Origin: Terriglobia bacterium
GTDB lineage: Bacteria; Acidobacteriota; Terriglobia; Bryobacterales; Bryobacteraceae
Direction: 5' to 3'
Assembly: GCA_020073345.1 (NCBI GenBank)
Contig: JAIQFI010000003.1
Coordinates: forward strand, 62,001-126,000
Length of the DNA stretch: 64,000 bases
Part shown: positions 1 through 64,000 of the stretch, piece by piece
Numbering within the stretch: position 1 is the first letter of the stretch
How the letters are laid out: every line of letters begins with the position of its first letter
Program-made: the position numbers and the translations under genes
The notes under the pieces: generated by a model
Told to the model about the DNA's origin: nothing
The model's database searches: none
Seen by the model: only the letters and a program-made list of their open reading frames with translations

Positions 1-1223
1 GACCAATTATGCGCCCCGCCGCCGCCAGGCGAAATCGAAATCGCTTCTTTCCCGTACCACGCTTCGGGGTTTACAATGGGCCGCCCCGTCTTCTGATCGA
101 TGCCCTTGGCCCAGTTGACGGTCGAGAAAGGTTGCGCCGAGATGAACTGTCCTGTGACGCGATCTATAACGTAGTAGAACCCATCTTTGTTCGCCTGCAT
201 GATCACCTTGCGCTGCTTCCCGCCGATGTTCAAGTCGGCCAGGATCAGGTGCTGCACGCTGTCGTAGTCCCAGGAATCGCCCGGCGCCATCTGGTAGTGC
301 CATTTCAACTCACCGGTCTCCGGTTGCACCGCGACGATGGACGCTGTGTACAAATTGTCCTTGCCCTGCGCGTCTTTGCTGCGAAGCGTTCCCGGCCACG
401 GCTCCGCATTGCCGGTGCCGGCGTAAATCAAATCCGCTTCCGGATCGTACGCCATTCCGTCCCATACGGCCCCGCCGCCGCCGAGCTTCCACCATTCGTT
501 GTCCCAGGTTTCGGCCGCTTTGCGCATGGCCGAACTCTCGAAGCCCTTGGAAGGATCGCCTGGCACGGTGTAAAAGCGCCATGCCTTCTTCCCGGTCATC
601 GCGTCATAGGCGTCGAAATATCCGCGCGTGGGACGATCGCCGCCGCTCACGCCGATGATCACTTTGCCCTTGGCGATGCGCGGAGCCATGGTGATGGTCT
701 GCTGGTCCTGCGGATACGCCACGCGCGCTTCCCAGATCGGCTTGCCAGTTTCGGCATTGAGTGCGAATAGCCGTCCGTCGATCGCGGGAGCGAGAATCAT
801 GCCCTGGTAGATCGCAATGCCCCGGTTGACGACGCCGCAGCAGATTCTCGGGAAGACCGCAGTCTGGTTGACTTCGGGATCCCAACGCCAGCGCTCTTTG
901 CCGGTGCGGGCGTCCACTGCGAACACCACGCTCCAGTTGGTGATGCCATAGATCGTTCCATTCGAAACCAGCGGAGTGGCTTCCTGCGCCCCGCCTCCAG
1001 CTCCCAGATCGTAGGTCCAGCCCGGAGTCAGACGGCTCACATTCGTGGTGTCGATCTGCTTCAGCGGGCTGTAGCGCGTTTCGCTCTGCGTCAGCCCGTA
1101 GGTCAGCCATTCTTCGCCCGCTTTACCCGCGGACTTCAGTGTGTTGTCGTCGACGCGCCGCGCCTGCTGCGCGGGAATGACCGAAACCACCAGGAGGAAT
1201 GGCGCTACTACGCGTCGAATCAT
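1..1223 (-). CDS. PQQ-dependent alcohol dehydrogenase, truncated by the window edge
   Basis: Reads leftward off the start of the window, so the C-terminus is missing; 407 codons are visible. It begins with a signal peptide (MIRRVVAPFLLVVSVIPAQQ), followed by eight-bladed quinoprotein propeller sequence: a WLTYG...TRYSPL N-terminal blade, WRWDPEV near residue 113, and adjacent cysteines C128-C129. Vicinal cysteines forming a disulphide over PQQ are typical of the methanol/ethanol dehydrogenase branch. The last visible part carries GGGGAHNW, also typical of that branch. The expected activity is periplasmic oxidation of alcohols with electrons passed to a cytochrome. The ATG overlaps the TGA of the upstream gene by four bases (ATGA), so the two are probably translationally coupled. 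Substrate cannot be read from the sequence. Confidence 0.88.
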   Translation of the reverse strand, partial: MIRRVVAPFLLVVSVIPAQQARRVDDNTLKSAGKAGEEWLTYGLTQSETRYSPLKQIDTTNVSRLTPGWTYDLGAGGGAQEATPLVSNGTIYGITNWSVVFAVDARTGKERWRWDPEVNQTAVFPRICCGVVNRGIAIYQGMILAPAIDGRLFALNAETGKPIWEARVAYPQDQQTITMAPRIAKGKVIIGVSGGDRPTRGYFDAYDAMTGKKAWRFYTVPGDPSKGFESSAMRKAAETWDNEWWKLGGGGAVWDGMAYDPEADLIYAGTGNAEPWPGTLRSKDAQGKDNLYTASIVAVQPETGELKWHYQMAPGDSWDYDSVQHLILADLNIGGKQRKVIMQANKDGFYYVIDRVTGQFISAQPFSTVNWAKGIDQKTGRPIVNPEAWYGKEAISISPGGGGAHNW

Positions 1224-2167
1224 CGAGTCACTTTAGCCCCTTCTTGCACGCGCGCGCCGGACAGAACACCCGTCATGCCGTAGTTGCCTTCGTGGCAGGC
1301 GAATTCGTACATCACGCCTTCGGCTCTCGTGGTCGGGATCTTGACGGTCCAGGGCTTGCCGAATGTCGCCGGATCGTCCACTGTGAATTCGTACAGCAGT
1401 GAATCGGTGCCGGTGCGGGTGAAGCGTTCGATCAAGCGCATCTTGTCGCTCGATCCGCGAAAGGCAGTCTTATCGCTGAAGTTCGTGGTCTCCACCACCA
1501 GCGTGTTGCCTTCCCAATGGCCGCGAGCGTCGCCCATCCATTGGCGGATTTCCTGCGGAACATGCGGACGACCGTCCAGCGGAATGACGCGAGCGTCGTG
1601 AGCCATTTCGTTCACCAGAATCACCCATCCGGGGCCCTGCGCGATCTGATAATTGGCGCTGTAATTGGCCGGCGTCATGGGGGGACCGGCGTTCGTCGCC
1701 AGCAGGCAGCGTTCCTGCAGGCTGCGATTCTCGGGGCCATCGAACTCGTGCCCTCGAGCGGCAGCCGCGCGATCCGCTTGCCGTTTCCGCGCTTCCGGCG
1801 TCAGTGGCGGAATCTTCCCATCCGGCGGATCGGTAATCAGCGACGTGCGCAAGTCGGGCACCACCTGGCCGCGCTCGCGCCAGAACTCGTTGTAAGCGCG
1901 ACCGACGTCGGCTGCACCGCCGCCATCGCGCCGGTCGCCGTTGACGTCGTAAATCGCCTTCTTCTGATACTCGGCGGCTTCCGCGGCAGTCAGCGTGGAT
2001 TTCCCAGCGAATTCGGCGGGACGTTCCAGCGGGGTGGTAGTCGCCGTGGACCAGACTCCCTGGATATCGGGCTGGCCGTCCGGAGTGTGCGGCGGAGTCC
2101 AGGGCTTAGTGGCCTGTCCAGCCGCCGTCGATGCGATCAGCAGAACAACGGAGTAGCGATAAGTCAT
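1220..2167 (-). CDS. secreted protein of unknown function, GHWEG family (paralog 1)
   Basis: 315 aa from the ATG at 2167 (MTYRYSVV), chosen because it gives a normal signal peptide ending near AAGQ; a longer reading frame upstream adds only non-signal residues. The mature part starts with PDGQPDIQGVW and carries WMGDARGHWEGNTLVV, then TTNFSDKTAFRGS, ERFTRTG and DDPATFGKPW. The same motifs recur in the genes at 14624 and 15670, so this is a paralogous family in this genome. I know no function for it. Its TGA overlaps the start of the PQQ dehydrogenase, suggesting it serves that enzyme or its substrate in the periplasm. A good promoter lies just upstream (2182-2210). Confidence 0.85.
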   Translation of the reverse strand: MTYRYSVVLLIASTAAGQATKPWTPPHTPDGQPDIQGVWSTATTTPLERPAEFAGKSTLTAAEAAEYQKKAIYDVNGDRRDGGGAADVGRAYNEFWRERGQVVPDLRTSLITDPPDGKIPPLTPEARKRQADRAAAARGHEFDGPENRSLQERCLLATNAGPPMTPANYSANYQIAQGPGWVILVNEMAHDARVIPLDGRPHVPQEIRQWMGDARGHWEGNTLVVETTNFSDKTAFRGSSDKMRLIERFTRTGTDSLLYEFTVDDPATFGKPWTVKIPTTRAEGVMYEFACHEGNYGMTGVLSGARVQEGAKVTR

Positions 2168-2181
2168 GGAAACTTCTTCGA

Positions 2182-2210
2182 TCCTACAGTCGAGTGGCCT
2201 CGGTGTCAAA
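2182..2210 (-). promoter_or_regulatory. sigma70-like promoter for the 2167 gene and PQQ dehydrogenase
   Basis: On the minus strand TTGACA (2205-2210) is followed after 17 bases by TAGGAT (2182-2187), a near-consensus -35/-10 pair placed 15 bases before the ATG at 2167. It lies in the 58-base gap after the kinase gene, so the 2167-1 pair can be transcribed apart from the kinase. Confidence 0.55.
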
Positions 2211-2225
2211 GGAGACCCTGGGGGA

Positions 2226-4568
2226 TCAGTGCGCCGCGTCGGGGATCTTCAGGCGCGCGACCTGAGCCTGAAAGCGCGGATCGGACCGCAAGGAATCGAG
2301 CGCAGGATCGACTTTGATGAATTCCGCCATGAATTCTCGTTGATCGAGCGCTTTGGTGATCCACTCCACGGCGCGGTTCGCGTCCCCGATAGCGACGTAG
2401 GCGTAGGCCAAATCCATGGGATCGTGGAGTTGCCGCATCACCTTGAGGGCGTCGGCGCGCCGGCCCAGCCGGGCGTAGGCCACGGCGAGGGAGCTGGTGG
2501 GACCCAACGGCTGAACCAGCTTGAGTGCTTCTTCCGTCCTGCCGGTTGCTTCCAGCGCGGGAGGCAGGAAAGAGTAAATGTCGGGATCCTGAGGATCCAG
2601 TTCCTTGGCACGCAGAAGATGCGGCACTGCCTCTTCCGGTTTGCGCGCGAACAGCAGCGCCATGCCGTACATGGCTTGCACGTTCGCGGAAAACGGGTTG
2701 AGCTTGGCGGCATGCTCCAGGTTGTCCAGCGCCTCCGGAAATCGTCCCTGGCTAGTAAGGAAAATGGCGAAGCAATAGCAGGATTCGAGGCTGTCCGGAT
2801 TAAACTCCAGCGCCCGCCGGAACTCCTTTTCCGCGCCGGCCCAGTCCCAATTGAAAGCACTGTCCACGTGTGCCGCGGCCGCGTGCGCTAGGGCCAAGTC
2901 CGGATCGAGTTGAAGCGCAAGCAAGGCGTTCGAGCTTGCGGGACCTACGCTCTGGTTGAAGTTTGCGTAAGTGCCAAAGTTCATGGTCCAGGCCATCGAC
3001 AATCCCGCGTACGCGGGAGCATAACTTGGCTCGATCTGGATCGCTTTCTCGAAATGCGCGATGGACTGCTTAAAGTCGTCGGGCGTGGGACTGGTCTTCC
3101 AACTCAGATACTGGCCCAGCAGGAACTCATCGTGGGCTGCGGGGTTCACGGTCTTGGCGCTGGACAGCCGTTTGGATTCCTCGGGCGTGACCTGCGTGTT
3201 GATCTCGCTGGCGATCGCCTGAGCCACTTCGGCTTCCAGCTTGAGTACGTCGGCATTGTCGCGATCGTACGCCATGGCCCAGATGTTCCGCTCCGTGGAT
3301 GCGTTGATCAACTGGGCAGTGACGCGAACTCGTCCGCCCGCGCGCTGCCAGGAACCTGTCACGAATGCGTCCGCCGGGATCTCACGGGCGATCTCGCGGA
3401 TGCTCTTCGTGGTTCCTTTGAAGCGCATCACGGAAGTACGGGAGATCACGGCCAGGGCATGGATTTGCGATAAGTCCGAGATGAGCGCCTCCGTGGTTCC
3501 GTCGGAAAACGCTTCCTGACTGGGATCGCCGGAGAGATTCTGAAGCGGCAGCACCGCGATCGTGCGGTATCGCGGTGCTCCGCTCGCGGGCCAATACTTC
3601 CACACGGCCAATGCAGCGAGCGCCAGCACGGCCACCGCCGCCGCTCGCTTCCACATCCGGTCCGCCGCGGCCTCCGTCTCCACGGCCTGACGCATCAAGC
3701 GCCGCAGGTCCACGACCAGCTCCTGCATCGTTTGGTAGCGATCCTCCGGTTTCTTTTCCAGGGCCTTTTCGATCACACGCCGGACGGCCGCCGGAAATTC
3801 GGCTCCCAAAGGCTGAGGCGTGGCGTGAACGATGGCTTGGAGGACCTCCAGATTGCTGCTACCAGCAAAAGGCCTTTGGCCGGAGAGCATTTCGTAAAGC
3901 AGGACGCCGAAGGAAAACACATCGCTGCGCGCATCCGCACGTTGCCCAGCAGCCTGCTCCGGGGACATGTAGGCCACCGTGCCCACCACCAAGCCGGGCT
4001 GGGTGATACCCTCGGTAAGGGTTTGGGTTGCGCCTTCCGGGTTGGACCGCTCTTCGAGCTTCGCCAGTCCGAAATCGGCAAGCTTGGCGTAGCCACTCTT
4101 GGTAACAAGAACATTCTGAGGTTTAATATCGCGATGCAGGATACCAACGGCATGCGCCGTGACCAGGCCATCCGCGACGCCGATGAGCAGTTCGACGACC
4201 TCCCGCCACGAACGTTTTTGGACACGCGCCCAGTCCTTCAGCGTGCCGCCGTCAATGAATTCCGTGACCAGGTATTGCCGGCCCTCGAACTCGCCCGCGT
4301 CATGTACCGTCAAAATGTGCGGGTGGTTGAGCGACGAGGCCATCTGAGCTTCACGCTGGAACCTACGCCGCGCCGAGGCGTCGGCCAGTTCGTCGGATAG
4401 AACCTTGATCGCGACCGGACGGTTCAGCTTGGTGTCGAGAGCGCGATAGACCGTCCCCATGCCGCCCTCACCCAACACGGCTTCGATTTGGTACACCCCG
4501 ATCTGCGTGCCGGGCTTGAGTGGCCGCCGTTCCGGATCGCCTTCAATGCTCCACTCGCCAGAGTTCAT
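2226..4568 (-). CDS. Ser/Thr protein kinase with transmembrane segment, TolB-like region and TPR repeats
   Basis: 780 aa from the ATG at 4568; a TTG 18 bases upstream (4586) is a less likely alternative because it lies inside the preceding gene. Numbering from the ATG, the kinase domain shows a glycine loop GEGGMG (33-38), catalytic Lys in VAIKVL (K55), HRDIKPQN (D147) and DFGLA (D165), then GTVAYMSPEQ and a DVFSFG motif. A single hydrophobic helix (about 307-320) is followed by IAVLPLQNLSGD, the TolB-like start common in acidobacterial kinases and adenylate cyclases, and then TPR-like repeats to the C-terminus. It is probably a membrane kinase with an extracytoplasmic sensor. It sits four bases downstream of the NHL gene in the same direction. 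Its substrates are unknown. Confidence 0.92.
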   Translation of the reverse strand: MNSGEWSIEGDPERRPLKPGTQIGVYQIEAVLGEGGMGTVYRALDTKLNRPVAIKVLSDELADASARRRFQREAQMASSLNHPHILTVHDAGEFEGRQYLVTEFIDGGTLKDWARVQKRSWREVVELLIGVADGLVTAHAVGILHRDIKPQNVLVTKSGYAKLADFGLAKLEERSNPEGATQTLTEGITQPGLVVGTVAYMSPEQAAGQRADARSDVFSFGVLLYEMLSGQRPFAGSSNLEVLQAIVHATPQPLGAEFPAAVRRVIEKALEKKPEDRYQTMQELVVDLRRLMRQAVETEAAADRMWKRAAAVAVLALAALAVWKYWPASGAPRYRTIAVLPLQNLSGDPSQEAFSDGTTEALISDLSQIHALAVISRTSVMRFKGTTKSIREIAREIPADAFVTGSWQRAGGRVRVTAQLINASTERNIWAMAYDRDNADVLKLEAEVAQAIASEINTQVTPEESKRLSSAKTVNPAAHDEFLLGQYLSWKTSPTPDDFKQSIAHFEKAIQIEPSYAPAYAGLSMAWTMNFGTYANFNQSVGPASSNALLALQLDPDLALAHAAAAHVDSAFNWDWAGAEKEFRRALEFNPDSLESCYCFAIFLTSQGRFPEALDNLEHAAKLNPFSANVQAMYGMALLFARKPEEAVPHLLRAKELDPQDPDIYSFLPPALEATGRTEEALKLVQPLGPTSSLAVAYARLGRRADALKVMRQLHDPMDLAYAYVAIGDANRAVEWITKALDQREFMAEFIKVDPALDSLRSDPRFQAQVARLKIPDAAH

Positions 4569-4572
4569 CTGT

Positions 4573-5694
4573 CTAGCGGCCTTCAATCCCCTTGTAACTC
4601 CACTTCAGCGCGCGTTTTCCGAACGACTCGCCCAGGTAGACATTGCCCTTCGAATCCGTGGCGATGCTGTGGATATGGAAAAACTGAGCGGCTCCGTGCC
4701 CGCCATGGCCGCCGAAATATCCCACTACCTCGAGCGTCTGCCGGTTCAGAATCTGGACCTTCTTGTTGGTGCCATCCGGGATGTAGATGAACTGCTGCTG
4801 CGCGTCGGGCGAAAAGGCGAAGTCGAAGGTGGTACCTTCCTCTCCGGTGGTTTTCCGCTCGACGTAGGCTTCCTTCAAATACGTGCCGTCGGGCTTGAAC
4901 ACCTGGATGCGGTTATTCCGGCGATCGCCCACATAGACCAGGTCGTCGTTCGAGATCCGCAGCGAGTGGACGGTATTGAACTGCTTCGGTCCGTCACCCT
5001 CGAACGTCCGGGCATTCGATTCCTTATCGTCGGGCTTCTTGCCATACGCTCCCCAGTGGCGCTTGTAGGCGCCGGTGTCGGCATCGTAGACGATCACGCG
5101 GCGATTTCCGTACCCGTCCGCCACAAACACTTCGTTGGTCTTCTGATACACGACAATGCCGGCTGGACGATTCAGGTTCTCGGTGTCGTTGCTGCCGCCA
5201 GTCGTCCCGTGATGCCCGATCTGCAACAGAAACTTTCCATCCTTGGTGAACTTCAGGATGTTGGTATCCTTCATGCCGTTGCCGCCGACCCAGACGTTCT
5301 CCTTATAGTCGACAAAAACACCGTGTTCGTTATCCGGCCACTCATATCCAGTTCCGGGGCCGCCCCAGCCCTGCACGAAGGTTCCCGCAGCGTCGAATTC
5401 CAGGATGGCCGGCGCAGGCTTGCAGCAATCGGCCTGCGGCGGATCGAACGCGGCGTACTTGTCGTGGTTTTCGAGGCTCCTCGGACGATTCGTAACCCAC
5501 ACGTGATCGTGCGAGTCGACAAAGATTCCGGAAACTTGGCCCATCATCCACTGGTTCGGCAGATCCTTAGGCCAGTACGGATCCACCTCGAACGTCGGCA
5601 CGCCCGTGCGCTCCGCTCCATTTCTCTGCAATATGAGGCGCGCGCCCGCGACGATCACGACCGTCATCAGCGCTACGCCGAGGAATTTCTTCAT
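4573..5694 (-). CDS. secreted NHL-repeat beta-propeller protein
   Basis: 373 aa with an N-terminal membrane anchor or signal (MKKFLGVALMTVVIVAGA), then FEVDPYWPKDLPNQW and repeated propeller strands such as GIFVDSHDHVWV, GVFVDYKENVWVGGNG, VFVADGYGNRRVIVYD and GDRRNNRIQVFKPDGTY. A conserved CCKPAP segment follows the first blade. It is a close paralog of the gene at 17542 (same FEVDP.WP opening, CCKPAP and YGNRRVIV/YGNKRVIV blades) and more distantly of 16488 and 43141. The fold resembles peptidylglycine amidating lyase and other six-bladed lyases, but catalytic identity is not established. It starts nine bases after the stop of the PQQ dehydrogenase with a GGAG ribosome site, so the two are co-transcribed. 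Confidence 0.88.
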   Translation of the reverse strand: MKKFLGVALMTVVIVAGARLILQRNGAERTGVPTFEVDPYWPKDLPNQWMMGQVSGIFVDSHDHVWVTNRPRSLENHDKYAAFDPPQADCCKPAPAILEFDAAGTFVQGWGGPGTGYEWPDNEHGVFVDYKENVWVGGNGMKDTNILKFTKDGKFLLQIGHHGTTGGSNDTENLNRPAGIVVYQKTNEVFVADGYGNRRVIVYDADTGAYKRHWGAYGKKPDDKESNARTFEGDGPKQFNTVHSLRISNDDLVYVGDRRNNRIQVFKPDGTYLKEAYVERKTTGEEGTTFDFAFSPDAQQQFIYIPDGTNKKVQILNRQTLEVVGYFGGHGGHGAAQFFHIHSIATDSKGNVYLGESFGKRALKWSYKGIEGR

Positions 5695-5703
5695 TGGCTC
5701 TCC

Positions 5704-7653
5704 TCAATCCGGCAGCCGGAACGCAACGAGTTCCGCTGGATAATTCGTCGCGCCGATGGCCAGCACGATGTACTGCTTCCCGTTCAACATATACGTCATC
5801 GGCGTGCCGGTCTGGCCCGTGGGCATGTAGACCGCGCCCTGCTCCTTGCCGCTGGCTTTGTCATAGGCACGCAGCATGGCGCCCTGACGTCCGTCCGGCA
5901 GGGTAAACGTTCCAGGCTCGCCCGCGATCAGCAGCGTTTTCGTGATCAGTAGCCCAATCGTATTCGCCGACCGGCCTGTGCGCGGGATATTCAGGCCCTT
6001 CAGCGCCGGATGATTGCGAACATTGTCCGGCGTCTCCGCATTCGCGATCTTCCAAAGAATCTCGCCCTGGTTCATGTCGATGGCGACGATGCTCCCCCAT
6101 GGCGGCTTCACCAGCGGCATGCCTTGCACACGCAACGCAGGCGCTTCTCCGGTGGGCGCGGCATTTCCCCCCACCCAGGCAAACTCGGAGCGAGTAGGAT
6201 CTCCGGGAACAAGGCCGTTCGAAACCATCCCGGTGGCCGCGTGCACGTACAAAATGTGCGATTCCGGATCGTACGAGCCACCTGGCCAATTGGTCACGCC
6301 AGTAGTCAGGATGGTGCCGAACGGTCCTTCTGGCTTGCTGACCACGATCGGGGTGAAGATGGGGCCGATCTTGTACTTCGAGACAGCCTTCAAAGCCTCG
6401 GCTCTCAGTTCCGGCGTGAAATCAATCAGATCGTCCACCGAGGGAATACCAGCCACACCGTATGCCGGAGGCTTTGTAGGTATGGGTTGCGTGGGCGAAT
6501 ACCTCTCGCCCGGCACATCGCCTTTGGGCACGGGCTTTTCCTCGAACGGCCAGATCGGCTGCCCGGTCACGCGATCAAAGGTATACAAGATTCCCTGCTT
6601 GGTCGGCTGCGCGACGGCTTTCACCATGCGGCCGTTGATGGTGATATCGATCAGCATCGGCGCGCAGGGGATATCAAAATCCCAGATCCCGTGGTGGACC
6701 AGTTGGTAGTGCCATTTTCGCTGGCCGGTTTTCAGATCCAGCGCGACCACACTCTCTCCGAACAAGCCATTCCCCGGACGGTGGCCGCCATATTCGTCGC
6801 CGGTGGGAAGTTCCACCGGGATGAATGCCATCCCCAGGTCCGGATCCACGCTAATCTGCCCCCAGACACCGGCGTTACCGGTATTCTCGGCGGAATCTTT
6901 TTCCCACGTATCGTGTCCGAATTCCCCTGGACGAGGAATCGTATGGAAGATCCACAGGCGCTTGCCCGTGCGGACGTCGAACCCGCGCACGTAACCGTTG
7001 ACGTTGTGCTTCACCCTCGGAGCACCCGATGCGCGATGCGCCGCGCCGACGATCACGACATCGTTCGCCACCACCGGCGTCGCATGGAGCCCGACTTCCC
7101 CGGTCTCGAGATCGATTTCCTGATCGTCGTCGAGTTTCAGGTCCACGACTCCGTTGCGGCCGAAGCCCGACACCGGATTCCCGGTTTTCGCGTTGAGCGC
7201 GATCAGGCGGTAGCCGGGTGTGACGTAAAGAATCCTCTCGTCATTGCTTCCGGGTCGGCCGTCCGTCCAATAGGCCAGCCCGCGCCCGGAGAGCTGCCGC
7301 GGAGCGTTGGTCCCGCGCGCACCCTCGTCTTCGCTATGACTCCACAGAAATTCGCCCGTGGCAGCATTCAGCGCCACAACGGCCCTGCGCGTACCCGCCG
7401 TCGTGTACAGGACTCCCTTGACCATCAAGGGAGTCGACTGGAGATTGGTTTCCGGACGCGGACCAAAATTGTCGGTCTTGAGCCGCCAGGCCACTTGCAG
7501 CTTATTGAAGTTGTTGGCGTTGATCTGATCGAGCGGCGAATAGTGCGTGTTCCCCAGATCGGCGCCATAGGTCGGCCACTCTCCGTTTTTGGCTCCCGTC
7601 TGGGCACTGAGAGGCACGAGGATCAGCCAAAAATAGGAGAGTGCGCGCCGCAT
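5704..7653 (-). CDS. PQQ-dependent dehydrogenase (glucose/quinate dehydrogenase-like, soluble secreted form)
   Basis: 649 aa with a signal peptide (MRRALSYFWLILVPLSAQ). The mature part opens with EWPTYGADLGNTHYSPL and carries repeated propeller blades, GLHATPVVANDVVIVG, IPRPGEFGHDTWE, YGGHRPGNGLFGES, HYQLVHHGIWDFDIP and a C-terminal GTPMTYMLNGKQYIVLA. These motifs match the PQQ glucose/shikimate/quinate dehydrogenase-like branch rather than the methanol branch, since the vicinal cysteine pair is absent. It lacks the N-terminal membrane helices of Gcd and has no haem domain, so it needs a separate electron acceptor. It is a close paralog of 29485. It is the first gene of a run 7653-2226 with the NHL propeller and the kinase. 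Confidence 0.9.
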   Translation of the reverse strand: MRRALSYFWLILVPLSAQTGAKNGEWPTYGADLGNTHYSPLDQINANNFNKLQVAWRLKTDNFGPRPETNLQSTPLMVKGVLYTTAGTRRAVVALNAATGEFLWSHSEDEGARGTNAPRQLSGRGLAYWTDGRPGSNDERILYVTPGYRLIALNAKTGNPVSGFGRNGVVDLKLDDDQEIDLETGEVGLHATPVVANDVVIVGAAHRASGAPRVKHNVNGYVRGFDVRTGKRLWIFHTIPRPGEFGHDTWEKDSAENTGNAGVWGQISVDPDLGMAFIPVELPTGDEYGGHRPGNGLFGESVVALDLKTGQRKWHYQLVHHGIWDFDIPCAPMLIDITINGRMVKAVAQPTKQGILYTFDRVTGQPIWPFEEKPVPKGDVPGERYSPTQPIPTKPPAYGVAGIPSVDDLIDFTPELRAEALKAVSKYKIGPIFTPIVVSKPEGPFGTILTTGVTNWPGGSYDPESHILYVHAATGMVSNGLVPGDPTRSEFAWVGGNAAPTGEAPALRVQGMPLVKPPWGSIVAIDMNQGEILWKIANAETPDNVRNHPALKGLNIPRTGRSANTIGLLITKTLLIAGEPGTFTLPDGRQGAMLRAYDKASGKEQGAVYMPTGQTGTPMTYMLNGKQYIVLAIGATNYPAELVAFRLPD

Positions 7654-7704
7654 AAAATCCTGGCGGGGATTATATCACCTGCGGCGCGATGTTCTTTATC
7701 CGAT

Positions 7705-8874
7705 TTAAAGCCGGGTCGCCTCTCCAAAGGCGGTCATGGCCTGGCCGTAAGCCCAATCGAGCCAGGGAAGAAGCGCCTGGATGTCGGAGGTTTCCACCGT
7801 CGCGCCACCCCAGACCCGCAGCCCCACGGGCGCGTCGCGATAAGCTCCGATATCATAGGCCGCGCGTTCCTTCTCCAGGATCGACACAATGGACTTGACG
7901 TGCATGCTTTGCTCGTCGGCGGAGAGCGAGGTGAAGGCCGGGTCCTTGATCTTAAGACAAATCGAGGTGTTCGAACGGCTGGACTTTTCATCGGCCAGGA
8001 ACGCTGCCCAGGACGACTGCGCGACCCAGTCTTCGAGACACTTGAGGTTGGCCTTGGACCGTGCGATGAGCGCCCGCAAACCGCCGATGGATTCCGCCCA
8101 CTTCAAGCTGTCCAGAGCATCCTCCACGCACAGCATGGAGGGCGTGTTGATGGTCTCACCCTGGAAGATCCCGTCGATTAGCTTGCCGCTTTTGGTCATT
8201 TGAAAGATCTTCGGCATGGGACGATCCGGAATAAACGTCTCCAGGCGTTTGACGGCGCTGGGACTGAGCGCGATCATTCCATGCGCGCCTTCCCCGCCCA
8301 TCACCTTTTGCCAGGACCAGGTGACCACGTCCAGCTTTTCCCACGGAATGTCCATGGCGAAAACCGCCGAGGTGGCGTCGCAGATCGCCAGTCCAGCCCG
8401 GTTAGCGGCGATCCAGTCGCCGTTCGGAACACACACGCCCGAAGTGGTTCCGTTCCAGGTGAAGACGACATCGCGAGCCCAGTCCATTTGATGCAGATCG
8501 GCAAGCTTACCGTAATCGGCCTTAACGACGCGGAGGTCTTTCAGCTGGAGCTGATTTTTGCAGTCGCTGGCCCAGCCACTGCCGAAGCTCTCCCAGACCA
8601 GAACGTCCACTCCCCGTTCGCCAAGAAGCGACCACAGCGCCATTTCCACCGCGCCCGTATCGGAGGCGGGAACAATGCCGAGCATATACGAATCGGGGAT
8701 CCCCAGTAGTTTCCTGCTGCGCGCGATAACGTCCGCCAGCTTGGTCTTGCCGACTTTGGCGCGGTGCGACCGCCCCAGCGCGGCGCCTTTGAGCACGTCG
8801 ATGCTCCAGCCTGGCCGTTTGGCGCAAGGTCCGGAGGAGAAACAGGGATTCTTCGGTGTTTGAGAGGGTTTCAT
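7705..8874 (-). CDS. serC: phosphoserine aminotransferase
   Basis: 389 aa, class V PLP aminotransferase fold. It opens with [15 protein letters not shown], then [13 protein letters not shown], and carries the PLP lysine in [15 protein letters not shown]. This is the Methanosarcina/alphaproteobacterial SerC type rather than the E. coli type. It converts 3-phosphohydroxypyruvate and glutamate to phosphoserine in serine synthesis and can also act in pyridoxal phosphate synthesis. The ATG at 8874 has no strong ribosome site. No serA or serB is adjacent. It lies alone between the ABC-F gene and the PQQ operon, separated from the latter by about 50 bases. Confidence 0.93.
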
Positions 8875-8931
8875 AGGTTAAGAACGCGCGTGGGAGCCTG
8901 GAACCAGCTTATCGAGATTCCGATTCTTGTG

Positions 8932-10569
8932 TCACGCAATGATTCCCGGCGCCTCGTGCCCGATCGCTTGGACGTACTCGATGTACGACCCCGGATAGAC
9001 CACGGGAGTGCGATCCGTGCCGCTTTCGCCTCCCAGTTCCAGCACCCGCGAGCCCAGGCCCCGCAGGAACATGCGGTCGTGCGACACGAAAATCATCGTG
9101 CCTTCGAAATCCTTGAGCGCCTCCACCAGCATCTCCTTGGTAGCCAGGTCCAGGTGATTGGTCGGCTCATCCAGCACGAGAAAGTTGGGTGGGTTATACA
9201 GCATCCGCGCCATTGCCAGTCGCGATTTCTCGCCGCCCGAGAGCGACCGGATCTTTTTGTCCACGTCATCGCCCGAAAACTGGAACGCCCCCGCCAGCGT
9301 GCGCAGCGACCCGAGCCCATCCTGCGGAAAATCCTTGATGAGCTGCTCGATCACCGTCAGATCCGGATCGAGCACGTCCAGCGACTGCTGCGCGAAGTAG
9401 CCCATCGTAAGACTGGCCCCCAGCCGCACGCTTCCGGCATCCGGAGCGCTGGCGCCAGCGATCATTTTGAGCAGCGTGGTCTTGCCCGCGCCGTTCCGGC
9501 CCATCACCGCCCAGCGTTCACCTCTGCGGACCGTGAGACTGAACCCGTCGTAAATCACCCGCTTGCCGTAGCTCTTGTGCAGATCCTCGATCACAGCCAC
9601 CTGGTCGCCCGAGCGCGGAGGAACGCGGAACTCGAACTTCACCACCTGGCGTCGTTTCGGCAGCTCGATTTTTTCGATCTTGTCCAGCGCCTTGATCCGG
9701 CTCTGCACCTGGGCCGCTTTGGCCGCGTGCGTCCGGAAGCGGTCGATAAAGCGCTGTTCCTTGGCCAGCATCGACTGCTGCCGCGCGAAAGCCGCCTGCT
9801 GGTTGGTCTCGCGGATTGTGCGCTCGCGTTCGTAGAAATCGTAATCGCCCGAGTAGGCGATAATTTCCCCCGCATCGATCTCCGCGATCCTCGAGACGAT
9901 GCGGTTCATGAACTCGCGGTCGTGCGACGTCATCAGAACCGCGCCCCCATAGGACTTGAGGAAATGTTCCAGCCAGACGATCGACTCGATATCCAGGTGG
10001 TTGGTCGGTTCGTCCATCAGCAGAACATCCGGTCGTCCCAGCAGCACGCGCGCCAGCGCGACGCGCATTTTCCACCCGCCTGAAAGCGCTCCCACATCGC
10101 CGTCGATCTGGTCGTCCTGGAAACCCAAACCGTGCAGCACCTCCCGAGCTTGCGCCTCCAGCGCATAGCCGCCCAGGTGGTCGTACTCTTCCTGCACGTG
10201 GCCGAAGCGATCGAGGATCTTGTCCATCTCGTCCGCGCGCTCGGGATCTTCCATGGCCCTCTGGAGATCCTCCAGCTCGTGGTGCAGATCGCCCGCACGC
10301 CCGCTCCCGGCGATAGCCTCGTCCAGAACCGATCGGCCTTTCATCTCCTCCACGTCCTGCCGGAAATAGCCGATGGTCAGCTTCTTCGGAACCGAGACAT
10401 CGCCTTCGTCGGGAGATTCCTCGCCGACTACCATGCGGAAAAGAGTCGTCTTGCCCGCGCCGTTGGGGCCCACCAGGCCGACCTTTTCGCCGGGGTTCAA
10501 CTGAAAGGAAGCGTCGACAAAGATTAACTGTTTGCCATACTGCTTGTGGATGTTGGAAAAGGAGATCAA
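8932..10569 (-). CDS. ABC-F family ATP-binding cassette protein
   Basis: 545 aa with two ABC ATPase domains and no membrane segment. Domain 1 has GPNGAGKTT (Walker A, about 35-43), LSGGWKMR signature and LLMDEPTNHLD; domain 2 has GRNGAGKTT, LSGGEKSRLA and FLVLDEPTNHLD. The two are joined by a charged linker rich in R, K and Q (about 240-310), the P-site tRNA interaction motif region of ABC-F translation factors. The family resolves ribosome stalling or protects ribosomes from antibiotics. Length and arrangement fit the YbiT/EttA-like housekeeping group. The start is a TTG at 10569, the only start that gives the usual MISFSNIHKQYG N-terminus; the frame upstream closes within 30 bases. Confidence 0.92.
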   Translation of the reverse strand: MISFSNIHKQYGKQLIFVDASFQLNPGEKVGLVGPNGAGKTTLFRMVVGEESPDEGDVSVPKKLTIGYFRQDVEEMKGRSVLDEAIAGSGRAGDLHHELEDLQRAMEDPERADEMDKILDRFGHVQEEYDHLGGYALEAQAREVLHGLGFQDDQIDGDVGALSGGWKMRVALARVLLGRPDVLLMDEPTNHLDIESIVWLEHFLKSYGGAVLMTSHDREFMNRIVSRIAEIDAGEIIAYSGDYDFYERERTIRETNQQAAFARQQSMLAKEQRFIDRFRTHAAKAAQVQSRIKALDKIEKIELPKRRQVVKFEFRVPPRSGDQVAVIEDLHKSYGKRVIYDGFSLTVRRGERWAVMGRNGAGKTTLLKMIAGASAPDAGSVRLGASLTMGYFAQQSLDVLDPDLTVIEQLIKDFPQDGLGSLRTLAGAFQFSGDDVDKKIRSLSGGEKSRLAMARMLYNPPNFLVLDEPTNHLDLATKEMLVEALKDFEGTMIFVSHDRMFLRGLGSRVLELGGESGTDRTPVVYPGSYIEYVQAIGHEAPGIIA

Positions 10570-10609
10570 CTCCCAAGCTACCAGAGCCCGCTAATTCAGC
10601 GCCGCCGCT

Positions 10610-11648
10610 TCACTTCTTCGCCGACACCATTAGCTTCACCAATTGCTCCGTCACCCGAGGCTCTAGCCCCTCGGTGTGGCCCTTGCCCATACGGACCACG
10701 TCCGCGACCAAGCGGCCGTCTTTGCACTTCGGATACTCGAAAACTTCTGCGGTCCCCGGCCTGGGCAACCGGCCCCAGGCATCCGAGCCTGGATCCTGCC
10801 GCGTTCCGTCGTAGACGTAGCCCGCTTTGGTGTCGATCACATCCGGCCGGCGAAGGCGCGCGCTGCAGCCGAGCTTCGTGGCCCACGGCGATGCGTCAGG
10901 AATTGGCTGATCGCCCAATTCGTGCTCGCCGGTTTCGAAGATGAAGGAGAACGTCGCGTCCGGCAGCCCTTGTGGAGCAGTAGGAAGAGCGCCACGCCCT
11001 GGCGCCGGTCCCTTAGTCGCATTCGCGCCCCCTTGAACAGCGGCGAAAAAACTCGCCGGGATCGGCGGCGTCGGCCCCAGACGGCCTCCGGAGAGACTGA
11101 GCCAGCCGTCGACTCTCTGTTTGAAGAAGTCCGTCCGCACTAGCCGGTTCGATGTCATGCCGCCCTGGGAATGCCCCGCCAGCCAGAACGCCTTGATGCT
11201 CTTCGTTCCCACCTGGTCATAGACCAGGTTCACGATGTTCTGAAGATACTGGTCGTCAACCTGAGCCCACACCCTCGGTGGAGCATTGGGAGTGGCGATC
11301 ACCAGGCGATACTTCTGCGCGTAATCCATGATCGGAAAGTAATGGCGCTGCCAGTTGCCGTACGAACCTGCGCCGTGCAGGCTCAGGATGAAGGTGACCT
11401 TTTCGCCGCGCTTTAAGTCGCAGGGATAGTCGAGGAAAAACTTGCGTCCGGTTTTGGGCTCAACCGCGGTTCCTTGTTCGGTGACCAGCGCTCCCGGACA
11501 ATTCGCGTCACCGCAATGCAGGGGGGGGTGGCGTCGCGCACGGCACACCTCCGAGTTCCAGATACTTTGCCGCCTGGGCATCCGGAAGAAAGACCGCGAG
11601 GGCGCCGGCAAGCGCCAGGAGTCTCGTCCAGTTTCTTGGCTGTGTCAT
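10610..11648 (-). CDS. secreted PHB-depolymerase-like esterase, frameshifted at a C8 tract
   Basis: The body (10610 to about 11520) encodes an alpha/beta hydrolase: [18 protein letters not shown], a nucleophile elbow GHSQGG, and [10 protein letters not shown] near the C-terminus, as in polyhydroxybutyrate depolymerase-like or feruloyl esterases. The natural start is the ATG at 11648, preceded by AAGGTGAGG, giving [16 protein letters not shown], a clear signal peptide ending DAQA. That frame runs into eight C on the minus strand (11521-11528) and then stops; removing one C joins it to the esterase frame ([13 protein letters not shown]). As written the gene is therefore broken between signal peptide and enzyme. 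It could be a sequencing error, a slippage or phase-variable site, or a recent mutation. It is divergent from the tandem TetR gene. Confidence 0.75.
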
Positions 11649-11660
11649 AAACCTCACCTT

Positions 11661-11706
11661 CTACCGGTCGATCGTTAGAAATAGTGTACACTTAACAACT
11701 GTTCAA
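11661..11706 (-). promoter_or_regulatory. esterase promoter with candidate TetR operator (site A)
   Basis: On the minus strand TTGAAC (11701-11706), a 17-base spacer and TATTTC (11678-11683) form a plausible promoter for the esterase. Immediately downstream of the -10, 11661-11678 reads CTACCGGTCGATCGTTAG, which resembles sequences at 17488 and 27288 (TACC, CGA and a downstream GKT in common). A perfect 10-base palindrome AGTGTACACT (11683-11692) sits within the promoter spacer. Binding by the adjacent TetR protein is inferred from position. Confidence 0.4.
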
Positions 11707-11774
11707 CTCAAAAAGTGGCAAGACAGGCATAATAGAATCTAGCAACTCGGGTACGCAGCCCTTTCGCAAGCTCA

Positions 11775-13052
11775 ATGACGCACACCTCAACTGCCGCGCC
11801 GGATAGTGCGACCACGGACCGGCTTTTCGACACGGCTGCGGAGTTGTTCTGGCGGCAGGGGTTTGGGGCAACCACCACCCGCGAGATCGCCGCCGCTCTC
11901 GGCATTCAGCAGGCGTCGCTCTACCACCACATCGCCAGCAAAGAGGACTTGCTCTATCGCATCTGCGTCTCCTCGCTCGAGCCCTTCCTTGCGGACGTAC
12001 CCGCGAAGGTCAATCAGGCGAAGTGTCCTCTGGAGCGGATCCAGGTGTTCATCCACGCGCACCTCACCACTTTGTTGCAGCATCAACAGCGCAACGTGAC
12101 TCAGCTAACCGAGTCCCGCTCGCTTTCCGCTCGTCACCGCGCGGAAGTCCTGGCCTTGCGCGATAAGTACGAGCATTTCTCGCGATCTACTCTGGAAAAC
12201 GCTCAGACCGCCGGCGCGATCCGCGGCGACGTACCCGCTAAATATCTGAACCTGGAGCTGATGAGCATCCTGAACCATGCCTCGCTGTGGTTCCGGAGAG
12301 GCAGGGCGCTAGCGGAAGACCAGCTCGCCGAAATGTTCACCAAAGTGTTCCTCGACGGCGCGGCCGCGCCCAGCGTGCGCCCCCGCGTGACGCTGCCGGA
12401 CCTGGCCGTGGATCGAAAGAAAGGTGTCGAGGAAAAGAAACCGGCGCGCGCGCGCAAGACGCCGTTAGTGCCGGACAATCCTGCCCTCTCCCGCGCTCTC
12501 GACGCCGCCGTTGGACTGTTCTCGCGCAAGGGTTATGCCGCCACCAGCACGCGGGAAGTCGCCGGGATTCTCGGCATTCAGAAAGCCACGTTGTACTACC
12601 ACGTCGAGAGCAAAGAGGATCTGCTCTTCCTCATTTGCCAGTCTTCGCTGACGCAGATTCAGAACGACGTCGAAACCGCGATTCGAGACATTCACGATCC
12701 TCTGGAGCGCACGCAAGCCCTGATCTGCAGTCACATTGAAAGCCTTCTGCGGGATGAAGCCAAGCATGCGACTACCTTCACGGAAATGCACGCTCTCTCC
12801 GAAAAACGGTTCGAGCAGGTGATGAAACTGCGCGACGCCTACGAGAATTTCGTGCGGTCGGTCTTGCAGGAGGCCCGGGATGCCGGAGTCTTGCGCCAGG
12901 ACATCGAAGTGAAGTACCTCTCCCTGGCTTTGCTCGGGATCATGAATCGTGTGACCGTGTGGTATCGCCGTGACGGACCGCTCTCGCCCAATCAGGTCGG
13001 CCGTCTACTCGCGGCGCTCTTCTTGAGTGGCGCGGCTGCGGTTAACGTTTAG
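11775..13052 (+). CDS. tandem double TetR-family transcriptional regulator
   Basis: 425 aa, about twice the usual TetR length. It contains two complete repressors. HTH 1 spans about residues 15-62 (FWRQGFGATTTREIAAALGI...SLYHHIASKEDLL) and HTH 2 about 238-285 (FSRKGYAATSTREVAGILGI...TLYYHVESKEDLL), each followed by a helical ligand domain with matching landmarks (PLERIQVFIHAH/PLERTQALICSH, AKYLNLELMSILNH/VKYLSLALLGIMNR). A charged linker (about 200-235, rich in K, R and E) joins them. TetR proteins bind operators as dimers, so one chain could act as a built-in pseudo-dimer. It is divergent from the esterase and probably represses it and itself. It ends 11 bases into the convergent DUF3089 gene. 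Confidence 0.92.
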   Translation: MTHTSTAAPDSATTDRLFDTAAELFWRQGFGATTTREIAAALGIQQASLYHHIASKEDLLYRICVSSLEPFLADVPAKVNQAKCPLERIQVFIHAHLTTLLQHQQRNVTQLTESRSLSARHRAEVLALRDKYEHFSRSTLENAQTAGAIRGDVPAKYLNLELMSILNHASLWFRRGRALAEDQLAEMFTKVFLDGAAAPSVRPRVTLPDLAVDRKKGVEEKKPARARKTPLVPDNPALSRALDAAVGLFSRKGYAATSTREVAGILGIQKATLYYHVESKEDLLFLICQSSLTQIQNDVETAIRDIHDPLERTQALICSHIESLLRDEAKHATTFTEMHALSEKRFEQVMKLRDAYENFVRSVLQEARDAGVLRQDIEVKYLSLALLGIMNRVTVWYRRDGPLSPNQVGRLLAALFLSGAAAVNV

Positions 13053-14187
13053 CCTTCACCCAGGCCTTGGCCTGCTGGCCGACGATGTCGACCAGGTCGC
13101 CCATCGCCAGGTTCATGTCAACCAGATGCAAGCCCCAGTCGGTTGCGATCTGGCCGCCCGCACCCAGGTCGCCGACGATGTCGTCGGTGCGAGGGCCGGA
13201 CGGATCGCCATGGACGGTGATCTCCAGAAAGGTGGCATTGTCATTGGTGGTGCATCGTGCGGTGAGCAAACCTGGCACACTCACCCACGGGCTTTCGATC
13301 GGCCGTTCCGGCTTGACCCACGGCTTCACCGGAGTTTTCGAAACAATGGTCTGTCCGTCCGAGGAAAGATAGGCGTGCAATTCGCCGCTGCCTCCGCTAA
13401 GTGCTGCCGGATTCGTGCACGCGGCCGCCATGTGGGCATCAGGCACTTTGCCGAAACGCGTATTGGCCGGGGGAGGGCTGGTCGCGCGGAACGACGAATA
13501 CGCGATCAGGCATCCGGTCTGCGACGCCGAACGGCACAGCGGGACGTGCTGGAACTTGCCGCCGAAATCCTTTCCGCGCGCGACGGGGATCGTTGCGCCG
13601 GGCAGGATCGCCGAAACCATGCGCGCCTGGACCGGTTTGCCGTCGATCTCCTGGCGGATGAGCTCCGCCAGGATGTACGAACCCTGAGAATGGCCGACCA
13701 GCACGAACCCTCGCCCCTTGTTGTCGTGCTCCAGATAGTAGTTCCACGCGTCGCGCACATCGTCGTAGTGCACCCCCTTGTCGATCGCAACGCCGCTGGC
13801 CGCGCCCGCGAGCAGCCGTCCCAGCCCCGCGAGCGTTATCTGCCGGTACATCGGCGCATACAAGCGGCACTTCGATCCGAGACGCGCGAACTGCTGGCGG
13901 ATGACGTTCAGCTCCGCCGGATCCGGGTTCATGTCGCTATTCGGCGTCGCGTCCGTCGAGACCGTCGGATACACGTAGAAACAATCGATGGGCGCGTTCG
14001 CATCGGCTTTCCATGTCTCGCGCGTTAGCTTGCCGTTCGGCGCAATGACCGTGGTAGTCAGATCGACGTCGCAGGCATCATGCTGGCCGGGCCGGCACAA
14101 CCATGATTTTGTGTCGGCATAGTTGTTGGGTTTCTCCTGGCCGAAGGCCAGGCACGCCACCAAAGCTACCAGGACAACTCTCACCAT
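13042..14187 (-). CDS. DUF3089 alpha/beta-hydrolase-like secreted protein
   Basis: 381 aa from the ATG at 14187, which has an AGGAGG ribosome site and gives the signal peptide MVRVVLVALVACLAFGQ; the longer open frame upstream is non-coding in character. The mature region has DCFYVYPTVSTD, RLYAPMYRQITL, and a nucleophile elbow VLVGHSQGSYIL, the pattern of DUF3089 lysophospholipase-like hydrolases. Several cysteines suggest disulphides, as expected for a periplasmic enzyme. It is the last gene of the operon 17465-13042, nine bases after the DUF6152 gene. Its substrate is probably an ester or lipid, but this is inference. The 3' end overlaps the convergent TetR gene. Confidence 0.88.
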   Translation of the reverse strand: MVRVVLVALVACLAFGQEKPNNYADTKSWLCRPGQHDACDVDLTTTVIAPNGKLTRETWKADANAPIDCFYVYPTVSTDATPNSDMNPDPAELNVIRQQFARLGSKCRLYAPMYRQITLAGLGRLLAGAASGVAIDKGVHYDDVRDAWNYYLEHDNKGRGFVLVGHSQGSYILAELIRQEIDGKPVQARMVSAILPGATIPVARGKDFGGKFQHVPLCRSASQTGCLIAYSSFRATSPPPANTRFGKVPDAHMAAACTNPAALSGGSGELHAYLSSDGQTIVSKTPVKPWVKPERPIESPWVSVPGLLTARCTTNDNATFLEITVHGDPSGPRTDDIVGDLGAGGQIATDWGLHLVDMNLAMGDLVDIVGQQAKAWVKAKR

Positions 14188-14195
14188 GGGACCTC

Positions 14196-14627
14196 CTAAC
14201 GCGCGGGAGGCTTGGCCTGATCCGTAGGAACCGCGTCCTTCGGGGGCTCGCCCGGACCCGACGATCCCAGGAACAGCTTGCGGCCATCGGCGAATGTCAC
14301 ATTGCGGCCATTCGCCCGGAGCACCGTGTGATCCCGCGACTGGTACCCGTCCACGACCACTTCCGTGCCCTCGGGAAGACTCGCCTTCGTGACGCCGCGC
14401 CGCAGCAGCGAGTTCGGGCTGCCTCCCTCCACCATCCACACTTCCTTGCCGCCATCGGGCTTCGCTACTTCAACATGAATCCAGGCGTGCGGATTGACCC
14501 ACTCGACCTTCACCACCTTGCCCCGCAACAGCACCGGCCGGTTCGCGTCGAATTCGCCTCCAAACGCGTGATGCGCCATGGCGGGCACTCCGCCTAGAAG
14601 AAAGGCTGTGATCAATATCGTTTTCAT
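14196..14627 (-). CDS. DUF6152 family secreted protein
   Basis: 143 aa with signal peptide MKTILITAFLLGGVPAMA followed directly by HHAFGGEFDANRPVLL, the hallmark of DUF6152. The domain continues with KVEWVNPHAWIHVEV, the GGSPNSLLRRG segment and DGYQSRDHTVLRANGR, predicting a small OB-like beta-barrel. The family is common beside PQQ dehydrogenases and GHWEG-type proteins in Acidobacteriota; its function is unknown. The C-terminus is a Pro/Lys-rich tail. Its ATG overlaps the stop of the upstream gene by ATGA. A second copy is at 57607. Confidence 0.87.
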   Translation of the reverse strand: MKTILITAFLLGGVPAMAHHAFGGEFDANRPVLLRGKVVKVEWVNPHAWIHVEVAKPDGGKEVWMVEGGSPNSLLRRGVTKASLPEGTEVVVDGYQSRDHTVLRANGRNVTFADGRKLFLGSSGPGEPPKDAVPTDQAKPPAR

Positions 14628-15661
14628 TTTCCTTGCTCCGCTTCTCGCACCCGCGCGCCGTGCAGGATATCGCTCAGCGCGTAATTGGCTTCGTGGCAGG
14701 CGTACTCATAGATGTGAGAGTCGGTGGCCGGCCAGGCGTATTCGCCCGACCAAGGCTTCTCCCAGGTCTCCGGGTCCTCAATCGTGAAGCGGTACAGGAG
14801 AGTTCTGGCGTCCACCCGCGTGAAGCGCTCGATCACGTGCAGATTCTCGGTCGATCCACGGAAGCGCGTCTTGTCCGTGAAATTCGTGGTGTCCACTACC
14901 AGCGTGTCTCCTTCCCAGTGACCCACCGAATCGCCCATCCATCTGCGGATCGACTTGGGCAGATGCTGGGCGTTCATCCGGACGATGCGGGCATCGTGCA
15001 CCATTTCCGTGAGGATCATCACGGTATCGCGCGTCTGCACAATCTGATGAAGATTGTTGTAGAAATAGTCCGGCAGCGCCGGCGGTCCCGACGTGGATCC
15101 AAATCCGAGCAGGCAGCGCTCTCCCAAAGGACGGCGCTCGGGATCGTCGTAGGATCCTGCCGGTTCGAGTCCGGTATCGTTGCTCTCCTGCGCGTCGGAG
15201 GTTGGCCGGGCGACCAGACTGAGCATGCGCCGGAGCGCCTCCGGCTTCATGGCGGGCACCCGCCCATTCGGAGGATCGATCACGATGGAGCTGCGCTTCT
15301 GCCCATCCACCACTGTGTAAGTCGACCCCGGGTCAAGCCATCCGGTGTTGTATCCGCCCACGTTGCCCGCAGAGCCCTTGGATCCGTCCCCGCCCTTGGG
15401 TGGAGCGGGCCGGTCGCCTCTGATGGATTTGTCCCCTTCTTCGCGGGCCACGGCTGCGCCGCGTTCGAGCTTGGCCGCTTCCTCCTTGGTCAGTACCGCG
15501 TTCGTGCCTGCCGCGCGCTCCAGCGGGGTCAGAGTGGCCAGGTCGTAGGTCCCTTGAAGATCCGGATGACCGTCCGGCATGCGAGGAGGAGTGTAAGGTT
15601 TCGGCGCCTGCGCAGCCAGAGTAATGGCTGCCAGGATGAGCAAGATGAATATATTCCTCAT
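14624..15661 (-). CDS. secreted protein of unknown function, GHWEG family (paralog 2)
   Basis: 345 aa from the ATG at 15661, giving the signal peptide MRNIFILLILAAITLAAQ; the longer frame upstream is antisense shadow. It shows PDGHPDLQGTYDLATLTPLER after the signal, then RWMGDSVGHWEGDTLVV, TTNFTDKTRFRGS, IERFTRV and IEDPETWEKPW. These align closely with the 1220 gene, and also with 15670. Residues 60-100 are a charged Gly/Pro-rich stretch absent from the other copies. It overlaps the DUF6152 start by ATGA and follows 15670 by eight bases. Function unknown; periplasmic location is likely. Confidence 0.86.
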   Translation of the reverse strand: MRNIFILLILAAITLAAQAPKPYTPPRMPDGHPDLQGTYDLATLTPLERAAGTNAVLTKEEAAKLERGAAVAREEGDKSIRGDRPAPPKGGDGSKGSAGNVGGYNTGWLDPGSTYTVVDGQKRSSIVIDPPNGRVPAMKPEALRRMLSLVARPTSDAQESNDTGLEPAGSYDDPERRPLGERCLLGFGSTSGPPALPDYFYNNLHQIVQTRDTVMILTEMVHDARIVRMNAQHLPKSIRRWMGDSVGHWEGDTLVVDTTNFTDKTRFRGSTENLHVIERFTRVDARTLLYRFTIEDPETWEKPWSGEYAWPATDSHIYEYACHEANYALSDILHGARVREAEQGK

Positions 15662-15669
15662 TGTGTCTC

Positions 15670-16491
15670 CTATTTTGCCAGGGGCTTCTTTCGCAGGGGG
15701 CCATACAGCAATTCTTCGACGAACTCGGGACACTTGAAATCCAAAATTTGTGTGTCTTGACGCCGGTACAGTGGCATGCGAATCTTCCACGGACGCGTGA
15801 AAACCTTCGGATCTTCGATGGTCGCTTCGTAGCTGATCACGTCGGGACTGGTGCGCGTGTACCGCTCGACGACATGGACCGCGTCGCTGTGAAAATTCCC
15901 GGATCGATCGAACCAGGTCTGGTCGTTCATGCCCGTGACGTCGACTACCAGAGTCTCTCCCTCCCAATGCCCGACCGATTGCCCCATCCAGGAATCAACC
16001 GGGGCGGGCCCGGGGTCTTTCAGGTAGATATCGCGCACCGCGCCCGCATACTCGTAAGCGAAGAAGATCCTGCTCGCGTTCTGAAAAATCTGGAACGGAT
16101 ACGGCAGGTAGGTGGCCCGCGGCACGCCCGGCAGGTAGCACTTGATCTCCGGATCGAGCGTCAGCCAGTTCTCCTGGTTCGCCTTCTTCTTGGCGAGAGC
16201 ATCGGGCTTATACGGGATCTCGTCTCCCTCGACCACCCCGAGGCTGGGCGGTACCGAGCCGACCGCGCCGAGCGCCAGCACCGCCGCGGCGGGCACTGGA
16301 CCATACGGTCCCGCGCGAAGTGCCATCGCGGGACGCGCTGTGTGGGCCTGAAGATCGTAGTTAGCCTCGTTGATCGCCTGCCAGATTCCGTTCATGTCGG
16401 GCCTGCCTCCGTCCGCACGCGGCGCGCGATAAGCCGCAGTCTGCCCGGCGGCCAGCATCGCGCTCACAGCAAGGGTGAACAGTAGCTTCAT
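15670..16491 (-). CDS. secreted protein of unknown function, GHWEG family (paralog 3, divergent)
   Basis: 273 aa from the ATG at 16491 (MKLLFTLAVSAMLAAGQ, a signal peptide). It keeps the family core, ADGGRPDMNGIWQ after the signal, SWMGQSVGHWEGETLVV, VERYTRTSPD and IEDPKVFTRPW, but replaces TTNF..KT.FRGS with TGMNDQTWFDRSG and adds a hydrophobic Pro/Ala segment (about 55-85). It ends with CPEFVEEL. This is the most diverged of the three copies in the window. Its ATG overlaps the TGA of the NHL gene at 16488, so it is the second gene of the operon. Confidence 0.85.
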   Translation of the reverse strand: MKLLFTLAVSAMLAAGQTAAYRAPRADGGRPDMNGIWQAINEANYDLQAHTARPAMALRAGPYGPVPAAAVLALGAVGSVPPSLGVVEGDEIPYKPDALAKKKANQENWLTLDPEIKCYLPGVPRATYLPYPFQIFQNASRIFFAYEYAGAVRDIYLKDPGPAPVDSWMGQSVGHWEGETLVVDVTGMNDQTWFDRSGNFHSDAVHVVERYTRTSPDVISYEATIEDPKVFTRPWKIRMPLYRRQDTQILDFKCPEFVEELLYGPLRKKPLAK

Positions 16492-17465
16492 TTCGCTTTG
16501 ACGTACCGCTTGAGCGACTTCGAGCCGACCTCGGCGCCGTAAATCACGCCATCCACATCCGCCGCGACGCCTTCCGAAATGCTGGTCGCCGGAAGCGCGC
16601 CCGTCGGCACCAGAGGATCGGGAATGAAAGCGGTCACTACTCCGTCTTTCGCGCTGCCGATCCGGATGCCTCGCTTCCAACCGGGATTGTACCCGTAGCC
16701 TTCCTTGTCGGTCGACTCCGAGTCGGTGACGTACAGAATATCGTTCTTGTCGATATACAACCCGCTCGGGCGCCCGAACTGTTTCCATTGGTCGAGAAAT
16801 TTCCCGTCCTGATCGAAGATCTGGACCCGATTGTTGGCGCGGTCGCCGACGAACAATCGTCCTCGTGAATCGAGCGCCAGTGCATGCGGCACCTCGAGTT
16901 CTCCCGGCCCTGAACCGTGCTTGCCCCACTCCTTTAGAAATTTCCCATCCTTATTGAACTTCAAAATCCGCGCCGAGCCCATCATCGGCGTGTGCCCTTC
17001 CGCGACGAAAATGTCGCCGTTGGGAGCGATCGCGACATCGTTGGGTTGATTAAACGCGTAGTCCAGCGTCATCAGAACTTTTCCATCCGGGTTGAACTTA
17101 ACGACCGTAAATCCTTTTCCGCTCGCCGCCTGACCGTCGGTGATCCAGACGTTGCCATCCTTGTCCACGGCAATGCCGTGCGGGAACAAGAACATGCCGG
17201 ACCCGAAGCTCTTGATCAGTTTCCCGGAAGCATCGAAGTGCAGGATGGAATCGTCGGTCTTTCCGGCGCAGCTATTCGCCCCGCATCGTTCCCCGACCCA
17301 GACGCTCCTGCCGTCGCGATCGATATCGACGGCGCTGGTCGAGCCCCACGATCTTCCGTCCGGGAGCTTGGCCCAGTTCTCGATGGTCCGATAGGGATTC
17401 GGCTTCGAATTGTCCTGCGCGAAGATGCTCGCGCCGACAGCCACAAAAATTACGGCATATTTCAT
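16488..17465 (-). CDS. secreted NHL-repeat propeller, amidating-lyase-like
   Basis: 325 aa from the ATG at 17465; an in-frame TTG lies six bases upstream. Signal peptide MKYAVIFVAVGASIFAQ. The propeller blades are regular: GIAVDKDGNVWITDG, DVAIAPNGDIFVAEGH, ALALDSRGRLFVGDRANNRVQIF and GLYIDKNDILYVTDS. GHTPMMGSARILKF and an ACG-type loop with two cysteines (GERCGANSCAG) resemble peptidyl-alpha-hydroxyglycine lyase-like proteins. It is the first gene of the five-gene operon running to 13042 and is divergent from another NHL gene at 17542 across a 76-base regulatory gap. Enzymatic activity is not proven. Confidence 0.85.
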   Translation of the reverse strand: MKYAVIFVAVGASIFAQDNSKPNPYRTIENWAKLPDGRSWGSTSAVDIDRDGRSVWVGERCGANSCAGKTDDSILHFDASGKLIKSFGSGMFLFPHGIAVDKDGNVWITDGQAASGKGFTVVKFNPDGKVLMTLDYAFNQPNDVAIAPNGDIFVAEGHTPMMGSARILKFNKDGKFLKEWGKHGSGPGELEVPHALALDSRGRLFVGDRANNRVQIFDQDGKFLDQWKQFGRPSGLYIDKNDILYVTDSESTDKEGYGYNPGWKRGIRIGSAKDGVVTAFIPDPLVPTGALPATSISEGVAADVDGVIYGAEVGSKSLKRYVKAK

Positions 17466-17487
17466 GACCAATCATTAGATCACACTC

Positions 17488-17536
17488 TTACCTGTCGATA
17501 GGTTGACTTCGAAGTTTCCGGGATGATAGCATCAGC
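17488..17536 (+). promoter_or_regulatory. promoter of the 17542 gene with candidate TetR operator (site B)
   Basis: 17488-17505 reads TTACCTGTCGATAGGTTG, containing ACCT and AGGT as inverted arms around a TCGA centre, and resembles sites at 11661 and 27288. It overlaps TTGACT (17503-17508), which with TAGCAT 18 bases downstream (TG one base before it) could form the promoter of the rightward NHL gene. It also lies 23 bases from the leftward operon start, so binding there could control both directions. Confidence 0.4.
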
Positions 17537-17541
17537 CCAAC

Positions 17542-18837
17542 ATGAAACGTAATCTTGGTATCGGTCTTGCATTCATCACGGTGGTCGCTGCGCTCGGAAT
17601 CGGGTCCACCTGGCTGGAGAAAAAAGCCACCGTCGAAGCCGCCGGCGTCCAGGCGCCCCGGTTCGAAGTCGACCCGATGTGGCCCAAGCCGCTGCCCAAC
17701 CACTGGATCCAGGGCAATACCATCGGTGTGTCGGTCGATAGCAAGGATCACATCTGGATCATTCATCGCGCCGGCTCGCTGGAGCGAATGGAGACCTACG
17801 CGGCCGCCACTCCGGTCGCGTCGGAATGTTGCAAGCCTGCACCCGCAATTCTCGAGTTTGACGAAGACGGCAATCTCCTAAACAGTTGGGGAGGCGAGGA
17901 CGGCCCAGGCTACGAGTGGCCCGCGTCGAACCACGGCATCACGGTCGACTACAAAGGCAACGTGTGGATCGGCGGCAACGGCCGCACCGCGAACGCGCCC
18001 GCGACTGCGGAGTCCGCCGGCAACGCCGCACCAGGCGCTGCCGCAACCCAGGCTAAGCAGGCCGCAAAAGCAAAAGCCGCTCCCGGCGGTCCTCCCCGCT
18101 ACCACGACAGCATGGTCCTGAAGTTCACCCAGGAAGGCAAATTCCTGATGGCGATCGGCAAGCCGGGAGCCAGCCAGGGCAGCAATGATGTCGAGAACCT
18201 GGGCCTGCCCGCCAAGATCTTCGTCGACCCCAAGACCAACGAGCTGTACATCGCCGACGGCTACGGAAACAAGCGCGTGATCGTGTTCGACGCTGATACC
18301 GGCAAGTACAAGCGCCACTGGGGCGCGTATGGCAATAAGCCCGAAGATACAAATCTCGGACCCTATCGTCCCGATGCTCCGCCCGCGCAGCAGTTTCGCA
18401 ACCCCGTGCACTGTGCCGAGCTCTCGGTCGACAACATGCTCTACGTCTGCGATCGCGTCAACGACCGCATTCAGGTGTTCAAACCTGACGGGACCTTCGT
18501 CAAGGAAACCTTCATCGCTAAGAACACGCTAGGCGACGGCTCCGCGTGGGACATCGCCTTCTCCAAGGATCCGCAGCAGAAGTACATGTATCTGGTCGAT
18601 GGCGCGAACGAGAAGATCTACGTGATGCTGCGCGAGACGCTGGAGATCCTGACCAGCTTCGGCGACGGCGGCCGCCAGCCCGGCCAGTTCTACGCCGTTC
18701 ACAGCATCGCCACGGACTCCAAGGGCAACATCTTCACCACCGAAACTTACCGCGGCCAGCGCGTGCAGAAGTTCGTCTACAAAGGCCTCGCGGCGGTCAC
18801 CAAGAAGGACCAAGGAGTCGTCTGGCCTAAGAAATAG
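17542..18837 (+). CDS. secreted NHL-repeat beta-propeller with Ala-rich insertion
   Basis: 431 aa. An N-terminal hydrophobic segment (MKRNLGIGLAFITVVAALGIG) is followed by FEVDPMWPKPLPNHW and propeller blades GVSVDSKDHIWI, GITVDYKGNVWIGGNG, LYIADGYGNKRVIVFD, VCDRVNDRIQVFKPDGTF and IATDSKGNIFTTE. It shares CCKPAP and most blades with the 4573 gene but carries an extra 40-residue Ala/Pro-rich insertion (about 152-192) between blades. It is divergent from the 17465 operon. A lyase or substrate-binding role is possible; nothing in the sequence proves catalysis. Confidence 0.87.
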   Translation: MKRNLGIGLAFITVVAALGIGSTWLEKKATVEAAGVQAPRFEVDPMWPKPLPNHWIQGNTIGVSVDSKDHIWIIHRAGSLERMETYAAATPVASECCKPAPAILEFDEDGNLLNSWGGEDGPGYEWPASNHGITVDYKGNVWIGGNGRTANAPATAESAGNAAPGAAATQAKQAAKAKAAPGGPPRYHDSMVLKFTQEGKFLMAIGKPGASQGSNDVENLGLPAKIFVDPKTNELYIADGYGNKRVIVFDADTGKYKRHWGAYGNKPEDTNLGPYRPDAPPAQQFRNPVHCAELSVDNMLYVCDRVNDRIQVFKPDGTFVKETFIAKNTLGDGSAWDIAFSKDPQQKYMYLVDGANEKIYVMLRETLEILTSFGDGGRQPGQFYAVHSIATDSKGNIFTTETYRGQRVQKFVYKGLAAVTKKDQGVVWPKK

Positions 18838-18871
18838 AATAGAGAAGTAAACTAGGCGCCAGGAGGCCTTC

Positions 18872-19369
18872 ATGCTCTTAAGCGCACTCACGATCTTTCA
18901 CGTTGCTTTGAGTTTGGTCGGGATCGGTTCGGGCGTTGTTGTCTTATACGGACTGCTCCAGGCGAAGCAGTCCAGCGGCTGGACCAAAACCTTTCTGACC
19001 ACCACCGTGGCCACCAGCGTGACCGGCTTCTTCTTCCCGTTTCACGGCTTCACCCCCGCGGAGGGTGTCGGCATCGTGTCCCTGATCGTATTGGCGACAG
19101 CGATCCTCGCGCTCTATCGCTTTGCTCTCGCCGGCGCCTGGCGCAGGACGTACGTCATCACGTCCGTGATCGCACTCTATCTGAACTTCTTCGTCCTGAT
19201 CGTGCAGTCGTTCCAGAAAATCCCTGCGCTTAGAGCGCTCGCGCCCACCCAGTCGGAACCGCCCTTCCAAATCACGCAGCTCGTGGCCTTGTTAGCCTTC
19301 GTCGCGCTCGGAATTCGCGCCGCGATGAAGTTTCGGGCCGAGCCACTCCGCAGGGCCGCAAACGCCTGA
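18872..19369 (+). CDS. small integral membrane protein
   Basis: 165 aa with a GGAGG ribosome site and an ATG at 18872. Four or more hydrophobic helices are visible: about 5-27 (FHVALSLVGIGSGVVVLYGLL), 42-56, 66-88 and 96-115, plus a last one near 135-150. Short loops and a basic C-terminus (KFRAEPLRR) suggest the C-terminus is cytoplasmic. I do not recognise a family beyond DUF-type four-helix membrane proteins. It starts 34 bases after the NHL gene in the same direction and is probably co-transcribed. Confidence 0.75.
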   Translation: MLLSALTIFHVALSLVGIGSGVVVLYGLLQAKQSSGWTKTFLTTTVATSVTGFFFPFHGFTPAEGVGIVSLIVLATAILALYRFALAGAWRRTYVITSVIALYLNFFVLIVQSFQKIPALRALAPTQSEPPFQITQLVALLAFVALGIRAAMKFRAEPLRRAANA

Positions 19370-19399
19370 TGCAACCTCGGAAGAGTGCAGCCAGGTGCT

Positions 19400-21931
19400 T
19401 CATTCATACCGCAACGCCCGGATGGGGTCGACTCGGCTGGCGCGAAGAGCGGGAACGTATCCCGCTGCGCACGCGACCAATATCAATCCGACCGTCGCCA
19501 GCACCATCGTCCAAGGATCGTTGGGAGTAACACCGTAGAGCTGCGCGCGAATCAAGCGCGTCAGCCCGAACGCCGCGGGCAAGGCCACCATTACTCCTAG
19601 GACCACGAGCACCAGGACTTCCTTCATGACCATCCAGACGACTCTGCCTTCCAAGGCCCCCAGTGCCATGCGGATGCCGATCTCGCGCGTCCGGCGCGCC
19701 ACCGAATACGCCATTACTCCGTAAAGTCCGATTACGGCGAGAAGTGTCGCCAGGAACCCGAAGACCGCCGACAGGTTCGCCGTCATCCGCTCCGTAACCA
19801 GCGTGTCATTCAGATCCTCCTGGACTGTGCGCATACCGTAAACCGGCAAGTTCGCGTCCAGCTCCCGGATCTTTGTCCGCAGGATCGAAAACATTTTATT
19901 GGGGTCCGCGGCGGTCCGGACGAAGACCGTCATGCCTCCCTGGTTGCGGGATGCCAAATAGGGCAGGAACGCCTGATCCGGAATCTCGTTGCGGAGGTTC
20001 ATGTATTTGATGTCCTTCACCACGCCAATGATCTCCATATCGGTCTTTGTGCCGGGGTCGATCCCAAATCCCACGCGCCGGCCAATCGCGCTACGGCCAT
20101 TGAAGTAGCGCTTTACGAACGACTCATTGACGATGATCTTGGTCGGCACCCAGTTGTCCGGTTCCCTATGCAGAATCTCCTGAGTGTCCTGTGTCGTGAA
20201 GTCGCGTCCCGCGACGACAGGCACGCCGAGTGTGGTGAAGTAGTCGGGGCTGACCGAATTCATAAAGGCGTCGGGACGGTCGCCCGGTTTGGGCGTATAC
20301 CCTTCGATGCTCACCCAGTTGTCCCACTCGTTGTTTTTTAGAATGCGCACGGCGGCAAGCCCCACCGATTGCACGCCGGGAACTGCGCGCAAGTTGTCGG
20401 TGAGTTGCTGGTAGAACAGCTTCACTCGTTCCGAGTTGTAACCGATCAGGGAAGGATTCAGATTGACCCCAATGAGCCGTTCCACCGGGAATCCCGGCCC
20501 CAGATTTCTCAAATTACTCAAGCTCTTCAAGAACAGCCCCGCTCCCACCAGCAACAGGAGAGACAACATCACCTGCGTCGCCACCAGCGCCTTACGGAGC
20601 TTGACGTTGCCGCCGCCCACCACTGCGCCGGCCTGATCCTTCAATGTCGGTGCGATATCCGGTTTAGTCGTCCGCAGCGCCGGGAACAGTCCGAACAGTA
20701 AACCTGTCAGCAGCGTCAATCCCAGGGTGAAGAGCAGCACACGGAAATCCGGCGTCATCGAGATCTTCAGACCCTGCGAATCGGTAGGCAGGAACGCGGC
20801 CAGCAGAATCTTGTCGGCCAGAAATGCGATCGCAATGCCGGCCACACCTCCCAATGCCGCAAGCAGAAGGCTCTCCGTAAGAAGCTGTTTCACGATACGC
20901 CAGCGGCTGGCGCCCACAGCCAGGCGTACCGCGACTTCTTTCTCACGTCCCGCGGCTCTGGCTAATAGTAAGTTCGCCAGATTTGCGCACGCGATCAATA
21001 GCACAGTCGCGGTGATGGCCATCAGGACCCACAGGGGGGCTCGAAGCTGCTGCCGCACAAACGAACGTCCCTGGGAGCCGGGAACCAGATCCATGTAGCA
21101 TTTCAGAAACTGTTCGCGTACAAGTTCGGACGCGGTTCGGAAGGCGGGCTCGCGGACCTCCATTTCCAGGATCGAATGCATGAAGGGCTGAAGAGAAGCC
21201 TGGGCCTGAACTTGGGTGACGCCTGGCTTCAGCCTCCCAAATGCGTTTACCCAGCGTGTCCGCCGATCCGTAAGGAAAGTCTTATTAAACGGCAGCACTT
21301 CGGGCTGCATCATGATCGGAACGAAGATTTGCGCGGCGTTGCCCAGATCGATGCCGTAGAATTCCGCTTGCGCGATGCCCACGATGGTCATCGGTACGTT
21401 GTTCACAAGGACCTTTTTTCCCAGAACATTCGGATCCTTCGCGAAATGCGTCTCCCAAAAGCTGTAGCCAAGAACAACTAGTGGATGGCCGCTGGGCGTC
21501 TTGTCGTCGTCCGGCGTAAAGGTTCGCCCGATGGCGGCCCCCACGCCCAAGGTCGGGAAATAAGTGCCCGAGACCATCTCGGCTTGAACCCGGTCCGTAG
21601 CGCCGTCCGCGGTAAAACTCGAGGTAAAGGAGTATCGTCCGAACATCTCCGAGAACACCTCGTTGTGATCCTGGAAATCCCGGTACATCGGATAGGACAC
21701 GGCGTTTGGACCCCAATTACCCCCGTAGTGCTGGCCACGCATGATGAACAGCACCAATTCCTTGGGATTCTTCACCGGCAGCAGGCGCAGCAGAACCTGA
21801 TCCAGCAGGCTGAAAATGGCTGTGTTCGCTCCGATACCGAGCGCGAGAGACAGCGCGGCCACGGTGGTGAACATGGGAGCCTTGCGCAGCGAACGGCAAG
21901 CGTACTTAATGTCGGCCCACAAGCTAGTCAT
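19400..21931 (-). CDS. MacB/FtsX-type ABC permease, acidobacterial orphan permease
   Basis: 843 aa. It opens with DIKYACRSLRKAPMFT, then a first transmembrane helix (about 20-45, LSLALGIGANTAIFSLLD), a long periplasmic MacB core domain, and three helices with [33 protein letters not shown] second core domain and a second FtsX block follow (FGFLATLLAVIGLYGVMAYSVARRTREIGIRMALGA and the last two helices), ending PALRASRVDPIRALRYE. Two FtsX domains in one chain without a partner ATPase are typical of the acidobacterial duplicated orphan permeases. No ATPase gene is adjacent. Transported substrate is unknown; roles in export or in membrane stress are inferred for relatives. Confidence 0.93.
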   Translation of the reverse strand: MTSLWADIKYACRSLRKAPMFTTVAALSLALGIGANTAIFSLLDQVLLRLLPVKNPKELVLFIMRGQHYGGNWGPNAVSYPMYRDFQDHNEVFSEMFGRYSFTSSFTADGATDRVQAEMVSGTYFPTLGVGAAIGRTFTPDDDKTPSGHPLVVLGYSFWETHFAKDPNVLGKKVLVNNVPMTIVGIAQAEFYGIDLGNAAQIFVPIMMQPEVLPFNKTFLTDRRTRWVNAFGRLKPGVTQVQAQASLQPFMHSILEMEVREPAFRTASELVREQFLKCYMDLVPGSQGRSFVRQQLRAPLWVLMAITATVLLIACANLANLLLARAAGREKEVAVRLAVGASRWRIVKQLLTESLLLAALGGVAGIAIAFLADKILLAAFLPTDSQGLKISMTPDFRVLLFTLGLTLLTGLLFGLFPALRTTKPDIAPTLKDQAGAVVGGGNVKLRKALVATQVMLSLLLLVGAGLFLKSLSNLRNLGPGFPVERLIGVNLNPSLIGYNSERVKLFYQQLTDNLRAVPGVQSVGLAAVRILKNNEWDNWVSIEGYTPKPGDRPDAFMNSVSPDYFTTLGVPVVAGRDFTTQDTQEILHREPDNWVPTKIIVNESFVKRYFNGRSAIGRRVGFGIDPGTKTDMEIIGVVKDIKYMNLRNEIPDQAFLPYLASRNQGGMTVFVRTAADPNKMFSILRTKIRELDANLPVYGMRTVQEDLNDTLVTERMTANLSAVFGFLATLLAVIGLYGVMAYSVARRTREIGIRMALGALEGRVVWMVMKEVLVLVVLGVMVALPAAFGLTRLIRAQLYGVTPNDPWTMVLATVGLILVACAAGYVPALRASRVDPIRALRYE

Positions 21932-22185
21932 TACTGGGAATACTTCCCACGCGCGATTTGGTTACATCACGAATTGCCGCGGCTGATATTTCCAGTGCGG
22001 TCCGCCACTTCCGTTCTAGGGCGACTCCGTGTCGATTCCATCGGGACCATCCTTAAGCCAGGAGTTCGAGTGCTCTCCATCGGAGGACTTGGACCGGTCC
22101 TAAGCTAAGAAGCGGCATTCTAGATCCTGCCGTGAAGGGCCGCCTGGAAGGGGCTAGAAATGTCCGATGGTTTCGCCAGCATACG

Positions 22186-22234
22186 CGCCGGTCTCCCGCC
22201 GTGGGGAGTAAAATCAGCGGCTTCGGGGCCCCAT
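22186..22234 (+). repeat. 48-base direct repeat, copy 1
   Basis: Begins CGCCGGTCTCCCGCCGTGGG and ends near GGGGCCCCAT. It matches 22668-22715 with two substitutions and one extra G. It contains the hairpin CTCCC, GCCGTG, GGGAG. The copies bracket the PilZ gene in the same orientation, 482 bases apart. Confidence 0.85.
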
Positions 22235-22237
22235 GAA

Positions 22238-22256
22238 TGGTCACCAAGAGTGACCA
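22238..22256 (+). repeat. perfect hairpin in the PilZ leader
   Basis: TGGTCAC (22238-22244) and GTGACCA (22250-22256) are perfect inverted arms around a five-base loop CAAGA. It lies 41 bases before the PilZ start. It could be an operator dyad or an RNA stem; there is no following T run, so it is not a terminator. Confidence 0.4.
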
Positions 22257-22297
22257 GCCTAAATGATCCGCGTGTCTCGGCCGATAGGACGTTTGTT

Positions 22298-22591
22298 ATG
22301 AACGACAGGCGTTTCGACCTCCGGGCACATCGCGAAGACCCCGTGAGTCTTAGGTGGACGGATCACACCGGCGAGATACTACAAGGTTCCGCATACTTGG
22401 CGGACATCTCCCGCTCGGGAGCTTCGATACGAGCACAGCATCCCGTCAAGGTTGGGACCATACTCTCTCTCGGTTATCAAGACAAGGAATTTGCCGGCAA
22501 GGTGACGCATTGCGCGTCGGGTGCTTCCGGTTACGTCTTGGGAGTCGAGTTTGATGACGGGTACCGATGGTCCCCGCGCGCGGCGAAGTAG
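22298..22591 (+). CDS. PilZ domain protein
   Basis: 97 aa from the ATG at 22298 (MNDRRFDLRAHRED), preceded by AGGAC. The frame is open 138 bases further upstream but that part is the repeat and leader, so the internal ATG is preferred. The sequence has the PilZ pattern RAHREDPVSLRW near the start, YLADISRSGASIRAQHPVKVGTIL in the middle and GVEFDDGYRW at the end. The D-I-S-R-S-G-A motif is the second PilZ signature; the canonical RxxxR is not obvious, since the N-terminus reads RRFDLRAHR. PilZ domains usually bind cyclic di-GMP; whether this one does is uncertain. The gene is bracketed by the 48-base direct repeats. Confidence 0.75.
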   Translation: MNDRRFDLRAHREDPVSLRWTDHTGEILQGSAYLADISRSGASIRAQHPVKVGTILSLGYQDKEFAGKVTHCASGASGYVLGVEFDDGYRWSPRAAK

Positions 22592-22667
22592 CCCTTTTAC
22601 CCGTCTCCGCGAGCAACCTCCCTTGTGTTGACCGTTGTTCCCCCTTGCTCACCGTCCCGCTCCTACA

Positions 22668-22715
22668 CGCCGGTCTCCCGCCGTGGGGAGTAAAAGCAGC
22701 GGATTCGGGCCCCAT
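22668..22715 (+). repeat. 48-base direct repeat, copy 2
   Basis: Second copy of the repeat at 22186, with the same CGCCGGTCTCCCGCCGTGGG opening and the same hairpin. It lies upstream of the TonB receptor promoter region. Both copies translate in one frame to a similar AGLPPWGVK peptide, but no convincing gene carries it. Confidence 0.85.
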
Positions 22716-22787
22716 AGAACTCACACCGTACCCGATTGACAACGGCCGCGTGCTGTGAAAACATTCCCCGCCAGATAGGGGGACTTC

Positions 22788-25700
22788 ATGAAATCGTCAC
22801 ACTTCTGCAATGCTGTCTTGGCCCTGGCGCTAGTCGTAACAACGACTCCGTGTGTCATGGCGCAGTCGGCTGGAACCGGCGCGCTCAGTGGAATCGTCAC
22901 CGATGCGTCCGGCGCTGTGCTGGTGAACGCCACGATAACGCTTACCAACACGGCCACCAACCAAACACGAACGGGAACCACCGGCACGGACGGGTCGTAC
23001 CGGTTTAACCTGCTCGAACCAGGCTCCTATCGCGCGAGGTTCGGAGCGACGGGGTTCAAGACCTCTGAGGTCGGTCCACTCACTGTGAGCGTGACGGAAA
23101 CCGCGGTTCTGAATCGCAGCCTGGAAGTCGGCGCCGCTACTGAGCAAATTACGGTAGAGGCCGTGACGGAAACCATTCAGACCGCCTCCTCCACGCTGGG
23201 GACTACCGTGTCCGGTGGAACCATTACCTCGATTCCCCTGGCCAGCCGCAATTTTACCCAGGTGATCGGCATGTCGACGGGGGTTGCCGTCGACGTCAGT
23301 AACGGCGCAGGCTTCGGACGCGGCTCGCAGAACATGAGCGTCAATGGAGCCAGCCCGGAGAAGAACAATTTCCAGATGGACGGTGTCGGCATCAACAACG
23401 CAGCCGGCAACGGCAACGCGGGCGACGCCGGCCTGTACACCGGCATCGCGATCCCTAATCCCGACGCCATTCAGGAATTCAAGATCCAGACGTCGACGTA
23501 TGACGCGAGCTTTGGCCGGAATCCGGGCGCCAATGTGAACGTGGTCACCAAGTCCGGCACCAACCAGATCCACGGCTCTCTCTTTGAGTTTTTCCGCAAC
23601 GAAAGGCTCAACGCGAATGACTTCTTTTACAATCGCGATAATCCCGCCAGCCAGACCACCAAACAGGTGCTCAAACAGAATCAGTTTGGAGGAACCATCG
23701 GCGGTCCCATCCAGAAAGACAAGATCTTTTTCTTTGGCAGCTACCAGGGAACCCGCCAGCGGAACGGCGTCGCTCCCCAGGGTTTTACTACAGCCACTCT
23801 GTATCCGGTACCGGATAACCGCGAGGCTTCCGATTTTGCGCAGCGCCTGGGCGCCGCCATGTGTACCGGCTTCAAACCGACGCGTGGGAACCCGATTGAC
23901 TGCACTGGCGCCAATATCAATCCCGTGGCGATCGCGCTGCTGCGGATAAAGCTTCCCGACGGGAGTTATTACATCCCGGGTTCCGGAACCAGCGGAAGCG
24001 TATCGCGACTCTTTAGCATCCCGGCGAAGTATACCGAGGACCAGTACATCGCCAACGCGGATTACCTGCTCACACCCAAGCAGACGCTGCAAATGAAATA
24101 CATGTTCTCGAACAATCCGTTCCAGTACACAGGAAGCGGTCCATTCGGTCAGTTGCCAGGCCGGGTACAGAGCGACAGGCGCGCCAATACGTCCGCCGTG
24201 CTCCGGCTCACATCGCTGCTGAGCAGCTCGATGGTGAATGAAGCGCGGGCGTCGTTCCAGCGCGTGATCCAGGACAGCAGCGATACTGTGCCCTATACGC
24301 CTCAGCAGATCGGCATGAAGCCGTTGATCGATATTACCTGCTGCGGCGGGACCACTCTCGGAACGTACACGCAGCCCCCGCGCATCGATATCGGCGGCGC
24401 CTTTGGCATCGGTGGCGACCGCAACCCGTCCTTCGCTCCGTCGAACCAGACGCAGTGGGCTGACCAGCTCTCCTGGAGCAAGGGCTCGCACACCATGCGC
24501 GCCGGTTTCGAGTATGAAAACATCCGCTACCCGCTGGTCTACGGGGGCCTCGGCCGCGGCTCTCTGATCATCCCGTCTTTTGCCGATTTCCTCATCGGCC
24601 GCTCGGGCTGCCCCCCGTCCAGCACCACATGTAACCTGGCGAACCCCGGCAATACCACGGGGACCACACTCAGCAGCTTTTCGAACTGCTTGTTCTGTGT
24701 CCGCAGCCCCGTAGCTGGAATCATCCACAATTATCACCTGCACAACATCAACACGTTCTTCCAGGACGACTGGAAAGTGAACAGCCGCCTGACTCTTAAT
24801 CTGGGCGTTCGCTGGGAGTACGACGGTGCGCTTTCGGACAAGTACGGCAACTTGACCAACTTCTGGGCCAGTGATTTACAGTCGGTCCCGACACCTCCAA
24901 CTGCTCCCTCACTGACCGATCCAAAGGCTTTTATCGGCTACGTCGTACCCAGCAACTATGACGTGAAGGCGCACGGCGCTCTGCCCCCGGGAGTTCGCCA
25001 ATTCGGCGGAGAGACCACCACGCAGAACGGAGTCCCGTTGAATAATTTCGCTCCTCGCATCGGCTTCGCCTGGCAGCCCACCGGAAAAGGTCGCCTGGTA
25101 GTGCGCGGAGGAGCCGGGCTGTTCTACGATCGCGTCGGTATCAACCGCGTGATTCATGCAGTGCAGGAAGGCCGGCCGTACGCGGATACCACGGGCCTCC
25201 AACATGACATCGCGAGCCTGCAAAGTCCATTCCAGGACCGGCCCTTGGCACTCCTGCCGCGGTGGTTTAATTTTACGACCTTGACCGGCTCCAGCTTTAA
25301 TTCGCCGTTCTACGACCGGCTCCACACTCCGCTGGTACGCCAATACAACCTGGGTATCCAGTATGAGTTCCTGCCGACCTACGTATTGGAAGCCGCTTTT
25401 GTCGGATCGAGCGGCATTAACATCATGGACTATAACCACAACATCAACATTGCCGGGCTCGCAAGCGCGTCGAATCCGATCAACGGAATCACGACCAACA
25501 CGACGGCAAACGCAGCGGCCCGTGTGCCGTATTTGGGGTACTTGCCCTCCGGCCTGCAGCAAAACGGTTTCGATGGAATCTACAACTACAATAGTCTTCA
25601 GACCACCGTCAGCAAGCGGTTCTCGCACGGATTCGGGTTCCAGGTTGCCTATACATGGAGCAAGAATCTCTCCAACGTCGGATTCGACGCCGCCAACATC

Positions 25701-26387
25701 AATAAGTCGACTGACATGGCCCAACAGTATGGGCAAACGCCATTCAGCCGGCCGCATCGGTTGGTCGTCAACTACCAGTACGAGCTTCCTTTCAAAGGAG
25801 ACGGCGTGCTGGGTTACGTTGCACAAGGATGGGCCATCGGTGGATTGACCACGCTTCAAAGCGGCAATCCGCTCACCCTCTTCGATAATCGCGGCGGAAG
25901 CGTTTATGGGACCCCGGGAAGCGGAACGGTCGAAAACGGACTCAGCAGGGCGCAGCTATGCCCTGGATTTACGTACGACCAGATCGAAACCTCCGGCAAC
26001 GTAAAAGACCGGTTGGGCAGCGCGAGTAATCCCAGCGCGCCTCGCTTCTTCAACACCTCGGCATTCTGCGCGCCGCCGGCCATTGGCAACGATGGATCTT
26101 TCGACTTCGGTAACACCGGCATCGGGATCGTTCGAGGCCCCCACCAGCTGAACTTCGATTTTCAGGCGGCCAAAACCACCAGGGTTGGCGAACGTCAGAC
26201 CATCCAGTTCCGCGCCGAGTTCTTCAATATCTTCAACCACGCGCAATTCGCGATTCCTGGGTATACAGGAGCGCAAGCTTTCGCCAACAACGGGACCTTG
26301 TTCAACGGCGGGGCCCAGTTCGGCGTCATCAACCAAACTTCGGTGGCTCCGCGGTTGATTCAGCTGGCCTTGAAGTATTCGTTCTGA
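22788..26387 (+). CDS. TonB-dependent receptor with N-terminal carboxypeptidase-regulatory domain (Oar-like)
   Basis: 1199 aa, with signal peptide MKSSHFCNAVLALALVVTTT ending near VMAQ. Residues about 30-110 form a carboxypeptidase regulatory-like beta-sandwich (SGIVTDASGAVLVNATITLTN, then GSYRFNLLEPGSYRARFGATGF). A plug follows with SVNGASPEKNNFQMDGVG and NVVTKSGTNQIHGSLFEFFR, then a long outer membrane barrel (repeated Tyr/Asn-rich strands, WEYDGALSDKYGNL, FSHGFGFQVAYTWSKNLSN) and a terminal aromatic residue (YSF). This is the Oar-like class expanded in Acidobacteriota. It imports or binds large ligands at the outer membrane; the ligand is unknown. A strong AGGGGGA ribosome site and TTGACA at 22736-22741 lie upstream. 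Its stop is convergent with 26389. Confidence 0.94.
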   Translation: MKSSHFCNAVLALALVVTTTPCVMAQSAGTGALSGIVTDASGAVLVNATITLTNTATNQTRTGTTGTDGSYRFNLLEPGSYRARFGATGFKTSEVGPLTVSVTETAVLNRSLEVGAATEQITVEAVTETIQTASSTLGTTVSGGTITSIPLASRNFTQVIGMSTGVAVDVSNGAGFGRGSQNMSVNGASPEKNNFQMDGVGINNAAGNGNAGDAGLYTGIAIPNPDAIQEFKIQTSTYDASFGRNPGANVNVVTKSGTNQIHGSLFEFFRNERLNANDFFYNRDNPASQTTKQVLKQNQFGGTIGGPIQKDKIFFFGSYQGTRQRNGVAPQGFTTATLYPVPDNREASDFAQRLGAAMCTGFKPTRGNPIDCTGANINPVAIALLRIKLPDGSYYIPGSGTSGSVSRLFSIPAKYTEDQYIANADYLLTPKQTLQMKYMFSNNPFQYTGSGPFGQLPGRVQSDRRANTSAVLRLTSLLSSSMVNEARASFQRVIQDSSDTVPYTPQQIGMKPLIDITCCGGTTLGTYTQPPRIDIGGAFGIGGDRNPSFAPSNQTQWADQLSWSKGSHTMRAGFEYENIRYPLVYGGLGRGSLIIPSFADFLIGRSGCPPSSTTCNLANPGNTTGTTLSSFSNCLFCVRSPVAGIIHNYHLHNINTFFQDDWKVNSRLTLNLGVRWEYDGALSDKYGNLTNFWASDLQSVPTPPTAPSLTDPKAFIGYVVPSNYDVKAHGALPPGVRQFGGETTTQNGVPLNNFAPRIGFAWQPTGKGRLVVRGGAGLFYDRVGINRVIHAVQEGRPYADTTGLQHDIASLQSPFQDRPLALLPRWFNFTTLTGSSFNSPFYDRLHTPLVRQYNLGIQYEFLPTYVLEAAFVGSSGINIMDYNHNINIAGLASASNPINGITTNTTANAAARVPYLGYLPSGLQQNGFDGIYNYNSLQTTVSKRFSHGFGFQVAYTWSKNLSNVGFDAANINKSTDMAQQYGQTPFSRPHRLVVNYQYELPFKGDGVLGYVAQGWAIGGLTTLQSGNPLTLFDNRGGSVYGTPGSGTVENGLSRAQLCPGFTYDQIETSGNVKDRLGSASNPSAPRFFNTSAFCAPPAIGNDGSFDFGNTGIGIVRGPHQLNFDFQAAKTTRVGERQTIQFRAEFFNIFNHAQFAIPGYTGAQAFANNGTLFNGGAQFGVINQTSVAPRLIQLALKYSF

Positions 26388-26388
26388 G

Positions 26389-27252
26389 CTATTTGCCTTT
26401 GTTCGCGTCGGGGAAGAACGCAGCGACTCGGTCGTTGAGAGTAAATTCCATCCCCAAGCCGGGATACTGTTTCAGCACGTTCGCCTTCATCTCCGCTGGA
26501 GTCTTCGACTTCGCGACATTCGCATCCCAGTCGGCGATGTATTTCTTCATGAACGCGATGGCCGAGATATCGTTCTTCGCCCCTGGACCCTGATGGCCCG
26601 GAACTATAATGGCTGGATTCAGCGCGGAAATCTGATCCAGCGTCTTCATCCAGTCTTCGCGAGCTTTGTCCTTCGGCACTCCGAAGTAGACGCGGTCGAA
26701 AACCGTATCGCCCGCGACCACGGCTTTGAGCGAAGGAATGTATACGAAGCTGTTCCCCGGACCGTCGCCCTGCACGCCGCCGGTGATCGGGAATTGCTCG
26801 CCTTCGAGCGTGAGCGTAGGGCTCGAAAGTTCCTCGGGAAGCACGGGATCGGGCCCAGGGATGTTGTTTCCATAGGTCGGGAACCAGAACTTCTGCCGGG
26901 CGGGCCAGCCGGTTTTCGCGCCGTTGATGGTAGCCGCCAGCGCGACGATTCTGGCGTTCGGGAACGCCTGGTGCAGCACCGCCAGCCCGAACAGATGATC
27001 GGGGTGGGGATGGGTGACGTAGATCAGCGTCAGGTTCTTCTTCGACTCGAGAATCTCCGCGGCCAGGCGATGAGCTTCACTCAACGAGAACTGCGGGTCG
27101 ATGACGAGCATGTCCTTTTCGCCGGATATCATCGTGGAGTTGACGTCGTACCCGTTGACGCCGGCCCCGTGGTGGACCTTTAACTGGAGTTTGGACTGCG
27201 CGCTGACGGCTGCGGCCAGCGCAATTGAGGCAACTAGTGTTCGTATCAGCAT
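26389..27252 (-). CDS. secreted metallo-beta-lactamase-fold hydrolase
   Basis: 287 aa with signal peptide MLIRTLVASIALAAAVSAQ. The metal motif is HPHPDH (H81, H83, D85, H86), with a GDTVFDRVYF segment (Asp ligand) and PGHQGPGAKND (later His). The domain is like the SoxH/quinoprotein-relay type hydrolases rather than true beta-lactamases. Substrate unknown. It is divergent from the cytochrome/PHM-like gene at 27322 across a 69-base gap containing candidate operator C, so co-regulation is likely. Its stop codon is convergent and one base from that of the TonB receptor. Confidence 0.9.
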   Translation of the reverse strand: MLIRTLVASIALAAAVSAQSKLQLKVHHGAGVNGYDVNSTMISGEKDMLVIDPQFSLSEAHRLAAEILESKKNLTLIYVTHPHPDHLFGLAVLHQAFPNARIVALAATINGAKTGWPARQKFWFPTYGNNIPGPDPVLPEELSSPTLTLEGEQFPITGGVQGDGPGNSFVYIPSLKAVVAGDTVFDRVYFGVPKDKAREDWMKTLDQISALNPAIIVPGHQGPGAKNDISAIAFMKKYIADWDANVAKSKTPAEMKANVLKQYPGLGMEFTLNDRVAAFFPDANKGK

Positions 27253-27276
27253 CAGATGAATTATATACCGGCTTCG

Positions 27277-27305
27277 TGATACTATACCTACCGAGCGACA
27301 GGTTC
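27277..27305 (+). promoter_or_regulatory. extended -10 promoter with candidate TetR operator (site C)
   Basis: TGATACTAT (27277-27285) is an extended -10 element (TG plus one base, then TACTAT). Directly downstream, 27288-27305 reads CTACCGAGCGACAGGTTC, the third copy of the motif seen at 11661 and 17488. An operator placed at the transcription start would block initiation of the rightward operon. Confidence 0.45.
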
Positions 27306-27321
27306 ACGCAAGGAGTTTCAC

Positions 27322-28611
<1,290 letters not shown>

Positions 28612-28625
28612 ATGAAGCACAAAAG

Positions 28626-29471
28626 ATGAAGTACAAATTTGCATTTGCAATCGTCTTGGCGAGCGCTGCGCTCCTATTCTCACAGCAGCAGATCTATATC
28701 GAGCCGCCGCACGACTCCGGGCAAGGCGTCACGCCCGCGTACGAAGGCTGGTTCCCCAATCCCGATGGAAGCTTCAGCATTCTGTTCGGGTACTTCAACC
28801 GGAACCAGAAGCAGGAGCTGGATATTTCCATCGGCCCCGAAAATCGCATCGAGCCGGGCGGTCCGGATCAAGGCCAGCCCACCCATTTCTTGACCCGAAG
28901 GCGTTGGGGGGTTTTTACGATAACGGTCCCGAAGGATTTTGGAAACAAGAAGCTCACCTGGACTCTGACTGCCAACGGCAAGACGACCCAAGTCCCCGTG
29001 GGTCTCGATCCGCTGTGGGAACTGAATCCTTTCAAGGATGCGACCGGCAATACGCCGCCTTCCATCGGCTTCGCGCAGAACGGTCCGTTCGTGAATGGCC
29101 CTCGTGGCCAGACGCAGACGCTTTCTGGAACCGTGCCGACCCCTGTTCCCTTAAACATTTGGGTAGCGGATGACGCCAGCGTGATTCCCGGCGCGACGCG
29201 TTCGCGGACACCGGCCGTCACGCTGACCTGGAGCAAGCTCCGCGGACCCGGCGACGTGACCTTCTCAAGCGATAAGCCCATGATCGAAAACGCGCCGGTG
29301 CAAGGAGCGCCGAATCCCGTCTTCAGCGGCAAGGCGTCCGCCACCGCGACATTCAGCGAGCCTGGAGAGTACGTCTTGAACGTCACCGCTAACGATTGGT
29401 CCGGCGATGGCGGTCGCGGCTTCCAGTGCTGCTGGTCGAACGCGCAAGTGAAAGTCTCCATCAAAAAGTAA
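28626..29471 (+). CDS. secreted beta-rich protein of unknown function
   Basis: 281 aa from the ATG at 28626 (MKYKFAFAIVLASAALLFSQ, a signal peptide), 14 bases after the stop of the previous gene. The mature part begins IYIEPPHDSGQGVTPAYEGWF, then FGYFNRNQKQELDIS. A PKDFGNKKLTWTLTANGKT segment and a C-terminal PGEYVLNVTANDWSGDGG with FQCCW suggest an Ig-like beta-sandwich. The same FGYFNRN-type opening appears in other acidobacterial secreted proteins, but I know no function. It lies between the cytochrome/copper protein and the PQQ dehydrogenase, so it may be a structural or carrier partner. Confidence 0.75.
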   Translation: MKYKFAFAIVLASAALLFSQQQIYIEPPHDSGQGVTPAYEGWFPNPDGSFSILFGYFNRNQKQELDISIGPENRIEPGGPDQGQPTHFLTRRRWGVFTITVPKDFGNKKLTWTLTANGKTTQVPVGLDPLWELNPFKDATGNTPPSIGFAQNGPFVNGPRGQTQTLSGTVPTPVPLNIWVADDASVIPGATRSRTPAVTLTWSKLRGPGDVTFSSDKPMIENAPVQGAPNPVFSGKASATATFSEPGEYVLNVTANDWSGDGGRGFQCCWSNAQVKVSIKK

Positions 29472-29484
29472 GTAAGGAGGGCAC

Positions 29485-31575
29485 GTGTACAAATCAACCT
29501 TGTTGCTGCTTTTGTGCGCCACCGCGTGGGCCCAACAGCCGTCATCTCAACCGTCGACGAAAAATGGCGAATGGCCCTACTACACCGCCGATCTGAAGGG
29601 CACCAAATACTCACCCGCCGATCAGATCAACGCGAGCAACTTCAACCAACTGGAAGTGGCGTGGCGCTTCAAGACCGATAACTTCGGCACTCGCCCCGAA
29701 TACAAGCTGGAAGGAACGCCCGTAATGGTGAAGGGCGTGCTCTACACCACCGCCGGAACGCGCCGCTCCGTGGTCGCGCTGGATGCGAGAACCGGAGAAG
29801 TGATCTGGTCTTATAGTTTGCGCGAAGGAAATCGCGCCGCCATTGCTCCGCGCCAGCTTTCGGGCCGCGGCGTCTCTTACTGGACCGACGGCAAAGGCGA
29901 CGACCGCGTCGTGTTCGTCACTACCGGATACCGCCTGGTGGTTTTGAACGCGCATACCGGACAACCGATCGCCAACTTCGGCAAAAACGGGATCGTGGAT
30001 CTGAAAGACGGCATGGTCAGCGGCTCGGGCCAGCAGATCGATCCAGAAACAGGGGAAGCGGGCCTGCACGCCACTCCGCTGGTAGTGAAAGACGTGGTCA
30101 TAGTAGGATCGTCCTTCAAAGAGGGCATGACCGTCGTCACACATAACAACACCAAGGGCAATGTGCGCGCCTTCGACGTGCGGAGCGGCAAGCTCCTGTG
30201 GACCTTCAACACGATCCCCCGCCCCGGCGAATTCGGCAACGAAACCTGGGAGAACGGCTCCTGGAAGGACAACGGCAACACTGGCGTGTGGACGCAGATG
30301 ACGGTCGACGAAGAACTCGGACTGGTGTATCTGCCAGTGGAAACTCCCACCTCGGATTTCTACGGCGGGCATCGCCCCGGGAACAATCTCTTTGCCGAAA
30401 GCCTGGTCTGTGTGGATCTGAAAACCGGCAAACGCAAGTGGCATTTCCAGGTGGTGCACCATCCCATCTGGGACTACGATCTGTCGTCGGCGCCGATCCT
30501 GGCCGACATCAATGTGGGCGGCAAGCCCATTAAGGCAGTCGCGCTGCCCAGCAAGGAAGCGTTCCTCTATGTGTTCGATCGCGTGACGGGCGAGCCGGTG
30601 TGGCCGATTGAAGAGCGTCCGGTCCCGCAATCCGACGTGCCCGGCGAAAAGACGTCGCCCACGCAGCCTTTTCCCACCAAGCCTCCGGCCTATGGCCGCC
30701 AGTACGTCAAAGTGCCGGACGACCTGATCGATTTCACGCCCGAATTGCGCGCCCAGGCGAAGGACAACGTGGCGCGCTATAAGACTGGTCCGATGTTCCT
30801 GCCGCCCATCGTCGGCGACAACAATTTAATTGGAGCGCTGACGTTGGGCACCGCCAGCGGCGGCACGAATTGGCCCGGCGCAGGCTACGATCCTGAGACG
30901 CACATCGTCTACGCGCAGGCAAACCAGTCGGCGCTGTTCCCCATTTCCATGCGTACGCCGCCCGAAGGATTTTCAGACATTCGCTACGTCATGGGACGGA
31001 ACGGTACCGAGTTCCGCGTGTCGGAAGGTCCTGGATTCGGCAGCGCGGCGGACGCTCCGCAGCAGCCTCGCGTGGCCCCAGCAAAGCCCGCACCAGCGAA
31101 ACCCGCTGCACCGGCTCCCGCGGCAGCGCCCGTCGGCGCCCTGACGGTACAGGGACTCTCCATATTGAAGCCGCCGTACGCGGTGATCTCGGCAATCAAT
31201 CTCGATCGCGGTGACTTGCAATGGCAGGTCCCCTACGGCGAGACGCCGGACGTGGTCCGTAACAGTCCGGCTCTCCGCGGCCTGAATATCCCCAACACGG
31301 GACAAGCCGGCAGCGTGGGCCTGGTGGTGACCAAGACGCTGGTGATCCTGGGCGACAGCCAGATCACGACCACTCCGCAACATCCGCGCGGCGCGATGTT
31401 GCGTGCGTACGACAAGGCCACCGGACGCGAGGTCGGTGCGGTGTTGATGCCCGCTCCGCAAAGCGGCTCCCCGATGACGTACGTGGTCGACGGCAAGCAA
31501 TACATCGTCGTCGCCGTCAGTGGAGGAGCTTACTCTGGCGAGTACATTGCCTACAGCCTGCCGTCGAATAACTAA
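29485..31575 (+). CDS. PQQ-dependent dehydrogenase (glucose/quinate dehydrogenase-like), paralog of the 5704 gene
   Basis: 696 aa, GTG start at 29485 with a perfect AAGGAGG ribosome site, signal peptide MYKSTLLLLLCATAWAQ. It shares EWPYYTADLKGTKYSPA, IPRPGEFGNETWE, YGGHRPGNNLFAES, FQVVHHPIWDYDL and GSPMTYVVDGKQYIVVA with the 5704 gene, so it belongs to the same branch without vicinal cysteines. A Pro/Ala-rich linker (about 531-550) is inserted before the last blades. It has no haem of its own, so it probably reduces the cytochrome c encoded immediately downstream (31547), which overlaps its 3' end. Confidence 0.92.
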   Translation: MYKSTLLLLLCATAWAQQPSSQPSTKNGEWPYYTADLKGTKYSPADQINASNFNQLEVAWRFKTDNFGTRPEYKLEGTPVMVKGVLYTTAGTRRSVVALDARTGEVIWSYSLREGNRAAIAPRQLSGRGVSYWTDGKGDDRVVFVTTGYRLVVLNAHTGQPIANFGKNGIVDLKDGMVSGSGQQIDPETGEAGLHATPLVVKDVVIVGSSFKEGMTVVTHNNTKGNVRAFDVRSGKLLWTFNTIPRPGEFGNETWENGSWKDNGNTGVWTQMTVDEELGLVYLPVETPTSDFYGGHRPGNNLFAESLVCVDLKTGKRKWHFQVVHHPIWDYDLSSAPILADINVGGKPIKAVALPSKEAFLYVFDRVTGEPVWPIEERPVPQSDVPGEKTSPTQPFPTKPPAYGRQYVKVPDDLIDFTPELRAQAKDNVARYKTGPMFLPPIVGDNNLIGALTLGTASGGTNWPGAGYDPETHIVYAQANQSALFPISMRTPPEGFSDIRYVMGRNGTEFRVSEGPGFGSAADAPQQPRVAPAKPAPAKPAAPAPAAAPVGALTVQGLSILKPPYAVISAINLDRGDLQWQVPYGETPDVVRNSPALRGLNIPNTGQAGSVGLVVTKTLVILGDSQITTTPQHPRGAMLRAYDKATGREVGAVLMPAPQSGSPMTYVVDGKQYIVVAVSGGAYSGEYIAYSLPSNN

Positions 31576-31966
31576 GCTCTGGCTTGTTGGCGTCGGGCTA
31601 CTTGCCGCGCAGACGACCCGATCCGTTTGGGACGGCGTCTACACCACAGAACAGGCCCAGCGCGGGGCCGCGCTCTATGCCAGTAACTGCGCGTCGTGCC
31701 ATGGATCCGCACTCGGTGGCGGAGAATCGGCGCCACCGCTCACTGGCGGCGAGTTCTCCTCCAACTGGAACGGTCTCACCGTCGGCGATCTCTTTGAGAG
31801 AATCCGCACCACCATGCCGGCCGACCGCCCTGGAAAACTCACACGCGAGCAGGATGCCGACGTTCTAGCCTACATGCTCAGCGTGAGCGAGTTTCCCGCG
31901 GGCAAGACGGAGCTGCCGCGTCAGACGGAAGTTCTGAAACAAATCCGGATCGAACCTAAACCCTAG
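31547..31966 (+). CDS. c-type cytochrome, likely electron acceptor of the PQQ dehydrogenase
   Basis: 139 aa if it starts at the TTG at 31547, which gives a short signal peptide (MPTACRRITKLWLVGVGLLAAQ); a GTG at 31520 would add nine residues. The frame overlaps the end of the PQQ gene by 29 bases. The mature region carries CASCH (one haem), GGGESAPPLTGGEF, FERIRTTMPADRPGKLT (axial Met) and ADVLAYML, a standard class I cytochrome fold. Placement directly after a PQQ dehydrogenase suggests it receives its electrons in the periplasm. Start codon choice is uncertain. Its TAG shares CTAG with the convergent hydrolase gene. Confidence 0.82.
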   Translation: MPTACRRITKLWLVGVGLLAAQTTRSVWDGVYTTEQAQRGAALYASNCASCHGSALGGGESAPPLTGGEFSSNWNGLTVGDLFERIRTTMPADRPGKLTREQDADVLAYMLSVSEFPAGKTELPRQTEVLKQIRIEPKP

Positions 31967-32964
31967 CGCAGGAACTTGAGCAACTCCCGGTTGAAAATCT
32001 CCGGCACTTCCAGATGCGGGACGTGACCCGCGTTGGGGATCAGCACCAACTGGCCGTTCGGGATCGTATCGGCGATGTGCTTCGCCCGCTCCGGAAAATC
32101 CGGACCATCCTTATCGCCGCCGAGCACCAGCGTCTTCGACTTGATCTTCGCCCAGTCGTAGACCACCGGATCGAGATAGGTGATCTGCTGATAGATCGCC
32201 CGGACCATGGCCAGCCGCGGCCACTCGCTGCCGAGCGTCGGTGCGTAAAGAATGCGCACGTACTGCTCGTACTCCGGTTTCCACGCGCCGGGCGACGGGA
32301 AATAGCGGCGGATGTTGGCATAGAACGCCTGATAGATCTGCTCGTGCGACTGCGCCATCGTGGCCTTGTAGGCGTCGTCCGCGGTGCGCCACGGCGTCTG
32401 GTAGCGAGGATCGGTCAGACCGATGGGGTTGTAGATCACCGTGCGCTCGGTCATGTCGGGATAAGACGCCGAGAAACGCGCCGCCAGCATTCCGCCCATG
32501 GAGTGGCCTACGATCGCGGCCTGCGCGATGCCGAGCGTCTGAAGCAGCTTCCGGGAGTTCGCCGCCATGTCGTGAAAGTTGTACGGGATGATCGGCTTCG
32601 ACGACCGTCCGAATCCGATCTGGTCCGGAACGACAACGCGGAAGCCTTCCTTGCGGAGCACCTCGATGGGTCCACCGAAGTAGAATCCGCCGAAGTTCAT
32701 CCCATGAAACAGAACGACCACGCGTCCGTTCGGCTGTCCAGCGGGAGGAATGTCCATGTATGCCATCCGCACGTCCTGCCCGTACATCGTCAGGGGCAAA
32801 TACGAAACCGGGTAAGGATAGACGACTTCGTCGTAGGTGATGCTGCCCGGCTTGACGTCGGCGGGAGCCTTCGGGAGCGGGGCCTGCGATTGCGCCGCGG
32901 CAATGCCGGCTACAAGAAGCGCGATGGCGGCGCGACGTGTGAAACGACGGGTATATTTGTCCAC
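31963..32964 (-). CDS. secreted alpha/beta hydrolase
   Basis: 333 aa, GTG start at 32964. The N-terminus has basic residues RRFTRRAAIALL before a hydrophobic stretch ending AAAQS, a signal peptide with a twin-arginine look. It is a classic alpha/beta hydrolase: VVLFHGMNFGG (oxyanion), nucleophile elbow GHSMGG, LVLGGDKDGPDF (acid) and NAGHVPHLE (His), with a PDQIGFGRSSKP strand. The family includes epoxide hydrolases, C-C hydrolases and esterases; substrate is unknown. It is convergent with the cytochrome c gene and shares its stop codon bases. Confidence 0.9.
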   Translation of the reverse strand: MDKYTRRFTRRAAIALLVAGIAAAQSQAPLPKAPADVKPGSITYDEVVYPYPVSYLPLTMYGQDVRMAYMDIPPAGQPNGRVVVLFHGMNFGGFYFGGPIEVLRKEGFRVVVPDQIGFGRSSKPIIPYNFHDMAANSRKLLQTLGIAQAAIVGHSMGGMLAARFSASYPDMTERTVIYNPIGLTDPRYQTPWRTADDAYKATMAQSHEQIYQAFYANIRRYFPSPGAWKPEYEQYVRILYAPTLGSEWPRLAMVRAIYQQITYLDPVVYDWAKIKSKTLVLGGDKDGPDFPERAKHIADTIPNGQLVLIPNAGHVPHLEVPEIFNRELLKFLR

Positions 32965-32977
32965 CCGTCTAGTTTAT

Positions 32978-33247
32978 CTAGGAAATCGAAGACGCGAGGT
33001 TCTTCACCCACCGCGATCGCCGCCACGCGGCGAAGTTGCGGATGTCCTCGGGGACCGTCTCGGTCTGCGTGCAGGAACTGACGCGTGGAACGTTGACAAC
33101 CGTTTGAACGATCTCTGTGCTCTGCACCTTGCGTTCGCTCGCGAGCTTCCGGTTTTCCTTCTTAAGGAGGTAGCAGTACCCAGCGAGGCTGGTCACGCCG
33201 GTGATCATTACGACGTTAAGCGCTAACTGAAGCTGAGCTGGTTCCAT
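32978..33247 (-). CDS. small membrane-anchored protein
   Basis: 89 aa beginning MEPAQLQLALNVVMITGVTS, with one hydrophobic helix (about 6-27), then a basic region KKENRKLASERKV and a C-terminal RRSRW. No recognised domain. The ribosome site is poor. It lies 13 bases upstream of the hydrolase and in the same direction. It is kept because the frame is long for its position, has a sensible helix and no better gene covers it; function unknown. Confidence 0.5.
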   Translation of the reverse strand: MEPAQLQLALNVVMITGVTSLAGYCYLLKKENRKLASERKVQSTEIVQTVVNVPRVSSCTQTETVPEDIRNFAAWRRSRWVKNLASSIS

Positions 33248-33404
33248 AACAACCCAAGCATAAGGACGAGACAGGCTTCGGCGAATAGGCAGACAGCTTC
33301 AAACGGGCGGGGTACTAATTTCCCGGGGCCAACGAAACGTCGGTACTAAGGACCTTACTTTTCCGGGAACTGAGCGCGGATGACCGCGGGGGCGCATCGG
33401 TGAT

Positions 33405-34865
33405 TTACTTCCTGCCGAGCGACGCCTTGATCTCCGCCAGCGTCGTGAGCCGGTCGGGGTTCAGGCTGTGAATCGACATGATCCGCTCGGGTTCGAGCTT
33501 CAGCCGCTCGATGTTGTCCACGAACACCATCGTGCCGGTCACCGGCGGATCGGGAACCGGCTGAGCCGCCGTCGGCAGGTTGAACATATCGGCGTACACC
33601 AGGATCTTCTCCTTGGGCAGGTACCCGATGACGAGGCCGTCGGCGTGCGGGAGTCCCTTGATCACGTGCACTTCGAAGGTGCGCGTCGCGTCCTGGAACA
33701 CGCGCTTGTCGCCGGTGAAGCCCTCGATCACCGGTTTCTTCCCAGACTTCGACAGCGAATCCGGAGCGAGCGTGCGGGGAGCTGAAAGCGTCTTCATCAG
33801 AAATGCTTTGTTGACCGCCGGCGTCACGATGGTGATGCCTTCGGCGACCGCGGCCGGCAGGCCGCTGGTGTGATCGAAGTGGTGGTGCGAGATGACGCCG
33901 TAGCGGATCGGTTTGTTGGGGATCACCTTCTTGGCCTCGGCGATCACCGCCTGTGCGCGGGCTTCACTCTGCGGGCCGGGCTCGAACAGCAGGATGTAGT
34001 TCGCGAACTCGATGGCGAGTGAGTTGTACGCGCCGTTAATACGATAGACGCCGTCAGCCAGCTTTTCCGAGGTCGGGCCCGCAGCAGCAGCAGGCGGAGC
34101 TCCGCCACCCGCGCCACCTCTTCCGCCTGCGGGCGGCGTCAGTAGCTGCTGGATGTTCGCCGGATTCGCGTGCGCGCCCAGGATATACGCGGTGAAGAAC
34201 GGCCAGCCGCCGCGCTTTTGGACGATCTGTGCGGGGAACTTCAGGCCGTTGGCGCCATCGCGATAATTCGTATACTCCGCCTCGACCAGCATGTCGCCGA
34301 AAATTGGGTTCTCGAGCCACGTCTGCACCTTGGTCACCAGGTTCCGGCTGTTGATATAGCCGACCACCTTGTAGGGCTGTCCGCCCGGCGACTTCACAGG
34401 CGCGTCAAACGTGACGACGCGGCTCGTGGCGCCCGCGGCCGGCGCTTGCAGCGTCGCGTTGTTCGCCGCCGCACCCTTGAGAAACCCCCATGGGGTGATC
34501 CAGATCTCGAGCTGCTGCGCCCACGCCATGTTCTGAGGCGTGATGTTCTGCTGGCCCGGAGTCTGTGTCGCCACGCCGCCGGTGACCGGCACAGCGTAAT
34601 TCACCCAGGTCGCGCGCGAGGCCGGCTGGGTGAAATCGATCGCGCGCACGTAGTCACTCGCGCTGGCCATAGGCCACGGCTGATTGGAGTTGTTGTTCTG
34701 CCCAAGATTGCCATTCTGAGCGACGCCGTAAAAGTGAATCGAGTTCAGTCCGTCGACACCCATCGCCTTCGAGGAAGCGGCGATGACCGCCTTCGCGTCC
34801 TGGGCGGCGAGTGTTTGTGACAAGGCCCCGGCTAACACCAGGGCGATAACCCATGCTCTTCTCAT
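33405..34865 (-). CDS. secreted metallo-beta-lactamase-fold hydrolase with extra N-terminal domain
   Basis: 486 aa with signal peptide MRRAWVIALVLAGALSQTLAA. Residues 20-240 form a beta-rich domain of unknown type (TWLENPIFGDMLVEAEYTNY). A Gly/Ala/Pro linker (246-263) joins it to the hydrolase domain with HHHFDH (H327, H329, D331, H332), KGLPHADGLVIGYLP (a second metal His) and VYADMFNLP. The last His may be in IMSIHSLNPD. This two-domain form is frequent in Acidobacteriota. Substrate unknown. The gene is isolated, with about 160 bases of featureless sequence downstream and 190 bases before the next gene. Confidence 0.85.
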   Translation of the reverse strand: MRRAWVIALVLAGALSQTLAAQDAKAVIAASSKAMGVDGLNSIHFYGVAQNGNLGQNNNSNQPWPMASASDYVRAIDFTQPASRATWVNYAVPVTGGVATQTPGQQNITPQNMAWAQQLEIWITPWGFLKGAAANNATLQAPAAGATSRVVTFDAPVKSPGGQPYKVVGYINSRNLVTKVQTWLENPIFGDMLVEAEYTNYRDGANGLKFPAQIVQKRGGWPFFTAYILGAHANPANIQQLLTPPAGGRGGAGGGAPPAAAAGPTSEKLADGVYRINGAYNSLAIEFANYILLFEPGPQSEARAQAVIAEAKKVIPNKPIRYGVISHHHFDHTSGLPAAVAEGITIVTPAVNKAFLMKTLSAPRTLAPDSLSKSGKKPVIEGFTGDKRVFQDATRTFEVHVIKGLPHADGLVIGYLPKEKILVYADMFNLPTAAQPVPDPPVTGTMVFVDNIERLKLEPERIMSIHSLNPDRLTTLAEIKASLGRK

Positions 34866-34953
34866 TGTTCTCTCCTGGGGTCCTATTGTCTCCCCAGGAC
34901 CGGGAGAGGTTCAACTGGGTGCCGCGATTCGTCGTGTGTATCGGCGATTCCCG

Positions 34954-35056
34954 TGCTAAAATAGAAATGTAAGCAATTTTGGCATCGTCGCATTAGTCCG
35001 GTCCGCCGCCCTCGTCCGATCCTGCCCCGATTCACCAAACTAGATTAAAGGACCAT
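34954..35056 (+). promoter_or_regulatory. extended -10 promoter and untranslated leader of the RRM gene
   Basis: TGCTAAAAT (34954-34962) is an extended -10 (TG, one base, TAAAAT). The gene starts at 35057, leaving a leader of roughly 85-90 bases, longer than usual here. Long leaders are common for cold-induced RNA-binding genes; no -35 is clear. Confidence 0.4.
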
Positions 35057-35350
35057 ATGAAGAATATTTTTGTAGGAAACCTGAGCTTCGGTGCTACCGA
35101 AAGCTCGGTACGATCCCTGTTCGAGGCATACGGAACCGTGGACCGCGTCAGCATCGTTACAGACCGCGACACCGGCCAGGCGAGAGGGTTCGGATTTGTC
35201 GAGATGAGCGTTAACGCAGAAGCGGATCGCGCCATCAACGAACTCAATGGCAGGGAACTCGATGGCAGAGCGATGAACGTCAACGAAGCCCGTCCGAAAA
35301 CGGATCGTGCATCCGGCGGCGGCGGCCAGCGCCGCGACAAACGCTGGTAG
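35057..35350 (+). CDS. RRM-domain RNA-binding protein
   Basis: 97 aa, a single RNA recognition motif. RNP2 is IFVGNL (residues 4-9) and RNP1 is RGFGFVEM (about 47-54), with both aromatic positions present. The domain is followed by a short Gly/Arg-rich tail (ASGGGGQRRDKRW), like the cyanobacterial Rbp proteins. It binds single-stranded RNA, probably as a cold-shock or mRNA stability factor. It is a single-gene transcript with its own promoter and a strong terminator immediately downstream. Confidence 0.93.
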   Translation: MKNIFVGNLSFGATESSVRSLFEAYGTVDRVSIVTDRDTGQARGFGFVEMSVNAEADRAINELNGRELDGRAMNVNEARPKTDRASGGGGQRRDKRW

Positions 35351-35370
35351 GAATTTGATCGCAGGAAGAG

Positions 35371-35407
35371 GCGCCGGACGGCAAATTGCCGCGGCGCTTT
35401 TTTCCTT
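35371..35407 (+). terminator. rho-independent terminator of the RRM gene
   Basis: A two-part stem (GCGCCG paired with CGGCGC, then CGGCA paired with TGCCG, with a GA bulge and loop AAT) is followed by six T starting near 35398. It lies 20 bases after the RRM stop. On the opposite strand it lies at the end of the convergent flippase-like gene. Confidence 0.85.
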
Positions 35408-35414
35408 TTAATCG

Positions 35415-36437
35415 CTATTTCCTGTTCTCGAGGTACGGCACCAGGGCGATTCCGGCTAGGGTCGGTAGCCAGAATGAGAATAGCCTGTAGACCAGCACGA
35501 CAACCACGGAGATCGCCGTGGGAACACCCAAGATGCCGTACAAACCCACCATCGTGGTTTCGACCACTCCAATGCCTCCTAAGATCACGGTCAGCTTGCC
35601 CAGCAATTGCGGCACTCCGTAACCGGCCACTAATACCAGCAGATTGACACCGTGCCCGGCCGACAAGAACAGGAAGGCCAGCGTCAGCATGTCGAAGCCG
35701 GTATTCAATGCGGCTCCGGCCGCGGGTCCTCGCCAGCCGCCTTGCAGCACCAGCGCGTCCCAGGCTTCCAGAAGGCGTTCGACGGCGACCTCGGTCGCGC
35801 GCGGATCACGAGCCTTTCGCCGGAGCCTCGCCACGAAGTTGCTGATAGCCGTCGCGAGCGGCATCAGCTTTTCACGATGCGTCAGGCTCCAGAGAAGCGC
35901 TGCCATGCCTCCGCCGAGGGTCAGAACTGCCAGCACTAGCGCCGCCGCAAGGATGCTCGAAAACTTATTGAGCACCATCAATGTGAGCAAGCCGAGGAGC
36001 GAGATAATCGACAGCGTGGCGTCGTTGAGGAAGATCGGGATCCAGCCGCCGAGGCCGGCTGGGCCGGCATCCACGCCTCGCTGCCGAAGCCACAGATAGG
36101 TCATCCCAGCAGTTCCCAGGACGCCGCCTCCCAGGGTGCCGACGCTATTCGCACCGGCGGTGAGGAGCGCCCCCTCGACGATCGAGAACGGCTTAGCAGC
36201 CAGTCTGACCACTGCTCTGAGCAGATAGCCGCTTCCCAGGTAGCTAAGGATTTGCGCCCCCAAGGCAAGAGCCAGAAGGGGGATCTTCAGCGTGGAGGCT
36301 ACTTCGAGCGCGTGCTGGATCTGGGCAAATCGGGGCAGGAGAAAATACACGCTGAGTCCCAGCACAATGAGCAGAAAAAAGTAGCGCCTCACCTTCGTTC
36401 TGGTCGGAAGGGTGACGGGCTCAGAGTTTGCGGTCAT
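35415..36437 (-). CDS. flippase-like integral membrane protein (UPF0104/LPG synthase transmembrane domain)
   Basis: 340 aa with eight or so hydrophobic helices, beginning YFFLLIVLGLSVYFLLPRF. It contains GANSVGTLGGGVLGTAGMTYLW, VLAVLTLGGGMAALLWSL and GGIGVVETTMVGLYGILGV, the G-G-(I/L)-G-(V/A)-x-E signature of the lysylphosphatidylglycerol synthase transmembrane family without its catalytic domain. Related proteins (YbhN-like) are implicated in lipid or glycolipid translocation. Its ATG is at 36437. It is convergent with the RRM gene and shares the terminator region. Confidence 0.88.
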   Translation of the reverse strand: MTANSEPVTLPTRTKVRRYFFLLIVLGLSVYFLLPRFAQIQHALEVASTLKIPLLALALGAQILSYLGSGYLLRAVVRLAAKPFSIVEGALLTAGANSVGTLGGGVLGTAGMTYLWLRQRGVDAGPAGLGGWIPIFLNDATLSIISLLGLLTLMVLNKFSSILAAALVLAVLTLGGGMAALLWSLTHREKLMPLATAISNFVARLRRKARDPRATEVAVERLLEAWDALVLQGGWRGPAAGAALNTGFDMLTLAFLFLSAGHGVNLLVLVAGYGVPQLLGKLTVILGGIGVVETTMVGLYGILGVPTAISVVVVLVYRLFSFWLPTLAGIALVPYLENRK

Positions 36438-36492
36438 GCGATGCGGTTGACGCCGCCCGGGACTGCTCTCCAGTGTACTTAAGCGAGTTTAC

Positions 36493-36732
36493 TTACGCGC
36501 CGAGCGCGGTGCGCAAGGTCATATTGCCGGGATTCTCGCGCTCGAAAGCCACGAGAGCAACTCTAAGCGGTGACGTCCGGATCTTGCTGTCCCGCCACTG
36601 AGGCGTAACCGGCAAGTCGCTGTGATCGATCTCCCGCCAGGGTTCTCCGCTCAGGCTGCGCTGATCGATGCGGGCCACGTTGTCTTCGATGCGAATTCGA
36701 AGGTCCTGCGTTTCAAATGTTGCGTTGTCCAT
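36493..36732 (-). CDS. small hypothetical protein
   Basis: 79 aa, no domain recognised. It is acidic with a beta-like pattern (RIRIEDNVARIDQRSL), a short WREIDHSDLPVTPQW segment, and an ALVAFERENPGNMTL C-terminus. No signal or membrane segment. It lies 25 bases after the helicase gene in the same direction and 55 bases upstream of the flippase-like gene. It may be translated from the helicase message. Confidence 0.5.
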   Translation of the reverse strand: MDNATFETQDLRIRIEDNVARIDQRSLSGEPWREIDHSDLPVTPQWRDSKIRTSPLRVALVAFERENPGNMTLRTALGA

Positions 36733-36757
36733 ATTTCATTCTCCCACTAACATTCCA

Positions 36758-37999
36758 TCAACCTTTTCGGCGAGAGAACTTAGCCCTGGGGGCAAAGCTG
36801 CGAACGGCGTGAGCACGCGGCTCGCGATCGCCAAACCGGACCGCGCTGGCTCCCTGGCCCGCGTGCCTCGGCTCCTGTTCGAGTCCTGACGGCAGCGGTT
36901 GGCGCGTCAACTGGAGCTGGAGCAACTGCTCGATCTTGCGGATCTCGCCGCGCTCGCTGCGGGTGCTGAATGTGGATGCCGTACCGCGCAGCCCTGCGCG
37001 GCCCGTTCGGCCCACGCGATGAATGAAATCCTCGGGCACTTGCGGCAGATCGTAGTTCACCACGTGCGCGATTCCTTCCACGTGGACCCCGCGTGCGGCG
37101 ACGTCGGTAGCCACCAGAACGCGATAGCTGCCTTCCTGGAATCCGCGCAGGGCCATGTTGCGCTGCGATTGCGTGCGGTCTCCGTGAATCGCGGCGGTTT
37201 TGGATCCGCTGCGTGCCAGCTTCTTCGCCAGGCGGTCCGCGCCGTGTTTCGTGCGGGCGAACACCAGGAACGAGCCCCGCTCTTCCTGGAGCATCTTCTC
37301 GAGCAGACCCAGCTTGCGGTCCTGCTCGACCTCATAGACGTGCAGGTCGATTTCCGCGGCCGGTTTGGTGGTGGAGCCGATCTCAATCCTAACCGGGTTC
37401 TTCAGGTAGGACTTAATCAGCGGCGCCACGGAGGATTCGATGGTCGCCGAACAAAATACGGTCTGCCGTGCGACGGGCAAGAGCGCCAGGATTCTCTTGA
37501 TGGTGGGCAGGAAGCCCATGTCGAGCATCCGGTCGGCTTCATCCAGGATCAGAGTGTGAGCCGACCCCAGTTTGACGAGTTTTCGTTCCAGAAAATCCGA
37601 GAGTCGGCCGGGAGTCGCGATGAGCACCTGCGCACCCCTGCGAATCGCATTCAATTGAGTCTGTTCATTCAAACCGCCGACGACGACAGCGGCGCGGATA
37701 CCGGTTCCGGCGGCGAGCAGTGAGAAAGCCTCGCTGATCTGGATCGCGAGCTCGCGGGTGGGCGTCAGAATCAGCGCGCTCACTCCGGGCGGGTTGTTTT
37801 GGGCGGCCAGCTTCTCCAGCAGTGGAAGGAGAAAGGCAAGCGTCTTGCCCGTGCCGGTTTGCGCCGTGATCACGAGGTCGTGGCCGGCGAGTTGTTGGGG
37901 GATAGCCTTGGCTTGCACCGGCGTGGGCTGGACGAATCCATTCCGTGCCAGGTTGGTCTGCAGGGCTGTCGATAGAGGTAGATCGGAGAAAGTGTTCAT
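36758..37999 (-). CDS. DEAD-box ATP-dependent RNA helicase
   Basis: 413 aa from the ATG at 37999 (MNTFSDLPLSTAL), the normal family start; an upstream extension in the frame is not helicase sequence. All motifs are present: Q motif FVQPTPVQAKAI, Walker A AQTGTGKT, PTREL, GG, TPGR, DEAD (LILDEADRMLD), SAT, and in the second domain LVFARTK, VATDVAARGVHV, and HRVGRTGRAG. The C-terminal tail is basic and low complexity (SRRKG end). It belongs to the RhlE-like group. It unwinds RNA in ribosome assembly or RNA decay. It is divergent from the small gene at 38166. Confidence 0.92.
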   Translation of the reverse strand: MNTFSDLPLSTALQTNLARNGFVQPTPVQAKAIPQQLAGHDLVITAQTGTGKTLAFLLPLLEKLAAQNNPPGVSALILTPTRELAIQISEAFSLLAAGTGIRAAVVVGGLNEQTQLNAIRRGAQVLIATPGRLSDFLERKLVKLGSAHTLILDEADRMLDMGFLPTIKRILALLPVARQTVFCSATIESSVAPLIKSYLKNPVRIEIGSTTKPAAEIDLHVYEVEQDRKLGLLEKMLQEERGSFLVFARTKHGADRLAKKLARSGSKTAAIHGDRTQSQRNMALRGFQEGSYRVLVATDVAARGVHVEGIAHVVNYDLPQVPEDFIHRVGRTGRAGLRGTASTFSTRSERGEIRKIEQLLQLQLTRQPLPSGLEQEPRHAGQGASAVRFGDREPRAHAVRSFAPRAKFSRRKG

Positions 38000-38165
38000 T
38001 ACGTGTGTGTTAGAAGCGGGAATCAGCGAGCCAGGCAGGAACTTAAACCAACGGACGGGCGCGGTATGACTTCCGGTACGTCCCCAGTATAGCATTAGTC
38101 GAGCATTTTCAGGCATTTTCCGTGTGGGAGGCCAAAATTTGGGGCATCTGCTATCCTGGTAGCAC

Positions 38166-38414
38166 ATGCAAGATCGCCATCCCACGTTGTCTTCCTACCA
38201 CTTCAAGCGGGCCAAGACCGACGGCCTGATCGAAGTGCTCAATGAGGGTTCTTACGTCATGGCCGAGTACAGCGAGCGTACCGGTATCGTGAAATGGCAG
38301 CGCGTCGTACTGGCCACTCAAAAGGAAAAGATCGAGAAGTGGCTGTTCGATCATTATCCCGCCCACACCCAGAAGTCGAAGGCAGTAACCCAGGGTGGCG
38401 GCGGCTCACGATAA
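38166..38414 (+). CDS. small hypothetical protein
   Basis: 82 aa beginning MQDRHPTLSSYHFKRAKTDG. A central beta-like part (IEVLNEGSYVMAEYSERTGIVKW) is followed by a charged helix (QKEKIEKWLFDHY) and a Gly-rich tail. I do not recognise it. No signal peptide. The ATG has no strong ribosome site. It is divergent from the helicase and convergent with the XRE regulator, five bases from its stop. Confidence 0.55.
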   Translation: MQDRHPTLSSYHFKRAKTDGLIEVLNEGSYVMAEYSERTGIVKWQRVVLATQKEKIEKWLFDHYPAHTQKSKAVTQGGGGSR

Positions 38415-38419
38415 TATCC

Positions 38420-39280
38420 TCAAGCGGCCGGATTGAAGTGAAGCGGGTCCCTGAGGTTCTGTAACTCCCGGTAGTAGTAAAGGGGAGCGGGCCGCTTTCC
38501 CTTGAACTTCAACGCTCTCAGGAATTCGATTTCTTCTTCCGTGGCCTCGCCGCTGAGCGATTTGTCCCTGAGGAACTGTTCAAAGCCCGGTTCCAGAGCG
38601 AAAGCCGGCGGGGGATCCTGTTCCGCAAACTCGAATCGCTTCACGCCGCCAGGCGCCAGCCTGCGGTTTAAGACCACTTCCATACCAAACGTCTTGAGGT
38701 CGATGTCCCAGGATTCGATCATCGGATCGAGGAAGGACACGCAATTCTCCAGCGAGACGTTGAAGACGTCGGTATCGAGGAAATCCAGGATGGCAACTCG
38801 CATTTGCTCGTAGCTTCGGCCGCTGAGCTGGGCCATCAGGCGCAGCCACTCTTCACTTCGTAATTCCTCTTTGGCGATCCCCTGGGTCACGTCCAGCAGC
38901 TTCTGGGTGATCAGCCGTTCAAATTCGCCAAAGGGCTCTTTCTCAAAAATCCTGCGAATCTCTCTGCGCCGATCCGGTTCGCACTTGCGCAGAACCAACT
39001 CCCGGCATTCTTTGAACAGGGGCCTGGGTGGCTCCGTTATTCGTTTCTTCAGATCCTCCTGCCGCTGAAGGTCCGCCAGTTTCGAAAGTTCTCCGGCCGG
39101 GAGCTTCAAGAACTCGCTCATCCGGTCGTAAAGATCCGTCCGCCCCGGCGCCGGGGGGGCTTTCCTCCGCGTCAGAAGCTGGGAAATGTAAGATTCGGTG
39201 ACTTGGGCAGCCGCTGCCAGATCTTTCTGATCGAGTTCCAATTCGTTTAAACGATGTCGAATCAACAGAGAAACGTCCAT
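38420..39280 (-). CDS. XRE-family transcriptional regulator
   Basis: 286 aa. The N-terminal 70 residues form a helix-turn-helix (LDQKDLAAAAQVTESYISQLLTRRKAPP). The rest is an uncharacterised acidic C-terminal region with WLRLMAQLSGRSYEQMRVAILDF and VSFLDPMIESW, probably for ligand sensing or dimer formation. The start at 39280 has an AAGAAGG ribosome site. A perfect dyad AAGTTCAC, 8-base spacer, GTGAACTT (39292-39315) lies upstream, just downstream of its own -10, which suggests negative autoregulation. It is divergent from 39395. Confidence 0.85.
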   Translation of the reverse strand: MDVSLLIRHRLNELELDQKDLAAAAQVTESYISQLLTRRKAPPAPGRTDLYDRMSEFLKLPAGELSKLADLQRQEDLKKRITEPPRPLFKECRELVLRKCEPDRRREIRRIFEKEPFGEFERLITQKLLDVTQGIAKEELRSEEWLRLMAQLSGRSYEQMRVAILDFLDTDVFNVSLENCVSFLDPMIESWDIDLKTFGMEVVLNRRLAPGGVKRFEFAEQDPPPAFALEPGFEQFLRDKSLSGEATEEEIEFLRALKFKGKRPAPLYYYRELQNLRDPLHFNPAA

Positions 39281-39291
39281 GCAACCTTCTT

Positions 39292-39371
39292 AAGTTCACC
39301 ACCGTGAGTGAACTTCTGTTGACTATTATGCCATCTATTCGGTTGACTGGCAATATTTCTTAACCTATACT
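39292..39371. promoter_or_regulatory. divergent promoters with a perfect operator dyad
   Basis: The dyad AAGTTCAC (39292-39299) and GTGAACTT (39308-39315) is perfect with an 8-base spacer. On the minus strand TTGCCA and CATAAT, 17 apart, precede the XRE gene (-10 at 39325-39330). On the plus strand TTGACT (39343-39348) and TATACT (39366-39371), 17 apart, precede the 39395 gene. The operator lies downstream of the XRE promoter. Confidence 0.6.
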
Positions 39372-39394
39372 AGTTAATGTCAAGAGGAGATTCT

Positions 39395-39634
39395 ATGCTT
39401 GAGTCCTATCAAAAATCTACGGGCACGGGCTACACGACGACCATCGCTTTGCTGGCCGTGGCTTTCATCTTCAGCCCGGTTGTATTGTTCTTCTCGCGCC
39501 CCATTGGATATGTTTCCGCTTCGCTGGCCATCGTCTGCAGCGTGCTGTGCGCGGGGTGGGCCTGGATCCATTGGAAGAAGTCATCCCAACTCTCCATGCC
39601 TTCGATCCAGAGTGAGGGAGAGGCCGCCGAATGA
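39395..39634 (+). CDS. small membrane protein with two helices
   Basis: 79 aa from the ATG at 39395, which has an AGAGGAG ribosome site and is preferred over the ATG 18 bases upstream. Two hydrophobic helices are visible (about 15-34, TIALLAVAFIFSPVVLFFS, and 40-60, SASLAIVCSVLCAGWAWIHW), with a basic loop and acidic tail EGEAAE. No domain recognised. Its stop overlaps the next gene start (ATGA), so the two are coupled. Transcription starts at the promoter at 39343. Confidence 0.7.
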   Translation: MLESYQKSTGTGYTTTIALLAVAFIFSPVVLFFSRPIGYVSASLAIVCSVLCAGWAWIHWKKSSQLSMPSIQSEGEAAE

Positions 39635-40311
39635 CCCGCACACGCGTGGCCATGATCGGACTACTGTGTGGTGTGCTGGGGACGTCCCTGCTCTCCGCCG
39701 CGGATTTGTCGACCTATCGCGGACTGAAGCTGGGCATGAGTCTCGCGGCCGTAGCGAAACAGGTGGGAACGACGCCTAGTGAAGCAAAATTCGTTCAGAA
39801 GCGGCCGGCTGTGATTCAGGAAATGAACTGGGAACTTCGTTCAGCGGTCCAGGCGAATCCGAAACCAGACCCGGTGAAAGACGGATTGCTGTCCTTCTTC
39901 AACGGAGAGCTTTTCCGAATCATCGTCACTTACGATCGCTACAAAGTCGAAGGGATGACAGCGGACGACTTGATCCAAGCCATCTCTGAGACCTATGGAC
40001 CCGCCACCAGGCCCACAGCCGAGATCGCCTACCACTCCAATTACGCCGAAACCGCAACCGTGCTCGCGCGGTGGGACGACTCAGAGTATTCCGGCGATCT
40101 TGTCCGCACCGGTGATCGAGCCAGCTTTGCGCTGGTCCTGTATTCGAAAAAGCTGCAAGCTCTGGCGCAGACGGCCATCGCCGAATCTGCCCGGCTGGAT
40201 GCGCAAGAAGCGCCGCAGCGGGAAATCGACACGCAAAAGAAGCGAAACGACGACGAGCGCCTGGCGCTGGACAAAGCTCGTTCGGTGAACAAGCCGAACT
40301 TCCGCCCCTGA
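39631..40311 (+). CDS. secreted protein of unknown function
   Basis: 226 aa with signal peptide MTRTRVAMIGLLCGVLGTSLL, ending near LSAAD. The mature part begins LSTYRGLKLGMSLAAVAKQVG, a pattern like the small SmpA/OmlA or PepSY-like folds, then LLSFFNGELFRIIVTYDRYKVEGM, AISETYGPATRPT and a charged helical C-terminus (REIDTQKKRNDDERLALDKA). Function unknown. It overlaps the preceding gene by ATGA and probably works with that membrane protein. Confidence 0.72.
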   Translation: MTRTRVAMIGLLCGVLGTSLLSAADLSTYRGLKLGMSLAAVAKQVGTTPSEAKFVQKRPAVIQEMNWELRSAVQANPKPDPVKDGLLSFFNGELFRIIVTYDRYKVEGMTADDLIQAISETYGPATRPTAEIAYHSNYAETATVLARWDDSEYSGDLVRTGDRASFALVLYSKKLQALAQTAIAESARLDAQEAPQREIDTQKKRNDDERLALDKARSVNKPNFRP

Positions 40312-40317
40312 GAACGT

Positions 40318-40545
40318 ATGACACAGATCATTGTTAAATTCACAACCCACGAGATTGAACTGCTAAGCAGCCTGGCCTCGGATCAGTTGTTCCGCAGGGA
40401 GTTCATAGACTCGAGGCTGCCGGGCTTCCGATCGAACCCAGGTGATGTAAGCCTGGGCAAGAAGCTGGTTGAAAGAATGCGTTTGACGGCAGACCGGGTC
40501 AATAAAGTCCCGTTATCGAAGAGAAACGGGGCCCATGCCGTTTAA
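40318..40545 (+). CDS. small hypothetical protein
   Basis: 75 aa beginning MTQIIVKFTTHEIELLSSLA. No domain recognised and no membrane segment. The ATG lies six bases after the previous stop; the next gene (40535) overlaps its end by 11 bases. The codon pattern is less G/C-rich at third positions than the flanking enzymes. It may be part of the small-gene run 39395-41668. Confidence 0.5.
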   Translation: MTQIIVKFTTHEIELLSSLASDQLFRREFIDSRLPGFRSNPGDVSLGKKLVERMRLTADRVNKVPLSKRNGAHAV

Positions 40546-40834
40546 CCAATTTACTCCCCGGAACTTCACGCCGGACGCGATCCAGATGTATGCCCCCGTT
40601 ACGTCGGGGGTTTATGGCATCTCGAACGCACGCGAATGGATCTACATCGGCGAAACCGATAACATCCAGGGCGCATTGCTGACTCACTTGCAGGGTCTTA
40701 AGACGGCCCTCATGAAACGAGAGCCCACAGGCTTTGTCTTCGAGGCTTGCAATGAATCGAATCGATCGACCCGGCAGGATCGGTTGGTGGCCGAATATGG
40801 GCCCGCCTGTAACCGGCCTGCGCAACACTCATGA
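40535..40834 (+). CDS. GIY-YIG-like small protein
   Basis: 99 aa. The segment SGVYGISNAREWIYIGETDN (residues 23-42) has the GIY...YIG pattern of the GIY-YIG endonuclease superfamily. The remainder (EACNESNRSTRQDRLVAEYG) has a late acidic/charged region where the family keeps a glutamate (RLVAEYGPA). A typical GIY-YIG arginine is not obvious, so catalysis is uncertain. Overlaps the genes on both sides. Confidence 0.6.
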   Translation: MPFNQFTPRNFTPDAIQMYAPVTSGVYGISNAREWIYIGETDNIQGALLTHLQGLKTALMKREPTGFVFEACNESNRSTRQDRLVAEYGPACNRPAQHS

Positions 40835-41274
40835 TGGCCCAAGATAAAAGGAAAGCAACCATGCAGTTCATACTCACCGGATTCACCCAAGACCTGGCAT
40901 TCCGTGTATTCGCCTTTGAACGCCTGGGGCTCGACCGGGTGCGAACGAAAGTGGTGGTCAGGGCCGATCTTGCGATGACCCGGAGATATGGCATCCAAAT
41001 GCAGGATCTGCCGTTGTTGTGCCGGAATCTTCTGGAGCGGAGTGACGACGGCGGCGAGACGCACACCGTGATCTTCACCGAGGATGAGATGAACCTGCAC
41101 GCCAAGGGTTGCGCAGCCGCTAAAGAAGCAGCCGCGCTGAAAAGAAGGGCCCCGCGCAGACCGCCCAGTGATAACGTGGGAGTTGCCTGGCGAGGTCACC
41201 ACCCGATTCAATCGGCTCGAGTGCCACAGGCACCGCGAGGTATCGATGAACAAGAGACTGTTGAAACGGCATAA
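40831..41274 (+). CDS. hypothetical protein
   Basis: 147 aa starting MMAQDKRKATMQF; an internal ATG follows at residue 11. A beta-like region (FILTGFTQDLAFRVFAFERLGLDRVRTKVVVRADLAM) is followed by LPLLCRNLLERSD and a basic, Pro-rich, probably disordered C-terminus. The ATG overlaps the previous TGA (ATGA). No family recognised. It overlaps the next small gene by about 29 bases. Confidence 0.55.
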   Translation: MMAQDKRKATMQFILTGFTQDLAFRVFAFERLGLDRVRTKVVVRADLAMTRRYGIQMQDLPLLCRNLLERSDDGGETHTVIFTEDEMNLHAKGCAAAKEAAALKRRAPRRPPSDNVGVAWRGHHPIQSARVPQAPRGIDEQETVETA

Positions 41275-41476
41275 ACGTCAAGTGGCGCGCGCGAAAGAAC
41301 ATGTGAAGCTTTCCGAGCCCGACCTGAGGACTCCGGAGCAGATTAAGGCAGCCAGGGACGCGAGCCGGGCGACACAAGGCCCCGGCCAAGGACCCAGCGC
41401 GCAAGGCTCGGCGACCTCTTTCCGGAATAGAGCGGTTACGGGAACAGGCTCAGCAGCGAAAACCGGCTCAGAGTGA
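41246..41476 (+). CDS. small basic hypothetical protein
   Basis: 76 aa from the ATG at 41246 (MNKRLLKRHKRQVARAKEHV), an internal start chosen because the longer frame from 41168 is antisense-like. Strongly basic N-terminal helix, then a Gly/Ala/Gln-rich low-complexity tail. It could bind nucleic acid, but that is only a charge argument. It is translated in a different frame from the 3' end of the preceding gene. Confidence 0.45.
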   Translation: MNKRLLKRHKRQVARAKEHVKLSEPDLRTPEQIKAARDASRATQGPGQGPSAQGSATSFRNRAVTGTGSAAKTGSE

Positions 41477-41497
41477 AGAATCGAGTTACGTAGAATC

Positions 41498-41668
41498 ATG
41501 GCATCCGCACGTTGTCCCAACTGCCGGTCGGTCGAGTTCAGAGGCGTAGGCGTCCGGAACGCCATCGAGAGCGCCTTGTCATGGCTTCTCTCGCCCTACC
41601 GCTGCTCGCTGTGCGGCCGGCACTTCTTCCTGTTTAAATGGCGCGCACCTCTCGAAGGGACGGCCTAG
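41498..41668 (+). CDS. 56-aa zinc-ribbon protein
   Basis: A short gene missed by length filters: ATG at 41498, TAG at 41666-41668. It encodes MASARCPNCRSVEF, then a short linker and RCSLCGRHFFLFKW. The two CxxC pairs (CPNC and CSLC) form a plausible zinc ribbon. Small zinc-ribbon proteins of this kind are common and of unknown function. It starts 21 bases after the preceding small gene and is convergent with the MFS transporter. Confidence 0.65.
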   Translation: MASARCPNCRSVEFRGVGVRNAIESALSWLLSPYRCSLCGRHFFLFKWRAPLEGTA

Positions 41669-41681
41669 CCGTCCTATCCGA

Positions 41682-42977
41682 TCAACCCTCCGGTGGGGTC
41701 AACGCCTCGACCGCCGGGGGCAGGATTCCGAGTTCCCGGTAAATGGGGCGAATCACGCGCCGGATCTCGGGAAGCTTCCAATAGAACCACACGGCGCCTG
41801 CCAGGCAGATCGCGCCCGCTCCGATCATCGTCACCGGCACACCGATCCTGGCGGCTACCGCCCCGGCCAACAAGCTCCCGATCGGATTCATCCCCAGGAT
41901 CGAAAGCGTATAAAAGGACATCACGCGACCGCGCTTATCGTCGGCCGCGATGGTTTGCAGGATGGTGTTGCTGGCCGCCATCTGCTGCATCATGCCGAAG
42001 CCGGTGATGGTCATCAGCAGCAGCGAAATCGTCACGGACCGCGAAAGACCCAGAACGATCAGCCCGGCTCCGAAGAGCGCGGCGCTGACCGCGATTCTCC
42101 TCCCCAGGCCGATCACAGTTCGACGCAGCGCCAACCCGATAGCGCTGGCCAGCGCGCCCACGCCCGACATCGCCATCAGGAATCCCAGGGTGTGCGCGCC
42201 GCCATGCAGGATTTCTGCCGCGACCACCGGCATCAGTACCGTATAAGGCATCCCGATGACGCTGACCAGCGCGAGCAACAGCAGGATGGAGCGGATGGCA
42301 GGCGATTCCACCACGTATTTCCATCCCTCCGCCAGCTCTTGCAGGGCGCCTTTCTGCGCGGCCCGCGGCTGTGCCCGCGCGACCCTCATCGCCAGCAGCG
42401 ACCAGATCACAGCGATGTAGCTGATTCCATCAATGAGAAAACATACGCCGACCCCGGCGGTCGCGACCAGCACCCCCGCGATGGCCGGACCCACCAGCTT
42501 CGCTCCGTTCACCATGGAGGAGTTCAGGGCGATCGCGTTGCCGAGGTCGGCGCGTTCTTCGATCATCTCGATGACGAACGCCTGGCGGGCGGGCATGTCG
42601 AAGGCGTTGATTAAACCTTGAAACAGCGCGAGACCGATCACCCAATACAGATTGATCCAGCCGGTGAATGCCAGCGTGGCCAGGGCTAGCGATTGGACCA
42701 TCGCCAGAATCTGGGTGATCACCAGTACGCGATGGCGGTTCCAGCGGTCCAGCCAAACGCCGGCGATGGGCGCCACGAAGAACGCCGGGATCTGGCCGAC
42801 GAAGCTGGTGAGTCCCAGAAGGAAGGCGGAATCGGTGAGCTGGTAGACGATCCAACTGGTGGCGAGCCGCGTCATCCACGTGCCGATGAGAGAAACACTC
42901 TGGCCCGCGAAAAACAACCGATAGTTGCGAGATCGCAGGGCGCGCAAGCTGCGGCCCCACGCAATGGTGGCTGCCAT
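41682..42977 (-). CDS. MFS transporter, enterobactin-exporter (EntS)-like
   Basis: 431 aa with about twelve hydrophobic helices. The first loop has RNYRLFFAGQSVSLIGTW, then GLTSFVGQIPAFFVAPIAGVWLDRWNRHRVLV, the family motif A region (GxxxDRxxRR-like), and a basic central loop (LQELAEGWKYVVES). This is the MFS_3 group that includes the siderophore exporter EntS. It exports or imports small molecules by proton exchange; substrate is unknown. No siderophore genes lie nearby. Confidence 0.9.
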   Translation of the reverse strand: MAATIAWGRSLRALRSRNYRLFFAGQSVSLIGTWMTRLATSWIVYQLTDSAFLLGLTSFVGQIPAFFVAPIAGVWLDRWNRHRVLVITQILAMVQSLALATLAFTGWINLYWVIGLALFQGLINAFDMPARQAFVIEMIEERADLGNAIALNSSMVNGAKLVGPAIAGVLVATAGVGVCFLIDGISYIAVIWSLLAMRVARAQPRAAQKGALQELAEGWKYVVESPAIRSILLLLALVSVIGMPYTVLMPVVAAEILHGGAHTLGFLMAMSGVGALASAIGLALRRTVIGLGRRIAVSAALFGAGLIVLGLSRSVTISLLLMTITGFGMMQQMAASNTILQTIAADDKRGRVMSFYTLSILGMNPIGSLLAGAVAARIGVPVTMIGAGAICLAGAVWFYWKLPEIRRVIRPIYRELGILPPAVEALTPPEG

Positions 42978-43140
42978 CCCGACAACTTGATTCTACCGTT
43001 GTGTGCCGCAGGCGCGTTTGCCGGGAGCCAGTTCCCGAGCCGGCTCCGGGAAACACCTCCAACGGAGGCGGTTCGGGTGTATCATGACTGCAAATTGGAT
43101 TCCAAAATGGAAACCCGCGTTAAGGCGCAAGGAGGGTGAA

Positions 43141-44277
43141 ATGAACCGACGCATCTTCTGTGGAGCGGCGACGATCGCACTCAGCATCAGTGCTACCGTG
43201 ATGCCCGCATTCTCTCAATCGGCAGTGCAAGCCAGCAGCGTGGTCGGACGAGAAACCGGCGCTGCAAGCGGCAATGGGGGCGCGGAGCCCTGCACTCGCT
43301 CGCCCATTTGCGGCTGGGGAAGAGGGCGCGACGCAGTCGTTCACGAACAGCGCAAACCGGATCTGGGTTTTACGTTCGCTTATCCGTTCACTTTGCCGGA
43401 CGGATTAACAGGCGGTGTCTCGGCCGTGGCCCTGAATTCGAAGGAACACCTGTTCGCCTTTCAGCGCAACCCCGCCGGAAAACCGCAATTGTTCGAGTTC
43501 GACCAGAACCACAAGCTGGTCCGCACCATCGGCGAGGACGTGATCGGCCACCAGAACAAAGCGCACGGCATGGCCATCGACGCGCAGGACAACATCTGGA
43601 TCTGCGACGAGAACGGCGACACCGTGATGAAGCTAAGTCCCGAGGGGAAGCTTCTGATGACCATTGGCGTGAAGGGACAAAGAGGGGATTGGGATGAAGC
43701 CAAGGGACAAAGGCTTCTCTGGCAGCCGCTGCACCTCGCCTTCGCTTCGAATGGCGATATTTATATCGGTATGGGTCACGCGAACGAGAGCCCCAATGAC
43801 ACCGATAAATCTCCGGCCGATAGTAGTGGCGCCGCGCGCATACTGCACCTCGATAAAAACGGTAAATTCTTACACCAATGGTTTGGCAACAATGCCGGGC
43901 AAGGACATTTCAGTATGGTCCATGGGCTGGCCATCAATCCCGCCAACGGAAACGTTTATATCGGCGACCGGGAAGAATACCGGATCGTGGTCTATGACGG
44001 GAACGGCAAGTTCATTAAAACCATTCAAATGAGAAACCTGGTTTGCGCCCTGTATGTCGACCCGCACAACCAGCTATGGATGGCGACCGGTCAGGATGGC
44101 CAGTTCTTCAAGATTGACTGGGATGGCAACGTACTCGGCGCGATCGGTAACGGACCGGGGAGAGGGGAAGGCCAGTTCGTCGAAGCGAGCTACATGGCCA
44201 TGGATTCGCACGGCAACCTGTTTACGGGCGACACCAGCATTGCCCGGATCACGGAGATGGTCGCGCCTAAGAAGTGA
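43141..44277 (+). CDS. secreted NHL-repeat beta-propeller
   Basis: 378 aa from the ATG at 43141, which has a GGAGGGTGA ribosome site and gives the signal MNRRIFCGAATIALSISATVMPAFSQ. Propeller blades include GMAIDAQDNIWICDENG, LAFASNGDIYIGMGH, GLAINPANGNVYIGDREEYRIVVYDGNGKF and LYVDPHNQLWMATGQDG. It has the SSGAARILHLDKNGKFL opening of one blade and an unusual Gly-rich, Cys-containing N-terminal stretch after the signal. It is a single-gene transcript, convergent with the 44341 gene. Lyase-like fold; function unknown. Confidence 0.85.
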   Translation: MNRRIFCGAATIALSISATVMPAFSQSAVQASSVVGRETGAASGNGGAEPCTRSPICGWGRGRDAVVHEQRKPDLGFTFAYPFTLPDGLTGGVSAVALNSKEHLFAFQRNPAGKPQLFEFDQNHKLVRTIGEDVIGHQNKAHGMAIDAQDNIWICDENGDTVMKLSPEGKLLMTIGVKGQRGDWDEAKGQRLLWQPLHLAFASNGDIYIGMGHANESPNDTDKSPADSSGAARILHLDKNGKFLHQWFGNNAGQGHFSMVHGLAINPANGNVYIGDREEYRIVVYDGNGKFIKTIQMRNLVCALYVDPHNQLWMATGQDGQFFKIDWDGNVLGAIGNGPGRGEGQFVEASYMAMDSHGNLFTGDTSIARITEMVAPKK

Positions 44278-44340
44278 CGGTTTTGGTCCGGCCGATGCCA
44301 TGGATCGGCCAACCGGAGGCGAGCGTTGTTCATTTTCGGG

Positions 44341-45978
44341 CTACCGCGGCGCCGCGATCACGGATAGCGTGATGTTCGCCGTCGAGCGTTCTTCCACCTT
44401 CACGCTCTTTCCTCTGGATGGCACTAGGCTGAGCATTGCCGCCGATGGTGACAGAAAACCGTCCAGGTGGTCGAACGCGGCGATGTAGTAATCGCCGGGC
44501 GAGACTTCGCTCAGCTCGAACGATCCGCCCGCGCGGCAAACGACGGTCTGCCCGATGGCCACTCCTTCGACTCGTTGGGGAACCAGTACCACCGTTGCGC
44601 CGTCGCCTTTCTCCACGGTTCCCCGCACGGTTCCAGACCAGGTCTTGAGAACGACGCGCAGCCGCGGACCACCAGCGGCGATCGGAAATGTTTGTCCCGT
44701 CACCTCGTAATCGCCCAGAAAGATTTGCGCCGATAGGCCGGGCTTGACGATGGCCTGGTAGCGGCCGAGCAATATATTCTCGAACAACAGGCCGCCGGAC
44801 TCCACGAACCCCGTGCGCACAAACTCATTGCCGTCCGGATTTATCAGAGTCACAACACCCAGAAGGGGCTGGGGATTGGAAACCCGCTGGCTCCCGCTGT
44901 CTTCACCCTTCCATTCGATGATCCCGGTCAGATTGAACGGCGTCGCGACGTGGATTTCGAGATCGCCCACATCGCTCCGGTCCACACGCACACCGGCTGT
45001 TCCGCGAGCTTCGCGCGCCGAATCGGACACAGCGTTGATTCTCCAATCGCCGGATCGCACGGCGGGAAATTCGAAATGCCCATCCTTCCCGGCGATCGTG
45101 CTTGCCTCGGGCACGCCACTGGGTTCCCGCCGCATGCCCAACGCAAAGAAGGAGGGCCCTCCAGCGCGCATCCCCAGTCCCATGGGCCCAGGCGTGCTTT
45201 CGCCAATCTGGACTAACGTGAGTTCGGCCCCAGGCGACGGTTTCCCTTCCTCGTCCAGCACGATCCCGCGCACGCCATGGACCAGAGCGGTTTGCATCCG
45301 GATCTCATAACCGCCACCGGTGTTCCCCTGGCCGCGAACCACGATCGGCTGGGCCAGGGATTGGTCCGCGACAGAAGGATAGTAGGTGGTTACCATCGCG
45401 GATCTGGCTCCGTCGCTTCTTTCCTGTGGTGCTTGCTCCGACTGGGTGCTTTTGGGGGGCCTCGCGATCAACGTGTAGGACCCGGGCCGGATATCGTGCA
45501 ACGCAAAGCGGCCCTCTTCATCGGTAACGGCCACCTCCGCCATAAGGTTGGGGCTTACGCTGACCTCCACGCCCGCGGCGGGCTTCCCATCCGGACCGAG
45601 TACGCGGCCGGCGATCATGTCAAGCGGCGTGAGTTGGAGCTCCACTTTCACGGGATCGCGGTCGGAGGCCACGCGCAATCCCGGGTTCGAAAGGAGGCTA
45701 TTGAGACCGAACGATGGAGGCGCGAAACCGTCCTTCTTTACATCCGCGCGATAGCTTCCGGGAGCCATGCCTGTGATCTTGAAATGTCCCGCCGCGTCCG
45801 ACGTGGTCTCGTACCTAGTAGATCGATTGGCGATTAAAACCACCGATGCTCCGGCGATACCCGCTCCTGTGACGCTGTTGATCACCACGCCTTCAACGGT
45901 GCCGCCCGGCGCTTCTTGCGCCGCCGAAAATGCCGCGAAGAACAGTGCGATGAGAACCGCGACCCCAATAAACTTCAT
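44341..45978 (-). CDS. secreted protein with repeated carboxypeptidase-regulatory-like domains
   Basis: 545 aa, signal peptide MKFIGVAVLIALFFAAFSAAQ. Several beta-sandwich repeats of the carboxypeptidase regulatory/SpaA type follow: GVVINSVTGAGIAGASVVLI with GHFKITGMAPGSYRADV, GRVLGPDGKPAAGVEVSVSP with GRFALHDIRPGSYTLIA, and GIVLDEEGKPSPGAELTLV with GHFEFPAVRSGDWRI. The final half also has GSFELSEVSPGDYYIAAF. It resembles adhesin or matrix proteins found in Acidobacteriota. No catalytic domain is visible. Convergent with the NHL gene at 43141. Confidence 0.82.
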   Translation of the reverse strand: MKFIGVAVLIALFFAAFSAAQEAPGGTVEGVVINSVTGAGIAGASVVLIANRSTRYETTSDAAGHFKITGMAPGSYRADVKKDGFAPPSFGLNSLLSNPGLRVASDRDPVKVELQLTPLDMIAGRVLGPDGKPAAGVEVSVSPNLMAEVAVTDEEGRFALHDIRPGSYTLIARPPKSTQSEQAPQERSDGARSAMVTTYYPSVADQSLAQPIVVRGQGNTGGGYEIRMQTALVHGVRGIVLDEEGKPSPGAELTLVQIGESTPGPMGLGMRAGGPSFFALGMRREPSGVPEASTIAGKDGHFEFPAVRSGDWRINAVSDSAREARGTAGVRVDRSDVGDLEIHVATPFNLTGIIEWKGEDSGSQRVSNPQPLLGVVTLINPDGNEFVRTGFVESGGLLFENILLGRYQAIVKPGLSAQIFLGDYEVTGQTFPIAAGGPRLRVVLKTWSGTVRGTVEKGDGATVVLVPQRVEGVAIGQTVVCRAGGSFELSEVSPGDYYIAAFDHLDGFLSPSAAMLSLVPSRGKSVKVEERSTANITLSVIAAPR

Positions 45979-46093
45979 GCGATTTGCAGTCCCTTGGGCG
46001 TTATGTTTCGATTCCCGAATTTCCCCATTGGGAAATGCAACGAGCCAGAAGGTTCCGGAAAGTTGAGCTGAAACGGCAGATTCGCGCCCGCGC

Positions 46094-46375
46094 CTATCCC
46101 TGATAGGGGAAGCGGTTGACCGCCCGCACGCATTCTTCCAAGGCTTCGAGCAGGGTCTTGCCCCAGCCGCAAGGCGTAAACGGGGCGACCTTCTGATTGG
46201 TCTGCTTGTCCGCTTCGGCGAAGAACAGGAGCGCGGGGTCCTTGGGGGTGAAGAATTCCTTCACGGTGATGGTCATCTCGATTTCCCGCCCCGGCTCGAT
46301 CTTGCACATCGAAAAATGATGGACGCGTGCCAGTTGTTCACTCGGGTGCGACTGCGCGTAGCCCCAATCTTGCAT
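46094..46375 (-). CDS. small hypothetical protein
   Basis: 93 aa, with a GGAGGGCAG ribosome site before the ATG at 46375. It begins MQDWGYAQSHPSEQ and shows a KIEPGREIEMTITVKEFF strand-like part and a C-terminal helix GKTLLEALEECVRAVNRF. Two cysteines. No recognised domain; the good ribosome site and codon pattern support a real gene. It lies alone between the regulatory-domain protein and the methyltransferase. Confidence 0.6.
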   Translation of the reverse strand: MQDWGYAQSHPSEQLARVHHFSMCKIEPGREIEMTITVKEFFTPKDPALLFFAEADKQTNQKVAPFTPCGWGKTLLEALEECVRAVNRFPYQG

Positions 46376-46419
46376 TGCTGCCCTCCCGGCTGTATTGAAA
46401 AGCGAATGAAGAGATCATT

Positions 46420-46446
46420 ATCATATACGCACGGGATCATATACGC
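46420..46446. repeat. short direct repeat upstream of small gene
   Basis: ATCATATACGC occurs at 46420-46430 and again at 46436-46446, a period of 16. It sits in the 91-base gap between 46375 and the methyltransferase stop. It may be a binding site for a direct-repeat regulator; no protein is implied. Confidence 0.3.
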
Positions 46447-46466
46447 CCCGGCCGGTTCCTGGTTAG

Positions 46467-47339
46467 CTACGCGGAACGGCCGGCGGCCACCAGCCAGACG
46501 GCGCCGGGCAACTTCACCCCCTCGGCCGACGCGTACGGCGCGAGGGCGCGCCGGATCGACTCCATGGCGGCGACCCGAATCTCCTCCGGTTGGTCCGCCA
46601 GGGCCCGTTTGGCCGGCCCCATCGCGGACGACTGGATCGCCGCGTCTTCGAGCGTTCCTCCGGCGGCGATGTCCATGTGAATATCCAGCGGGGTGAAAGC
46701 AGGCGCCGTGAAGCCGGCCGCCGTCAGGATCCTCGTGACGCGCGCCGTGTCACTAAACGAGAAAGGGCCGGGTTCTTCCGGATCCGGCTTCGGCAAACGC
46801 GGGGCGTGCTCATAAACCGCGTGCAGCGGAATCTGGAGCCAGGGGTTTTCGCCGATTGGACGCCAGCAGGCGAAACGCAGGCGCCCGCCTGCGGCCAGGC
46901 CTGTCCGCAGGTTCGCAAACGCAGTCACGGGATCGCCGAAGAACATCACTCCGAAACGCGAAACGATCAGTTCGGCGCCGAGATCACGCAACGGCAGCTG
47001 GCCGGCATCGCCGAGGAGACATGCCGTGTTGGCGAACGGGCGCAGGCGCTCCTTCGCGAGAGCGAGCATGGGTCCGGAGACATCGATTCCCACGACGCGT
47101 CCGGAAGGACCAACAGCACGGGCCAGTTCGATGGTTGTGGCGCCGCACCCGCAGCCAACATCGATCACCGTCGATCCGGCGCGCGGCGCGGCAAATGCGA
47201 GCAACGGTCCCATCACGGGAGCGAGTGTGCGGTCGAGGCGATCCTGGTGGCTGGTCCAATATTCGCCGTCGATTCCATTCCAGCGCGTGCGCTGTTCTTC
47301 GTTGAAAGCCTGAGCCGGTGTCATCGTGAATGTTCTCAT
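46467..47339 (-). CDS. class I SAM-dependent methyltransferase
   Basis: 290 aa from the ATG at 47339 (MRTFTMTPAQAF); a further ATG lies 15 bases downstream and a longer frame upstream is not supported. Motif I is VIDVGCGCGATTIELA, with SGRVVGIDVSGPMLALAKE (motif II) and LPLRDLGAELIVSRFGVMFF (motif III/IV). It matches the UbiE/ArsM-like Methyltransf_11 fold. The acceptor is unknown. It is divergent from NfeD/stomatin at 47403. Confidence 0.86.
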   Translation of the reverse strand: MRTFTMTPAQAFNEEQRTRWNGIDGEYWTSHQDRLDRTLAPVMGPLLAFAAPRAGSTVIDVGCGCGATTIELARAVGPSGRVVGIDVSGPMLALAKERLRPFANTACLLGDAGQLPLRDLGAELIVSRFGVMFFGDPVTAFANLRTGLAAGGRLRFACWRPIGENPWLQIPLHAVYEHAPRLPKPDPEEPGPFSFSDTARVTRILTAAGFTAPAFTPLDIHMDIAAGGTLEDAAIQSSAMGPAKRALADQPEEIRVAAMESIRRALAPYASAEGVKLPGAVWLVAAGRSA

Positions 47340-47402
47340 CCCAGGATACGCCGGGCGTCTCGCTTGTGACACAATAGCTCCGTCGGGCGGGAGCGAAACT
47401 AA

Positions 47403-47840
47403 ATGCTGACCTGGTGGATGTGGATGATCCTCGGGCTGGTGCTGCTGGCGTGTGAAATGATGACGCCGGGCACCTTCTTCTTCATGTTCCTGGGAATTTC
47501 CGGCCTGCTGACCGGGCTGGTGTTTTGGATTGCTCCGGATCTGCCGGCGTGGGTGCCGTGGCTGATGTTCTCCGTTTTCTCCGCGGTCTCACTGGCGTTT
47601 TTCCGCAAGCCGCTGATGGAGAAGTTCAAGCTGAGCGGAAGGGGCGGTCACAAGGTGGACTCCCTGGTGGGTGAGACGGCGCTCGCGCTCGAGGACATCG
47701 CGGCGGGAGCCATCGGCAAGGTCGAGCTGCGCGGCGCGTCCTGGACTGCGCGCAACACCGGAGACCAGCTCATCCAGCGTTCCGAGCGCCCCACGGTCGA
47801 GCGCGTGGATGGGCTGACGCTAAACGTTCGGAGTCACTAA
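47403..47840 (+). CDS. NfeD family membrane protein
   Basis: 145 aa with two or three hydrophobic helices (MLTWWMWMILGLVLLACEMMTPG and FLGISGLLTGLVFWIA, then WVPWLMFSVFSAVSLAF) followed by an OB-fold tail (LVGETALALEDIAAGAIGKVELRGASW). It is the short NfeD form, without the serine protease domain. NfeD proteins are paired with SPFH proteins in membrane microdomains, and the next gene encodes one. The gap is 30 bases, so they form an operon. Confidence 0.9.
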   Translation: MLTWWMWMILGLVLLACEMMTPGTFFFMFLGISGLLTGLVFWIAPDLPAWVPWLMFSVFSAVSLAFFRKPLMEKFKLSGRGGHKVDSLVGETALALEDIAAGAIGKVELRGASWTARNTGDQLIQRSERPTVERVDGLTLNVRSH

Positions 47841-47870
47841 CAGCTCGGAATCAATAAAAGGGAGACTTGC

Positions 47871-48836
47871 ATGGATCCTCTGATTCTTGTCGTCGCGGTT
47901 CTGGCGCTGCTGATCATCATCGTCCTGGTGAAGACGGCAGTCGTGGTTCCGCAGCAGAACGCCTTCGTGGTGGAGCGCCTGGGAACCTATAGCGGAACGC
48001 TGGGCGCCGGCTTCCACGTGCTGACTCCGTTCGTGGACGTGATCCGCTACCGGCACTCGCTCAAGGAGCAGACCTACGATATTCCCGAGCAGGTGTGCAT
48101 TACCCGCGACAACGTGCAAGTGGGCGTGGACGGAGTCCTCTATCTGAAAGTGCTGAATCCGGAACGGGCCTCTTATGGAATCACCGATTATCGTTTCGCG
48201 ATTGTCCAACTTTGCCAGACGACGTTGCGCAGCGAGATCGGCAAAATCGACCTGGACAAGACCTTCGAAGAACGCGCCACCATCAATACCTCAGTGGTGA
48301 CCGAGGTGGATAAGGCTTCGGAAGCCTGGGGCGTCAAAGTGCTGCGCTACGAGATCAAGAACATCACACCGCCGCAGGACATTCTGGCCGCGATGGAAAA
48401 ACAGATGCGCGCCGAACGCGAGAAGCGCGCCATCGTCCTGACGTCGGAAGGAGTCCGCGACGCCGCGATTAACAAGGCGGAAGGCGAAAAACAGCAGGTG
48501 ATCAAGGCGTCCGAGGCTCGCAAGCAGCAGCAGATCAATGAGGCGGAAGGACAGGGATCGGCGATCATGACGGTCGCCAACGCCACCGGGTCGGGCATCC
48601 GGCAGGTGGCCGAAGCGATCCTCGCTCCGGGCGGCTTCGAGGCCGTGCAGCTCCGGGTCGCCGAGCAGTACATCAATCAGTTCGGCAATCTGGCAAAGCA
48701 GGGAAACACGCTGATCGTTCCAGCCAATCTGACAGACGTCGCTAGCATGATCGGGGCAGCGATGAGCGTCATCCGCGCGGGGCAGCCCTCACAGCCTGGT
48801 CCGAATCGGCCTCCGCAGCCGCCGCCGGTGGCATAG
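47871..48836 (+). CDS. SPFH/Band 7 (stomatin-like) membrane protein
   Basis: 321 aa. An N-terminal membrane helix (LILVVAVLALLIIIVLVKTAVVV) is followed by an SPFH domain (VPQQNAFVVERLGTYSGTL, DNVQVGVDGVLYLKVLNP, EIGKIDLDKTFEER) and a charged helical region with RAIVLTSEGVRDAAINKAEGEKQQVIKASEARKQQQINEAEGQ, then a Pro/Gln C-terminus. This is the QmcA/YbbK or stomatin type. It assembles oligomers in membrane microdomains, with NfeD encoded upstream. A GGGAG ribosome site precedes the ATG. Confidence 0.92.
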   Translation: MDPLILVVAVLALLIIIVLVKTAVVVPQQNAFVVERLGTYSGTLGAGFHVLTPFVDVIRYRHSLKEQTYDIPEQVCITRDNVQVGVDGVLYLKVLNPERASYGITDYRFAIVQLCQTTLRSEIGKIDLDKTFEERATINTSVVTEVDKASEAWGVKVLRYEIKNITPPQDILAAMEKQMRAEREKRAIVLTSEGVRDAAINKAEGEKQQVIKASEARKQQQINEAEGQGSAIMTVANATGSGIRQVAEAILAPGGFEAVQLRVAEQYINQFGNLAKQGNTLIVPANLTDVASMIGAAMSVIRAGQPSQPGPNRPPQPPPVA

Positions 48837-48865
48837 CTCAATCGGAAAATGGTTCTGGCGCGCGT

Positions 48866-50335
48866 TCAAAAAAAGGTGGCGCCTGGAAATTCAAATAGCT
48901 GCTTTTGACTGAGGGCCGGGATCGACGTGAAGGCGACCCCATTGAACCGGAGACCGAGAACTACGACTGCGCCCGTGGAAACAGAGAATTTGGCGAGACC
49001 CTGTTTGCCCACGATCGGACTGAGCCCCGGAAGAGACCGCAGAGCGGCTTCGGTCTTGCTGAACGGCTGCAGCACCACCGGGGACGAGGATGTGGCGATC
49101 ACGTTTCCGTCGATACCCTCAATCGTAATCGTGACCGAAGTGACGACGGAGCTGGGGTTGACGATGGCAACAGCGGTGACGAACTTCGTCTCATCGTAAA
49201 CCAGGGTCTGATTCGATGCACCGCTGTAGACCAAGGGCACGACTGCTTCCTGATCGGCGACTCCGGGGACACTCTGCCGGAACACTCCGTAAGCAGTCAC
49301 GCCGATGGGCAAAACGACCGACACGTATCCCTGTTGTATCTGCGACCCAACGTTGAGAGCTTCGATCACGGCCGAGCCTCCCGGTGGAAGAGTGATCGCT
49401 TTGGAGCTAGCGCCTATCGAGGGAATGTTCAGAGGAATCCCGCTATCGCCGGTGAAACTCGCGGGGAACGAGACCTCGTTCAGGCCGGCGTTGGAGAAGT
49501 AGACGGCCGAATACCAGCCACCGCCAAAGACAAACTGCCCCAAGATGGCGTTAGCCGAGGCTGCATCATCGGCTAGCTGCCGGAGTTGCGCCGGGGTGAG
49601 GGCGACTCCAAAAACGGCGGCGCCGCTTATGTTCCCTTCAAATTGCTGGGTTCCGTCGGGCGCGGCCCCGATGGTCAGAGGGGCAGAGTTGAGGATCGAA
49701 CTGCTGCCGATTGCGTCCGCAGCCACGATCGGAGCGGCCAGGTAATTTCCGTCGAGGTACAGCCGCACACCGATCGCCGTGCCGCTTCCATCATAGGTCG
49801 CCGCTACCAGGTGCCATCGTCCGTCGTTCACCGGAATCGTGGCTTCGACGGCGAGAGTGATGTTCCCGGACACCTGGAAAAGCAGCACGAAGCGGCCCCC
49901 GTTCTGTGGTGCGATAGCGTCGCTATTATCGATGCCGATGCCCCATCCGGTCCTGACGGCCGGGTCAAACTTGCCCAGGATGGTCACAAACCCGTTCCCC
50001 TGGCTGGTGGTCTTGATCCAGGCCATGGCAGTCATCGCGTGAAGGGCGCCCAGGTTAAAGATGGAGCTCCCGCCTCCCGGCATCGAGATGAAATGGTCTT
50101 TTGGGCTGGTGAACACCGCGGCCTTCGGCTCCACTGGAGAAGTGAAAAGGCTGGTGAAGAACAATCCGTTCATCGGAGTACCGTTGTTGCCGTGGGTGGA
50201 CACATCGTTGGCGTCGCCGTTCAAGGGCCAGAAGCCGAGAGGGCTCATCGCCAGCAAATCCGTCTGATACTTGGTCTGTGCGACTAAGAGAGGCGCGACA
50301 GACAGCGCTAGGAACAGGCGAGACGAAAGACTCAT
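48866..50335 (-). CDS. secreted LamG (concanavalin-type) protein with C-terminal acidobacterial repeat domain
   Basis: 489 aa with signal MSLSSRLFLALSVAPLLVAQ. LamG-type domain: LLAMSPLGFWPLNGDANDVSTHGNNGTP, IKTTSQGNGFVTILGK, WHLVAATYDGSGTAIGVRLYLDGNY and LTIGAAPDGTQQFEGNISGAAVF. The C-terminal half starts GGGWYSAVYFSNAGL, then VYDETKFVTAVAIVNPSS, a beta-rich module of secreted acidobacterial proteins. It probably binds polysaccharide at the cell surface. Divergent from the histidine kinase. The leader region 50336-50559 holds no clear gene. Confidence 0.82.
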   Translation of the reverse strand: MSLSSRLFLALSVAPLLVAQTKYQTDLLAMSPLGFWPLNGDANDVSTHGNNGTPMNGLFFTSLFTSPVEPKAAVFTSPKDHFISMPGGGSSIFNLGALHAMTAMAWIKTTSQGNGFVTILGKFDPAVRTGWGIGIDNSDAIAPQNGGRFVLLFQVSGNITLAVEATIPVNDGRWHLVAATYDGSGTAIGVRLYLDGNYLAAPIVAADAIGSSSILNSAPLTIGAAPDGTQQFEGNISGAAVFGVALTPAQLRQLADDAASANAILGQFVFGGGWYSAVYFSNAGLNEVSFPASFTGDSGIPLNIPSIGASSKAITLPPGGSAVIEALNVGSQIQQGYVSVVLPIGVTAYGVFRQSVPGVADQEAVVPLVYSGASNQTLVYDETKFVTAVAIVNPSSVVTSVTITIEGIDGNVIATSSSPVVLQPFSKTEAALRSLPGLSPIVGKQGLAKFSVSTGAVVVLGLRFNGVAFTSIPALSQKQLFEFPGATFF

Positions 50336-50559
50336 CGGTCCTCCAACTTTTTAAACGGGAGAGTATACACACCTTAGCGCAAATGGGCATGAGAATCGCA
50401 GGGAGGACCCGAGGTCGAGCCGCTTGCTCCTTGGCACCCCCCGGCGGCGGCGTAGGGCGAATGCCTTAACGGTAGTACCGGACAGGAACCGTACGTAAGC
50501 ACAATAACCAATCGTTCTGGGGCGGGTAGCGGCCGAAGTATAACTGTGCAGGTATAACC

Positions 50560-53268
50560 ATGGCCACGTTTCTGCGCAGACTGCTTAAGCATGACGACGA
50601 TGGTCTTTTTAGCGGGTCGAGGCTTCGAAATCTTCCTTACGCCACTGTAGCCATTGCCCTGTTTCTCGCGCACCTCGCATTGTCGGAGCTGGGATGGATG
50701 CTGCTTTCAGGGACCACCCTGACTCCCGTGTGGCCCTCCGCTGGATTAGACCTGGTCGCGCTGCTGGTATTCGGACCCCGCTTCTGGCCCGTGCTGCTGG
50801 CCGCCTATTTCCTGACCACCTCAGGGCGAGGGGTAGCCTGGGCACCGGCACTGGGAATGTCCTTCGCAAATGCATTGCGCGCCTTCGTGGGTTTCCGGCT
50901 GTTCACCGCAATCTCGAAGAACAGAAAGTTCCTGGGGCATTTCGAAGAAGTCGCCGCAATCGCCGGAACCGCATTGTTGTCGCCGCTGGCGCCCGCGGCG
51001 GTGGGCACGGGGATTCTGATTCTGGGCGGCACGTTCCCGGCCAGCCAATGGGAACTGGTCTGGAACCGCTGGTGGATCGGGGATGCGCTCGGCATGCTGA
51101 TCGTGGCTCCGGTTCTGCTCGGCTTGGGGAAGTGTGCCGGTGGCCTGGTACCGTTTTGCGATCGCAAAGGACTGGTCAAGACCGTCCTACTGGCCGCCGC
51201 CGTAGCGGCCGGATGTTACTTCGTCTTTTTCCGCCCCGAAGGCGCCCATCTACTGTTCGCGGTGTTCCTCTTGATCCTGGCCTCAGCGGCCTGGGTGGGA
51301 CCTCCGGCGGCCCGCGTGAGCGCGCTGGTGATTGCATCTGCTGCCGTGTGGGCCACGCACATCGGCGTGGGAGCATTTGCGGGTGGCACGGTCCGGGAAA
51401 ATCTTCAAAACCTGAACCTGTTTCTTGCGGCCGTATCGCTGACCGGTCTCGCCGTTGGGGCATTCCGGACCTCCGGCAGTCTTTTGCTGCCGGGCAGCGT
51501 CCTGGTGGCGGGTTGGGCGTTGAGCGGGTGGCTGTACGCTTCCCTGGATCGCGACCGCGTGGATTACGACCAAGCTCGTTTCGACAAACTGGTGAGCTCG
51601 GTAGAGAGCCGCATGCACGGACGCCTGGCGAATTATGAAGATGTCCTGCGGGGTGCAGCCGGTTTCATCGCTGCCGCGGATCATCCCGATCCGCAGAATT
51701 GGCACAGCTACATCGACCGCCTGGGATTGCTGACTCGCTATCCCGGCACCACCGCCGTCGAGTTCATCCGATGGGTCCCGGAGGCCCAGCTAGAGACATT
51801 TGTCGCCGAGCGCCGCCGCCAGGGCTCGCCTGATTTTCAGGCACGACCCATGCCTGGCGCCCCGGAATCCCCCGGTTCGAACGACGAGCACTACATAACG
51901 ACCTACGCCGAACCGGCGCAGCTCTCCCCCATGATTGCCGGAGTTGACGTGGCCACCGAGCCCCTGCGGAGACGTGCCGCCGAGCGGGCGCGCGATACAG
52001 GCATGCCAACCCTGACCCGAGCCGTCACGTTTCGCGCGCGGCCGAATCCCATGAACGGCCTCATGCTGTTCGTGCCGGTGTACCGTGAGGACGCGGCGGA
52101 GGCCGAGCATCGCGGCGCGTTTATCGGGTGGGCGGCGCTGGCCTTCACAGCGGACGTGTTCTTCAGATCCGCTCTGGATGAAGTCCAGGATCTGGTTAAA
52201 TTGCGGGTATACGACGGCGGCGCGACGCCTGGCCATTTGATGTTCGCATCGGACGACTCCACTGGAAGCGATCCGCCGCTTGAGCGCACTACGACGCTGG
52301 AGCTGGCGGGAAGTACATGGAAGCTGGGTTGGACCCGGACGCCCAAGTTCCCCTACTTGAGCAAAACGCCCTCGGCATGGGCAGCCGGATGCACCGCACT
52401 GTTGTCGCTGCTGCTGGCAGGACTGGTTGTGAATCTCCAATCGACAGGACAGCGCGCCTCCGCATTAGCCGAGGAGCGCACCCGAGACCTGGCCAAGGCT
52501 CTGCACGCCGCCGATGCCGCCAATCGAGCCAAGTCGGAGTTCCTGGCCAACATGAGCCACGAGATCCGCACACCGATGAACGGCGTCCTGGGGATGATCA
52601 GCCTGCTGCTAGAAGGCGATCTGGACGAAGAGCAGCGGGAGTTCGCCGACACGGCCCATAGTTCGGCCGAGTCTCTTCTACGGGTACTCAACGACGTCCT
52701 CGATTTCTCGAAGCTTGAGGCAGGACGGATGGCGATCGAGGCGCGGCCGTTTGACCTGGGCGCCGTGGCGACCAACGTGATCGATCTGCTGAAGCCGCAG
52801 GCGGCAGAGAAGAACATCGAGCTGGCGCTGCGTTGGTCTCCGCTGAATCCTGGGAAGTTGGTGGGCGACGAGGGCCGGCTCCGGCAAGTGCTCCTCAATC
52901 TGGCGGGCAACGCGGTCAAGTTCACGTCGCAGGGAAAAGTCACTCTCGGGGTCCATTGCCCGGAGAGCAGCGCCGGGAAAGCCCGGATCCGATTTGAGGT
53001 GCAGGATACCGGCATCGGCATCTCCGAAGAGGTACAGCGGCAGCTCTTTCAGAAGTTCACGCAAGCAGACGCGTCCATTACCCGCCGGTTCGGCGGAACC
53101 GGGCTGGGACTCGCCATCAGTAAGGAATTGGTCGAGCTGATGGGGGGCGATTTGGGACTGAAGAGCGTTCCTGGCCAGGGCTCCACGTTCTGGTTCGAAC
53201 TGTGGCTTCCGGTGGTCGGATCGATCCCGGCAGACGGCGTCAAGAAGGGTGTTTTGACGGCGTCGTAG
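50560..53268 (+). CDS. MASE1-CHASE sensor histidine kinase
   Basis: 902 aa. Residues 20-310 are hydrophobic with eight or so helices ([39 protein letters not shown]), the MASE1 pattern. An extracellular CHASE domain follows ([46 protein letters not shown]), closed by another helix (about 600-625). HisKA has [19 protein letters not shown] with His667, then a HATPase_c domain with [26 protein letters not shown] and [20 protein letters not shown]. There is no receiver domain. It senses a small ligand outside or in the membrane and phosphorylates an unlinked regulator. The ATG has only a weak ribosome site. Confidence 0.93.
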
Positions 53269-53316
53269 AGGCAGCCAAACGCCAGACCCCTCATGTACTT
53301 GCACGCACTGAAGTGA

Positions 53317-53322
53317 TATAAT
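53317..53322 (+). promoter_or_regulatory. extended -10 promoter of the DUF1549 operon
   Basis: A perfect TATAAT (53317-53322) preceded by TGA forms an extended -10 (TG, one base, TATAAT). It lies 24 bases before the ATG at 53347, which has an AGGAGG ribosome site. No good -35 is seen, as is usual for extended -10 promoters. Confidence 0.55.
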
Positions 53323-53346
53323 TTTCGCGGTAAATCAGGAGGCCTC

Positions 53347-55629
53347 ATGCGTCACGTAACGCGCCACGTAATGGCCGCGCTCGTAGGCTTAGCCCTAACC
53401 GCAGGGATCGTCTATACTGCCGAAACCGACGCCTTCACCCCCGCTCAGCGCAGCTTCTGGGCGTTTCAAGCGGTGAAGAAATCGCCCGTCCCCGCCGTCA
53501 AGAATCAGCAGTGGGTCAAGACTGCGATTGACTCCTTCGTGCTGGCGAAGCTGGAAGAAGCCGGCCTTCAGCCCAACCCGCCCGCCGACCGCCTCACGCT
53601 CCTCCGGCGCGCCACCATCGACATGACCGGGCTGCCGCCCACGCAGGAAGAGATCCAGCAGTTCTTGAGCGACAAATCTCCCAACGCCTGGGAGAAAGTA
53701 GTGGACCGTCTGCTCGCCTCGCCCGCGTACGGCGAGCGCTGGGCACGCCACTGGCTGGACGTAGCGCGCTATGCCGACAGCAACGGCTTCAAGGCGGATG
53801 AAACGCGTCCCAACATCTGGCGCTATCGCGACTACGTGATCGACGCCTTCAACACCGACAAACCCTACGACCGGTTTATCAAGGAGCAGATCGCGGGCGA
53901 CGAATTGTATCCGGGCGATCCCGATGCGCTGGTCGCCATGGGTTTCAATCGCCACTGGATCGATGAGACCAACGCCGCGGCGCTGTTCACACGCCGTCAG
54001 GAAACGCTGGACGACATGACCACCGCGACCGGCGAGGCTTTCCTGGGCCTGACCTTCGGCTGCGCGCGCTGCCACAATCACAAGTTCGATCCGATTCTGC
54101 AGAAAGATTACTATCGCCTGCAGGCCTTCTTCGCCAACACCAGCTTTGGCGACGGCCCCCTTCCGCTGAAGGATCCCGCCCAGCGCAAGAAGTACGACGG
54201 GCAGAAAGCGGTCTGGGAAGAGAAGACCAAGGACATCCGCACCGAAATGAACAAGATCCTGGAACCGCTGCGGGCCGCGAAGCTTGAGAGCGGCGCCCAT
54301 ACGTTCGAGGAAGAAGTGAAGACGGCCATCTCCATGGATCCTGCCAAGCGCGATCCGTTCCAGGCCATGATGTATCACACCGCCGAGCCGCGGGTGACCT
54401 TCGACGAGGAGCCGGACGCCCGCACCCTGCGCGGCCTCAAGGGCGATAACGGGAAGCGCTACGCCGAGCTGAAGAAGCAGCTCGCGGAGTTCGATTCGCT
54501 CCGGCCCGCCAAGTTACCGGAAGGCCAGTTTATGATCGACATCGGCCCGAATGCGCCTGCGACCCATGTACTCCGGGGCGGGAACTTCGACATGAAGGGC
54601 GACGAAGTCCAGCCGGGATTCCTCTCGATCCTGGATCCGACCGATGCCAAGGTTACGGCGCTGCCCAACTCCACCGGACGGCGCTCGGCTCTGGCCGCCT
54701 GGCTCACCGATCCCAAGAATCCGCTGGTCGCGCGGGTGATGGTGAATCGCATCTGGCATTACAACTTCGGCAAGGGCATCGTGGCGACGCCTGGCGATTT
54801 CGGCCGCATGGGATCGCGTCCCACGCATCCCGAGTTGCTGGATTATCTGAGCGCGAACTTCGTCGAGAGCGGCTGGAGCATCAAGAAACTCCAGCGCCAG
54901 ATCCTGCTCTCCAATACCTATCAACAGTCCGCCGATCTGCAGCCTAAGGCTGCCGAGGAGGATCCGGATAACAAGCTGCTGTCACACTGGCCGCGCCGCC
55001 GTCTGGAAGCGGAAGCGGTTCGCGATTCCATGCTGTTCACCAGCGGTCTCCTGAATACGAAAATGGGCGGCCCGGGCGTTTTCCCGCCGGTTCCCGCGGG
55101 CACGATTTCCGATCTGTCGGCTACCGCGGCCGCGGGCGGCTGGAAGAGCGAGAAGGATCCGGCCCAGAACAATCGCCGCAGCGTGTACATCTTCGTGCGG
55201 CGCAATCTGCGCTATCCGATGCTGCAGGAGTTCGATTCGGCCAACACGTTCGAGAGCTGCGACTTCCGCAAGAACACCGTGACACCGTCGCAATCGTTGG
55301 ATCTGCTGAATAACGATCTGATCCTGCAATGGGCGCAGTCGCTGGCCGGACGCGTGTTGAACGACAGCGGACTGACGCCGGATGCGCAGATCGACCGGGC
55401 GTTCAAGCTCACGTATGGCCGTGCGCCCTCCGCCGAAGAGCAAAAAATCGCGGCGGATTTCCTGGCGCGACAGATCCCGATCATGACGCAACGCCTGGCG
55501 GCTGACGCGAAGGCCAAGCCGCCGATGCCCACGAACATGCCGGCGGGTATGGATCCGGCGCGGGCGGCGGCACTGGTCGACTTGTCGCAAATGCTACTCG
55601 ATTCGAACGAGTTCCTGTACATCAATTAG
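53347..55629 (+). CDS. secreted DUF1549/DUF1553 protein without cytochrome domain
   Basis: 760 aa, N-terminal signal-like segment (MRHVTRHVMAALVGLALTAG), then DUF1549 (YGERWARHWLDVARYADSNGFK, YDRFIKEQIAGDELYPGD, FGCARCHNHKFDPI) and DUF1553 (RSALAAWLTDPKNPLVARVMVNRIW, HPELLDYLSANFVESGWSIKKLQRQI, RRRLEAEAVRDSML). Most relatives carry an N-terminal cytochrome domain, which is absent here; the only CxxCH-like motif is CARCH inside DUF1549. It is the first gene of an operon with the DUF1501 protein at 55639, a pairing conserved in Planctomycetes and Acidobacteriota and thought to act on a polymer, though the reaction is unknown. Confidence 0.9.
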   Translation: MRHVTRHVMAALVGLALTAGIVYTAETDAFTPAQRSFWAFQAVKKSPVPAVKNQQWVKTAIDSFVLAKLEEAGLQPNPPADRLTLLRRATIDMTGLPPTQEEIQQFLSDKSPNAWEKVVDRLLASPAYGERWARHWLDVARYADSNGFKADETRPNIWRYRDYVIDAFNTDKPYDRFIKEQIAGDELYPGDPDALVAMGFNRHWIDETNAAALFTRRQETLDDMTTATGEAFLGLTFGCARCHNHKFDPILQKDYYRLQAFFANTSFGDGPLPLKDPAQRKKYDGQKAVWEEKTKDIRTEMNKILEPLRAAKLESGAHTFEEEVKTAISMDPAKRDPFQAMMYHTAEPRVTFDEEPDARTLRGLKGDNGKRYAELKKQLAEFDSLRPAKLPEGQFMIDIGPNAPATHVLRGGNFDMKGDEVQPGFLSILDPTDAKVTALPNSTGRRSALAAWLTDPKNPLVARVMVNRIWHYNFGKGIVATPGDFGRMGSRPTHPELLDYLSANFVESGWSIKKLQRQILLSNTYQQSADLQPKAAEEDPDNKLLSHWPRRRLEAEAVRDSMLFTSGLLNTKMGGPGVFPPVPAGTISDLSATAAAGGWKSEKDPAQNNRRSVYIFVRRNLRYPMLQEFDSANTFESCDFRKNTVTPSQSLDLLNNDLILQWAQSLAGRVLNDSGLTPDAQIDRAFKLTYGRAPSAEEQKIAADFLARQIPIMTQRLAADAKAKPPMPTNMPAGMDPARAAALVDLSQMLLDSNEFLYIN

Positions 55630-55638
55630 GAGGACGCC

Positions 55639-57102
55639 ATGGCTGATCCCATACTCAATAAGCTCAAACACCACTGGAACGTCTCCAACCGGCGCGAGTT
55701 CTTCACGCAGGCGGGCAGCGGGCTGGCGGGGATCGCCCTGGCCGCCATGATGGCGGAAGACGGCTACGCCGCGGGGGTCGATCCTCTCGCGCCTAAGAAG
55801 CCCCACGTCACTCCGCGAGCTAAGAACGTGATCTGGTGCTTCATGGAAGGCGGACCGAGCCAGGTGGATCTGTTCGATCCCAAGCCGCTCCTGGATAAGC
55901 TCGCGTTACAGCCGGTGCCTCCGTCGTTTCATCCCGAGACGCTGCTGACCGCGCAGGGCGCCAAGCCCAGCGATGGTCTCTTTCCCGCGCGTCGGCCCTT
56001 TAAGCAGTATGGGCAGAGCGGCCTGTGGGTCTCGGACTGGCTGCCGCACATCGCCCAGCACGTGGACGACATCGCGGTGATCCGGTCCTGCCAATCCGAC
56101 GCTGTGAATCACGTCGGCGGCGTGTGCCAGATGAACACCGGTTCGATCCTGGCAGGGCGTCCTTCGCTGGGAGCCTGGCTGACCTACGGACTGGGCAGCG
56201 CGCAGCGGAATCTGCCGACCTTCGTGGTCATGCAGGACGATAAAGAGATCCTGGGCGCGGTGCAGAACTACGGCTCGGGTTTCCTGCCAGCGACGTATCA
56301 AGGCACGCTGTTCCGCCAGGGCGATACGCCTATCCTCAACTTGAAGCCGCCCGCCGGAACTACCGATGAGCAGCAGCGCAGTAAGATCGAACTGTTGCAG
56401 AAACTGAATGAGCTGTATGGGCGCGATAAGCTGGACGACACCGAGCTCGACGCGCGCACGCGCTCGTATGAGCTGGCTTACCAGATGCAATCCTCCGCGC
56501 CGGAAGCGGTGGATCTCAGCAAAGAGAGCGAAGCCACCAAGAAGCTGTACGGTATGGACGAGAGAGAGACCGCGGTGTACGGCGCGAACTGCCTCATGGC
56601 CCGCCGGCTGGTCGAGCGCGGGGTACGGTTCGTTGAGGTCTACAGCGGCTCCGGCTCAGGCTGGGACGCACACCAGGACGTCAACAACAATCACACCAAG
56701 TGGTGCAAGGCTTCCGATAAGCCGGTGGCTGGCCTGTTGGCCGATCTGAAGGCTCGCGGGATGCTGGAAAATACGCTGGTGGTGTGGGGCGGCGAATTCG
56801 GCCGCACCCCGTTCGCGCAAATCTCGGCCGGTCAGACCCCGGAAAAGTACGGGCGCGATCACAATCCGTGGGGCTTCACCATGTGGATGGCGGGAGGCGG
56901 CGTCAAGGGCGGCCAGACGATCGGCACCACCGACGAAATCGGGCTGCGGGCGGTCGAGGAACCGCATCATGTGTGGGACATCCACGCTTCGATCCTCTAT
57001 CTGCTGGGTCTCGATCACCTGAAGACCACCTACATGCATAACGGCCGCGCCGAACGGCCCACGGTCACCGGCGGGAACCTGATCCAGAAACTGTGGGCTT
57101 GA
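55639..57102 (+). CDS. DUF1501 Tat-secreted protein
   Basis: 487 aa with a twin-arginine signal (NRREFFTQAGSGLAGIALAA) and an AGGAGG ribosome site. The domain has NVIWCFMEGGPSQVDLFDPK, the DUF1501 opening, then SDWLPHIAQHVDDIAVIRSC, NHVGGVCQMNTGSILAGRPS, YSGSGSGWDAHQDVNNNHTKW and VVWGGEFGRTPFAQ, ending in the metal-binding-like pattern. DUF1501 has a sulfatase/phosphatase-like fold. Nearly all copies are encoded beside a DUF1549/DUF1553 protein, as here. Function unknown. It overlaps the next gene by four bases. Confidence 0.9.
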   Translation: MADPILNKLKHHWNVSNRREFFTQAGSGLAGIALAAMMAEDGYAAGVDPLAPKKPHVTPRAKNVIWCFMEGGPSQVDLFDPKPLLDKLALQPVPPSFHPETLLTAQGAKPSDGLFPARRPFKQYGQSGLWVSDWLPHIAQHVDDIAVIRSCQSDAVNHVGGVCQMNTGSILAGRPSLGAWLTYGLGSAQRNLPTFVVMQDDKEILGAVQNYGSGFLPATYQGTLFRQGDTPILNLKPPAGTTDEQQRSKIELLQKLNELYGRDKLDDTELDARTRSYELAYQMQSSAPEAVDLSKESEATKKLYGMDERETAVYGANCLMARRLVERGVRFVEVYSGSGSGWDAHQDVNNNHTKWCKASDKPVAGLLADLKARGMLENTLVVWGGEFGRTPFAQISAGQTPEKYGRDHNPWGFTMWMAGGGVKGGQTIGTTDEIGLRAVEEPHHVWDIHASILYLLGLDHLKTTYMHNGRAERPTVTGGNLIQKLWA

Positions 57103-57536
57103 AATCGCTCGGACTGATCTTGCTCTCGGTCGCGGCGGCGGCAGCCCAGCCGTTTCCTGATGGGCCGGGAAAGGACCTGGTGGAAGCTGTCTGCACTGCC
57201 TGCCACTCGCAGGAGCGCATCGTCGCGAAACGGGGAACCAAAGCGGAGTGGCAATCCAAGGTGCTGGAAATGCTTCAGGAGGACCCGGACATCACCCAGC
57301 AGGAAAGAGATCGGATTGTCGAATATCTGGCCAGGAGCTTTCCGCCCAGGGTGAATGTGAATAAGGCAGGGGCCAAGGACCTGGCGGAGGCGCTGGAGCT
57401 TTCCGCTAAGGAAGCGGATGCCATCGTTGGTTATCGCTCGGAAAATAGTAGCTTTAAGACGGTAGATGACCTGAAGAAGGTGCCGGGCCTGGACGCCACG
57501 AAGATCGAGGCTCATCGGGACCGTCTGGAATTCTGA
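57099..57536 (+). CDS. cytochrome c haem domain fused to ComEA-like helix-hairpin-helix domain
   Basis: 145 aa from the TTG at 57099, which overlaps the preceding TGA as TTGA and gives a clean signal peptide (MKSLGLILLSVAAAAAQ); a GTG six bases upstream is the alternative. A haem-binding CTACH (C32, C35, H36) follows in a short cytochrome-like helix region, then a ComEA-type HhH domain begins NVNKAGAKDLAEALELSAKE, with IVGYRSENSSFKTVDDLKKV and PGLDATKIEAHRD. Competence ComEA uses this domain to bind DNA; the haem domain is unusual there. It is the last gene of the DUF1549-DUF1501 operon. Confidence 0.8.
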   Translation: MKSLGLILLSVAAAAAQPFPDGPGKDLVEAVCTACHSQERIVAKRGTKAEWQSKVLEMLQEDPDITQQERDRIVEYLARSFPPRVNVNKAGAKDLAEALELSAKEADAIVGYRSENSSFKTVDDLKKVPGLDATKIEAHRDRLEF

Positions 57537-57548
57537 CAAGGGACCCGT

Positions 57549-57602
57549 TGACACGGTCAAGCTATTGATAGTACTCTAGTTCGAAGTCCTTGGAGGTATT
57601 TT
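57549..57602 (+). promoter_or_regulatory. promoter and leader of the DUF6152 gene at 57607
   Basis: TTGACA (57549-57554) is followed after 15 bases by TAGTAC, a weak -10, within a 70-base gap. A GGAGG ribosome site at about 57591 sets the ATG at 57607. The pair is short of the ideal spacing, so this is a modest call. Confidence 0.35.
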
Positions 57603-57606
57603 TATC

Positions 57607-58023
57607 ATGAGAACTAAGTTCGTTCTGATTGCGGCGAGTCTGGTGGTTGCTGCCGCCGTGCCGATGCTGGCGCACCATTCGATCGCGGCTGAATTCGATT
57701 CAACCAAAACCGTAAAAGTGACCGGTACCGTCACGAAACTGGACTGGATGAATCCTCACATCTGGGTCTACATGAACGTGAAGGATGAGGGCGGCAAGAT
57801 CACCAAGTGGCAATTCGAAGGTGGTCCGCCCAACTCGCTCCGCAGGAACGGCTGGACCAAGGATTCCCTGAAGGAAGGCGATACGGTCACCGTCGAAGGC
57901 ATTCGCGCCAAGGACCCGGTGAACGCCGAAGGCGCCTACGTGGGCAACGCCCGAAACGTTACTCTGCCGGACGGCAGGAGAGTGTTCAGCGGATCCGCCG
58001 AAGACGGCGGCAAGCAGCAATAA
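57607..58023 (+). CDS. DUF6152 family secreted protein
   Basis: 138 aa, signal MRTKFVLIAASLVVAAAVPMLA then HHSIAAEFDSTKTVKVTGTV, the DUF6152 hallmark. It continues KLDWMNPHIWVYMNVKDEGG, FEGGPPNSLRRNGWTKDSL and AEGAYVGNARNVTLPDGR. It is the same family as 14196 and has the same order of motifs, with an OB-like fold expected. The nearest neighbours are the DUF1501 operon upstream and the convergent ParB-like gene downstream. Function unknown. Confidence 0.88.
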   Translation: MRTKFVLIAASLVVAAAVPMLAHHSIAAEFDSTKTVKVTGTVTKLDWMNPHIWVYMNVKDEGGKITKWQFEGGPPNSLRRNGWTKDSLKEGDTVTVEGIRAKDPVNAEGAYVGNARNVTLPDGRRVFSGSAEDGGKQQ

Positions 58024-58036
58024 CGGCGCGCACGCT

Positions 58037-58672
58037 CTACGCCTTTAAGTTCGCGGGATTCGTACGTGGGCGCTGTTTCTGTACGCCTTCAAAGATTTCA
58101 TTGAAGTCGCGGAACAGCGCCTTGTAGTTCTCTGGATTGCGATATTCCTTCTTCTGGTAGCCTTCCTGCAGTTCTTCCAACTCTTCCACTTGGGCCCAGC
58201 CGTCCGGCAGCGCGTAGGCGTAATACGGATATTCTGGCGGCACGTTGCGGGCTAACACCACGTTGATCTTCCGCCTGCGCTTGCGGGCGGCGTATACGCG
58301 ATGGATGCCATCGTTGATTAGCAGGACCTTCGTGCCGTCGCGCTCTATCGATTCCTCGATCACGGGCGGGAGGAACGGGATGGGCGCGTCACGATCGGGG
58401 TCGCTTCCCTCGGGCCAGAACAGCAGGGCGCCGCGCAGAGTGAAGATGTCGATGCCGAGAGGCTGGAACGCGTCAGCCACGTCCAGAATCGCCTGGACGC
58501 CTTCCTGCAGCACGTAGCGCTGTGCCGGAGTCAGCGCCGCGGGATCGGTTTCGATGACTTCTAGCGTCGCGTTGCGATAGACTTCAGCGCGGTCGAACCC
58601 TCGCAAGCGAGTGCGCTTCAGGCGACTCAACAGGTCGGCTTCGGGAAGGAGCTCGTACTTAGTAATTTGCAT
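58037..58672 (-). CDS. ParB/sulfiredoxin-like protein
   Basis: 211 aa starting MQITKYELLPEADLLSRL. The region FLPPVIEESIERDGTKVLLINDGIHRVYAARKRRRK (about 108-143) matches the ParB/Srx pattern of a variable loop followed by D-G-x-H-R and a following Ala; the C-terminal part is helical and acidic. A standard ParB domain has no DNA-binding HTH here, so it may be an NTP-binding or nuclease-like stand-alone ParB fold. Its ATG overlaps the end of the HAD gene by 14 bases, making it the third gene of the overlapping operon. Confidence 0.65.
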   Translation of the reverse strand: MQITKYELLPEADLLSRLKRTRLRGFDRAEVYRNATLEVIETDPAALTPAQRYVLQEGVQAILDVADAFQPLGIDIFTLRGALLFWPEGSDPDRDAPIPFLPPVIEESIERDGTKVLLINDGIHRVYAARKRRRKINVVLARNVPPEYPYYAYALPDGWAQVEELEELQEGYQKKEYRNPENYKALFRDFNEIFEGVQKQRPRTNPANLKA

Positions 58673-59339
58673 GGCTCAACAATTTGGATGGATCCAGTTG
58701 CGTGATCGAGGCCAGCGTGAGGTCGGGCGGCGGGGCATCGCCATTCATGACGTCGATCAAGTCGGCTTTCTCCTTCTCAGGACGGTGCAGAACCCACACG
58801 GTGCGCATCCCCAGCTCGATCGCGGGCCGGATATCGTTTTTATAAGTATCGCCCACCATCACGGCGTCTTCGGCGCGGGCTTCGACAGCGCGCAAGGCCA
58901 GTTGGAAGAATGCCGGGTCGGGCTTCATCAGTCCGGTTTCGAAGGAGAGGAACTGCGGCTGGTTCTCCACTTCTTCCGCGAACTCCTGCTTGAAGTGCTC
59001 GTAGAACGGGGGCCAGATATTCGAGAGATAGGCTCTGGAAATCCCGGCGGATTTCAGCTTTTCGATCAGCTCGCGCGCGCCGGGCAGGACGTAAGCTTCC
59101 TCAAGCTGGGCGTTCCATAGAGTGGTGCAGGCTTCCAGAGCTCTATTGTGATCGACGCGCAAGCGATTGACGATGGTATTCGCGAGTTGCTCCGGATCGC
59201 TCGCGGGGGAACGGAACAGGATGCGCTCCAGCTCCCGCACGGTCGCCGGACCGAGGCCGAGCATTTCCGAAAGCCGCCGGGCAGGACCAAAAGGCGGCCC
59301 ATCGATCAGCGTCGAGCCGATATCAAAGATTACCAGCAT
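58659..59339 (-). CDS. HAD-superfamily hydrolase
   Basis: 226 aa. Motif I is FDIGST (nucleophile D6, with Gly where the second acid is normal), motif II LSNIW, motif III GLMKPDPAFF (Lys) and motif IV VGDTYKNDI. The cap is helical, as in phosphoglycolate phosphatase-like enzymes. It should remove a phosphate, possibly from a nucleotide in view of its partners. Motif I has D-I-G rather than D-x-D, which some HAD members lack for phosphomutase or dehalogenase activity. Its start lies 17 bases inside the end of the thymidylate-synthase-like gene. Confidence 0.85.
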   Translation of the reverse strand: MLVIFDIGSTLIDGPPFGPARRLSEMLGLGPATVRELERILFRSPASDPEQLANTIVNRLRVDHNRALEACTTLWNAQLEEAYVLPGARELIEKLKSAGISRAYLSNIWPPFYEHFKQEFAEEVENQPQFLSFETGLMKPDPAFFQLALRAVEARAEDAVMVGDTYKNDIRPAIELGMRTVWVLHRPEKEKADLIDVMNGDAPPPDLTLASITQLDPSKLLSHANY

Positions 59340-60900
59340 GCCTGCCCAAATCCGTCAGGCCGTAGAACTCTTCGTTTGCCTTCCGCTGTTTCTTCATTTC
59401 GGCTTCCTGCTCAGCTAGCTTACGACCAAGGTAGAGCGCGTGAGAGATCAACGACACCGCCATGTCTCGCGCGAGTTTGCGCTCGATTTCTTCCGCGTTC
59501 TTGCCGCGGTATTCACCAAGCTTCGTCCCGTTATAGGAGTGCTCCACGACGAGTTCCCACGTGGTCCTATCAAAAGTCATCGTGAACTCACCGTTCGGAT
59601 CCATTCGGAGCTCGTGTTTGCCAGTAACAAAATCGAGCACATCGTCACTGTCCTTGCGATTTGCTATTTTTCTTGCTTTGTCCAGCGACGTCACGTCAAT
59701 GCTTATCGAGTGACTGAAAACCGTTATCGGTCCCGGCTCCATATCGGCTTCGTCGGCCACGCACCGCTGGATAGCGATGAGTCCGTACACATTCTCCGGC
59801 CAAGCGTCTAATGCATTGTGGGAGCGGAAGGTCGCCGTCAGCGTCAGCTTGCCTTCAAACTTCCTAAAAAACGCGGAAACAAAGCAGGGAGTGTCTGTGC
59901 CCTCGGGAAGATCGCGTGTGTTATCCCAAAGGGCAATATAGGCGTGACGCGATTCCGGTTTCTCTTTGAGCCGACGTCCAACAATCTCCAGAGAGTCTAG
60001 GACCTTCTGACCGCGGCGGAAATACCCACGCAAGCGATTTCCGTAGGTATAAGCAAGATCAGAAGGCTTTCTCTTATCAAGGATCTGATCTTGATACGCT
60101 CGGAATTTCTGCAGGCTGAATCCGAACTGCGTCAATATGGCGTCAGGCTCTTCTGCCGGTTGCTCGATGACTATCTTGACGTTCTGAAGCTCGACGCGGT
60201 CCTCTGGACCGCTTCGTTTAGCGACTTGATTGCGATGGCCGAAGCGAAACAAGCGGAAGACCAACTCTGACCACGCTTCCATGGGCGTATCACGCACGAT
60301 GGTGTGGCTGCGGGGCTCAGAAGGAAAACGGGTAACGGCCGGCTCAGGAATCTGCGGAGGCTCAATGCGCTCCAGCTCACATGGCTCGGGCAATGGAAGC
60401 GTATCAAAAAACACTTTAAGCGATTGCTTAGTCACCGCATCACCTACATCACCGAGCACTGTGAACGCCGGCTTAGTCACAAAGTTGTGCGGTTGCACGC
60501 ATCCGTCGATAGTGCGGGTCGTGTTCCGAATCTGAAATGCCCTGGCTCCCAGGAACTCCACCTCTTCCAAGCCGTGCTCGAAGAAGTTCACCAGCCATTC
60601 CCTAGAGCCCGAGAGATTCTTACCCACGATTACGATCTGCCGGATTTGCGGATTCCAGAGCAGGTTCCGCAACATCTGCGGCAACCCATTTCCGTATAAA
60701 TTAGAAATGATCGCTATCCGCGAAGTACTGGGCGAAAGATCGACTCCTGCCTCTTCGAGGATCCTAATCGCAGATTCAACCTTGGACCACAGTGTGGTGA
60801 TGGCAACATCACCCGCAGGATTAATGAGGGTCAGGCGATCTTCGTAGTAGCGTGGCTCAAACTTGAGTGCCACGCCGTATTTTACCCCAGTGTTAGGCAC
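59323..60900 (-). CDS. archaeal-type thymidylate-synthase-like protein with DUF4346/MtrA-like N-terminal domain
   Basis: 525 aa, GTG start at 60900. Residues 60-160 look like DUF4346/MtrA (RIAIISNLYGNGLPQML, NPQIRQIVIVGKNLSGSREW). Residues 320-490 follow archaeal thymidylate synthase: TDTPCFVSAFFRKFEGKLTL (C339 as candidate nucleophile), FRSHNALDAWPENVYGL (R359, N370), TVFSHSISIDV, LRMDPNGEF, WELVVEHSYNGTKLGEYRGK and LISHALYLGRKLAE. In the archaeal enzyme the SHS segment continues with a His-x-Tyr pair that holds deoxyribose; here it is S-I-D (400-402), a by-eye alignment. A base-modifying or hydroxymethylating role is inferred. The gene is visibly more A/T-rich than its flanks. It overlaps HAD downstream and a small ORF upstream. 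Confidence 0.82.
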   Translation of the reverse strand: MPNTGVKYGVALKFEPRYYEDRLTLINPAGDVAITTLWSKVESAIRILEEAGVDLSPSTSRIAIISNLYGNGLPQMLRNLLWNPQIRQIVIVGKNLSGSREWLVNFFEHGLEEVEFLGARAFQIRNTTRTIDGCVQPHNFVTKPAFTVLGDVGDAVTKQSLKVFFDTLPLPEPCELERIEPPQIPEPAVTRFPSEPRSHTIVRDTPMEAWSELVFRLFRFGHRNQVAKRSGPEDRVELQNVKIVIEQPAEEPDAILTQFGFSLQKFRAYQDQILDKRKPSDLAYTYGNRLRGYFRRGQKVLDSLEIVGRRLKEKPESRHAYIALWDNTRDLPEGTDTPCFVSAFFRKFEGKLTLTATFRSHNALDAWPENVYGLIAIQRCVADEADMEPGPITVFSHSISIDVTSLDKARKIANRKDSDDVLDFVTGKHELRMDPNGEFTMTFDRTTWELVVEHSYNGTKLGEYRGKNAEEIERKLARDMAVSLISHALYLGRKLAEQEAEMKKQRKANEEFYGLTDLGRHAGNL

Positions 60901-61012
60901 CAGCGCGTGTAGTCAAATCCTTGTGCGTGGCCGCGGCGAGGACGCTGGTTCCGACCGCCCAGTAAGTCTCAATAACCGAAACGATCACAGACGACCTGAC
61001 ACTTGCTATCAT
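60893..61012 (-). CDS. 39-aa predicted membrane peptide upstream of the thymidylate-synthase-like gene
   Basis: ATG at 61012 with a strong GGGAGGT ribosome site four bases away. It encodes MIASVRSSVIVSVIETYWAV then GTSVLAAATHKDL, a hydrophobic helix with a polar tail. Its stop overlaps the GTG start of the next gene by eight bases, so it could be a coupling leader or a small membrane partner. The frame is open for 23 residues further upstream, but the strong ribosome site favours the internal start. Real gene status is uncertain. Confidence 0.45.
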   Translation of the reverse strand: MIASVRSSVIVSVIETYWAVGTSVLAAATHKDLTTRAGA

Positions 61013-61144
61013 GCTTACCTCCCGGAACCACAATTTGGCTAACAAGAACTTACAAACAGCTAAGCTAAAGAACCAAAACATCCAGGCGGCGAAACCAGCT
61101 TCACTCGCGGACCCGAAGACCGTTAGAAATTCTATTTTACCGCA

Positions 61145-61573
61145 TCAACCTAAGCGTTGACCGATATGCGGGGAATCCAACGCCTCACGAACGGGTGGTT
61201 TCCTACCAGCGGCCACAAGGCAACGGTCTTCGGCATCCCAGAAGATTTGGATGAGGTCAACAAGTGAGTCATTGTCTTCAAATAACGTGCCGCGACCATG
61301 GTGGTAGCAATCTTCAAGCGCGCCAGTGACAATCTCTAAGTCTTCTTCTGCTATGTCGACCCGAAAAGTCGGCGGTTGTTGCGATGAGGTCTGGGTGCTG
61401 ATACTGTCGACCAATCTGACAAAGAAACCCAGAGCTTGGCGAGAGCCGCGATTGTGCGATACACTTTCGGCCTGCCAATCAATGGCTTCGACCAGCAGTT
61501 TCAGATATTTCCATGGAGCGGAAACCTGCACACACTCATTATACTTCTCGTCAACAGTGTGACTTCTCTCCAC
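61145..61573 (-). CDS. hypothetical protein
   Basis: 142 aa with a GTG start at 61573. Acidic, helix-rich: WKYLKLLVEAIDWQAESV, VDSISTQTSSQQPPTFRVDIAEEDLEIV and SLVDLIQIFWDAEDRCLVAAG. No domain recognised and no membrane segment. It is transcribed toward the thymidylate-synthase-like operon, 132 bases away, and lies in the same A/T-richer island, so it may belong to that system. Third-position composition differs from the flanking dioxygenase gene. Confidence 0.5.
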   Translation of the reverse strand: MERSHTVDEKYNECVQVSAPWKYLKLLVEAIDWQAESVSHNRGSRQALGFFVRLVDSISTQTSSQQPPTFRVDIAEEDLEIVTGALEDCYHHGRGTLFEDNDSLVDLIQIFWDAEDRCLVAAGRKPPVREALDSPHIGQRLG

Positions 61574-61603
61574 GTCAACTTCCGGGCCGTAGCCGAAAGC
61601 ACC

Positions 61604-62515
61604 CTACGCTTTTGCCACGATCTGCGACGGATCCGCGCCCACGCGTCCGGTCATATCCTTAGCAGTCGCGTGAGCGAGCTTGAAGTCGAATTTGATGCTG
61701 GGCAGAGTCGGGATCGGCGAATTGGGATCCTTCTCGTTGACCCTGGTGACCAGCGATTCGGTAACGCCAAACACCGTATCGGAATCGACGTGCGGATCGC
61801 CCGCCAGGTACAGCGCCGTCACCACTTCGCGATAACCAGGCGCGCCGACGATGAAGTGAATGTGCGCGGGCCGGTACCCGTGGCGCTTTTGCGCGCGAAT
61901 CATGTCTCCCACGGGGCCATCCATCGGGATCATATACCCAAGCGGAGCAACCGTGCGCAGGTAGTAACGACCGTCGTTGTCGGTATGGAAATGACCGCGC
62001 AGGTCCATCTCCGAAGGATCGTGCTTCTGCAGATCGTAGTTGCCGGTTTCATCCGGCTGCCAAACCTCGACCGAAGCATTCGGAACGCCCTTCCCCGTCC
62101 CATCCGTGACGCGCCCGTAGAGGACGACTTCCAACCCTTTGCTGGGCTTGGTCACGATGGTATCGCCCAGCTTCATCGGGGGAGAATCCTGGCGGTAGAA
62201 CGGCCCCACCAGACTGCTCTTGGTCCCGGCTTCGGTGGCGCGCTTGTCGTGGAGGGAGTTGATCAGCGAACTCATTCCCAGCGTGTCGGAAAGCAAAATG
62301 AATTCCTGACGGAACGCCGTGCACTTCTGGCCCACCGCGGTGAGGAACTTGATCCCCTCCAGCCATTCTTCCGGAGTGAGATCCGCCTCGCGCGCCCAAG
62401 CGTGCAGGTGCTTCACCAGCGGCTCCATGATCTGCTTCAGCCGGGGGTTGGGCGTACCCGCCATCTGCTCAATGGCGGCGTCGGTAATGGTGTTCTCATC
62501 AATCGCGCGTAGCAT
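61604..62515 (-). CDS. intradiol ring-cleavage dioxygenase (catechol/hydroxyquinol type)
   Basis: 303 aa. The N-terminal helical domain (LTPEEWLEGIKFLTAVGQKC) matches catechol 1,2-dioxygenases, followed by SLVGPFYRQD and a beta-sandwich with VEVWQPDETGNYD, DGRYYLRTVAPLGYMIP and RPAHIHFIV. The non-haem Fe(III) ligands are probably Y160, Y194, H218 and H220. These enzymes open catechol or hydroxyquinol rings; the hydroxyquinol-like length and N-terminus fit best. It is followed downstream by no pathway gene; the upstream membrane protein is separated by 27 bases and may transport the substrate. Confidence 0.9.
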   Translation of the reverse strand: MLRAIDENTITDAAIEQMAGTPNPRLKQIMEPLVKHLHAWAREADLTPEEWLEGIKFLTAVGQKCTAFRQEFILLSDTLGMSSLINSLHDKRATEAGTKSSLVGPFYRQDSPPMKLGDTIVTKPSKGLEVVLYGRVTDGTGKGVPNASVEVWQPDETGNYDLQKHDPSEMDLRGHFHTDNDGRYYLRTVAPLGYMIPMDGPVGDMIRAQKRHGYRPAHIHFIVGAPGYREVVTALYLAGDPHVDSDTVFGVTESLVTRVNEKDPNSPIPTLPSIKFDFKLAHATAKDMTGRVGADPSQIVAKA

Positions 62516-62542
62516 AAATTTGTTTATCCTTCTCCAACTAGT

Positions 62543-63592
62543 CTATTCCGGTTTCGCCTTCGCCAGTGGCCACATCTTGAAGAATTCCGCGAAGAAAATC
62601 AGGAACGGGAAGGTGACGCCGAGCAGCGCCGTTGCCAGCCAGATCTCGAAATCGTTCGTCGGCGGTCCCGGCTTCAGGACCCCGGTGACCACCGGCGCCA
62701 CCGCGCCATACATCTTCGCGAGCAAAACTCCGATCACCGCTGCTGCGATGCAGTTCAGCACCCCCTTCAAGGGCTGGCTGAACTTGGCGAACAACGAATT
62801 GTGCAGCATATTCAGCAGCACGATGGTTCCAAAGATGAACGGGATCGGCCCGGAGATCAGGAACCCCATCGGATCCATGCCCATCGTCGTCACGCCGATG
62901 TAGTACGCCAGCGCGCCCAGCACCAGCGCCAGCAGCGTCCACACACTGCCGAGTACAGGTTGTTTCATCACGGCCGGCGACGATGTGAACGGCCACAAAT
63001 CGAAATGCAGCAGCACAAACAGGAACGTGAGCGCAGTTACGTAGAACACCTGCGCATTGACGCCGTTGAACATCCCGTGCGGGTCGATACTGGCCTTATA
63101 CCAAGGAGCGCCCGCCATGAAGCTGAAATCGAAAAACAAGCGGAATAGCAGGTAGTTAATGATGTAGACCGCCGCCAGCATCACCAAGCCGGCTCCCACC
63201 GGACTCTTGATCAGGCTGGTGAACGGCCACCCTCCGAACATGATCGCGAGCCAGAATGTTACCACCACCGAAACGATGCCGAACAAGACCAAAATCGGAA
63301 TAGGCGGAGCAATGCCGCCGCCCACGACCGCGTGGCAGATTCCACCCACGATCACACCTATAACGATATTCACCAGCACCAGCAGAATCCCCTTCAAAGG
63401 CTGGGGCTGAGAGCTGACGAAGCCCGGATTGGCGCCCCACGTTACGCCGATGACGATTTCCATCGGAATTATGGACGCCATGACGAAGATAACCCAACTG
63501 CCGAACGTCGGGAAATCGAACAGGGAAATGACGCCCAGGGAAACCGCCATGATCAGGACGGTCGACACAATTCCAAGCGCGGGCTGCTTCAT
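62543..63592 (-). CDS. internally duplicated integral membrane protein of unknown function
   Basis: 349 aa from the ATG at 63592, with an AGGAGG ribosome site. About ten hydrophobic helices. The two halves are similar: MKQPALGIVSTVLI near residue 1 recurs as MKQPVLGSVWTLLA near residue 209, and QPLKGILLVLVNIVIGVIVG near 62 recurs as QPLKGVLNCIAAAVIGVLLA later, each followed by a Pro-rich segment and a W-rich helix. This is a fused tandem repeat, so the pair of halves may fold as inverted or parallel repeats like a transporter. It is directly upstream of the dioxygenase (27-base gap), which suggests uptake of aromatic compounds, an inference only. Confidence 0.75.
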   Translation of the reverse strand: MKQPALGIVSTVLIMAVSLGVISLFDFPTFGSWVIFVMASIIPMEIVIGVTWGANPGFVSSQPQPLKGILLVLVNIVIGVIVGGICHAVVGGGIAPPIPILVLFGIVSVVVTFWLAIMFGGWPFTSLIKSPVGAGLVMLAAVYIINYLLFRLFFDFSFMAGAPWYKASIDPHGMFNGVNAQVFYVTALTFLFVLLHFDLWPFTSSPAVMKQPVLGSVWTLLALVLGALAYYIGVTTMGMDPMGFLISGPIPFIFGTIVLLNMLHNSLFAKFSQPLKGVLNCIAAAVIGVLLAKMYGAVAPVVTGVLKPGPPTNDFEIWLATALLGVTFPFLIFFAEFFKMWPLAKAKPE

Positions 63593-63652
63593 GCATCCTC
63601 CTACGTGGGAAGTCCGGAGTCGAGATAATATACCACAGAGCGGAACGCGGAC

Positions 63653-64000
63653 ATGAATCCCGAGCGTTGGCAGCAGGTCGAGGCGGTATATCACGCCGCG
63701 CGGCATCGAACCCCAAAGGAACGGGGTGCGTTTCTGGACGGTGCATGCCGTGACGACTCGGATCTGCGCCGGAGAGTCGAGTCGCTGCTGGCCGGAGAAG
63801 CCGCTGGCAATGGCTCCCCCGACAGCGCTACCTTCACCGTGGCGGCGGCAGGTTCCCGAGATCCCGGCGGGCTCACGGGCGGCTCCTGGCTGGGTCCATA
63901 CCAGATCGAAACGCCTCTGGGGGCCGGAGGGATGGGGCAGGTGTACCGGGCACGCGATACGCGCCTGTCCCGGTCCGTTGCCGTCAAGGTGCTGTCGGCC
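63653..64000 (+). CDS. Ser/Thr protein kinase, truncated by the window edge
   Basis: The first 116 codons from the ATG at 63653. The N-terminus ([39 protein letters not shown]) is the acidobacterial pre-kinase helix region, followed by [20 protein letters not shown] (Gly loop) and VAVKVLSA, with the catalytic Lys. The rest of the kinase and any sensor domain lies outside the window. It is divergent from the membrane protein at 63592 across 60 bases. Relatives carry TolB/TPR or NHL sensor domains. Confidence 0.9.

Follow-up and report, generated by a model that had tools for sequence, protein, structure and literature searches.

An operon with a thymidylate synthase fusion as a probable replacement for ThyX or for ThyA and FolA

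Genes and domains at the locus

We analyzed a window of 64,000 nucleotides from a Terriglobia bacterium (contig JAIQFI010000003.1), in which a real and conserved operon of three genes lies on the minus strand: a thymidylate synthase (TS) fusion gene (59323..60873), a HAD-superfamily gene (58659..59339), and a gene for a ParB-CE protein (58037..58672). The coordinates confirmed that the open reading frames overlap as originally described, the TS-like frame with HAD by 17 bases and HAD with the ParB-like frame by 14. The TS-fusion frame is open upstream as far as 60900 (59323-60900, minus strand). Because its homologues start near M-x-F-E-x-x-Y-Y in the alignment, the GTG at 60873 is probably the start of the gene; with this start, the small hydrophobic ORF (62 aa, 60893-61081) that had been described as overlapping the TS gene by 8 bases does not overlap it. 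This ORF had no tblastn match beyond the window's own genome among 15 loci and is probably not a gene, and Rfam gave no match across 57000-64000. The A/T-rich composition claimed for the operon proved right in direction but only mild (GC 0.564 versus 0.602 for the window); of 123 equally long windows, 6 had a lower GC.

As predicted, the large protein matched both PF00303 (TS; E 2.6e-11, 43.6 bits, cut-off 24.3) and PF14251 (PterinBD-DUF4346; E 3.5e-13, 50.6 bits, cut-off 29.6). DUF4346, which had been placed at the N-terminus, is actually C-terminal (residues 433-506 of 525; 59383..59604, minus strand, by Pfam), and the TS domain lies at 59659..60315 (minus strand) by Pfam, NCBIfam, and fold matches. 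Among NCBIfam models, the methanogen TS TIGR03283 ranked first with 112.7 bits, under its cut-off of 174.55. The ThyA equivalog TIGR03284 gave 30.7 bits (curated cut-off 108.35), and none of the TS equivalog models was matched at its curated cut-off. No match to ThyX (PF02511) was seen among Pfam families at E<=1. Two homologues, one on a viral contig (L020) and one distant (L032), scored 109.4 and 67.8 bits with TIGR03283, and L032 gave no PterinBD-DUF4346 match at E<=0.1. The best PDB sequence match of the TS had an E-value of 7.2e-7 with the single protein and 2.3e-10 with a profile.

ThyA uses a Cys, an Arg, and an Asn as catalytic residues, and these positions (Cys198, Arg218, and Asn229 of L. 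casei TS) align with Cys331, Arg351, and Asn362 of the fusion, which are invariant across 9 diverse rows. In A1 numbering, which sets residue 1 at base 60876, the codon of Cys331 is 59884..59886 (minus strand). The His adjoining the catalytic Cys in ThyA is replaced by Phe. A predicted model of the TS domain folds like TS-fold dCMP hydroxylases, the hydroxymethylase MilA, and ThyA (VIA Z 15.3-19.6), with values of Z 17.2, rmsd 3.1, and 205 aligned positions for MilA and Z 16.4, rmsd 3.5, and 198 aligned for ThyA, where differences in Z near 1 count as ties.

The N-terminal region (60292..60873, minus strand) had been called MtrA-like. This is clear in the distant homologue L032 (PF04208 28.1 bits, cut-off 25; PDB MtrA 8q3v, E 8.9e-7) but in the branch to which the window belongs the signal is weak (NF002126 E 0.021; 8q3v E 0.12), and the window protein had no PF04208 match among Pfam families at E<=1.

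The second gene had been read as a HAD phosphatase. The HAD match holds; 'phosphatase' is not secure, because motif I, which is DxD in HAD phosphatases, lacks the second Asp (D-x-G; FDIGST in all 7 copies from the window's genus). DxD is present in the HAD of L032 and in both NT5C neighbours described below. The top NCBIfam model, TIGR02253, scored under its cut-off, and pyrimidine nucleotidase models ranked lower.

The ParB-like identity of the third protein was borne out by PF24392 (ParB-CE; E 3.5e-33, 115.1 bits, cut-off 23), its sole Pfam match at E<=1, with no HTH DNA-binding domain. A sequence search of the PDB gave no useful match. The protein has a DGxHR motif, and a low-confidence model of its structure (pLDDT 50.5) gave possible fold matches to free serine kinase and sulfiredoxin, with Z 5.7, rmsd 3.2-3.3, and 84-88 aligned positions.

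Distribution and chromosomal setting

The TS-like gene is present in 7 of the 23 genomes of the window's genus, and in all seven HAD and ParB-CE adjoin it, in agreement with the original expectation that the three genes stay together. Furthermore, among 61 relatives ParB-CE was found in these same 7 genomes and in no others. The other 16 members of the genus have ThyX; none has both enzymes and none has neither (Fisher p 4e-6, kinship ignored). In the loci L033 and L034, ThyX adjoins dUTPase. Classical ThyA was not found in the genus, where the only PF00303 matches are the seven fusions. In a MutL tree covering 20 of the 23 genomes, the seven carriers form two clades with two label changes, a number as low as this being reached in 0 of 500 shuffles, and the operon occupies two different genomic sites. 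Independent replacement events are few, and a single origin of the operon within the genus may still hold. Among 396 genomes drawn from the phylum, with the genus partly sampled, TS matches came from two members of the genus and from one partial stand-alone TS.

FolA (PF00186) was found in none of the seven carriers, which are draft genomes. Because the members of the genus that have ThyX lack it as well, the module is not the cause of its absence there. In 3 of the 61 relatives (G031, G049, G053) no thymidylate synthase of any kind was found; in draft and metagenome assemblies such as these, a single absence carries little weight.

The fusion also occurs in Patescibacteria. In G498, the slot between nusG-rplK and argS holds FolA, dCMP deaminase, ThyA, and tmk, whereas in G453, G454, and G539 the same slot holds the TS fusion, ParB-CE, HAD, and a deaminase. 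The HAD protein is NT5C in two of these three genomes, a dUTPase is present in two, and GlyA adjoins the fusion in G539. Neither ThyX nor FolA was found in any of the three drafts, so that FolA was not found in 10 of 10 fusion-bearing genomes (7 of the window's genus and 3 Patescibacteria). G498 has ParB-CE and retains ThyA and FolA; the fusion was not found in two stretches of this genome (31 kb). The proposal of a conserved unit acting on pyrimidine deoxynucleotides is supported.

The transfer suggested for the operon is likewise supported by its patchy occurrence in the genus, the two sites, and homologues both in Patescibacteria and on a single viral contig. A scan of viral contigs that relies on matching short peptide patterns returned a single TS fusion, L020, and a query with the protein of that viral contig returned the same contig. 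ParB-CE was found on no viral contig in such a scan, nor in the 13-kb stretch that includes L020 (best tblastn E 0.13), nor in phage records at E<=1e-3. Nine phage records matched the TS part only (24.6-27.7% identity), and plasmids gave no match at E<=1e-8. L020 lies near a cobalamin adenosyltransferase, itself adjoined by a B12-reductase-like gene (PF21995 E 0.0011, under cut-off).

A probable role in thymidylate synthesis

The exclusion of ThyX in the genus and the exchange within the Patescibacteria slot indicate that the operon is most likely the cell's thymidylate synthase system, one that replaces ThyX in the genus and, in Patescibacteria, both ThyA and FolA, a reading to which we assign a probability of about 0.8. 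Domain content, conserved linkage, ThyX exclusion, sharing of the folA-thyA slot, and the failure to find FolA are computational observations. As a replacement for ThyX, or for ThyA and FolA, the operon should not depend, unlike classical ThyA, on a FolA-type dihydrofolate reductase (DHFR). Several observations count against this reading: the few independent events, the scores under the TS equivalog cut-offs, the Phe next to Cys331, the retention of ThyA and FolA in G498 although it has ParB-CE, the failure to find ParB-CE in the 13 kb with L020, and the likeness of deaminase neighbours to part of a dCTPase defence model.

In the proposed reaction, the TS domain of the large protein would bind dUMP and the invariant Cys would activate its C5. 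The one-carbon unit would come from a reduced pterin, which the C-terminal PterinBD-DUF4346, and perhaps the MtrA-like domain as well, would help to hold, and the product would be dTMP. The pterin would either not be left as dihydropterin or be reduced by an enzyme other than FolA. ParB-CE, a near-constant partner, is probably nucleotide-binding, and the HAD protein, a common partner, may handle nucleotides.

It is conceivable that the fusion simply carries out the ThyA-type reaction, in which CH2-H4folate supplies carbon and hydride, an unrecognized non-FolA reductase recycles the dihydrofolate, and the additional domains and partner proteins have no more than a scaffolding or regulatory role. 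The retained Cys, Arg, and Asn positions of ThyA and the presence of GlyA, which makes CH2-H4folate, beside the fusion in G539 are consistent with this. However, neither the additional domains nor the constancy of ParB-CE is explained in this way, FolA was not found in any of the ten fusion genomes, and the slot that carries FolA and ThyA together in G498 carries neither in the fusion genomes. We regard this explanation as a serious contender that on balance we doubt.

We also consider, tentatively, that the operon represents a third route to thymidylate: a TS-fold enzyme working without pterin oxidation, together with a partner of the ParB/sulfiredoxin/serine-kinase fold, by way of phosphorylated 5-hydroxymethyl-dUMP or by methyl transfer. 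Because the pterin would not be oxidized and the partner would assist, neither DHFR nor the flavin chemistry of ThyX would be needed. If so, the stand-alone methanogen TS would be expected to pair with a separate MtrA-DUF4346 protein.

A specific two-step scheme, in which dUMP is first hydroxymethylated by the TS domain without oxidation of the pterin, the new hydroxymethyl group is phosphorylated by a SerK-like ParB-CE, and a reduction yields dTMP (or 5-hydroxymethyl-dUMP already serves as the end product), appears unlikely. It would not require DHFR, the modelled TS domain is slightly closer to MilA than to ThyA, and the modelled ParB-CE fold matches sulfiredoxin and free serine kinase. Yet the two TS comparisons are ties by the measure given above, the ParB-CE model is poor, a conserved reductase was not seen in the cluster, and there is no indication of a hydroxymethyl product.

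A corrinoid-dependent TS was attractive by its domains and was downgraded after an alignment check. In such a MetH-like synthase, methyl would pass from a methyl-pterin on DUF4346 to a corrinoid on the MtrA-like domain and on to TS-activated dUMP, with ParB-CE as an ATP-dependent reactivator. The order of the MtrA-like, TS, and pterin-binding domains fits this scheme, as do the PF04208 score of L032 above its cut-off and the cobalamin adenosyltransferase near L020, and the scheme would account for DHFR being dispensable; the adenosyltransferase may instead serve the adjoining B12-reductase-like gene. In MtrA, His84 is described as the lower axial cobalt ligand and Asn64 as binding the cobalamin tail (PMC4915002). 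Asn64 is kept in 9 of 10 A3 rows and in L032. In contrast, His84 aligns with Ser91 in all 10 A3 sequences, in a weak alignment (E 0.12), and with Phe in L032, and Glu54 aligns with Tyr61 in the window branch (by ungapped extension) and with Asn in L032. With the cobalt-ligand His aligned to Ser, corrinoid use is doubtful; the original idea of corrinoid binding is weakened, and we consider this synthase quite improbable.

Defence or signalling, put forward earlier as a possible main role, found no support in PADLOC, which gave no matches for the three operon proteins and a 142-aa ORF at E<=1, and none at E<=0.01 for the TS and ParB-CE proteins of the distant loci. Two observations speak the other way. 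Neighbours resembling dCMP deaminase, found in L006 and L007 and once in L031, partially matched the PADLOC dCTPase model (E 1.5e-18 to 4e-13), the match being the deaminase stretch within a model of 630 positions, and in L007 a reverse-transcriptase gene sits outside the slot, with argS on one side and ileS on the other. That a mobile element brought the operon in as a module for defence or for hypermodified bases, ThyX having been lost by coincidence, is very improbable: the patchy distribution, mildly low GC, viral homologue, ParB and HAD partners, and deaminase matches fit it, but the exact ThyX exclusion, the occupation of the folA-thyA slot beside nusG-rplK and argS, the thymidylate-pathway neighbours, and the lack of PADLOC matches for the operon proteins do not. 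Defence and base modification were set aside on the ThyX exclusion and the shared slot; as the operon seems to stand in for ThyX and for ThyA-FolA, its product is more likely ordinary dTMP than a modified base, and it is most likely not a module of either kind.

Relation to known systems

The fusion would be a new variant of thymidylate synthase. In the open literature (subscription papers were outside the scope), we found no report of the fusion, no mention of DUF4346, nothing joining ParB, TS, pterin, and conflict systems, no third class of TS beside thyX/DHFR, and nothing on thyA/thyX/DHFR in the candidate phyla radiation. By titles and abstract openings, the ParB-CE literature concerns partition, segregation, and polarity, and a paper matched for the lack of both thyA and thyX is on M. 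tuberculosis. Through the operon, PF24392 and PF14251 gain a concrete, testable context.

To our knowledge, how methanogen TS runs without FolA is an open question. The operon, which seems to replace ThyA or ThyX in two phyla, offers an entry to it, and the cluster makes the operation of a TS without dihydrofolate reductase open to testing. The gene fusion hints at a partnership and so predicts archaeal proteins that may work with TS. The methanogen model TIGR03283 is the top model for the TS domain; it spans 201 positions, whereas the fusion adds the MtrA-like and DUF4346 regions, is bacterial, and comes with ParB-CE.

With MtrA and the MtrA-type model NF002128, the fusion shares N- and C-terminal homology in the order of NF002128, but a TS domain lies between them and the cobalt-ligand His84 is not retained. 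The CMP hydroxymethylase MilA and the TS-fold flavin dCMP hydroxylases (9iqc, 9iqu) are the top structural matches of the modelled TS domain; they act on (d)CMP by their titles, whereas the context of the fusion is thymidylate synthesis. The partner has a DGxHR motif and, in a weak model, a possible fold match (Z 5.7) to the ParB/sulfiredoxin/free serine kinase superfamily. Unlike the ParB partition protein, it shows no Pfam match to a DNA-binding domain at E<=1, and its neighbour is TS, not ParA.

PMC9931769 and PMC3352284 describe two thymidylate synthase types, ThyA, coupled to FolA, and ThyX, the latter not requiring FolA (PMC9931769). The fusion differs from ThyA/FolA in its distant sequence, the Phe in place of His after the catalytic Cys, the extra domains, and the failure to find FolA, and agrees with it in the TS fold, the Cys, Arg, and Asn positions, and, in Patescibacteria, the chromosomal slot. 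From ThyX it differs in having no PF02511 match; what it shares with ThyX, judging by replacement, is the cellular role.

Gene layout and domain matches in the window

The three genes that had been described as overlapping on one strand do so: the TS-like ORF (59323-60900), the HAD ORF (58659-59339) and the ParB-like ORF (58037-58672), all on the minus strand, overlap consecutively by 17 and 14 bases. When the HMM check was run, the thymidylate synthase (TS) match of the original prediction was borne out (Thymidylat_synt PF00303, E 2.6e-11, Pfam). A DUF4346 match was found as well (PterinBD-DUF4346 PF14251, E 3.5e-13, Pfam), at the C-terminus rather than at the N-terminus, where it had been placed. 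Two NCBIfam MtrA models touch this fusion protein, NF002126 at the N-terminus (E 0.021) and NF002128 at the C-terminus (E 2.7e-11), and its top NCBIfam model, methanogen TS TIGR03283, scored 112.7 bits, under the cut-off of 174.55. The ParB-like protein is Parb-CE (PF24392, E 3.5e-33, Pfam; hereafter ParB-CE). GC is 0.564 in the operon versus 0.602 in the window. When 15 loci were compared by tblastn, the 62-aa hydrophobic ORF and a 142-aa ORF (61145-61573) matched nothing except the window's own locus; the latter lies in a low-GC stretch (60874-61603, GC 0.519), and at E<=1 neither Pfam nor NCBIfam matched it.

The fusion operon and ThyX in related genomes

All of our evidence is comparative and comes from draft genomes. 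A search for the TS protein in 61 relatives' genomes yielded eight matches: seven near full length, confined to 7 of the 23 genomes of the window's genus, and the classical ThyA of genome G054. TS, HAD and ParB-CE stay together, the latter two genes adjoining the TS gene in all seven carriers, and PF24392 is present in the same 7 of the 61 genomes and no others (controls, 0/14). An intradiol-dioxygenase gene and a DUF6152 gene flank four copies (the window and loci L002, L003 and L004) and were not seen at the other three same-genus copies; loci L005 and L008 share a different upstream neighbourhood. In carriers G008 and G014, mutL lies ~3 kb past ParB-CE. MutL was compared across 20 of the 23 genomes (the other three gave no match, and split sequences were pieced together). 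In the resulting tree the seven carriers form two clades, of four and three; this takes two changes, and may be compatible with a single origin of the fusion in the genus. Although titled Bordetella parapertussis, the L008 record shares an identical (100%) MutL with G014, a member of the window's genus, and is probably a mislabelled MAG.

Of the 61 relatives, 50 yielded a ThyX match (PF02511). Eleven did not: the seven fusion genomes, G054 (a carrier of ThyA and FolA), and G031, G049 and G053, in which a search for the fusion TS, ThyX and PF00303 found no thymidylate synthase; assembly gaps, salvage or another thymidylate route could account for these three. No genome of the genus has both or neither: the fusion occurs without ThyX in 7 and ThyX without the fusion in 16 (Fisher p 4e-6, kinship ignored), and the only PF00303 matches are the seven fusions. 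FolA (PF00186) was found in G054 only (1/61), and thus the fusion genomes are without it, as are their ThyX-bearing sisters. ThyX usually appears as two PF02511 stretches per long open frame (49 of 50 ThyX genomes; one stretch in G059), and this tandem form adjoins dUTPase in loci L033 and L034.

A shared slot in Patescibacteria

A scan of genome contigs gave seven loci, five of the window's genus and two of Patescibacteria, L006 (62% identity) and L007 (59%). In both of the latter, PF24392 or a close relative adjoins the TS gene, together with a dCMP-deaminase-like and an NT5C-type gene; L007 additionally has dUTPase. A reverse-transcriptase gene (L007:11347-12444; PF00078, 93.1 bits) lies between argS and ileS. 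Among 197 genomes of the same order, PF24392 reached E<=0.001 in three, above cut-off in G453 (the L006 genome) and G498 and weakly in G539. G539 holds a distant version of the cluster: HAD, a 799-aa protein that is homologous to TIGR03283 and exceeds the PF04208 (MtrA) cut-off, a cytidine-deaminase-like gene and ParB-CE (23.3 bits vs cut-off 23) share one strand, and GlyA follows, with dUTPase farther along.

In G453, G454, G539 and G498 the same slot has homologous edges, formed by nusG with rplK and by argS with an ileS-like gene (names in G498 are from Pfam, except that 'ileS' was assigned by eye). In the interval from rplK to argS, G498 carries FolA (DHFR_1, 160.6 bits), a cytidylyltransferase, dCMP deaminase, ThyA (Thymidylat_synt, 206.5) and tmk (Thymidylate_kin, 128); in the other three genomes the fusion-TS cluster occupies this slot. 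This is the strongest single result of our analysis, and the pattern may be read as in-place replacement of thyA and folA together. A genome search found neither ThyX nor FolA in G453, G454 and G539; G498 has FolA, and ThyX was not found. The module occupies the place of ThyX, or of ThyA plus FolA, in two phyla.

G498 has ParB-CE while retaining ThyA and FolA, and so ParB-CE is not bound to the fusion everywhere. Its gene (L031:6558-7385) has no TS homologue in the same stretch; the surrounding 13 kb hold a dCMP-deaminase-like and a deoxynucleoside-kinase-like gene (PF01712, 27.8 bits, cut-off 27). Elsewhere in G498, the cytidylyltransferase-like gene (L060:8018-8662, PF01467) sits between FolA and dCMP deaminase, and the ileS-like tRNA synthetase (L060:13638-17231) is interrupted in mid-protein, at residues 518-682, by a histidine-phosphatase domain (PF00300, E 1e-30). 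Near a viral homologue (contig L020, 52% identity), no recognisable ParB-CE was seen in the 13 kb examined; L020:6001-10383 holds the TS fusion together with a PduO-type cobalamin adenosyltransferase (TIGR00636, 127.7 bits against a cut-off of 108.45) and a gene resembling B12 reductases (PF21995, under its cut-off). One stretch of the PADLOC dCTPase model is matched by the neighbouring deaminases of L006, L007 and L031, which does not decide between defence and thymidylate because deaminases of both kinds are related.

Predicted chemistry and known enzymes

The fusion is a member of the TS superfamily, and we predict that it acts as a thymidylate synthase. Its TS domain would convert dUMP to dTMP, and the module's neighbours are partly dUMP-making and C1-making genes. 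Against this reading, independent replacements are few, and the protein falls under the cut-off of every TS equivalog model in NCBIfam. The comparative, draft-genome basis of the work, the ParB-CE of G498, its apparent absence near the L020 homologue, the dCTPase-like deaminases and the reverse-transcriptase gene of L007 also weigh on that side. Cys331, Arg351 and Asn362 (residue 1 of the fusion at base 60876) are invariant in nine diverse rows and align to Cys198, Arg218 and Asn229 of L. casei TS, which we take to be positions with known TS roles, the Cys being catalytic. The TS part of a modest AlphaFold2 model (pLDDT 65.6) matched a phage TS-fold dCMP hydroxylase (VIA Z 19.6, rmsd 3.1, 201 aligned), MilA (17.2, 3.1, 205) and ThyA (16.4, 3.5, 198), Z differences near 1 being ties.

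According to PMC9931769, FolA is coupled to classical ThyA, whose reaction leaves dihydrofolate, and not to ThyX. In none of the 10 fusion genomes was FolA found, a sign that the pterin may come back in reduced form or that a different reductase acts. Ordinary TS chemistry with an unrecognised reductase ranks first, at roughly one chance in three. Synthesis by some other donor or reductant, such as flavin as in TS-fold dCMP hydroxylases, takes the share left by this and the following two routes. A hydroxymethyl route with ParB-CE as kinase ranks behind ordinary TS chemistry and seems unlikely. ParB-CE has an invariant DGxHR in eight diverse sequences, and the best fold matches of its poor model (pLDDT 50.5) are sulfiredoxin and free serine kinase (Z 5.7). 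Motif I of the HAD protein reads D-I-G in all seven same-genus copies and DxD in the G539 locus (L032) and NT5C neighbours.

Methyl-corrinoid transfer, also behind ordinary TS chemistry, is the most doubtful of these. In MtrA, as PMC4915002 describes, cobalt is bound by His84, which is hydrogen-bonded to Glu54, and Asn64 is among the residues binding the cobalamin tail. A weak alignment places Ser91 of the fusion at His84 and, by ungapped extension, Tyr61 at Glu54, and 9 of 10 rows retain Asn64; the distant homologue in L032 has Phe, Asn and Asn at His84, Glu54 and Asn64. On these alignments the MtrA scaffold is retained in the fusion and the cobalt ligand is not.

Neither the fusion nor its pairing with ParB-CE turned up in the literature searched, and there is a real chance that its mechanism is new. 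By their cut-offs, the fusion is a member of neither the ThyA equivalog nor TIGR03283, and whereas in ThyA the catalytic Cys is followed by His, the fusion TS domain has Phe at that position.
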